A stretch of 64,000 nucleotides of DNA from Trichuris trichiura (taxonomy: Eukaryota > Nematoda > Enoplea > Trichinellida > Trichuridae). Below are positions 1 through 64,000 of the stretch, piece by piece (position 1 is the first letter of the stretch; the number at the start of each line of letters is the position of its first letter). The stretch covers positions 62,001 through 126,000 of the forward strand of contig JBAJFE010000052.1 of the NCBI GenBank assembly GCA_037903355.1, given 5' to 3'. Both the position numbers and the translations under genes were made by a program. The notes under the pieces are model-generated. The model did no database searches. It had not been told where the DNA came from and saw nothing but the letters and a program-made list of their open reading frames with translations.

Positions 1-3000
1 AAGATCAGCTTGAAGGTCACTCGTCAAAAGGATGTTTTCTGTTAAAAATGCTTGTCATTTTACACTCTTCTTCCCCATTTTAAACCAATGACTGATTTCT
101 GTTGATGAACCTGATTTCCTTAATAACAAGAATTCAACTTCATGTATTCTGTTCACCTTTATGGCTTGGTCTGAGGGGGAAGGGCGTTGTTTGAGAGGCC
201 TAATTATACGGTTTTACACGGTCTCAGAGCTGCTACTGTTCTGAAGATCTATAACCAGAGCTTGTTTTTTTTTCAGAAGTAATCTGTTGATCACTTATCA
301 GGAAACTCTTTTGTCTTAAAGGCGCTGAAAACGAGACTCACTCTATCCAGAAAGTTAGCTTTATCATTAAAATTTTGAACGTTTAATCAACGACTTGTCT
401 TTGTTTTACAATAAAAGATGCGTTTCCAACTATCTGTACCGTTTCCAACTATTTGTACGGAGATGCAAACTCTATTCACTCTCTCGCTTTAATATACCCT
501 TCAAAATAAAGCCGGAAAGCGATCTGAGCAGAGGTCTTCATGCCTTCTGTACTATTAATAAATGTTTTCACAGAATGAGGCTTGTTCCTTTATAACAAAA
601 ATGCTCTTATTTGTGGACCTTCCTGTGATGCTACATAGGAAGTTCTCAACTGACAAAAATACCGCAAAATGCGGTAAAAAAAGAAAAAACACAAAAATGG
701 AGAAAGTAAAAAGGGGCAAAAATGAAAAGAAGTTTTCAAATCTGATAAAATATTGATAGCAAAGAATAAAAAAAATAATAAAACTAATGGATAACAAAAA
801 ACTTGACAGGGCGAAGAAATATAAGTAACTAATTCTTTCATTTTCTCTCTTTGTTTCCATTTCAGCTTCCGGTTCAACAAAACCATTAGTTAAAGAACAA
901 AGTTATACCACTGATTACTTTTTTGAACTCACGATTATCTACTTTAAACCTAACTTCATATTTACCAACCTGTCTACTAAACGTTGCATCATTATGTATC
1001 CTTCCAACGATGGAATATTTTCTTATCCCGAAGTCTCTTTGCGGGTTCAATAAAGCGGTTATTTCTCAAAAAAGGAAGTTCTCACGAGAAACATTAGTAC
1101 ATTATTGAAAGCTGTTGCCGTTTAAGCTCCATTGTGAATCCCTTAGTTAGTATTCACAGTTTTTCATGAGCTTGCCGCCAATGAATCACGTTCATAGACA
1201 CCTCTGTTGGGCTAATTTGCATTTTGTTCTTCATTTAAAATTTCGGCAGAGAAAACCCGCGGAGAGGCAATAGATATGGTTACCGTTCAGACATCAGCGG
1301 CTTTCGTTTTGCTGCAGTAATACGAGCGTCCATACTTTGTCAGTTTCATTCCCCATGATGGGTGAAGCAATTTCAAAAGACGTTTTGCTTTTAAGAAATC
1401 TTAAGATTTAAACAGCACCTCTCGCAAAGCCAATATGGCGCAGGTGAACGAATCAGTTATTAGTCTAACCCGTAATACTGACATGCACTGACATTTTCTG
1501 CTGCACTTTATGCACTAAGCTAGAGCAAACGTTATTGCTAGCAAAAAAAGTGTACGTCTTAACACCTCAAATATGAGCCTGCCAATAGCTGTCGAACGGT
1601 AGGTAGTTCAGGGTTGCGACAAGTTTGTACTGTTACAGCCAATTACGAAGTCAAACATTTATGAATGGCATGGCGTTTGCTGATGGTCACGATGTCTCAA
1701 TTGCGGGATATGTGTAACAAGGAGTCACAAGGAAGCAGCATTAACGAAGTCATTCCGTAAATTATTTATTTTATCCTTTCTTGCATACAGACTCACTAGG
1801 TAAGGTTTGCATGCTTTTGCTCTGCCTACGGTGAGAACTTCATCGGTGACAACATTCAAGGCGCTCTTTACTGTGTCATTATTCAGCGTGAATAGGAAAA
1901 TTCATATATAAGCAAAAATGCACAGCACTGGTATGCGATCAGATTACGAAGTATGGTGAGATGGGTATTGTTGAAACAGCTGTTTTTTCTGCCCGCCGTA
2001 AGACTTCTTGAGAACTGACTCATGGTAGATACGCCTTTGTGACTTTGGCAACTTTGATCAGCGGCAAGGGTTGCCATGGTTATATACTGATTGATGAACA
2101 CGCTACCACAGCCCCGACTGAAGAAATTTGAAGAGAAAATAAAAGGCTCAGGATGCGCTTCAGTGGGCAACCGAAGAAGCTGCCGATAGAATGGTGCTTT
2201 GACAAGTTACGGCGGCCCAAAGTTCATGTCTACAAAACACCGCCTACTTTTGTTCAACCAAAATCGATACACGTAAGTCACAAAATTACTCAAATTGCGA
2301 AAGGAGTCTATGTAAAAGCGGAAGAAAGCATGTTAGCTTACCAAAGCTTCAGCAACTGTTCTGCTTCTTCAATTTATCCAGCGTAGGTAATTTTAATAAC
2401 TTACTTGGTGCTGATTTATATAACTTACCTGATTTCAGAAACTTTTTGCATCAATGTTCGTTTGAAGAGTTTGTATTATCAAATACCAAAGTTAAAGCGC
2501 ACCTCGCATATGGCTCAGTTGCGTATACATTTATCATCTAAGGGACGAAAGAGCACGTAATTTTTTATGAATGTAAAATACTTGCTTTTTAAAATAGTTT
2601 TATTTTTTTTCGTTTCATTTCTTAGAAAAAGAGACGGAGTAGGTTGGATCTTGTACATGAGCATTTCTGGATTACACTTTTTAAGAGTAAGAATGATCCA
2701 CTGTGTTATATGCAATCTTGAATCATTTTCAACCTTGCTAGCTTTTTGAAAGCTTTTTAAACTTATGTGTTCAGCTGAAGCGTTATTTACAAATGTAGAA
2801 TTTTGAGCAGTTCCAGCATTTACCCCGTAATAACATGCTTGCTTAATAACGCAGTATTGTTTTCGCTTCTTTTTAGTTCAGCAACCAGTTGACTGAAAAA
2901 GAAAACACCTTCATTGTTGAACATGGATTAGCTAATGACTGAATATAGTTAACAAATTTCACACTCGCAGATCTTATCCATTCGTACATTTCTGCTGTTA

Positions 3001-5937
3001 ATATTTTACTAGATCAAGCGCTCTTCAGTTTTAGGATAACTGCCTCTTAGCTTTTAGATTACTGCGAAATAGTATGACAACTAGTTTTGACTGCTTAGAG
3101 TTAACGAGTCCAAGTACGGTTACCTATCAAACAATGTTTGTTCCTTGAAGCCGAAAGGCTGCAGAAACCGATCGGCAGTAATCAGTTAGCCAAGAAAGCA
3201 GGCCTGTATTTTTTTTCCATTGCTTTTCTCCGCTGCTGTTAAGCCTATGCCACTTGCTTTAAAGAAGCTGAATTCCAGGAACATCAAAGAAAGTAGATAT
3301 ACATTTGCTATTGCATTAGATTCGGCATTACCATTAACCTTTTTAAGAATTGCTTGTTTGTACAGCGGCACTCAACATAATAATATTCCATTTACGTCAT
3401 TTGTTTTGACCTTGTAAGATTAGCGCTACACAAGTTCCTTCATGTTCTGCACCGATTTCTGATCGTTGTTTTTGTGGGCGTTCAAGGCAACATTAGCCTA
3501 CGAGTTGCTGACGCATGATGGAACCAGACCTTCCATCAGAGCGATTACTTTTCCAAAGTGTTTATCGAATTCTTTACTGCATTCAGCCATGCTCTAATAG
3601 AACTTTTTGCATTCATCATATTCAGTCAAGCGCTCTTAAAGAAGTTGGACATTTTAACTGGCATGGACTTGAGGTAAGCACGTAGCCTTGTTTATGTGCA
3701 CTTTCTCTGGCGTCACAAGAAAATTTCAGAAAAGGACCTATTTAAGAGTGACAGCAGCTTTTGTACGTTCGTAGATCTTATGCGCCACTATTATGTTCCT
3801 TTTGAATTTCTGCATCGGAACATGAACCTTTCGGCCTACGATTAGTTTTGGTAACTAACCCATGAACAAATGAGTGATTTGGCACCCTGAAGAAGGATGT
3901 TGTGACAGCGTAGGAGCAGACGTGGTCTTGGCATCTTGTTCATTCAAAATATTGCATAATATGAAACTAAAACAATTCAATTTTTTTTCTAAATGAACAC
4001 GCTTAACCAACGCAGTTTCGTTGCACGCTTAAGAAATGCATTGGCCCTGCAGGCAGCACTGATCTGAAAAATTCCTTTTTATTAATGCCTAAGCTTCTGA
4101 TCTCAAACGAAGGAATAAGAATCGCTGCTGTCACCATGGGAGCCCATCCTTGAGAACAAATTCATTCTTCTAACCTTGGTTCATCACTGTAGTGTCGTTG
4201 TAAGCTGCTGAGTAATCATCCTCATAATGTGACGGGGAAAAAACTGAGCCCCCTGTGGGCTTAGTGCTAGCGAATGAAATGTGCCGTGAGCTGAAGGTTT
4301 TCAACGAAAATGCCTTTGCACTTATCCTGAGTTACTGCTTTTCATTTTGAGCTATGTGCATAAAAGCAATTGCGAACAAAACTTTGGTCACAGTTTTCTT
4401 CCGCCGTAGCAATGGAACTGATGACCTAATGGTGCCTAATTTGAAAAGCTGCCATAAGTATTGACTTCGCACACTAGCTGGCAGTCGCACTTTGACACTT
4501 CGTCTCAATGGAGAACTGCCTGCTTAGCACTTCCTGTCGATTGCTAGCGCCTTTAAAAGCTGTTAATGTTAAAATCCTGGCGTCAGTCATATTCATGGGA
4601 ACTTTCCGGCGCAGCACTCCATTCCCAGCAACGAAAGGTGCCAATAACACGCTGCTTATTGACCGCAGGTAGCTACGGTAACAAGTAAACATAGAGTTGG
4701 ATCGAAGTCAGCCCAGAATGGAGAGCTGCGTAGGCAGAGTCGGCAACGATTACAGATCACAAAGCTAATGGCTGCCGACTGCTCTTTGGTGTTTTACATG
4801 AAAAACGCTCTTGAGACCGAACAGAGGTAGTTGCTCATCCGCACCCAGCAAAGCCCAATTGGAAGCTGATTTGAGGATCCCGTATATTTTTCCACCAAGT
4901 TACATATCGAATTTGGCCATTGCTTCGGCGTAAACAAGTAGGCTATACAACGAAACTGCTCTTAGAGGAATGTACAGTTACAGATCTACTTGTTCTTGCA
5001 CTTACGGTTCTTCCCACTTTCGCCACGTTGCCATTTGATCCTATCGCGCGTTGAAGGAGCAGATATTCAGGCAGTCAACAATAAAAGCAAGCGTTGAACA
5101 TTGTGTTGGTCGCCGGTGGTTCATTGGTAAGAATAGGAATGCATTTGCGTTTTGTCATCGTCGGCAATCTTATTATGTGGTGGAGTAATTCGGATGTTAG
5201 CCTATTTATGGAAGCAACTGAATTGACTGAAGTTTTAGTGCTATCTAGTAGTGACATTTAGGGTTTTATAATAAGAAAAACAGAAGCAGGACGAGACGAG
5301 GTTAGTCTTAAACAAAAGTAGGGTCAATTGCCCAGTAAAAATGAAAGTTGTTGATTAAAGCTAACGGGACGATGCTATACTGAGCAAGATCGATTTGTTG
5401 AATGACTGCGAGCAAAATGAAAGGATGAAAAAACAACGGCAGTGCTTTAATATATGTTCAGAAAAGATTTGCCGTGCACGCATAACGGAATCAATAATTC
5501 GTTGTATCAAAAGATGATTATGAGCGTACCGCCTATTCGTTCGCCAGGTGATAAGTTCGAGAAGTAAGGTTGGTGAAAGCCTGTGAGCTGTAGCACGTTT
5601 ATACGCAAGCGGCATTTTTGTTGGGAGCTGTTAATAGGCGCTCGATAAAATGCTGCTAATTTTGTCACATGTTCTCGGTTCCAAATAAATAAAACTTTTG
5701 CTTTCACGAATTTAATTAGAGCAATGCCGTTTTAGCTCATCCTTCAACGGAGATGTTTCCTGACGACAGCTGACCTACTGAGCGGAAAGTAATTCTTCAA
5801 AGAACTACGTCCGTTCTGGTCACTCGACGGCAACTGTCTCGTCGAGCGAGCGGGTCGTCGTGGTCACAATAAAGCCAAGAATTACGTGAAGAAACTATTC
5901 TCATCGCAAAGATTTCCATTCACAACTTTTCCATCAG
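1..5937. other. Intergenic or upstream DNA, no gene recognised
   Basis: No reading frame here longer than about 95 codons resembles a family I know. I found no convincing chain of exons with matching phases. The stretch is AT-rich with scattered homopolymer runs. It may hold 5' non-coding or early coding exons of the RGS gene that starts at its right edge, but I could not place any. Confidence 0.5.
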
Positions 5938-7124
5938 GCCTCTGCCTGACCAGCAGCGGTCGAGCGGTTGCAACATCGACAGTAGCCTCGCGGGCCCAGC
6001 CTCAGATCACCTGGCTATGATCAGAGCAGCCAATGGAATAGGGTATGTGTAACCAGAGCCGATCGTAAGTCTTATCTCAATGAATACTCTTCACCCGCCT
6101 GCTGTGTTCTTGGTAGAGAGTGTTTTTTTGTTTTTTTTAAATTTTAATTCGAGGCGTATGTGATGGTCTTGATGGGTGTTGAGCTTTGCAGGCCGGCTGA
6201 AAGAATTTTGGCATTTATTTTAGCCTCTATGACAGATGCCGCGAGGCGTTCAAATGGCTTAGCTGTACGAATACCATTGGCATATCCAACAATACTGAAA
6301 GGGTCAATCATGTTGATTATGAGGAGGCTAAGTCTTGGCAACAGTCCTTCAGCCGCATGTTGAGCAATCCAGTGGGAAGGCGTCAGTTTCGTGAATATCT
6401 TGAATCTGAACACGCAGAGGAGAACATTTTCTTTTGGGAACTTATCGAGGAATACCGACAACTGACCAATTCGGATGAGCTTTACGATATGGCTCAGGAA
6501 ATATACAAACGATTTTTAAATACCAATTCAACCAGCGAGATCAATATAGACATAAAATGTCGAAACGCGCTGAATCAGGAGATGAAACGACCAACGAGGA
6601 ACACCTTCGACGAGGCTCAGCGTCAAGTATACAAGCTTATGGAGCGTGACTCGTACACGCGATTCATACGGTCTAACGAGTTCTTCACTTTTCTTGTCAA
6701 TAATTTGAGTCACGAAACGATTGAAAATTGGGGCAAAGATTTTGACGCAATGATGGCCCATGACGAAGGACAGCGATTGTTCCGCGAGTACTTGGTGACT
6801 GAACGGGCGGATGAAAATGTAAAATTTTGGACTCTAGCCAAGCAGTATCGCGAAATAGAAGATCTAAAACAAAGAAGAGCTGTAGCGACGGAAATTTACA
6901 AGACGTTTATATCGCCAGATGCAAAAACTGAAATTAGCATTGATGGTTCCATTCGTGCCGAAATAAGTCAAAATTATGAACAGGCAGACAAGAACCTTTT
7001 CGTTAAGGCTGAAAAGTTTATCTACGAGTTGATGAAGCGCGACTGCTTCCCACGGTTTGTCACTTCCCAGTTCTTCAAGGATGTCCAGGCGAATCACGAG
7101 ATGAACGCTATTTGTTACATATAA
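5938..7124 (+). CDS. rgs-3: Tandem-RGS-domain regulator of G-protein signalling (RGS-3 like)
   Basis: RGS proteins accelerate GTP hydrolysis by heterotrimeric G-alpha subunits at the membrane. Two exons are visible: about 5938-6042 (acceptor TTTTCCATCAG, donor GTATGT) and 6224-7124 (acceptor TTTATTTTAG, stop TAA at 7122). Joining them keeps phase 2. If the in-frame ATG at 6017 is the start, the protein is 308 aa; the frame is open to 5938, so further 5' exons are possible. Domain 1 (about residues 47-165) has the RGS landmarks SWQQSF, FREYLESEHAEENIFFW and FDEAQ...RDSYTRF. Domain 2 (about 178-293) repeats them: FREYLVTERADENVKFW, then KAEKFIYELMKRDCFPRF. Among C. elegans RGS proteins, two RGS domains characterise RGS-3, a chemosensory signalling regulator, so orthology is likely but inferred. 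Both domains keep the acidic/aromatic core, so both may bind G-alpha. Only the 5' end is uncertain. Confidence 0.87.
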
Positions 7125-10100
7125 GTTCCGGTTAAGTGGCCTTGGTCTTGCCCTTCCTTTTTCTCTCTGTTCACCCTGCTTGAAATTCAAAATGGAATTT
7201 GCTATGTCAGACAATCAGTCTGCCAGATATGGTGAATACTTGTGGATGGACGAACTTTCAAGGATCGGTGCGAGAGTTCCATCCCGCTTTAGTGCGTTCC
7301 TGCCCTTATGCGCCTGCCTCGCAACCTACATGAGCAACGTTCATCGTTGAATGGAAGTTACCACTGGAGCATCTGGTTCTAAGTAAACTCAATCCTCCCA
7401 GACTTTCACTCTTCCGCAGAGCGTTGTTTCTCAGACCTGCTGTAGTAAATGGTGTCCAGTTTTTCCTTGGGGACCATCTATGGAATAATGCGTTTGCATT
7501 CAAATGCCATGGTGTTAGCTGCAGCGAGAAACTACCTTGTTGACGAAATGAAAATATTGATGTTGACATCGCAAAGTTAACGGTCAGATAATTCTTCCAC
7601 CCTGTTGGTCTGTGTTCGGCGGCTTAATGCAGTTGGACAATTTATCTTTGTGCATGTGGTAAATCTTTCGCTACGCTGGAAGCGGTAAATCTTTCCCTCT
7701 GCCTGCCATTGTTTTATTGGAAAACCAACTTGCTTTCTCGACGCATAGGTGAGCAAGGCAGAGAGAGTGAACGGGTATGTCTAGCACGTTCCCCAGGGCA
7801 TTGTCAAAGGTCGTCGGGTATGAACCTCCATAATTCATTTAGTCCGTAGAAATAAGTGGCTCATCGAAGAAATTTTGAGACAATTTGCTAGAAAGTTTCA
7901 AGGACAGCATGTGCAAACTTCTTTTTCGTACTGGATGATAGGACACGGTTTAACTAGTGACGAATATCGGTTTTCGCTCCACTGAGCACCCTTTGCCAGC
8001 ACTCTAATTCAGTTGAATCTCGCTGGCTGGTAGGTGTGCATTGTTTAATAGCTTAGCTGCATAACCGTGCAAAATTTCTTCCTTTTCTTATTTCACGCAT
8101 GGACGTCTATCCTGTAAAATGAATTTTATTTAGCATGATGGCCTGTGCGTGTATGTCGCCTACGTCTTTCTGATTTAATGTGTACTCGTGCGACAACGGG
8201 CATAGTTAAGCAGTGGCGCATAATGTGAAAGGCTCACTGAAATTCATTCATTACTTACGTTGCTAAACTGATTCGATCGATTTTCCGATTACGTGCCAAT
8301 GCTTTCATCATAATACAATCGCTGAAATAGTTTCCTATTGCAAGGAAATACTTTATTGAAATTATACGTTCAGGCTCAGAATATCTCCCTTTCTGAAACT
8401 GTACTGTCATGACTTAGTGTGTCTTAAAACAGAGCTCTGTCACCCCACGATTTCAACTCGTAATCTCGTGCGTTAAAAATGTTGCTCCGCCATGCGTTCA
8501 CTTTTTCATATGCTTGAGACGGCTGTTTTACAGTGGTACGTTTACAGATGAGATTCCTGTATTTACATCTGGAAACTAAACGATATTTATGACACAAGAC
8601 AACTTTCAAAATCTTTCCTTACGTTCTCAGTGGAGAAGGTGACCCTGTCTCTTGCACACTTATGAAAAGGTGTCCGCAAGTCGCCTAGTTTTTGATGAAG
8701 AAGTCAAATCAATGCTGAAAGAACACAAGATCACATATTTTGGAATAAATAAAAATGTTGACTATTAATATTAATGCCAGCTTATATCGATACGAAGTTG
8801 TTCCACTTAACGCGAGCAGCTTTAGTTGGACAGAAACAAAGACCAGCACTGCCGGCGTTTAGCGCACAGGTATTAGGAAAGCAAGTGAAAAAGCATCCTG
8901 ACAGTGTGTCGTAAATATCGTCTTGTATTAATAGCAATAGTTTCGGATACGTAATTGCATACCTGTCTGTCATTCTTCTTTAACAGAATTTCAAACAGAG
9001 GGGATAACGGGAAAGAATGACTGTTTCTTGCTTAATTATAGTTCGCAGTCCAAATAAAACTTACGGACAATTAAATAGCCGTTTCTTCCAACAAGAAAAG
9101 TGGTTAGCCGGCATCGTATTAAAAAATGAAACGTTATTGTAAGGGACCCAGGAAACCACCCAAAACCGCAAAATGTTCCATTACAGAGCCTAAGTTCCTT
9201 ATATGCAATCCCTTTCCGTTTGTTTTCCCTTAAATTGCGGATTGCACTACTGCTTTAACTAGCTGTAATGCTGAGCAAGTCGAAGAACCAAGTTTAGCAC
9301 TGTTCATGTGAAGGTTGCGCACGATGGCTCAGTTGGCAGAGCAAATGCTAAACTAACGTTTACTGCGTACATCATTTTTATTAGTGATAAGACGTTCTTG
9401 ATCTATCAAACCATTCGGTTTGACTTTTCATAAGCTGCAAAAAACATGCTTGCATTATGGGCAAAACTTTTTCAGTTTTTTCACTGATTACGAGCTGGGC
9501 TAGATTGATGTTTACACATTCTTCTGAATCCAAAGGAGACCACTTTCAGGTCCCTGATCTGCTTATATTTATTGATTTTCAAAAATGTTTGCTCTGTACC
9601 GAGACACTATTTTAGAAATCCCACTAACAAAGCCACGTCAAAGCCTTGACAATGAGAGGCAGTGAATAAACATATAAGTTTGAATGAACTAACTAGCACC
9701 GGCGCTAATAGCAGTGTTTCTATTCTGTTAAATCTTAGGTCAGCTGAGAGATGTCGTTCAAGTGATAGTAGATGCTCCATCTTTCAATGTCAAAGGGGCC
9801 TTCTAAAAGTCTACAGGGAAACAAGATTGAAAAGCTTCTACCTTTCAGTTACTGTTGCTCATGCATTTTTCCACTTTGGAAACGGAAAAGATTCACCAAA
9901 TTCGGCTTCACTGCGAATTAGGGCAGGATTGTTAGTTGGAAAGCTTGATTTTTTGTGGATTTTTAATAGTTAGGCGTATTTTCCTTAGCGGAAAGAACTG
10001 TTAGAAGTCTGATCTTCTTTGCTCTGAAAGAGAAATAAGTGAAGCCATAGAAGTTCTAGTGCTGGGCACTAAAACAACGGGAAAACAGTTCATCGTATCA

Positions 10101-13100
10101 TACATAGCAATGAAAGATTCTTAGTGATATTAACTTATGTTCAGTTTTTTTCCACAACGCAAAGACAAGTGGCAATTTGTTTCAGTTTTTCCTTAACCGG
10201 GAAAGAAAAAACGTTGGTCATTGTAAGATAAGCGTTCTGTTTTAATCTTCACGAAATTGTCCAGAAGCTTTTCTAAATGTACAAAATCTACTGGGCTGAC
10301 GGAACTTACCACATAGTTAGTATCTTTTCCTATTGCCTGTGTCATTCGTTACAAGGTTTGAAAGAGCAAGCACTATGTGCTTTTTAGTTCTTTTCCCAAG
10401 TAAGTTCATTTCTATAATGTCATTAGTATCAGTATGATGTCAACCTTGCTGAATATTATTTTTTGAAACCACTGAACTCATAACAGAATCGGTTTTCTTT
10501 GGCTTGAAAAAACGCTTGCGCAACTGGCTGACATTGTGCAAGTACTGCTGAGAAAATTACCCTATTACGAGTTGTGTTTTCCTGAAATATTAATTGCATG
10601 TATATAGACATTTATATACGCTAGGAATAGCGAATTTTCAACTCAGTGCTCCTAGTTTAAGGTGGTTCAAAATACAAAACGAGTGCACGGAAAGCAAGTT
10701 TGTGTTCCAGTGTTCAAAATCACGCCGAATAAGGAAACACTAAGCAGCAACTGAAAAATATTGCGCATAATTTTCTTCTTGTTTTAAAGTAAGTTTGGAT
10801 TAAAATAAAAATTTGTGCATAACATAATTGGAATAAAGCGCACGCACGAAGCAGTGCTTATTCTTAGCTACAGCAACGTACAGCATTTCATTCATCTTTG
10901 TGGCTTACGCTGATAATTCTGCTCAGCATCTTACATACTCAAATTTGCGAACCCTCCCTCTTTGAAAGGACGTAATGTGAATAATGTGAATCCAGTATTA
11001 AAACTATTAGCAGCGCCATTTAGGAGTAATGAAACAGTAGAAATTTGGCGTAGATAAAACAGGTACATAAATATATGCTCAAATCAGCACATGTGTTCCT
11101 CATGGAAACCGCCCAGAAAGCTGTAGTTACAAGCAAAGTCATTTAGTATTACGTTCGTATCATCGGCCGTATCTGCGGTTGACAGTTGGCAGCAAAATAT
11201 TGTAAACGCAAATGGAAATTGCGGGTATGAATAAGTCCTGTAATCCTGTAATTTCAATTGGGAGTCTTCATGCTTTGCACAAGTGAAACCATGTGCTATC
11301 CCACTGTTGCCCACTACAGGCATTAACCATTTCTTTGTCTAACTTATTTGTCATGTTAACGCTACATATTTGTTAATCACTTAATAACAGCTTCCGTTAC
11401 CAGATCGATTGTCCTTGCATCAGCGTTGTTGCATTCAAGTAACCCCTGCTTTACTTAATAATAACTTCAAAAAGGAAGACTAATGATGGTAGCAATTCGA
11501 ATAGGCCAAGGAGTACAATTCTGTGTTTTTAACGGTTATTACTATTGACATCGTGAAGACATAAGCAACAATTTATCAATGAAAACAAAAATGCTGATCG
11601 TGCTTGTTATTTACTGATTGTTGATTATCGTACGCACTCTGCCTTCGGTGCATAGAAGAGTGCAAACCCGTGATGAGGACGAATTGCACGAAAAGATGAA
11701 TGCAGGCAAAAACAGCTGGGATTAACTTAAGACACAATTGCTACTTCCATCGTTCAGCAGACTCTAATCGTGGTTCGTCATGAAGTTACAGTTTTGCAGT
11801 TAGCCCTACAACGACACTGACACAATGAAAAGTGAAACTGTGCACTCAGCTATACCACTCGATGCTTAACTTGTAAACGTTTTCATAAGCAATCTGTCGA
11901 ACATATGAATGCGCTGAGGGGAAAATTATTGAACTTAAAACGTTGTGAAACGTTACAAGCAAAAGTCCTCTGCCTCGCACGTACTAATAACTGCCAATTT
12001 GTCTCTTATATGAGCATCGTGTTTTTAATTACATGCGCTGTCCGCTACTAACCGAAGGGTAATTTCGTGCGTAGAGTCGAACTCTCCAAACTCAGTGTCA
12101 AATGTCTGATAAGAACACGCCATGTAGTATGCTTCCTTTAGTCGGAAAGATGAAACCCTCGAGCACGTAACAAAACGAGTAGCGTACTAAAGCTGCTGGG
12201 ACCTATGATAAAGATTTGTCATCTGTCCAAGAAACTATGAAGAAAGAAGATAAAATCTATTACATCTGCTCTTGCACCTGAAATTTCGAAAGTTACAGCA
12301 ACAGTGCTTCATAAGTTAAGATAGGAAAGGCATAAAATATGTGGGGCAAGCGTGAGCAGAAACACGTATTCCAATGGAGCGCATCGCACCGTGTAGAAAG
12401 TTATGGGCAGCTTTGTAATGGGTATGTAGGCTTTCTTTCTTTCTTGTAGTCGAATGCGACCGCTTAACATAATAGCAAATTTAATAATGAAAAAGCGAAG
12501 CTTTCTGTCTCCCTGTCCGTCAGCCTCAGCGTGCAAGACGGCCCCTTGCACAGCAGTGAGAGCTCGTTCATATTCGACAGAAAGACCGTATAGTTTTTCA
12601 GACTTATTACAAAACATCATGTATTCAAAAGTTTTAAATTTCTTTCTTCGTACAACGCAATACAACCATAAACAGGAACAATGAAGTGGAATTAATGATG
12701 CTTGGAACAACGTGATTAGTCGTACGAAATGTCGCCCTCTCGAATAATCTCCTTTTTCTCATTTTTTCTCCCGTTGTTGTCATTTCCAGTTCCTGTTATT
12801 CGTCTCTGTTCTTTGTTCCTAACCTTCTGGTTTCCCTTATCCTGAACTTCATTGTTTTCTGTACTGTTATTTCAGTTATTTTCAGCTTCTCTTACCTTTC
12901 TCTTTGCTAACCGCTCTTAAAGCCGCCTGTAAAGTGAAAAAGATTAAATTTCAGAGAGAACATAAAAACCCCTTTGACGCCGACGAAATGAACAACCAGG
13001 AAAAGTTAGGACGTCAAGAAACTGCGATGCCACAAAAATATTTCATGCAACCTAAACCTGACTTATCAGCTACAATAAACTTCGCTGATCCACCCCGCGG

Positions 13101-13593
13101 CTATGTAACTAACCTGACCTGACTCTACGCCACTAACCTCACTGCACAGAGGGCCTATATTTGCGATTATTGAAAACGGAGTGCGATAGGCTCTGAAACC
13201 TCTGAAGATTTGGAGTTTATCTGTAAGGATACAACAAACGGTATGTATGTCTCCAGTAATTATTAAGTATATGAAGTTTTAAACTTGCTATAAAGCTTTG
13301 CGCAGATTCAAAAGCTGGCCTTTTTGGCGCTTGTTGTATGATTATCTTCACCTTAAGTTTTCTATTCTGCATATTGCTGGGAAAACATTTCAACTTGCAG
13401 AACTTATGCCAGTCTCAACTAAATAGAGTAAAGCTGAGGGTTTCATTCTTGTTCTCCAGATTATTCACATTATTGTTAGCTCAAAAAGCATTTCTCCTGA
13501 AAACGGCATGCAAAATGTTCCGAAAGCTTTAGAGGAGGTTTTTTAAAATCAGCTTTGAATAGACTCCAAGGACGGCAAAGCAAACATGAAAAT
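7125..13593. other. 6.5 kb with no recognised gene
   Basis: This lies between the RGS gene and the 3' end of the first four-cysteine gene. Open frames up to 133 codons occur (minus strand 12309-12710), but they start at non-ATG codons, overlap frames on the other strand and resemble nothing I know. A pyrimidine-rich tract on the plus strand at about 12750-12900 contains several acceptor-like CAG sites without a convincing exon after them. Confidence 0.5.
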
Positions 13594-13599
13594 TTTATT
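13594..13599 (-). terminator. Polyadenylation signal AATAAA of the first four-cysteine gene
   Basis: AATAAA read on the minus strand lies 174 nt beyond the TGA stop at 13773-13775. It is the first canonical signal I found past the stop. Confidence 0.5.
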
Positions 13600-13772
13600 T
13601 CCAAAATGCCACGAATGTTGGCGGTTTGAATACAGGAGCCTTGTTCTAACTTTTCAACATGCTAAGTAAGCGAACCTGCACATACAATGTTGTTGGATAG
13701 TAAAAGCAAAACAGTCTTGTTGGACGAATCTCTGGAAGAACTTATACGGCTGATTGAATTGGTTTCGATTCT

Positions 13773-16700
13773 TCAGCCAAGGAAAGGGATGCCGCCAAAA
13801 TCGACTCCTCCTCCAGAGAAGCCACTTACTGGTCCTGCTCCCCAACCCCTTCCTCCACTAACTCCTCTAAGTGGATTGATGCTTGTGCCAGCGGTTTGCC
13901 CAAAAATAGGCATACCACCAAGACCAACTCCAGATGACTGACCGACATTGATTGGACTCATTCCAGGCATTGCCATACCAGCTGTCCCTATGGTAGGTAT
14001 TGCCATTCCGGTTGTTTGCTTTCCTGGTACAACCATTCCAGGAAGCGCTATGTCAGGTGTGGTTGTTCCGTAGGTTCTCATTCGCATAGGACTACCTAAA
14101 TTAAGGGACGGCTGCACTAAGGCTTTAAGAGCTTGTGCCTGCGTCAATAAGTTTTCGCTTGAAAGCGAAGGCACTGTTCCAACTCCGCCAAGACTCGTTG
14201 GATACCTGCTTTCTGTAGGTTCAATAGAAGATAGTCCGATTGGTTTGAAAGGGTGGGCTACCATACCGGCTGGCAGTGCCGGTGGTGGAACTCCTCCAGA
14301 TCTCAATGCGGGCCAGTCTGCTGGCGCTGCCAAACCTGAAGTTTTCACGACATTACTTCTGAAGCCACCAATGCCTACCAGAGGAACTCCCCATCCCCGT
14401 GCCGGTCCATAAATACCTCTCTGCCAGTTAGCATTGACCACTTTACCTTGGTCCCAGAAGTCTGAAACCCCTTTCTGAGTGGTAACTCGGGCGCCCCAAT
14501 CACCATAGCCTACACCTACCCGTCTGCCACCACCAATCGCACCTTGCGGGTTGAATGGATAGAATGGAATACCGCTGACGCCCCAAGCATTGGTGGTAAC
14601 TCCTATGTTGCCATCTACTATTGGGTACGGTTTTTGGTTTAGGCAGTAAATTCGATAGACATTGCAGTATTCTCGCACATGCTGAGGCTCAAAACCGACG
14701 CATATCTTATCAGCTGTAAACCTAAACTTTTCGCACAGCAAAGACGTATCCGTGCCAGGCTGCACGGTTGCATGAGCTTTCAATATCTGAGGAGGTATCG
14801 CTTGGCTAGCTGTTCCGCCGGAGGTTGGTCTGTCGACAGATCTAGTGCACTTAGACGCATAGTTGCGACAAAAGAATATCGCGGATCCTTGGGGCTGTTC
14901 AATGCAATATGTCATATAGGCATTGCTGTTTCTCCTGCAGTAAGAAGATTGTTGTGACTGCTCTTGTGCTATCGAACCTGAATGCCCATCTTGCGGTCCC
15001 TTGCACATCTGTCGGTAGGTTTGGCAAAGTGCTAGCATTTGCCCTTGCTCATTACCATTGCAGTGCTGCTGAGCCAGTTGTTCATAACGCCCACAAAGAT
15101 TAAAAATAGGACTGTTCAATTTTCCACCAGCTGATTGACTTACAGCTTCAGCTACTGTCGACGATGGCTGAGTACCCAGCGAAGCTGTATCAAAGGGACT
15201 TGGTACAACGGAGGGTGGTATTCCGGTCAGACATTTAGCTTTGTAGCTTTGACAAAAGTTTCGTATATTTTTCTTTTCACCGTCGTGAGAATTTTTAAGG
15301 CAGAAGTAAGCAAAATTAGTCCGATACTGTTGACAGTAACTTTCTTGGTTAGTCAAAGATGGGGTAACGACGATATTGGCCTCTTCTTTGTCTACTTGTA
15401 CTGTCTGACGGCACGTTGGCAGATTTCCGTAGCGATGGCACAGCTGTTCTTTGACAGACCCTATAGGTTGCGGGATAAACTTTTTTAAAGTAGGAACTGA
15501 TGAAATCAGGGCATAGGTATTAATAAAAATATTGCTTTCTCTTTATTTAACCCTTCTATAATTTAAACATGCATACGAATATTTCATGTCTGCTTTCGAA
15601 AACGACTGCAGAATACATTGGCTTTCCTCAGCGACCTACGATTATGAGAAATCCTACCTTAACTAGCAGATGGCTGAGTCGTCTTGCTCTCACAAATGTT
15701 AGAAAAGTAGAATGAAGCATGACGGAAATGTTAAAAAATTAGTTTTCAACTATGCTGTTTTCATTAAAATTCGGTGAATATTTTGACTAGTCGATTCAGA
15801 TGGTATTTTTACCGGTTTATATCTGTCGACAAAGTGAATGTCTGATTCTGTCGTAATTATTCGTAGACAGACATCATTATTTAAGGCAAACTGGTGTTCA
15901 CGGAGTTACGAAGGTTAAATTGGCTTATCTTAAATCCTGCGGCATACAGAAACAAATTTTGAAACGTTTACATTCGTAAGAATAAATGGAAAGATTGCTA
16001 CTGACTTTTCGACGATACCGTAAACTTAAAAAGGTTTTGTCAACCCCATCGTCTGTTCCATTAATTTGGATGTCATATGGAACTTACGCCACAACGCACC
16101 AAAGGGTATATTAATAAATTAACTTAAATTGAAAACACAATAAAGCAGCAACGTGAATTAAATTATAGACGTCTCCATGCTCAGACAGCGCAAAAGTAAA
16201 TACCTATATCAATGTTCCAGAAGCTTGCAATGCTATTATTGTATTTCCTTTAAAGATGCAGCAAACGGGACCAACACAGCAGTGTTAGAAATATGAATTA
16301 CTTTTACTTGAACAACGGATGGATGAGCTTACTTCCTTGGACGTTCCAGAAACATATGGACATGCAGACAAGAGCAGTAAGTAATCCACTAATCATTTCT
16401 GTTACTCTGAAATCATGTATACTAGCGGTAAGGTTGATTTGTTATGTGAATGTGGAACACTTTGTGAAATTAGGCATTTAGGAATTCCAGTCTTCAAAAT
16501 TTCGTTTCAAAATGTGACACTCGCTGAGTGGCCGTCGTTATGATATTCAAAAGGCATACTCGTAGGCGACCTTGTTAAACGCTGCGCAAAATTAGCGAGA
16601 AGGTAGTCCTACATGGTTAGGAGCAGTGGCGTGATGCCCAGAAGCATAACTAGTTTCTCACGTTCTTCGATATTCGATGTGGAAGGAATCGGAGCAATGG

Positions 16701-16947
16701 TTTTAAGATATAGCTAATCCTTAAACTGTATGATTTTCAACTGCGTGAGTCAATTCATATGCCAACTTTTTTCAATAAAAATACTGAAAAATTCTGAGAT
16801 TTTTTGGCAACTTACAAACGTCATCGCCTTCTTCTTACGGAATCTCCTATGACGTAGGCACTGAAGTAAGCAGAGGGCAGGAAAAGCAGTCTTAGAGAAA
16901 TAAAGGCAAAAAAGTAACATAAAATAACAATACACTGATATTGCCAT
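13773..16947 (-). CDS. Secreted-type four-cysteine-repeat protein with Gly/Pro-rich tail (paralogue A)
   Basis: I do not recognise the family. Exon 1 (16947-16839) starts at ATG and encodes a signal-peptide-like hydrophobic run (MAISVYCYFMLLFCLYF); its donor is GTAAGA. Exon 2 (15496-13773) has the acceptor ATTTCATCAG and a TGA stop. Together they give 610 aa in consistent phase 1. After a half module (C56, C65) come four full modules at residues 91-125, 171-201, 223-253 and 291-321. Each fits C-x3-[YF]/x10 total-C-x11-C-x6-C, with x15 in the third spacing of the first module. The remaining ~290 residues are rich in Gly, Pro and Met with several Trp (for example GARGWG-like and WGVP motifs) and no Cys after residue 321. 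The tandem neighbour at 17.8-19.4 kb is a paralogue with a matching splice acceptor. A structural or host-facing secreted role is possible, but no function is shown. Exon 1 assignment is by phase and splice fit only. Confidence 0.72.
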
Positions 16948-17790
16948 AACAACCCGACCTTTTACCTTCTAATCCACTTTAGCTGCCCCATCCTTGGCGA
17001 AGTCTGGCCACTTTCTCTTTCTTCTCTTTTTCTTCCTACTGAACGTGGAGACAACGAAAATAAGGATCGCTGTGGTGACCCAGTTCCATTTTTTGAATAG
17101 AAATCCTCTTGATAAAATGAATTCATCTGTTGTATCTTTACATGTACATGCTTTCTTTTGAAGACCTAGTCGCTGTTCAGCAAGAACCTTAGCACGAGCT
17201 TTTATCCGATTTTAAGCATCATCACACAAGTTTCCGCTGTACAGAATTTCCGTGTAATACCCACGTGGTCTGTCATCTCGCATGTAAAGCAAACGATGTT
17301 GAATGGCTATATATAGGGAATCAAAAATTGTATGTCAACTCGCAGCAAGGTGAGTCAGCCAACAAAATCCCTTGATTTTTCAAGAGTCAAATATACTTCC
17401 ATACTGTTCAAACGCATTTCTAAGTGAGCGTTGTTCATACTTGGGCTCAATACGGCTGTGTAGCTCTATGAGGAGCCAAGGGCAAAAGTCAAGAAGTTCT
17501 GGTTTATTGTACTTGATACTCAAAACATTCTGCAAAACAAGCAGAATATTAAAAGATGGAAAATAATTGAATTGCGAAGTGCGTGATAGGGAAATTAAAA
17601 ATCATAATAAACGGTTTTTTGTGATTGGCCACAAGTTTGTGGAATTTCATGCAGCTCCTACCCAATACTCAGCATGAGGTTAGAAAATGGAATATATGGC
17701 CGACAGGGTTTGTCAAATCTGGCAAAGAAAAGTTCAACAGGAGTGCAACGTTCAGCGCTAACTCGTCTTTTCCGTCCAACGAATGTAGTG
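16948..17790. other. Spacer between the two four-cysteine paralogues
   Basis: This stretch holds the presumed promoter of paralogue A and the 3' untranslated region of paralogue B. A minus-strand AATAAA at 17503-17508 lies about 285 nt past paralogue B's stop. I see no other gene. Confidence 0.4.
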
Positions 17791-19371
17791 TTAAACAAGG
17801 CAAAGGGTACGATAAACATTGCAGTATTCGCGTATGAAGTCTGGCTCATAACCAGTGCAGTATCGTTCAGACACGTCCTTAAAATTCATGCACAAAATCG
17901 GAATATCCCATGAACCAGGTGCCCCATATGTCGCCCAAATCGGCTGTTGGCTCGAAGCAGCCATTCTGGCAGCGTTGAAAACACCAGGAAAGCATCTTTC
18001 ACCGTACGCAAGGCAGAAAAACAAAGCATCAGTAGGTGGGCGGCGTAAACAGAATTTTGCAAAGGATATTAAAAACTTTTTACAATAAAGCAAATGATGA
18101 GGAAGTATCCTGGACATTAAAGGCAAAAATCCAGCGGCACCAAATCTGACAGGAGAAATACCACCTATCGTGGCCACAGGAACAAAAGGAGCATGAGCAC
18201 TTGAAGGACAGTTGGCTCGGTATACATCACAAGCTTGCCGTAGTTTTCCTTCTTCCTTTCCAGTGCATAACTCTCCGGCCATCTGTTCATACTGCTTACA
18301 CATTACTTTTCGATCACCCGGCGAAGTTACAGTAATACGTCCAGGAGGAGCAGGGTGCAAATTAGCTTCTGCTGGTACTTCAACAAATCGGTCGGGAAAA
18401 TGAGCACCAGGTACCTTTAACCGATTGCAGTACGTCTTGAACATTTCACACACTTTCCGCAGTTGTTCCTGTTCGTTTCCATTGCATTTGCTCTTCACCA
18501 ATGCAGCGTACTGCGTGCACAAATGAGCCAGATGCCCTGGTGACAACGAACCAAGACCTACACCTTCAGGAGTCACTATTAACAGACGCTCTTCAGAACT
18601 TCCCGCAGCAGTTGGTAAACCGTGGGTTTGAGCATCTTCCTTCCGCTTCGCACTTGCATTGTTTAATGTCATGCTCGCAGAAGTGGCTTGCCCACCAAGC
18701 TCACTTGCCCCAGGGAATTCAGAAAGCAAAACACCACGGTATTTTTCTTTGGGGCTCATTTGCCCATAGCAGAATGCTTTATAAAGGCTACAAAAATTTG
18801 CTGCATGTCCGCGGTCTTCACTAGCGCAGGCGACCTTAATCAAGGGCAAATACTCCTTACAAAGTTGTAAACGCCTTTCAGATGTTAAAGCACGATTGTC
18901 TGGGCCTCCTAAAATTAACGTGGAACGTTGAAAATAATGCTGTAAGTTACTGACCTCTGAGTGCAACATGCTTTGTCCCCGGCTTACAGATCTGACTGTA
19001 AAGTTTGCACAGTTGTTGTAAATTACCTTTTTCTTTTCCGGAGCACATGGTGACTGCCATAGCAGCATACTGATCACATTTTTCGGGAGAAAATGCTATC
19101 TGTTCTGTTAAACCTGACGAATCAGACTGCTGGCCGCCCTGCACTCCGCAGAGTTTACGGAAGGTGTAACAGAACTTATCAATATCATGCCTGTTGCTTC
19201 CTGGATTTTTTCCGATGCAGAAGTACAAAAAGTGCGGCTCATACATTCCACAATAATTTTTCTGCTTGTCATGGCTGCGCTCGGGAAAGGCTTTTGATAT
19301 ATTGTTATTCGCTTCTTGATTCGAACGACATTCTATATTGTACCGTTGACAAAGTTCTGTCCTTGCTGGAA
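17791..19371 (-). CDS. Four-cysteine-repeat protein, seven full modules (paralogue B; 5' end not found)
   Basis: Two exons are clear: 19371-18955 (acceptor TTTCGTTGCAG) and 18908-17791 (stop TAA). A 46-nt intron (GTCAGT...TTTTAG, 18909-18954) separates them in phase 1. The first exon opens with the same half module as paralogue A, then YCGMYEPHFLYFC and so on. Seven full C-x10-C-x11-C-x6-C modules follow, for example LCTQYAALVKSKC...CEMFKTYC. Both paralogues end their last module with REYCNVYR. Here the protein then stops within five residues, whereas paralogue A continues for ~290 residues, so B lacks the Gly/Pro tail. The signal-peptide exon expected upstream of 19371 was not identified. 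Module number (7 versus 4) and tail differ, but the conserved phase-1 acceptor in the same place shows a shared ancestor. Function is unknown. Confidence 0.75.
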
Positions 19372-21813
19372 CTGCAACGAAATTATCCTGACGACGAGTT
19401 GAAGTGAGGTAAGCAACATTTATTGTAATTCTTCGCTCATCCTTCAGGAACAGTTTGTTAGGTTGTCATGCCGCGAAGGGAAAAACTGATCAACCGTTAA
19501 TTATGGGCAGAAACTTAATTTGTACGGTACTGCTGTTAAGTGTTTCCTAGGTCGAATGGGGAAGTGATTACTTCAGCACTTAGTATGCTACGCAGTAAGT
19601 GAGCTGGGGTTTAATGAGCAATGGATTACGAAATTTCCATGATGGAACAGTAGCCTTTAGTTCTTGCCTTATTATAAATTGGTTAGGTTAGGTAATGATG
19701 CTACTTCGCTTTGGGTGACCTACTATACTATTTATGAAATTAGGATGTTTCTTGTGGCCTGTTCTGCATTATGGCCAGAGTATTATTGCATCCTGAGTAG
19801 CTGCACATTCCGTTAGAACAAATTAATCTGGAAGCGATTCAATCAGTTGTTTTTGATTGTCATAACCATCTTTGGCCAGTTAGGTACCTCAAGCACTAAA
19901 TATGATAGAAGGCAGTCGCGCATATACATGTGTTTTCAAAATAATCGAAATGTATAACCCAAGAGTAGCATCATAAAAAGAACGGATATATACGCGTAGC
20001 AAGCGTGCGATGTACCGCGCCGGCACTTGCTTGGCATCGGAACGAGTGTGCGTATCCTCGTTTCACTAGGTCTGAATAAGTCAAGCATTGCCATGAAGTA
20101 TCTTTAAGTCCATTCTGCATGTAAAAATTGTTGAAATTTCTTTTTACTTAAAAGCTTTTGAAAACATAAGACAGTTTTACTTGTCTGGTTACTTTTCAGT
20201 TATTTAAAAACAATGCTAACTTTTGTTTATTTGCGTTTCAATAAAATTTGATTTGAAACCTCTTTACGTGCAGCTAACCGTCGACTGGAAATGTGACGGC
20301 TTTAGATAGTCCGTTTTGTGCAAACACTTCAAGAGTAGGCAAAGCAAAAAAGGAGAGGGTACTTCAAATTTCGACAATGAAATGCCTATTCCTGCTTACC
20401 ATCTCTGCTTAGGCATGGACACCGTGTGGCCAGTATAAAAATCAAAAGCAGCAATATTGAACAGTCAGCCATTCTTCCTTACTCAGTCCGCGGCAAGAGA
20501 GTTACTCTGTAAACGGATAGTTGTTCTTATGCTTCATATGGCAGTAACGTTCTCACAAGTCAGGCTGCAGCGAAGTTAATCATAAACTGGTTTAATATTG
20601 CATGTTCCTTAAGTGAATGACACGCGTCAGAAATTGAAACGTTCTTCGTATAGTTACAGTCTTTTGAATAGACTTGTTTCCGCATTCATAGCTTGCTTTA
20701 ATGAGTGCTTAGGGCATTTTGATTTTGCGAATCCTAATTGATTTGTTATTGTTTACCTTTTTTCCTCGTTATTATTGCAATGCATTGCATTTTGCCTGAC
20801 GTTTGCCGACGGCAAGTTGCCGCGTCGCACTGTTTGTTAACCGTAACTGGAGCACCGAGATAGAACCACTCATAAAACGTCTGCTGGGGGTAATTTACAA
20901 GAAAAACGTTTCATTGATATCGCTTCATTATTGTTAATCTTACTGTGCAATTATTACAAACGTGGACATCTATGAAACGTTTACTGTGGAAGTCTGAGTG
21001 CGTAGATCATTTTGTGAAATCAGCAAAATGTTTACCAGAACTTTTCCCATTTAGCAAGTAGCGGTAGAAAAAGCATGTTTCACCGAACGGAGATTTCTTC
21101 CTTCGTTATTAACAATTCTGTGGTTTAAAGGTTATCCAACCTTGTAACTACCCAAATGAAAGAAAGGCTGCTCTTTAGTTACATCTAACGAAGTGTTCTG
21201 TGATGCCTTTATCGCATTTATACGAGGACTAGGAGGCCAACTCATTTTATTAATATTATCGTGCTTTTCGTTTAGGTAACTCCAGCAGAAGTTTTACTTG
21301 TGCATTTGCCTGTGACAAAAAGCCCACAGATGGAATGCTGTTCACAAAAGTCCCGCAGCAGCAATCACAGGTTGAAGAACTAATTGTATGCGAGAGATTG
21401 GGAGAAGACGGTTAACAGAACAACTTGAAAATCGCCACTGATTCTCAGCGAGTTCATGTAATTGCTTGTGCTTCTTTGCCAATGAAAGATAGTCGTTACC
21501 TCAGCTTTACATGCAGCAACCTTGGCTGGAATGCAGCCACATTGAAAAATGGTTGAGCAATTTCTACTTTCACAAATTATTTCCCTGCTCGATGTTTATG
21601 GCAGAACATGAGTTTCAATCGCAGCTTAAGATTTTTTTTTGAAATATTTACCCGATGCATGCTTCTTAGTTATTAACGGTACTTTGCATGTGTAAGAGCT
21701 GATAAATATCAGTTTTTAATAATTTCTCGTCTTCTGCGTAATGCACCACAGGGCATATGACTTACTCGTTGGCTCACAATGCGGTGCATTACGAGATCAG
21801 TGGAAATACAATC
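19372..21813. other. Region between paralogue B and the calcium-channel gene
   Basis: It should contain paralogue B's first exon and the 3' untranslated region of the minus-strand calcium-channel beta gene. I could not identify a signal-peptide exon that ends in phase 1. Nothing else is recognisable. Confidence 0.4.
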
Positions 21814-39252
<17,439 letters not shown>

Positions 39253-42200
39253 GTTCAGTAAGCAATCTTTCAACTAAACGTTATTTGCCGTTCCAAAGAA
39301 TTGAAACAGATCAAGTTGGTTAATTTTGTAACCGCTGATCTACTATGCGAGTTACCAATAAACAAGCGCTGAAAATGTGAAATATCAGCCTGTGTACAAA
39401 CGAGTCGGCCATAATTCGAATGCAACCCTACGATGTAATTTCTTCACTCACGCTGTCCAAAACGCTTTACCTGCAGGAGCTCTGAATTTGTCTCTTTGTG
39501 AACTGAAACTCGATAGCGGCTAATAGGCAATAGTGGCGCCCTTAGCACTAAGAATTTTCTTACGACTCTGACGCGCTCTGCTGATTTGAGACTGGTAAAG
39601 TAATTATTTCAAAACTCAATAATCCCACTGCTTTAGAAATGAAGTGAATAAATTATGAAATGAACTGAAATAAGTCTTTTCTTAAAACTCCTTCGCAGGT
39701 CATGGTAAAGTTTCAATTCTCCTACTGATGATTAAACGGTGTGCACAACTTGCTCTTGCCAGCAGCAGCAGCAGCAGCACGACGAACTATTGTGCTTCGC
39801 AACTGCCTTCATTAAATCCACCATTTCAAAATCAATTCATTGAACTTTATAAATAAGCTTAGGCGGTTTCACGCTTCAAGAAAGCTTTTAAATGAATGTT
39901 TGCAGCTATTGTGGTCTCTTTATTCATGGTAAATTTATGATATCCATAGTGAAAATATGAAACTGCTGAGTTAACTGTTCTTAGGTAAAGTTGCACCGTA
40001 TTCTGCTCATAAATTTCCGAACAAATTGCACTCATACGAATTGCAAAGTTTAGTTATTATGGAGTCTCCCAGTGTTTATCAGAATGTATGGTGAAATTAT
40101 TTCCTGTTAGTCCCAAGGCGTTCAAAATGACTGCGCCGCTTGCGTCGTTGAAAACATCAATAAAATGAGCAGTACTTCTAACCCTCCAGCGTGTCCAAAG
40201 GATTTTACGCTTCAGGCTCTGCTACAAGTAAGAAATGGTTAATGCAACCTTTAGATAACTTTCGTACAGGTGCTTATGAGCTGATAAGCCAATACTTCTC
40301 CTAACTTTAAGTGGCATCTGTTTCACGTCAGCGAAAATTTGAAAGGAGATATCGATCAGCATGTTGCAACACTAATTCGGAAGTGGGTTCAAGGCAGTAA
40401 AATCTATAATTAGAAACTTCATCCCGCTTTATGCGGATCGAAGCGAATATTGTTTACATCGGTCCTTCGCAAGCCTGTTCGTTGAGGAGAGATGGGAGCG
40501 AAAAGGAAAATGGACAGAATTTCATCTGCTTAAAACTCTAACAAAAATATGCTTCTAAAGCTTTCAGCTCGTTGAGGGCCACTTACAGGTACCATCATTT
40601 TTGCCTGAGGGAAACAACAGGCACAGTTCACGCCTTATGAGTAGGTGGGTATGCTTAGCTGTTCTTCTGCAGTTGAATAGAGAAGTTTTAATATGCTCCC
40701 AGTGTGCATAAAAGATGCATTTCCGAGTATATTAAACTGATCTATGTTGTCTAGGATAAAAGTAGTATGCATCGCTTCTATATTGAAAATAATTTATTGT
40801 GATTTGTCAGATATTTCTGCCCTGAATCAAAAGTTCACAACACTATGCGACTAGTATTAATCCATTCTGCTCCAGGGAGTAGCTGCTGCTTCGAGCTTGA
40901 AATTTTTACCAATCAAATATAAATGTATTCGATCATTTTCTTCCATCCTTGAGGAATCGGAAAACAAATTTTTGCTGCTTTTACGTGGCATAGCCGAATT
41001 GATTTTTTAGTTGTACGAAAGCTAGTAATCCGAGGCGTCGCTTCCGTTTTTCCTACTTGCACGTCTTTCTTCAAAGCAATACGTTTTAAACACTTCCCTC
41101 ACATAAACAGGCGAACAGAGTGAAAAAATCCTCCTTCATCAGTCACCGGAAAGGCAAATATGGATTGCTTGGCTGACAGCTTAAGAAAGAAGCTTCGCAC
41201 TTTCATGTAAGAGTAATGCCTTACGAAAGCAGTAAGGCGCCTTACTGACGCTTGCCAGTGGCCTTTCCAGTAGACGTATGAGTAGTAATAGTTTGCTTAT
41301 CTTGCTTGCTACTGATTTTTTATAACGTTCTCATTTCTTGCAACTCCTTTTCAAGTAGTGTAATTCCCCTGCTGGCCGTTCAGGCCTTAACAGTTTATGA
41401 AAAGTCTTACTAGTGAATCTGTGCACAGTTAACAGCAAGAATGAAAACATGGAACGCACTGCATCTTTAATGGAGCATACATCATTCCACTTTTTTTGAT
41501 TAACCTCCCACTGAGAACTGCAGGCAGTTTAAGCTTTGTTCGTCTTCAAAGCATAGGCCATGCATAATGGCTTCGTTGCGTTTACTTCCGCAAACAGAAG
41601 CAGCGAAGTTATTTAAAAAAACAAACGAGATGAAAATTACAAGCATATACAAAAAAGCATGTTTAATCTGGTTCCATACCTTAGCAGGGAGTTATAGGTA
41701 AAACTCTTATCCAAGTAAGCAACATGCAGGAAATTGATGTTCTTACTCTGTTTAGAAGTTACTCTGGTCCAGAAAGCAAACGTTTAGTTTAAAAAATTCG
41801 TATAAATGCTAGGACTTCAGTAGTTTGAAGTACTAATTATAACACTATCGCTTATACAGGCGCGGTAAAATTGTACCTGTACGCGCACACATACGCAGAC
41901 AAAAGTATGGCCTAGTGCGAAGCAGTCGAGGAATTAGAAATTCCGTTTGCATTAAGATAAAGGCGCAACATGTGAAACTTACTCTACTTTACTAAAACCC
42001 GTAACTACCTCTTTTGGATCGTGTTACAAGTACCAGTTTTGAACAAGTGTTTGCGAAACTGTTTTCGCTGCTTTCGAAGCGTAGCTAGCTAGCTAGTGAA
42101 GCGTCGTTAAACATCAACAGACAGAGATCATTTTCAAGAATTTATCATTGTGGCATTAGAATAGTTTTTACTGTTGCATGTGAAACACGTAATTGATCTA

Positions 42201-45200
42201 TTAATGTTCTCACGGCTGCTTCTACGGTTTCCATTCTGTTAATATTATCTCTTTCAAAGTAGCATTGTAAAGCAACGATATTCAGTGTGTGCGACGCCTA
42301 TTTTTCTCTGTCTATCTTCGCTTATTGAGGCATGCTCTTCCTAACCATTTATTGTCCCCGTATCTCTGGATTTTTCCGATAGCCTTCAGCTGCTACAAGA
42401 CCGTCTTCGCACTCGTAAAGTAAAACCTATCGAAAACATCTGTTTTCTACTATTTCGTTAAAAGGAGTAATTGCACAATAAGGGTGCCTAAGCCGATATA
42501 GTGGTCCAAGAATAACGTGGAACCATTCTTCTGATACTGCAGTAATTGCGAGAGCAGCTGCCCATAGGAGGAGATGATATTACAGTGCAGCTATGAGAAA
42601 AGCAATTTTAGTTTTCCAGCCTAATAACCTCATTAAACATGACCAGTTTGTTATTCATTTTTGGATGACTGCTTGTAGATATCTGTATTCCCACTTCCTA
42701 CAGCACGGCATGAAAAGAAACTGTTCGGAGGCAAAGTGTTTCGTATGAAACGATAAAAATTAAAACTCCAGGTACTAAATGTAGCTTTCTGCATCATCCG
42801 GGGAGCTTTGTTTTCCATAAAACTTCAATAGACGACTTTTCCTGCACAAAAAAATTTTAACCTAACTTCAAGTGCGATCATTTTAAAAGGTCGCCGTTGC
42901 TTGAAGCTTTGTTTTATAGGTTATTGCTTCATGACCGTTTTCCGCTTCTTGGTTGCTTAGTCATGATCACTTTTCAAGTATGCTGAGTTATTAACAGATT
43001 GATTCTGGAGCTTAACTGTTGCGTGATCACTCGTAGATATCAAAAAACGCTATCAAGTAAGGGTTACGCAGTATATTCTTAAACATTTGGTTTTATTCTG
43101 AAACTTCTTTTAGTTTTGATTATCTTCACGTTTTTGTTACACTCATAATTTCATAATCGCTTATTATTTCAAACTGTGAACATTAATTTTCGTGTGAGCT
43201 ATGCACATATCATTTCAAACTTATCCTGATCATCTTATACTGTAAAATTTCACAACACGAGGAGTTCCTAACTAGGCGTGCTTTAAACTTCTTAAGCTTC
43301 TTTATCTGCGTTAGTACTCTTAGAACTCCTGCAAGCCCCTCTTTTAAAACATTTTATCTACGCGTAATAACAGTACTCCCAAATTGTTTTTTGGTTAACA
43401 TTTCTGACAGATTGCGAATTTTCTGATACTATTAAAGTAAAGGGTAAAGAAAAACTGATTCCGCGGTAAAATTTTAATTGCTCCTTTGTCAGTTCATAAC
43501 ATTCACAGAGCCATACTACATGAAAAAGTTTCCTTTCCTTGGCAGTTTTTAAGAATAAGTACGTAGTTGAAAGAGATTGTGAAAGCGAAGGTGTCAGGAA
43601 TTAATCATAACTACGTTAGCAAATCTGTTTTGCTATACTACGTGCTCCATGGCTGTGAATTATGGTTTCAGGATGCCCCATGGATGCCAGCTTCTGTAAA
43701 AAGCGAGATTTCTGGGAAAAAACGACAAAGAATGCGCATATAACCTACGCATGAACGCTCATGTTCTTTGAACTATCTCAAGACTACCTATTAAGTCTGA
43801 TGCAGTGCATATGCCATGCGGATACTAATTGATATCCATTACATTATTGTGCTCAAGGAATGATAAAAGAAAAGACGGTCTGCGTATGTCCACAGCAGGC
43901 GGTGTAGTGGAACGTCCAACTAAACATTAAAGCCACACATCGGCGGTAAAGCAAAATTTCTGTTTTTTCAGCATTTACAGTTCGCCTAAGTTTAATTGGC
44001 TGAAAACGATTATGTAATTGAAATCACAATGCTGAGCGTACAAAGTTCAAGTAACTATAAGAAAATAAATTCATAATTTTTGTCCTTTCAGTAGGTATAT
44101 TATAAAGCTCGGTGAACCCCTAACTCAAGTTCTGCGCTTGACTTTGCGAAAATTTTTGAATATTTTCGAAAAGTGAAATCTGCCGATACAGCAAACCACC
44201 TGAAGTAATGATAAACATAGAAATATTAAAGTATCAATGATTCGTCTACACTTAAGGTTGCCAAATAATTTCTTTCAGAGGTCACAGTTTACTCGATGCT
44301 TTACCCAGTGAAAGAGCATTGCCAGTATCTTCTTCAGAAGTCACAGCTGAGACGTAGCTTAGGCTTAAAACAAGATATATTCACTTAAGTCCTCACAGTT
44401 CAAAAGTTCTACGCAAAAATAAAAGCGTTAAGAAATAACAATGTCATGTTTTGTGAAATGAAGGTCGCACGGCAACTTTCATCGAAAAGTAATTCTGAAG
44501 TTGTTTCCCAGAAGACATCTTCGATAATTCAAAGGTAGCATTCTATCGATAACGGGGTCTCATTGCTGCTGACGTTCCCGTTTCGTCATGTAAACGTAGG
44601 CCCTACAAATGTTTTGATCAAAAAATATGTCTACTTTTCTAAGCTATCCTTTCTCAGTTGTAGCAGAGAGATAAACGAATTTTACGCCAACTAATGCTGT
44701 GGAAGGGCACTAACCTCGATGGAATAACCACCACGTGTGAACGTTGCGCACAAAATTGTTTCAAAGGTTACTTACGCAGCAGCTGCACTATAGATGGACA
44801 GCAAACCTCTCGTAGCCGCTTCGGTTTATTTTCACTAAGTAAACTAATGACAGAATAGATAAGGGAATTTTTCAGAAACGTGAAAGTTGGAAATGATTAA
44901 TTTTGAATTTCATACTGTGTACAAACAGTGTACCGACATTTCATTTTTCTTGAACGGCTGATACTCTTCATAGCGCAATGTTTGCACTTAATGAACAAAC
45001 TTCTGGAACAATCGAGTGAGCACTCGAGCGCTGTCATTACAAAGAAGTTAAATCACATTCATACTGAGAACAAGAAAAGTTCTGCTTGACAGATTCGCAA
45101 GACAGAACATGTTCTCTTCTTGTTTTTTCTGATAACTGCCTATCCAACCGTTATTTTTTGTCCTTCAGAAAGAATAAAAGCTTATAAAACGTAAATAACA

Positions 45201-45344
45201 TGTTTTGGGAGAACCCTACTATGTGAATCTGTTATAAATGGCTGAATGTCAATAAAATGTGGATTACGGGAAAAGCACAGAGCCAAACTGACCCATAATA
45301 AGCTTTCTTTTTCGTACTTTTAAGTCATTTTGTTCTGCAATAAA
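39253..45344. other. Upstream region of the calcium-channel gene, no gene recognised
   Basis: Six kilobases without a persuasive exon chain on either strand. It should include the promoter of the minus-strand calcium-channel beta gene. Simple repeats include (CAG)6 at 39760-39777 and a short AGCT repeat near 42084. Confidence 0.45.
39760..39777 (+). repeat. (CAG)6 microsatellite
   Basis: Six perfect CAG units followed by CAC, about 0.5 kb upstream of the calcium-channel beta start codon. Not within a recognised coding exon. Confidence 0.85.
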
Positions 45345-45891
45345 ATGACGAGAAGTGAGCAAATCAGCCGTGTTGTATTTGAAGAGGATGCAGCAAGAAG
45401 ATATCATCTCGCGTATGGTAAGCCCATTCTTAACGTTTATAAAAAGCGCAATTCAATAGTTTAACGCTCATACCTTCTTTTCAGCAGAAGTTCAGCACAT
45501 GAAATACGCTTACTGTGCTGCTCAGCCGGGTGCGTTACCACATACTGGCTAGGTTCAAGAATAATTGCTCTGGCGAAACGAAGCAAAGGTATTGATGAAG
45601 CAGCGGTTGCCCTAAGACATAGTTTTTATTAAGAATTCATTGACTTTCTATGGCGAAGGAAAATGTGCTTTTAGAAGGAGCGGATAGTTAACTTTCTTTC
45701 GGAAATTTAAAAATGTGCTTGAAACACGAAAGCCGTGAAGGCACTTTTCTTTGTTCGAAATTGATTTCCCATCTTCGTTTCCTGCAGGCTCTGAATGGGT
45801 CATCAGTTCAGTCCAACGCCGCTTGAGGAAGTGCATTGAAATTTATCACACCCTTCTTCCTTTCCTCTTAAGCAATTTGCTGCAGTTTTAA
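45345..45891 (+). CDS. Candidate small three-exon gene, 73 aa, unknown function
   Basis: I do not recognise the product. Exon 1 (45345-45417) begins at ATG and ends at the donor GTAAGC. Exon 2 (45485-45529) follows the acceptor CTTCTTTTCAG and ends at GTGCGT. Exon 3 (45788-45891) follows TTTCCTGCAG and ends at TAA. All junctions are phase 1 and the total is exactly 74 codons. The start reads MTRSEQISRVVFEEDAARRY, then a central HMKYAYCAAQPGSEW segment and a C-terminal RRLRKCIEIYHTLLPFLLSN that could form a basic-hydrophobic helix. There is no signal peptide and no known motif. The support is gene-like structure only: three good splice pairs in phase and no in-frame stop. It lies about 0.6 kb upstream of the collagen on the same strand. 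Confidence 0.38.
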
Positions 45892-46369
45892 AGCATCTTA
45901 ATTTTTGGAGCCTCAACACTGAACTGCCTAGTTAACGAACGTTTTCTGCTTACATGAAAATCGATTAGTTTCGACTACTGCCGTATGGAAGCGCACTTTA
46001 AAAATGGCAGCGATTTATAAATAACCACACTGTATGTGCATTGACCTTGACACGTAGTCCCATTGCCGCTCAGGGCTTACTAGGACATTGACAAACGAAC
46101 CAACTGCTGCATTAAGCATTTCTTCATAAGAAGGACATGGCTGACAGGAATGCATTTTCCTTAGGCGAACGAAGCAGGCATGACCGATATTGCCAGCAAT
46201 TCCTTACCTACTTTCCTAAAGCGTAATAGCCAAGAGAACTTCAAGAAATGTTTCCTACCACGCAGGCTGCTAAACCAGTTCCTCGACAGCAGGTCGCGCT
46301 ACTTGCCGCGACCTACTGCGCAAAGAACTACGGCCTTCGGTTCACCGATTATTAGCCGACTTTTCAACC

Positions 46370-46376
46370 TATAAAA
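46370..46376 (+). promoter_or_regulatory. TATA-box-like element of the cuticle collagen
   Basis: TATAAAA lies 90 nt upstream of the collagen ATG at 46466, a suitable distance for a core promoter with a short 5' untranslated region. Not tested by any transcript data. Confidence 0.4.
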
Positions 46377-46465
46377 CCTTATTGCGATCTTTCGGACAGC
46401 CAAAGAGTCGGCAATGGAAAAAGTCGATTTGCCGTACTCCTCCTTTGGAGCAACGAGAAGGAAAA

Positions 46466-48319
46466 ATGAAACAGGTAGGAAAAGTACTAGCGACTTCCAA
46501 TAGGCCTTCTTCATGGATATCATTGCTAGTTGATCCAGCAGTCCTAGCGGCATGGTCCGCAATTCTTGTCAGCGTATGTGTGATAGTGGTTTGCGCAATT
46601 GGGCTTCCAGTCCTCACTGGAACTGTCAACTCCAGGAAATACAGCTTGGACATTGAAATGATGGATGTCAAGGTATTCTCCGGGGACCTTAATAGCATCT
46701 TTCATTTTTATGCGAACAAACTTAACTTTCAGCAGCAAGCCGATAAATTATGGCTTGAGATGATGGCTCTGCACAGCAAGTTACGTAGCAAGCGACATTC
46801 AGGATATGGTTTTAAAAACTTCCTTGCTTAACCTTCATGGCAAGAAGCTTTTTAAGGTAGCCCAACTTTACCTAGTGGTCCAGTACTTCCGTACGCCGGA
46901 GGACAGTTTGGAGCACCGGCCAGGACAGGTTTTTAATTTTTCTGGTGAAAATATGCGAGCGTAGTTGAGGCAACTTTTCAGTGAGTCAAGTTGTATATCC
47001 ACCACCTTCGACCGATCAGCAATACAGTTCAGTAATGCAAGGTTCCTACGGGCAGACGATTGACCAGGGTCAGTTAGGAGCAGAAGATTGCAGTGAGTTG
47101 TTGTTCATGTTTTCGTGTTCTGCTGTTCCGTCTCTTATCTACTTCCTACCTTAGCGTGCCACCGACCAAACCTTTGCCCACCTGGTCCTCCTGGCCCGCC
47201 TGGGCAACCTGGACTTGATGGAAAGGATGGTTTCCCAGGGTACAGGACTAGCTGTTTGCCAGTTGAAAAGATGTGGGCATGGAAAATTAATTTTTAGTGA
47301 ACCTGGACTACCAGGACGCGATGGAAACCTAGTCATGGAAGAAGAGGAATGTCAGATATGCCCTCAAGGGCCACCTGGCCCGCCAGGACCACAAGGTGTT
47401 CGAGGTCCTGATGGTTTCAAAGGCCCACGTGGCCAACCAGGAAAGCCTGGTAATCTAGCATTAATATAGAAGTATTCAAACGCAAAAGCTGGCTGACTCA
47501 TTCTAGGTACACCTGGCTCTGACAATACAGAAGTTGGGTCACCAGGCCCTCCAGGTAAATCGTCTCGCTTACTAAGTCGTAGAAAATAAGCGAACAATTT
47601 TAAGGGCCGCCTGGTCGCGATGGAAATCCTGGTCCTCCGGGCTTACCGGGTGCTAACAGCGAAGGCGGAAAAGGAGAGAAAGGTAGGCACTTGTAGCTAC
47701 TTCGTACAGTAAATACGGTCCAGTGTGATTTGCTGAGTATGACTTAAAGTTTCTTGTGCAAAAAGTTGCCACAGTCTTCGTGACCTAATAGTTTTTTGAT
47801 TGCAAGGACGAACGCATTAATATAATGTTACGAATGTTCAGGCAAGCTTTGCTTCCCTTGAAAAAGTAGTAGGCTGGATGAACAAAGCTAGAAAGCATGC
47901 TATAAAAACAGGTGAATTGACTTTGTTTTTGCAGGACAGCCAGGACCACCTGGATTGCCAGGAGAACCTGGATTACCAGGTACTCCTGGAATGCCATATT
48001 CAGGACCGCCCGTTGCTGGTTACCCTGGAGCTCCTGGTCAACCAGGTGAACCTGGTCCTCAGGGCCCGCCTGGTCCACCAGGTCCAGCAGGTAGTTTGAT
48101 TAATTTCTAAGCCGGATAAGGTTTCATTTCATAAAAAACTTATCATCAGGTCCATTGGGAGAGCCAGGTCGAGATGGTCAGTACTGCCCATGTCCCACTA
48201 GGCGTCCTGCTGAACCACCACCTAGTCCGTATCAGCCTCAACAGCAAAGGCCGGTGATCATGGAAAACTTTGGACCGCCTGTGTTCCCAACTTTGCATCA
48301 TTTTCAACGAATTCTCTAA
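46466..48319 (+). CDS. Cuticle collagen, nine exons, 404 aa
   Basis: A structural protein of the nematode cuticle that trimerises by Gly-X-Y repeats and is cross-linked through cysteines. Exons: 46466-46808, 46857-46928, 46982-47092, 47155-47239, 47298-47449, 47507-47554, 47605-47682, 47935-48090, 48150-48319. They sum to 1215 nt with consistent phases. Seven of the eight introns are phase 1, mostly splitting Gly codons, so internal exons can be lost or gained without breaking the repeat. The N-terminal domain has a membrane anchor at about residues 25-50 and an RSKR processing site at 107-110. Cysteine pairs flank the triplets: [18 protein letters not shown], then [13 protein letters not shown], and a C-terminal YCPCP. 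The first exon is longer before the membrane segment than in collagen 2. An in-frame open stretch upstream of the ATG has no ATG of its own, so 46466 is taken as the start. Which C. elegans collagen it matches cannot be told by eye. Confidence 0.93.
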
Positions 48320-48418
48320 GTTGAACTATCGCGAGTCCAAAAAAAATAGATAATGTTGGGGGCGATAGCTAATGTGCGTAAAAAGTGTACGACTCTGTTC
48401 AGCAATCGAGTAAACTAG

Positions 48419-48424
48419 AATAAA
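48419..48424 (+). terminator. Polyadenylation signal AATAAA of the cuticle collagen at 46.5-48.3 kb
   Basis: AATAAA begins 100 nt after the TAA stop of the plus-strand collagen and is the first canonical signal after it. Confidence 0.55.
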
Positions 48425-50603
48425 AGCAGACTATTGCAGTTATTGTTGGAGAAAGAGAGCGTGTGATGATTTTTTCATCAAAATGCACAAAGACATGACT
48501 GCTAATTTTGCCTTCGTCAGCCTAGCAGAAACTAGACGGACGGAAACAGCGTACGACTGTTTCGGCAATTACATTAGTATTCAAGCGAGAATACTGCGGC
48601 TGAGAACAGCTCAATAGATTCAGTTTTGGTTGAAGAGAGAAATTCTCTAGTTGTCCTATTAATTTTTAGAATCGACGAAAGGCACTAGAAAAAATTTCAG
48701 CAAACGAGCGCAGGTGCACGTCTATTGCCCAGAGAGTATTTGCAAACACTTTTAGCTTAGTTATACCTAATAAATAAGGTCTAATGATGGAAATAAAAGA
48801 CTAAATTTGTTACGCACATATTATGAGACGTTGGTTCCTTTTGCAGCCGTCTGGCTCATTCTTCGGCTAGACTTTTGGGTTTTCATTACAAACCGTTAAC
48901 TAAAACCTACAACACTAATTAATAATAATTATACATTAGTGGAAAGTTGGCATTCTATTACAGCATCGTTCCTGAGAGAAGGGTACAATCTATGGCAACA
49001 GTATGCGGCCCTAACTGTTGGGGTATGTGTTTTATGAACAACAGAATTGGATACATATATGGATTATTCTTTTAACCTCGGCACGTAAAGAAAAGTCTCT
49101 TCCCCATTAGCAGCTGAAAAACCGTAATTTCAAAAATTGCACGATCGCCTAGTTTTGTTTTCTTTGAACAGAACATTAAAAAGCAAAACTCATGCGTAAT
49201 TAACTCGTCAGCAGTTTGGTTGCTTCAGACAGTTTCCTGAAAAGCCAGGTGAAGGCTTTGGGGAATGAGGATCATGTGAATATCAGGCTTCAGCTTTCAT
49301 TAAAACATCTTCCCTTGACGACTGGTGGCCGATAGTAAAATAATAATAAAATATTGAAAATTTTATTTTTATAGTTTTCAAGCTTCAGCCAAGAAGTTCA
49401 ATCTGCGTTTATTCGCTGAAGAAATGAACGACAGAAGACCTGAAAGCTGCTGAAGTAAAACTTTAATATTTTATCAACGATCAGCGATTTCTAAAAATAG
49501 CAATTTTGCACACGGCCGTTGTTAAGCGTCCACTCTTCGGCTAAGCTGTTTTGTTGGTCAAGATACTAAAATGTTTGGCAAAACGTTTCTTTTGGAAATG
49601 AAGTCTCTCCAGTAATGACAGTAATTTTGCAGGACTTAATTCTTTTCAAAAAACAGATCAGGCTATTATAAACATAAACTGTGTCGACGCAAAAAGTCAA
49701 GATCAGGCATTGTTCACATCCAGCTACCATTGACTTTGGTGCAGGTTTTATATTTCCTTTGGCGCTCTGTTTCTCCGAACTTCGAACATGAACAATGCTC
49801 ACAGACGGGAAGCTGAGCTTGCAATATGTTAAAGATAGTTCCGGTTGCACCTTTGCTCTGCAATGGTGCTTATGTTAATAGCTTCGTGTATGATTTTCAT
49901 ATCTGGATAAGCATCTTTCCACTGCTGGCTTGTCAAGAAAGAGAGGGAAGGATTTCATTTCCTTTTAAATCATGCCATTTAATTATGCCTTAACTGTCGT
50001 AGAGTGCTAATTCACGTGGAAAACTTAGTCGCATTTCGATGGAAAAGAACGAGAGTAGCACCTCAGCAGACAGGTGGTTGGATCACATTATATGCCGACT
50101 GATGGAAGAGCCAGCCGTCAGTTTCTCTAAGCTGACAGCTTAGCCACGCAGCTCCTGGGTTTGGCATTATGCCTGTGCATACCTCCGTTTCTCTTCTTGG
50201 CATAGGCGATGTTTACTCCTTTGAACGTTGGTTCCTGCTGGGAGATGTGCTCCTAGTCGTCTGTCAAAAGTGGTTGGGAAAGCGTTCCTTATGAACATCA
50301 GGCGTTGCATATGCTAGGCATTCATTCCCAATAATTGATTCGTTGTTGACATTGTAAAAGCCTTGTCAGCATACTCCACCTATGCTGTGGAGCGCGTTAG
50401 GTAGCACAGATGCTTCAATTAAGAAACGCTTCCAAACATGGGATGCAGCTTTCATCTTGCGCGTCCTCTCTTTCATTGTTTGTTGTTCATTTGCCAAATG
50501 TTTACAGCTCGGACTTGTGCCAGTTTACACACCTGCAGCTTAGAATATTTTGATTTGTTCAGATTTGCCTGCTCGCTGATTTACAGTTGAAAACAGTGAC
50601 AAC
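48425..50603. other. Intergenic region, no gene recognised
   Basis: No exon chain or recognisable family on either strand. The longest frame (minus, 49566-49850) has no homology I can name. Confidence 0.45.
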
Positions 50604-51117
50604 ATGGGCACGAAAGCAAGCGCAGCCAGAGACGTTAAACAGGTGGATATCAGTCTGGTAAATAGTGGTCAGTAGCGTTCGGTTGTAGTTTACAGCAGGA
50701 AACGGCGTGAACAAACGTTGGTGATAATAAGGACAACAAACGTTTATCCACTGCCGCAGCTAGTGTGCAAGCCCGTCGGCTACTTGGGTGGCATTAGTTT
50801 GTTGTACTGCCGTTTTGTTGTGACCACAATCACTAGCGAGCCACTGCTGCCGTTGAAAACCCCATTGTGATCCAGGATCGCAGGCGCGTGCGCATGTGGT
50901 GTTGACGGGTCAGAACGCCGACACCATTACGCAAAGCAAGCATGTGTTGTTGGACGAGAGAAGTAGCACTGCCGGCTTGGTTCCACTTGCATTAATTCCT
51001 CAAGAATTCGCAACTGGACAGTGCCAAGGCGCATCGCATTTAAGTGGAGGGAGCTTTCTCCCAATCGAGGATTTGACTTCCAGGCAAGCAGCTGTGAAAA
51101 CAGATGGCCCAGATTAA
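50604..51117 (+). CDS. Candidate N-myristoylated 101-aa protein upstream of the forkhead gene
   Basis: I do not recognise the product. Exon A (50604-50667) starts MGTKASAARD, which fits the N-myristoylation rule (Gly2, Ser6, small residues), and ends at the donor GTCAGT, a variant also used in two other genes here. Exon B (50876-51117) follows the acceptor CATTGTGATCCAG and runs to TAA. Joined in phase 1 they give 102 codons. Exon B is a 242-nt open stretch rich in polar residues (for example LTGQNADTITQSKHVLLDE and SLPIEDLTSRQ-like text) and looks coding rather than random. The gene would end 252 bp before the forkhead ATG on the same strand. Alternatively exon B is 5' untranslated sequence of the forkhead gene that happens to be open. 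The MG start and in-phase junction favour a gene, but modestly. Confidence 0.35.
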
Positions 51118-51369
51118 CCGTGACTGCAAGTTGTAGCTTCAGCAATCGTTTAAAGTGCACTTCATCAGTTTATAAGTTGGACGTTGTCTTAGTTCCATTA
51201 CCACTATTAATGAATACGTATGCTATCATCTAGTACGGTACTCACTGTTAAAGCTTTATTCTTATTTTCAACAGGCGTGTACTGACTCTTCCGTTTTGCT
51301 TGGACAACTATTCTCAGGATTACTTTTTCTGTAGCACCATTATTTACCAAAACTTATCAACTGTTGGAC

Positions 51370-52377
51370 ATGTCTACTGCTATTGATGAAACTGACCCTG
51401 ACGCCTTTACAAACGTCTATTTGTCCGAATCCGTTGGATTTTCTGCTGATTTTGCTGGCAGTGACCATTACTTTAACAGCGTTCAAGTTTCCTCGTCCAA
51501 GCAAGAAGAAGAAGAAACTGGAATACTAGTTTCTAATTTTGACGTAGAGGATCAAGCAGGTGACAACAGCAGTGACCAAAGTGGAGAAGGTAACATAGTT
51601 GTGCAGCCATCAAAAAAAGCTATCAAACGCTCCGACAAACCTCCCTATTCGTATATTGCCCTAATTGTGATGGCAATTGAAAACGCGCCCAGCAAACGTG
51701 CGACGCTGGCTGAAATCTACCAATTCCTCCAAGAGCGGTTTGAATGTTTTCGAGGATCCTATCAGGGTTGGAAAAATTCAGTGAGGCATAATCTTTCGCT
51801 GAACGACTGCTTCGTCAAATTGCCAAAGGTGGCAGGGAGAGCCGGCAAGGGACACTACTGGACAATAGAACCTTCTGCTGCTTGCCAGTTCTTTTTTGAA
51901 GACGGCTCTGTTCGTCGAAAGCCCAGGCGGTTAAGAAGCATAAAGACAAGTGCGTACGTTGACGGAGTCAACTTCGCTGCGCCTGAAAATCCTGCGCATA
52001 TTAAATATGCTCAACCGAAGTTGGAATGGAATCAAAGTGACTTGTTCAGCCAAACGGCAACATGTGCTCTTGGAATGGACAAGAGTCATTCCACCCCTCT
52101 ATCCTTAGTACCCCCGTGTGCCCCACCAGTGGTTCACTGCGCTGCCAATGGTAACCTGTGGATGGGTCCATGGCTCCATTCACCTGCAGGAAATATGTCC
52201 TCTATGCCTTCAATGCCGTCGCCCGACGAATTCGCCGTGCATCAAGGTGCCTATTATAGTTCGAATTCTTATGACATATCGCAAAATGCGCAACACCTAG
52301 CTCCCCACGTGACCTTTGGCACCAACCAGCTGAGTCAGGTGTTACCCAGATCTGCCTTCGATGCATACAGTGGCTGA
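51370..52377 (+). CDS. let-381: Forkhead transcription factor, FoxF class (LET-381 like), single exon
   Basis: A nuclear DNA-binding factor; FoxF proteins act in visceral and non-muscle mesoderm, and LET-381 does so in C. elegans. The first ATG of the open frame is at 51370 (335 aa). The forkhead domain covers about residues 89-183: [36 protein letters not shown], the recognition helix [33 protein letters not shown], then [15 protein letters not shown]. FoxF assignment rests on [27 protein letters not shown] and the FEDGS-RRKPR tail after wing 2, which parallels FEEGSFRRRPR of FoxF. The segment between TIEP and FEDG carries SAACQFF where FoxF usually has ASEFM, about one extra residue. An acidic, Ser-rich N-terminus and a Ser/Pro/Met-rich C-terminus flank it. 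The absence of introns contrasts with neighbouring genes. An AATAAA follows the stop by 175 nt. Confidence 0.92.
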
Positions 52378-52551
52378 TTAATGCAGGCAGTAGGACAGAC
52401 ATCTCAGGTTCCCTACGATAAGCAGATCACGGCTGAAAGGAACCAGTATTCATCGCTGTTATGTTCACAAACAGTTGGGCAACTGCGGCTCAGTGTTTCA
52501 GCCTCGCCAAGCGTTTTTTCTTTAATTTCAATTTCTCTTTACTACACAAGG

Positions 52552-52557
52552 AATAAA
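52552..52557 (+). terminator. Polyadenylation signal AATAAA of the forkhead gene
   Basis: AATAAA 175 nt after the forkhead TGA, in an otherwise non-coding stretch. Confidence 0.55.
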
Positions 52558-55500
52558 AGCAAGGCAACGAGAGACTGACTACTTACTTTTGTTTCTTGCG
52601 CTTCTTCATCATTCTGCCTTTCTAATGAGCCCGGACGTATTAGAGCCGAATGCTTCCGTTCTGAGCTGGGAGATATTCTTTTCCGCCGGCACAAACTGTC
52701 ATCCGTAAAACAGAAGCGACAGTTGCGAAACGAAAAGCCAGAAAAAGTGTTCTCCAAGGCGATTCGTATAAAAGGTATTTTATTATGAGATGGTTTCATG
52801 GCACAGTAACAAAGATTACTGCGTTTTAAGCTTGCTTAGCTTAGGTTGATTGCATGCTTTTAAATGGACAACTGACTTAACTTACAGAATTCATTAATAA
52901 ATATGCGTATTTACGGAATTTTTCCGTTTTTCTCTGGTTTTGTACCAACAAAGAAAACAGGATTCTTCAAAATGGGATGGAGTGTTTTCATCTGTCGATG
53001 GTCCTTATACGCCTATTTCTGTTTTTCTTTGTCGTAGTGAGTATTCGGAATTAAACGGAACAACTGTTCTACTAACGCAATAGTGAACGACTAATAGAGA
53101 AAAAGTGTAGAATGCAATTAAATCTATCCAGAACTTTCGGAACTCTTTAACTCCGCCGTCAGGAAAATGGAAATGGCGGGAAAATCCGTGAAAAGCTAAT
53201 CGATAAATGACCAACAAGGTACGGATAATTCATGTAGCGCAGATTTCGCTTTGCATTGTGGCAGTCAAAGGAAAGACACCCTGATTAGTACGATCAAATT
53301 GGATTGACCATCATGTAAAGTTCATTTTCTCGGCACACGGCTGTCTCCACATACATGCCCGCTCAAATTGATTAACTGAACGTGAAATACCGATGCCTTG
53401 AATTGAGACAGCTGCCTGCCTACTTCTGAAGGCTAATTATTTACAGTTCAACAGTATAAGGTGAGTGAACGTGTGCCTGATCAAATAGCTTACCAATTAA
53501 TTCTAAAGCCTATGGTCCCTAAGAAAATACCCAATTTTGGATGAGGAGTCGGCGCTAAAGAACAAAACGACTTGTAATCGACAAGGGGTTCAAAACGTAA
53601 ACATAGCAAGACGTTTGATGGGAGAAAAAAGCGAAATGATATGCCCAATGAAAGGCACAGTTTACAAGACTCGTCATGAAAAAATGAGGATTATCGCTTC
53701 TACATTATTTACTTTCAATGAATCTCTCTCTTTCTGTATTGACCCAATTCGACCCTGCCAACATTTTCGATACGTATAGTATTCTCATTGTCTGAACGTT
53801 CTGCAGCGCTTAGCCTTGAAAATGAAGCAAAGGGACGCTTGGAAAACTTCTTTAGTTTTGAAGTGATCTTTAGTGCCAAACAAACCGTATTTTCCCTTTA
53901 TTAGATGAGGTTTTGTCCACTCTGCGCCCTATGGTCGTACTGCAAATTTGCCGGCCATACTATTCTGCCTTTATGCAAGCTTAAGCCTCAAACTAAGGCT
54001 TGTATTTTAGCGCAGGCTTACGTAAGAGCAAAATAGGATAGGCAGAATGCTTGACAGTAAGGGCAGAACAGGATGGCCGCATGCTTTCTAGAAAGGAACC
54101 TGCTTTTCTCTGACAGCAGGCTGTATAAATGGCAAGACCCCTTAGCGAACGCTATCGGGTTACGTAACGGTACAGTGTAGATCCGATTAGCATGCCGTAG
54201 GCTCATACGGACTTGTGACAATTAACGGACTAATGTTGCAGCAACAGTGGAGTACAATATTGTGGTACTCTATGAGGAAAGGTCTGTGCCCAGATGGAAT
54301 TGTTTAAGGGGTTTTGTTTAGGAAAACCTAAAATTATATTTTTCATTTTTCTGCCACAAAGAGTCACACCGTCTAGTCTAAGATTAAAAGCGCTTCAAGG
54401 CGAGCAATAAAAGTTACTCTATTTGTTACGTTCAAGATTACGTGATGCTCAGGTTGTCTGTAACCTGCGAGTGATGGAGAAAACTTTGGCAACATACTGA
54501 TGTGTTGTAATGTTTGATAAAGACTCTAACAATGCCCTACGCCTTCCTTCGTAACAGAGAAGAAACTCGCCTAAGATTTCCTCGTAGAAGCTAGGATGAC
54601 CTGTATCGAAATCGTGTACTGTGTAGTTGCATAATGACCCTATCAACAAACCAAGCGGATACAGGTTGTTTGAGCACAGCGTTTGATCGTAGCCTGGATC
54701 CTACTTCAAGTTCCGTTTTGAGAGGGTACCTTCACTTTAAACTTAAGGCAAAATCTAGTCCTAAACGTGGGTAGCAGTCAATGGTTCATGGGCCAACTAC
54801 CCGTCTTCACAGTGTCTGTTTACTCCAGTAAGGGGTCACCACACATGCTGGGGACCGCAACTCTTGCCACAATGCATACTTATCTTAGTCTGCCAGGAGT
54901 ATATTAATGCCATTGTGCCATTCGCATTATCACTTGCCGGAAATGCTCCCATATGAAATTGAGCTGATTGCTTACTTTTCTTTTAACCTGGCGCTGTGTC
55001 CTTCATTAGCAGTGCCCATTTTAGACAGCAGACCAGTTGACCGTAAGCAAAAGTCCTATATGATCTTTCAACTTCCCTAAGATTATTTGCACTCTAAATT
55101 TTACTGAAGCTTTTAAAAGCGCGGCGGCTCGCTGGTGGCAGCTTTTACAACTGTATGTCCACTCTAGCATACTTCCGTACGAAGTAATGAAAAAGATTCC
55201 TCTGTTGGCAGAATTTGTGCGACTACATTACTTCAAAAGGGAGAGCTGCTCCAGCTATGCGACATAATCAAAGACGTACTACACATTGCGCATCAAGATA
55301 GTTTCTTTGAGAAATATATTTGTTCTTACTTGATTTGCACGTACAGTAAGAGGAATACATTACTTTTAGGGTTTTAAAATTGTCCTTGCCATATCTCCCC
55401 ATGAATGACCATCGTCCATCGGAGCGTTTGGCCGGAGTGCCGCCATTGCTTTTTAGTTTCTGAAAAAAATTCAATGAATACGTGCATTTGCAATGAACGA

Positions 55501-55648
55501 TGTCTGGGATCTGTTCTTTGTTGGAAGCGTTTTTTACATGGACAGCACTATCTTGAATTCGTGGGTTGCAGGCCATGATGGCAAGAGTTTTTTTCTTATT
55601 GCGATAGTTCGATTGCCTTTTTCTCATTGGTGCTCGTTATTTTTGCAG
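52558..55648. other. Interval before FIBP; contains its missing first exon
   Basis: The first coding exon of FIBP should lie here, ending in phase 1 and encoding a segment like the conserved DEDVYxLWLDGYS of the family. I searched by eye and did not find it. A 64-codon plus-strand frame at about 52570-52785 rich in Arg and Lys, without an ATG, is unexplained. A candidate peptide exon on the minus strand is listed separately. Confidence 0.4.
55364..55459 (-). CDS. Candidate amidated neuropeptide exon (W...GRYamide type)
   Basis: A 96-nt minus-strand segment is bounded by a strong acceptor (GAATTTTTTTCAG) and the donor-like GTAATG. It is open throughout and in one frame reads ...PAKR SDGRWSFMGRY GK D.... 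A dibasic KR, then 11 residues ending in RY, then Gly-Lys is the layout of an alpha-amidated peptide. The ending W-x3-GRY-amide resembles the luqin/RYamide group (W-x3-GRF-amide in molluscs, RY-amides in arthropods and nematodes). The signal-peptide exon and the paired cysteines expected downstream were not established, and the segment sits where FIBP's first exon might be on the other strand. Treat it as a hypothesis from one motif. Confidence 0.2.
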
Positions 55649-57055
55649 TAAGCACAGCCGCTGCAGCGTTGCTCAAAGACTGTGCTCTGAGAGAATTTGA
55701 AGAAGCCGACGAGGCTTGCATTTTGTCCGAAGTCAACGATCACTATCGGATGTTCAGTATGCTGGAAAAATTCTTGGAAAATCCTTCCCGCCTGTTGCAG
55801 AAACAGCCGTTCCTCTTGCACCCGACGGCCATAAACTTGATAATAGAAAAGTGGAAAATGGATTTATTGCCAAGCTCATTTTACGTAAACCTTATAGATA
55901 TTACGATATAGACGACTCTGTTATTCGGGAAATATGTGGGAAAAGACCAACAGGCAAACTGCGTAGAGAAGCTGAGGAGATCAGTGAGAAAACAGGAGTT
56001 GCCATAGCTAGTTGTCGCAGGCAAGTAAGTGTTCGCGAATCACAACTTCGGATGGTCGGATTGATTTGTTTTGCAGCTGGACAATTTCCGCCGCGTTTAC
56101 AGATTTGTTGAAGACCTAAAAGGCAGCTTGTTGTTGAATATTAAAAAGCACTTTTTATTGCCCACTTGTCTGGCTAAGTTAGCTATAATGCTGGTTAGGC
56201 TGAGGCTACTACCTCATTTTTAAGAAAGTACGCTACTGCTGTGTTCCTTGCTTGCTACCGTTTTGAACTGAATAAGAAACGTCTGGACTATTTAAGTTTT
56301 GAAGACTTGGTTGCCTGTTCTGTACAAATGATTAATCACTGGTCTTCTGGGTCACTTGGTCAGTATTGTTTAATACTGCTGAATGTTTGTCATTGACTTT
56401 GCTTAGATAGAGGAAGCGAGGAGGATCTGTCTATTGACAGAGAATTTTTGCATGAGCTGAAAGATGCTAGACTTCTAAACGACAGGGACAGTATATCAAA
56501 GCTTCGAATGTGCGCCATGCGGTTTGTTTCGAATGTTACCTTGCTATATTATTGCTTTGTAGCATTGTGCTGAAAGACTTGAAAGGCAAGCTTTCAACTG
56601 CAGCATCCGAAGGTCTAAAGGAAGACTTCAAGGTATATGATTTCACGTTGTTCCGAGCTTTGTTAAAGTTGCCTTATCTTTAGACTCTCTTCAAATCCGT
56701 TGTGGATATTGCAATTGACCTTAATCATAGCCGTGATTTTCGCGACTTCTTCCTTGACTTAACAGAAAATGTGGGCATACAAAGCGATGAGCTGTTTTGT
56801 CAAACTTCAGCATAGCTGTTTAGGTAATAGTGCCGTGCAGATTGGCAAAATGGAAAAGGGAAGATTTATTGAGTTTTTTCAACGAAATAAAGACTGTCGT
56901 TAAAGACTACTGTAGCGTCAATCTGTAAGTTCAACGTTTTTCTTTCCCTGTTTTACGGTTTCAATCTTAATAGGAATAACGCAGAAATGGCGTCAAACTG
57001 GGAACGCTATATGCAAGTCCTCACAGCTTGTACGCTGCAGATGTACCGTTCTTGA
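55649..57055 (+). CDS. fibp: FIBP, acidic FGF intracellular-binding protein homologue (first exon missing)
   Basis: FIBP is a conserved intracellular protein first found as a binder of internalised acidic FGF; its role in worms is not established. Nine exons: 55649-55850, 55898-56024, 56077-56177, 56225-56358, 56407-56509, 56563-56632, 56684-56770, 56824-56924, 56974-57055. All phases agree and they give 334 residues to TGA. Human FIBP has ~357-364, so only ~30-35 N-terminal residues are missing. Diagnostic matches to the family include NDHYRMFSMLEKFL, IIEKYYDIDDSVIREICGK, EEISEKTGVAIASCRRQLDN, KKRLDYLSFEDLVAC, LSIDREFLHELKD, DFRDFFLDLTENVIVPC and NWERYMQVLTACTLQMYRS. The first listed exon starts in phase 1 after TTATTTTTGCAG, so an upstream exon is required. 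Introns are 46-52 bp. The 3' end faces the minus-strand collagen 97 bp away. Confidence 0.93.
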
Positions 57056-57112
57056 CGATTTGTTATAAGAAAAGTGGCAGCTACTGTCATGCTTATACAT
57101 TTTCGATTGTAC

Positions 57113-57118
57113 TTTATT
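57113..57118 (-). terminator. Polyadenylation signal AATAAA of the minus-strand collagen
   Basis: Minus-strand AATAAA lies 35 nt past the collagen TAG, inside the 97-bp gap to the FIBP stop. The 3' untranslated regions of the two genes must therefore abut or overlap. Confidence 0.6.
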
Positions 57119-57152
57119 CTACAAGCTTACTGAAAAAAAAACTTATCAATTT

Positions 57153-59358
57153 CTACGTTCTGGCATGGCGCCATTTGGATATTAATGTCTTTGCTGGACT
57201 TGCCAATCCCGGATCTGCTGGCTCGTTTGAATGTTGGTAGCAATGTCGGCATGATCCTGGCAGACCTGTAATTTCAGGTTAATAGATATTACTTAAAACT
57301 GTGGTTACCGGATGGTCCTTGAGGTCCTGGGGGTCCCGGCTCGCCTTCAGGACCAGTTCTTCCTCTTTCGCCTTGTACTCCCCTGGGTCCTGTTGAAGGT
57401 TCGCTTTAACTGACTGATTTTGGTAAACTTACTGGCTCACCTGTTGGCCCCGGTGGGCCCTGATGACCTTCCTTTCCTGGAATTCCTGGTTGCCCTCTTG
57501 GTCCAGCCGGACCCGGCAGACCTGGCGGTCCTAAATTTTAAAGTATCAAATGCCTCAAAACAAAATGGCGTTTAGTTCCACCTGGAGGTGCTGCATTAAT
57601 TACTCTACCAGGTTGACCGGTCTCTCCTTTCAAACCCTTAAAGTGAAGCGATTCACGAAACAGAGATTGAAACAAAACGCCAGTTGAAACTTGCCGGTGC
57701 TCCTGGTGGTCCCCTGAAGTTACAATCACAAGTAAAGTTAAAGTTTTTGTGGAAGGATGGGAAACGTATTTACCTTTCTCCTGGTATTCCATGTGGTCCT
57801 TTCCTTCCTGGTAGACCTGCCTCCCCCTTCAAGCCCTACAATTTGTACGAGTCGAGTAGGGTTAATACGATTACGGTATAGGACGTACAGGCCGTCCGCT
57901 TTTGCCGGGTGGTCCTTTTGGTCCGGGCAATCCAGGGTCACCTAAGTTATGGCTTTTCTGAATACTTATAAAACTTACAAATCAGTGTAATCACCTGGAG
58001 GTCCTTGAGGGCACCGCTGACAGGGTCCTGAAAAGTGGATACAGAAACCTTCTTGCGTAAGGTCGTTTACCTGAACTTTCTTCAGCGCTTAGTAAACGGC
58101 CGTTTTTTCCTGGCTCTCCCGGTGGACCTGGATTGCCTGATTTTCCATCGCATCCATCTTCACCTGGCTTTCCTGGCGAGCCTGGCGGTCCTTGTTGACA
58201 TGTACAGCAAGCCACTTGGCCATAATTTGGCCCCGAAAGCTGGACAGAACTGCCATACCCGCTGTAGTCCGATCTTTTATTGCGGCTGTTAACTAGCTTC
58301 CCTCCAAGTTGCATTGAGTGTTTCCAGTTCTTCTCCGACACTGCCTATTGCAAAACATTTCCAGTTGTTGTAGAAAGAACTACACATTCCGATATTTTGG
58401 TAGGCTTTTCCTCGCAATAATAAGCTTCTGGGTACACGAATAGGGGAGAATAATAAAGTTTTTGCCTATGTTGGATTGAGTAAACTTATTTACTCAGATA
58501 CTTGGCGAGTGGTGGTTAGCCCGACGTATTAGCCTTAAGCCAGCAATAAAACAGCCTTTCACGCGCACATACGATGACTGTTTCATTTAAAGCTTAAAGT
58601 AAGGATGATAAACAACACGACTTGCAGAGGTGTGAATTATGTACCCATAAAGAATTGTTCGTTGCAATCAATGTTAAGTAAAGCAGGGCATTTTAAAATC
58701 GTTTTACTACTTTTATTTGTAAAGGCTCCGGCAATTTTTTGCCTGTTTACACGTTGGCCTGTGTCGCTACATTGCTATAACCACGTTGGAGCTTGTTGAT
58801 TTTGGTGAAACGTTCCAACCGATTCTCAATAAGTTGGGACTCCTATCCTAGTTTCATTTCTTTATTGAAAATTTGTTTACATCGGTGGACTCCAACGTAA
58901 ACGGAACAGTTGCTCGATAATCTTAAGGTTTAAGAGCAAAATTATGAGTTGAAAAATTCACTATCTACCTATTTATTGGTTACTTTTTTCTTCCGTCTAT
59001 TTCTTTTTCGTTTAGTTGAAAGTAAATGAATGGGCTCTTTTAGAGTCCAAACGGAAATGCCAAAATTTATCATCTGCATTCTGAATTTCTTATTCACTTT
59101 CTAATTGCTTCAGAAGAATATAGCGTAACCTAACAGCAGCTGTTGCCCTTTCCGCAATATAGTTTGAAACAAGACCAATCAATATCGTACCTTGCAATAC
59201 CGGACATCGTCGAGCATGGAAGAATACTTTTTCTGAACATTGGCATAAAATACTGGAATGGTAAGCACGCAAACCAAGGTGGTGGCAGTGGTAAGCACAG
59301 TAGCTCCGAATAATATCCATTTAGAGGCAGTCAAGTCATCTATTTCACAATGCTTCAT
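57153..59358 (-). CDS. Cuticle collagen, ten exons, 306 aa, with a 19-nt exon
   Basis: Cuticle structural protein. Exons (minus): 59358-59191, 58344-58071, 58027-57995, 57941-57889, 57835-57774, 57713-57695, 57636-57609, 57530-57441, 57389-57309, 57265-57153. They sum to 921 nt with all phases consistent. Exon 1 starts MKHCEIDDLTASKW, with a membrane anchor at about 14-38, and ends DDVRYCK, matching the YCK-x-W pattern of collagen N-termini. An RNKR processing site is at 77-80. Cysteine clusters are CCTCQQGPPGSPG, CQRCPQGPPG and a C-terminal CRHC. Exon 6 is only 19 nt and its downstream intron begins GC rather than GT (CACCG/GCAAGT), ending TTTAAG; with it, the triplets GPP-GAP-GLK-GET-GQP run without a break. 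Intron 1 (58345-59190) is the only long one. A TATAAAA sits 10 nt before the ATG, too close to serve as a normal core promoter for this start. Confidence 0.92.
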
Positions 59359-60238
59359 GATTAAGTTTTTATACGAGCCTGACCGCTCGTTTAATTCACC
59401 ATTTTCTCATCTGACTTACTGACTGCTTGCATTGCGTGTCCTTTTGAAGTTGTCAGCAGCTCTCATTTTGACCATTGGGTCGCGTTTTCGATTTTCGTTA
59501 ACCAGAGTGCGAGATGTAATTGGAAGTCGTTGACTTTCTTTCCCAGGTCGACCAGGCGTTAACATTGTATCGTTCTAATTGTAACCATTAGCCGCAAATG
59601 ATGTTGCTACAGCGGGCGCTTTTATTTTACGAAGTGTTTTCTACATTGCTTCGCTAGATCCACTTGGTAATGAAATATGTAGGATTCTGAAGATTGAAAA
59701 TTTGGCAGTTAGAGCAGTCTTAGGCAGTTGTTGTGATCTAGGATCCATTTGAGTTAACAAGATAGTTTTCACTAGACCTTTACAATGGGGTCTTTGAGTA
59801 CTAATTAGTCGAGTAACGAAGCTTAAGCTTTTTTGCGCTTCTTTTACTTGGTGAAAGAGCAAATAAGTTGTATTCGTCAGCTCCCAAGATAAGCGGGTGC
59901 TGTTTGTTCAAAAGCTGCGATCTAGTGCTTTTCATTTACTTTGCTTCGGCTTTATGCCAGAGGAGTTTTGGTATTTCTAAGCTTGACAGGGAGAAGTAAG
60001 GATTGCAAACAGGATTTAACTCTCTTTAAATGCAGAATAGGTATGAGTCAGAGAAATTGACAGGCCAGCTAATACGTTCCAATTTTTACCTTCAACAGTA
60101 TAAAAAATTTGAAAATGGAAAATCTTTTAAAAAGCTTATGCCGAAAGCGAGCGCTTTTTAACTTTCCGTGCAGCTAAGCGGGTTGCGGAACTCGAAACGC
60201 CCCATAAGTTTATCCGCACTAATAAATGAAAGAAAAGT
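59359..60238. other. Spacer between the collagen and the Penelope-like element
   Basis: Contains the presumed promoter of the minus-strand collagen. I see no other feature. Confidence 0.45.
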
Positions 60239-60239
60239 T

Positions 60240-60568
60240 AACATTATTGTACGGAAAAGCTACCCGTTCAAAATTGTTTAATTGCGATGCTTTCGAGGAT
60301 CACCTGTCCCCGTCTTCAGCGCAGGTAAGTGACAGAGAGTGCTGGCACGCCCCTTATGTGGGACTAGTGCTTTAAACCGCGGGAAACTTGGGTCGTTTTA
60401 AAGGAGATGCGACATTATTTAAAAAGGTTGGGGGGTCAGGTAGTTGAGGGGACTGGGGACGGCGGAAGGGGGAACAAAGGGAGGAAAGCAAGAAAGAGTG
60501 AGAAAAAATGAAAGGGGGGCAAGGGAATTGACCGGGCTGGGGATACTTTCAAGTCCACGAGGTGCACC
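60240..60568 (+). repeat. Left inverted repeat (pseudo-LTR) of the Penelope-like element
   Basis: The outer end reads ACATTATTGTACGGAAAAGC and the inner end finishes in the palindrome GGTGCACC. The reverse complement is found at 62440-62777 with only scattered substitutions and short indels, mostly in purine runs. A purine-rich tract (GGGGACTGGGGACGGCGGAA) occupies its inner third. Confidence 0.9.
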
Positions 60569-60569
60569 G

Positions 60570-61319
60570 TTATCGTCCTTGTACAGGCAATTCTTGTAAC
60601 CGGCAGCAGTTGGTGGCCCTGATGATGTTGGTCCAGGTGTCACTGATTGCGATGCCACCGTCCCTGTTAATGTTTAAATTGAATTTTGTATAAAGTGCTT
60701 CCTTCATCTTCCTAATCGTAAAGTGCCTTTCCTTGCACAGCACTTTTGCACGCAATTGACCCGTGCATTGCTCTGCGTGCTGTCCCACCGCTGAACTCTG
60801 GCTGGCTTTCTCCATGGCAACTCGTGGATCCAGTGTGGGCGGACGGCCACGTGACGTGATGGACGGTTCTCCGTTCAAACGGTTGACCGCGTTCCTGTAC
60901 CTCGTTAAAGACCTCATGTGCTCCTGGAACCTGTGTGCCAACGTATAACATGTTTCACCAATGTACGTGGATGAACATCCACACTTGATTTCGTAAAGTA
61001 CCCCAGGGCACTGGTCCGGTGGTACCCTTTCTTTGTCATTCCGTAATATTGAACAGAGGCTTGGGTTCCCTTTGAACCAGACTTGGAAGCCTAGTCTGTT
61101 CCCAAGCCTTTTGACTTTTTCCCCTAGGCCTGCGTTATATGGGAGGATCAGGCGCAGTCCTGGAGCAGGTCTCTTTGTCCTTGTCCTCCCTCCCAGTTTT
61201 CGCTGGATTGTTGAGTTTATTATCTGGGTGCGGTATCCGTTCTTTTCAAAGGTTCTTCGTAGGTGGAACAGCTCCTCTTCCAAATATTCTAGATCGCAGA
61301 TCGCCAAAGCTCGGTCCAC
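60570..61319 (-). CDS. GIY-YIG endonuclease part of the Penelope-like polyprotein
   Basis: An open frame of ~249 codons running to TAA at 60570-60572. It continues the RT region after a one-base shift. The connector begins near DRALAICDLEYLEEELFHLR. The nuclease core has GVLYEIKCGCSSTYIGET (the GIY and YIG positions occupied by VLY and YIG), then HRFQEHMRS with the expected Arg and Glu/His. The tail EALYTKFNLNINRDGGIAIS is typical of Penelope C-termini. This half carries no internal stop. It is out of frame with the RT because of a G6 run near 61322-61327. Confidence 0.85.
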   Translation of the reverse strand: MDRALAICDLEYLEEELFHLRRTFEKNGYRTQIINSTIQRKLGGRTRTKRPAPGLRLILPYNAGLGEKVKRLGNRLGFQVWFKGNPSLCSILRNDKERVPPDQCPGVLYEIKCGCSSTYIGETCYTLAHRFQEHMRSLTRYRNAVNRLNGEPSITSRGRPPTLDPRVAMEKASQSSAVGQHAEQCTGQLRAKVLCKERHFTIRKMKEALYTKFNLNINRDGGIAISDTWTNIIRATNCCRLQELPVQGR

Positions 61320-62478
61320 CGTCCCCCCAATATCCCAGTCATAATGTGTCGCGGATGGTGCGACGTGTACTCAACATATTTGTCTGAGTGCGTCGGTTTT
61401 CGGTAGACGGTAGTTTTTATACCCTCTTGCGAGCGAATGATGACGATATCCAGGAACGGGATTTTTCCTTCAACTTCTTTTTCAATGGTGAATTTTATCG
61501 TGTTAGGGAATTCATGGTTTAATACTTCTAGAAAGACTTCTTCGTTTCCCCTTTTGATTATTGCAAAGATGTCATCCACGTATCGTTTGAAAAACGTGGG
61601 CGCAATTCCACCATCGGTCTTGGAAAACACACGCCGTTGCAAATATCGGCCAACTTCCCATCGGTGTACCGTTTTTTTTTGTTTGTAAAAGGAGCCCTGG
61701 AAGTGGAAGGTGTTCGCCTCAAGCATGCAGAAGGAACACAGCGTGACTATGTGGAACGGGTTGAGTTTAGTGCGTCGAAATAGAGTGTCGTCAGAATTTA
61801 GTAAGTCTAGTAAGACCTCTAAGGTTTCCGGTATCGGCAGGCTTGTGAATAAATCTTTGACATCATAGCCGACCATGATATCTGTCGGTGCGAGGTGTAT
61901 GCTTTTGAGTTCCGTGCAAAAATTCTTGCTGTTTTTAACTGAGGACCGTTGTCGTCTCATTAAAGGTTGGATTACTCGCTTCAAGTACGAACTTAGTTCA
62001 GAAGTGATGCTGTAGATGGACGACACTACCGGTCGGAAAGGAATGTCGGCCTTGTGAATTTTGGGCAAATCATACATTTCGGGGCATTTGTAACGGGAGA
62101 CGTGCCCTAGCTTCTTGCCTATTCTGGTTAGTGTTTCATCTCCAGTTCCTTGCGCAGAAACCTGTATCAGGCATTTCAAAGTCTTGTGTAAATCCTTGGT
62201 GGGGTCTCCTTGAATGGGCAAGTATACCGTGTTCTTTAGGAGGGCGGACATCCTGTTTTGGTAAAACGACTTATCTAACACTACTACCACGTTGCCCTTG
62301 TCAGCTTTTGTGATTACTATGTCTGTTCGTGACTTCAATTGTTTAAGTGTACGAAATTCCGACCTCGTTAAGTTTGCCCTTTCATAGCTGTGCCTCAGTA
62401 TTAACGAGGATATTGCCTGCTTTATGTCTGTCGCCTTCTGGTGCACCTCGTGGACTTGGAAGTATCCCCAGCCCGGTT
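61289..62478 (-). pseudogene. Reverse transcriptase part of the Penelope-like element, frame-damaged
   Basis: RT landmarks in order on the minus strand: DIVITKADKGNVVVVLDK, YDLPKIHKADIPFRPVVSS, VGYDVKDLFTSLPI, LCSFCMLEANTFHFQGSFYK and the catalytic FKRYVDDIFAI. The block GTPMGS, which should follow FYKQK, appears only in another frame after an A-run (plus-strand T-run at 61672-61680). The frame then returns, and residues normally lying between GTPMGS and YVDD are missing. The frame opens inside the right inverted repeat (TAA at about 62479) and lacks an N-terminal ATG, so the 5' end is truncated. A further one-base shift separates it from the endonuclease. Confidence 0.85.
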
Positions 62479-62777
62479 AATTCTCTTGCCCCCCACCTTT
62501 CATTTTTTTTCCCCACTCTTTCTTTCTTTCCTCCCTTTGTTCCCCCCTTCCGCCGTCCCCAGTCCCCTCAACTACCTGACCCCTCCCCCTTTTAAATAAT
62601 GTCGCATCTCCTTTAAAACGACTCAGGTTTCCCGCGGTTTAAAGCACTAGTCCCACATAAGGGGCGTGCCAGCACTCACTATGTCATTTACCTGCGCTGA
62701 AGACGGGGACAGGTGATCTCTGAAAGCTTCGCAATTAAACAATTTTGAACAGGTAGCTTTTCCGTACAATAATGTTG
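62440..62777 (-). repeat. Right inverted repeat (pseudo-LTR) of the Penelope-like element
   Basis: Reverse-complement copy of 60240-60568. The inner end begins GGTGCACC at 62440 and the outer end is near CAATAATGTTG at 62777. It reads on in phase into the RT, so part of the repeat contributes codons to the RT frame. Confidence 0.9.
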
Positions 62778-63082
62778 ATACACACACCCGTTAAGAGGAA
62801 CTATGTTTTGAAAGAAAAGTTGACACATGAACTCAACTTACTTTGCAAAGAATGTATGCAGCTGAGATGTTAGTACTTCGTACAAATTAAGTCCAGAAAG
62901 CTCAGAAATGTATTTAACTGCTTTTGCACTAGAAAGGCTGTGCATTTCGCGAGCATGTAAATGAACGCCAAGCTGTAATAAGTCCAAGTTTATCTCTTTT
63001 GCATTTGGTGCGCACTTGAAATCGTTGAAACCAAAACTGTGACTTTTTGGACAAAGACAGAATGAGCCGAAGTCTTGTTATA
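62778..63082. other. Short spacer between the two transposons
   Basis: About 300 bp with no recognisable feature between the right repeat of the Penelope-like element and the mariner left end. Confidence 0.4.
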
Positions 63083-64000
63083 TACGAAGGATGTTCTGAA
63101 AGTTTCCGGAAAATCGTTGCAGTGTCTAACAGGACACCAACCAATTGGCCAAAATATATTTAAGCTTATTTCCGTTATCTTCAGGCTTGTACGGAGAGGT
63201 GCCTTATCTGACGCTGCACCAGTGTGGTACAAACTGCTCCTAAAGTAATCGTTTTTCTCATGATATGGAAAATCTTCGTTTTGAGGTCAGAGCTAATATT
63301 AAATTTCTATCCAAGCTTAGTTGGCAACTGAGAAAAGTTATTAAATCTTTGCAGCAGGTTTACGGAAGTAGTGCACCATCTAAATCGGTTGTCTATGAGT
63401 GGATAAGGCGTTTTAAGGAGGACACTGAGGCCATCGAAGGCGACTGGAGAGCGGGACAACCAGCAACTGCAATGAGCGGAGGAACCGTGACTCTTGTCCG
63501 GAACCTAGTAGAAGGTGACTGCAGAATTACTATATGGAGTATTGCTAGGATGGCTGGGATCTCCTTTCATTCAGCATTTGGAATGCTGTATGAAGCGCTC
63601 GGTGTGGAGAAGGTCTCAGTTCGATGGGTCCCGAAAGCGCTGCGTGAAGAACAGCTGGTCCGACGCTTTAACCTTTCTCGGGAGCTTTTAACGAAGATTG
63701 AAGCAAATGAGACCAGGGTTTTTGACCGTATCGTCACGGGAGATGAAACTTAGATCTACCGATATGACCTTGAGAGTAGGATCTAATCCAAGCAGTGGTT
63801 ATCAAAGGGGGTCAGCAGGTCCAGTCAAGTTCAAAGTGGAGCGGTATGCTAGAAAGGTTATGGCGACCATATTCTGGGATTCGGACAGAGTAATTTTGAC
63901 TGACTTCCTCAAAGGAGAGCGAACAGTCACGCCTAGTTATTACAAAGCAATATTGTGAAAATCAAAGCGGGCGTTGGCAAGAATACGGCGTAGCGAGTGG
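63083..64000 (+). mobile_element. Mariner-like DNA transposon, cut by the window edge
   Basis: The left terminal inverted repeat begins TACGAAGGATGTTCTGAAAG next to a TA dinucleotide, as expected for the mariner/Tc1 superfamily. About 180 bp later a transposase frame begins. The right end lies beyond 64000, so the full length and matching terminal repeat cannot be checked here. Confidence 0.85.
63265..64000 (+). pseudogene. Mariner transposase, interrupted by stops and a frameshift
   Basis: Starts MENLRFEVRANIKFLSKLSW. The N-terminal DNA-binding region includes SAPSKSVVYEWIRRFKE. The first catalytic Asp lies in FDRIVTGDET, directly followed by TAG at 63751-63753 where the family has Trp (TGG to TAG). 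A second stop (TAA at 63784) replaces a probable CAA. Beyond it the coding similarity (GPVKFKVERYARKVMATIFW) continues in a different frame to at least 63958. The remaining catalytic residues would lie outside the window. The copy cannot encode an active enzyme. Confidence 0.88.

What the first reader, a model, noticed from the sequence alone, without database searches (positions are those of the whole stretch)
13773..19371. Tandem pair of genes built from an unrecognised four-cysteine module
Seen directly: eleven full modules across two adjacent minus-strand genes keep the spacing C-x10-C-x11-C-x6-C, with an aromatic near the third position after C1 and another three residues after C3. Each gene also starts with a half module behind a splice acceptor in the same phase and place. 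The copies differ in module number (4 versus 7) and in the tail: A has a ~290-residue Gly/Pro/Met-rich extension and B stops. I cannot match this to a named domain. The fixed inter-cysteine lengths suggest a compact two-disulphide fold, possibly two helices. This is my best candidate for an undescribed protein family. Lineage restriction and secretion are inference.
Basis: partly seen in the sequence, partly recalled or inferred. Interest (0 to 1): 0.75.

Follow-up and report, generated by a model that had tools for sequence, protein, structure and literature searches.

The report
Undescribed whipworm secreted cysteine-repeat protein family
Two neighbouring whipworm genes encode probable secreted proteins built like beads on a string from a small four-cysteine helical module that matches no catalogued domain, probably structural proteins of the worm's outer layers; it is a sound but modest find.

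Summary
The module is real. Genes A (16396-13773) and B (20472-17791), both on the minus strand, carry 4 and 7 four-cysteine modules. The stated spacing C-x10-C-x11-C-x6-C holds for 9 of 11; the first module of each gene has x15. Each gene has an upstream signal-peptide-like exon in matching phase; a T. suis protein supports all of B. The window is Trichuris trichiura or a close relative.

No Pfam model reaches its cut-off and no solved structure matches by sequence. The module is predicted as a two-helix hairpin (pLDDT 84.6). A third paralog, C, lies on another contig. Module order looks colinear: A = half-a-b-c-d-tail, B = half-a-b-b-b-b-c-d, C = half-a-b-d-tail (some assignments weak). Trichinella has A-like proteins with all four modules.

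Best reading: a secreted extracellular-matrix-type protein. Restriction to enopleans is unproven: the public T. trichiura entry bears a C. elegans gene name, E04F6.6, untested here.

The parts
16333..16396 (-). gene A exon 1: signal-peptide-like start, ends in phase 1 at GAA|GTAAGC
   Evidence: inferred, the public model P0001 does not reach it
15497..16332 (-). gene A intron (836 bases)
13773..15496 (-). gene A exon 2: half module, four modules, tail, stop
   Evidence: 99% identical to P0001 over its length
15411..15440 (-). A half module C-x8-C
15231..15335 (-). A module 1, type a (x15 loop)
15003..15095 (-). A module 2, type b
14847..14939 (-). A module 3, type c
14643..14735 (-). A module 4, type d
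14361..14642 (-). A conserved Gly/Trp/aromatic block (residues 307-400)
13776..14360 (-). A variable Gly/Pro-rich remainder of the tail
20400..20472 (-). gene B exon 1: signal-peptide-like start, phase 1
   Evidence: T. suis P0004 has the same start
18955..19371 (-). gene B exon 2: half module, modules 1-2
18909..18954 (-). gene B second intron (46 bases)
17791..18908 (-). gene B exon 3: modules 3-7 and stop
19328..19351 (-). B half module C-x6-C
19148..19252 (-). B module 1, type a (x15 loop)
18986..19078 (-). B module 2, type b
18769..18861 (-). B module 3, type b by position (weak score)
18427..18519 (-). B module 4, type b
18208..18300 (-). B module 5, type b
17992..18084 (-). B module 6, type c (moderate score)
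17800..17892 (-). B module 7, type d

Best explanation
A and B are paralogous secreted structural proteins of a small, undescribed family of whipworms and Trichinella. Each module is a compact two-helix hairpin held by two disulphides, probably C1-C4 and C2-C3. The modules are stiff beads on flexible Gly/Pro/Ser/Thr-rich linkers. In A and C the conserved Gly/Trp/aromatic block behind the last bead is probably the part that assembles with itself or binds a partner in an extracellular layer such as cuticle, eggshell or gland lining. B keeps the beads, has more of type b and lacks the block, so it would act as a spacer, cross-linker or soluble partner. Shown: module repeats, conservation, third paralog, and for B a gene model matched by a T. 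suis protein. Predicted: two-helix fold, secretion, exon 1 of A. Inferred: disulphide pairing, matrix role, role of the block.
For: Signal-like first exons in matching phase with similar starts in T. suis and Trichinella. In A against Trichinella P0002, 20 of 20 cysteines align while linkers are 26% identical, modules 45% and tail 72%; in B against T. suis, 32 of 33 cysteines align. Two-helix module model, mean pLDDT 84.6. Linkers are 28-47% Gly/Pro/Ser/Thr against 13-18% in modules, over six proteins. Block shared by A, C and Trichinella. Three loci found in the genome (lower bound), not a large effector-like family.
Against: No expression, localisation or disulphide data. The full-length model of A is poor (mean pLDDT 29.9; the block about 20), so nothing is known of the block's fold. 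No signal-peptide predictor was available. Nothing in the sequence ties the family to a particular matrix; two collagen-type ORFs in the same window are weak neighbourhood evidence. 3 of 6 inter-module linkers of B carry a dibasic pair, which leaves processing open for B.
Confidence: 0.45

Rival explanations
1. Soluble excretory-secretory proteins that act at the host interface, like the abundant p43/PCHTP proteins of the same worms: the hairpin beads would be a protease-resistant scaffold displaying variable linkers to the host.
For: Likely secretion; disulphide-rich repeats; linkers vary much faster than modules between Trichuris and Trichinella (26% against 45%); B lacks the block and is 535 aa of modules and linkers.
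Against: Only three loci were found; the block is strongly conserved between worms of different hosts and tissues; the PCHTP motif and His tail are absent. No secretome data were available.
Confidence: 0.2
2. Precursors cut into single small hairpin peptides (defence peptides or protease inhibitors), as in plant alpha-hairpinin precursors, which have a signal peptide, 5-7 modules with linkers and a C-terminal part.
For: Similar overall layout and predicted hairpin; 3 of 6 inter-module linkers of B hold a dibasic pair.
Against: No dibasic pair in 0 of 3 inter-module linkers of A and of each of two Trichinella proteins, and in 1 of 6 of T. suis B, so a conserved cleavage pattern is missing; the most conserved part is the block, not a single module.
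Confidence: 0.1
3. Ligand-binding carriers, for example of lipid or metal, using the helical beads.
For: Helical cysteine-rich repeats; a Trichinellid poly-cysteine protein (PCHTP) is reported to bind metal (passages).
Against: No sequence or significant structural match to any carrier; a 31-residue hairpin has little room for a cavity (inference).
Confidence: 0.07
4. Chance open frames or a pseudogene pair without a real family.
Against: Module counts far above shuffles, T. suis and Trichinella relatives, cysteines kept, a third paralog.
Confidence: 0.01

Closest known systems
T. trichiura 'protein e04f6.6' (P0001), Trichinella hypothetical proteins (P0002, P0003), T. suis M514_01977 (P0004)
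   Same: Family members: P0001 is 99% identical over 82% of A, P0002 and P0003 44% and 43% over 94% of A, P0004 80% over 100% of B.
   Different: P0001 (485 aa) starts at residue 111 of A, so the public model lacks the signal peptide, half module and module 1. The record names give no function.
Plant alpha-hairpinins and their multi-module precursors
   Same: Two antiparallel helices, four cysteines per module, several modules with linkers behind a signal peptide, variable module number (passages).
   Different: CXXXC in each helix there, CX10C and CX6C here; plants; no sequence relation shown. A resemblance of design only.
Poly-cysteine and histidine-tailed proteins (PCHTP) of Trichinelloidea
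   Same: Secreted cysteine-rich proteins of the same worms, with repeated domains and a signal peptide on exon 1 (passages).
   Different: Their consensus (Cx11Cx15CG ... CKCCC) and His tail are absent from A and B.
Mitochondrial twin-CX9C (CHCH) proteins
   Same: Cysteine-stapled helical hairpins (recalled).
   Different: Other spacing; here secretory-type first exons.

Membership tests
Family of P0001-P0004 (A/B/C family) | Similarity with modules in the same order | tested here: met
   the HMM of the 11 window modules finds 4 of 4 modules in each of P0002 and P0003 and none of 1,889 reversed ORFs at E <= 10
Family of P0001-P0004 (A/B/C family) | Gly/Trp block behind module d | tested here: met
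   met by A, C and Trichinella; not by B, which ends two residues after module 7, nor by its T. suis counterpart
C. elegans E04F6.6 | Sequence similarity to the C. elegans protein | not tested
   only the name of P0001 points to it; its sequence was not obtained; searches returned no C. elegans protein
Any Pfam family (24,736 models) | Score over the curated cut-off | tested here: not met
   A, B; C, P0002, P0004: none over cut-off. 11 modules singly: best E 0.015 (bit scores not shown)
PCHTP | CKCCC-containing consensus and histidine tail | tested here: not met
   consensus read as a passage; absent by reading from A and B
alpha-hairpinin | two CXXXC motifs per module | tested here: not met
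   spacings are x10 and x6; definition from passages
alpha-hairpinin | two helices joined by a turn | tested here: met
   predicted model only
alpha-hairpinin | Cys1-Cys4 and Cys2-Cys3 disulphides | not testable with these tools
   no coordinates or biochemistry; helix positions are compatible
Twin CX9C (CHCH) | twin CX9C | tested here: not met
   spacing
A known fold in the PDB | significant structural match of the module model | tested here: inconclusive

The most novel reading that the evidence does not exclude
The four-cysteine hairpin module and the Gly/Trp block together define a new nematode extracellular-matrix family, conserved beyond Trichinellida, in which the beads set spacing and the block drives assembly; B would be a tail-less version that regulates or caps that assembly.
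Probability: 0.3. Interest if true: 0.5.

Novelty: new variant of a known kind. Interest (0 to 1): 0.35.

Why it matters
It adds a probable secreted cysteine-repeat module absent from Pfam, shows that the public T. trichiura gene model is cut short, and points to an unusually conserved Gly/Trp block of unknown fold. If it is a cuticle or eggshell component it would be a worm-specific barrier protein of a neglected parasite. Without expression or localisation data the importance is modest.

Tried and rejected
Pfam: weak matches only, all taken as chance. Whole proteins: ALS_ss_C 0.25 and CASP_dom 2.8 for B; STb_secrete 1.9 for C, CASP_dom 3.7 and zf-RING_12 6.3 for P0004, none for P0002. Single modules: STb_secrete 0.015, CASP_dom 0.026, DUF2623 0.077, Peptidase_C57 0.22, each in 1 of 11. 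STb_secrete is, from recall, also a disulphide-linked helical hairpin; no relation is claimed.

Solved structures by sequence: best E 3 for B, 0.084 for the module profile, 0.099 for P0002; none accepted. A alone was not searched there.

Structure of A exon 2: mean pLDDT 29.9 from 4 sequences, not used for fold search. Fold searches of the module gave nothing significant.

Module typing is uneven (BLOSUM62 without cysteines). Firm: d-d 74, 75 and 41; a-a 39 for A and B. Fair: most b-b pairs 27-47, but C module 2 with B module 4 only 11. Weak: B module 3 scores 18-24 with the type b modules of A and B, -6 with C module 2, and best (27) with C module 3 of type d; c-c is 32 against 30 for B module 6 with A module 1; C module 1 scores best (20) with A module 2 and is called type a by its x15 loop and position.

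Peptide-precursor reading: weakened. PCHTP: rejected on motif. Genome contigs (prokaryotes): 24 pattern matches, no relative. DB domain, tried as a probe: 10 matches in the genome, none on this contig. The HMM also gave one further window ORF, 52579-52785, at E 0.025, under the inclusion threshold, and four stretches in C where I count three modules (the details were cut off).

Literature (open-licence texts only): 'E04F6.6' 0 papers; 'Trichuris' or 'E04F6' 6,306 papers, 3 listed, none of these with 'E04F6'; homolog locus names 0; the spacing formula 1 paper, on mitochondrial proteins; two six-term searches 0; PCHTP 14 papers, 10 listed; hairpin peptides 18 papers, 8 listed. PMC2954182, PMC8021180, PMC7191063 and PMC5404111 were seen as passages only, the rest as listings with the start of the abstract.

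Full report
Source. The window lies in a 72.7-Mb genome of 62 contigs. Protein A is 99% identical to a Trichuris trichiura entry and protein B 80% identical to a T. suis entry (no T. trichiura entry for B was returned). The source is therefore T. trichiura or a close whipworm. Trichuris and Trichinella both belong to the order Trichinellida, class Enoplea.

Gene models. A: exon 1 16396-16333, intron 16332-15497, exon 2 15496-13773, 595 aa. B: exon 1 20472-20400, exon 2 19371-18955, exon 3 18908-17791, 535 aa. The first exons encode hydrophobic, signal-peptide-like starts and end in phase 1 at GTAAGC donors; I chose them from several in-phase candidates by hydrophobicity and donor, without a dedicated predictor. 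T. suis P0004 agrees with the whole of B, start included. For A, exon 1 is inferred; the Trichinella proteins have a hydrophobic start there. The public T. trichiura model (P0001, 485 aa) begins at residue 111 of A and so lacks the signal, half module and module 1.

The module. A has 4 and B has 7 full modules. Nine of 11 are C-x10-C-x11-C-x6-C; the first of each gene has x15, as have the first modules of P0002, P0003, P0004 and paralog C. Exact x10/x11/x6 matches are 3 in A and 6 in B against shuffle means of 0.0008 and 0.0068 (5,000 shuffles each, maximum 1). An HMM of the 11 modules finds 4 of 4 modules in each Trichinella protein (i-Evalues 1.6e-7 to 1.2e-13), scores C at 1.7e-14 and none of 1,889 reversed ORFs at E <= 10; one other window ORF appears at E 0.025, under the inclusion threshold. 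Hits to A and B are expected by construction.

Family. Searches of the genome with B, A, C and P0002 (E <= 10, counts are lower bounds) match three loci: A, B and a third gene C on contig C42. One further match on contig C2 (E 0.449, one stop inside) is discounted. C has an acceptor in the same phase, a C-x8-C half module, three modules, a short extra Cys-rich insert and the block; its first exon was not settled. Scores without cysteines suggest a colinear order: A half-a-b-c-d-tail, B half-a-b-b-b-b-c-d, C half-a-b-d-tail. Type d is firm, a and b mostly fair, c, B module 3 and C module 1 weak (numbers under Tried and rejected). B thus looks like an A-type gene with type b multiplied and no tail; the module-for-module match with T. 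suis P0004 puts this before the split of the two whipworms.

Conservation. A against P0002: modules 58 of 128 identical (45%), linkers 38 of 145 (26%), tail 166 of 231 (72%), cysteines 20 of 20. B against P0004: modules 88%, linkers 76%, cysteines 32 of 33. A against C: modules 41%, linkers 22%, tail 49%, cysteines 14 of 20, C lacking module c. Residues 268-400 of A, module d plus the block, are 79-80% identical to Trichinella, and residues 273-402 are 55% identical to C. The block, not the module, is the most constrained part.

Function. Linkers hold 28-47% Gly/Pro/Ser/Thr against 13-18% in modules, over six proteins. With likely secretion and the conserved block, the best reading is an extracellular structural protein (confidence 0.45). 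A host-interface protein (0.2), a peptide precursor (0.1) and a ligand carrier (0.07) remain possible. Inter-module linkers with a dibasic pair: A 0 of 3, P0002 0 of 3, P0003 0 of 3, P0001 0 of 2, T. suis P0004 1 of 6, B 3 of 6, so no conserved cleavage pattern, though B is not clean.

Known or new. No Pfam family reaches its cut-off for A, B, C, P0002 or P0004. PCHTP has a different motif. Alpha-hairpinin precursors of plants share the design with other spacing. The searches named under Tried and rejected found no paper on the family; they cover open-licence texts only. The T. trichiura entry carries the name e04f6.6, from memory a C. elegans gene, so a relative outside the enopleans may exist. 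Searches did not return one, but they need shared 5-residue words within a length range, and searches scored only the best 7,998 and 7,994 candidates (104). Lineage restriction stays open.

Noticed in passing
window 17601-17380 and 17211-16969 (-): Small ORFs between B and A. The first has no match elsewhere in the genome and no Pfam match; the second has a weak FAM209 match (E 0.028, under cut-off). Possibly a small unannotated gene.
   Followed up: partly
window 6201-7121 (+): ORF with two RGS domain matches (PF00615, 204.8 bits).
   Followed up: partly
window 51286-52374 (+): Forkhead transcription factor ORF (PF00250, 117.1 bits).
   Followed up: partly
window 46274-46828 (+) and 57994-58344 (-): Cuticle-collagen N-terminal match just over cut-off (24.1 against 23.5 bits) and a collagen triple-helix ORF (30.8 bits).
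   Followed up: partly
window 61292-62476 (-) and 63244-63753 (+): By eye a reverse-transcriptase-like ORF (no Pfam match) and a mariner-like transposase fragment (not scanned).
   Followed up: no
L024:2651-3778 (+), G000 contig C42: Paralog C has a short insert with six cysteines spaced by 2 and 4 residues between its first and second module, not seen in A or B.
   Followed up: partly
window 52579-52785 (+): An ORF weakly matched by the module HMM (E 0.025, under the inclusion threshold); taken as chance.
   Followed up: no
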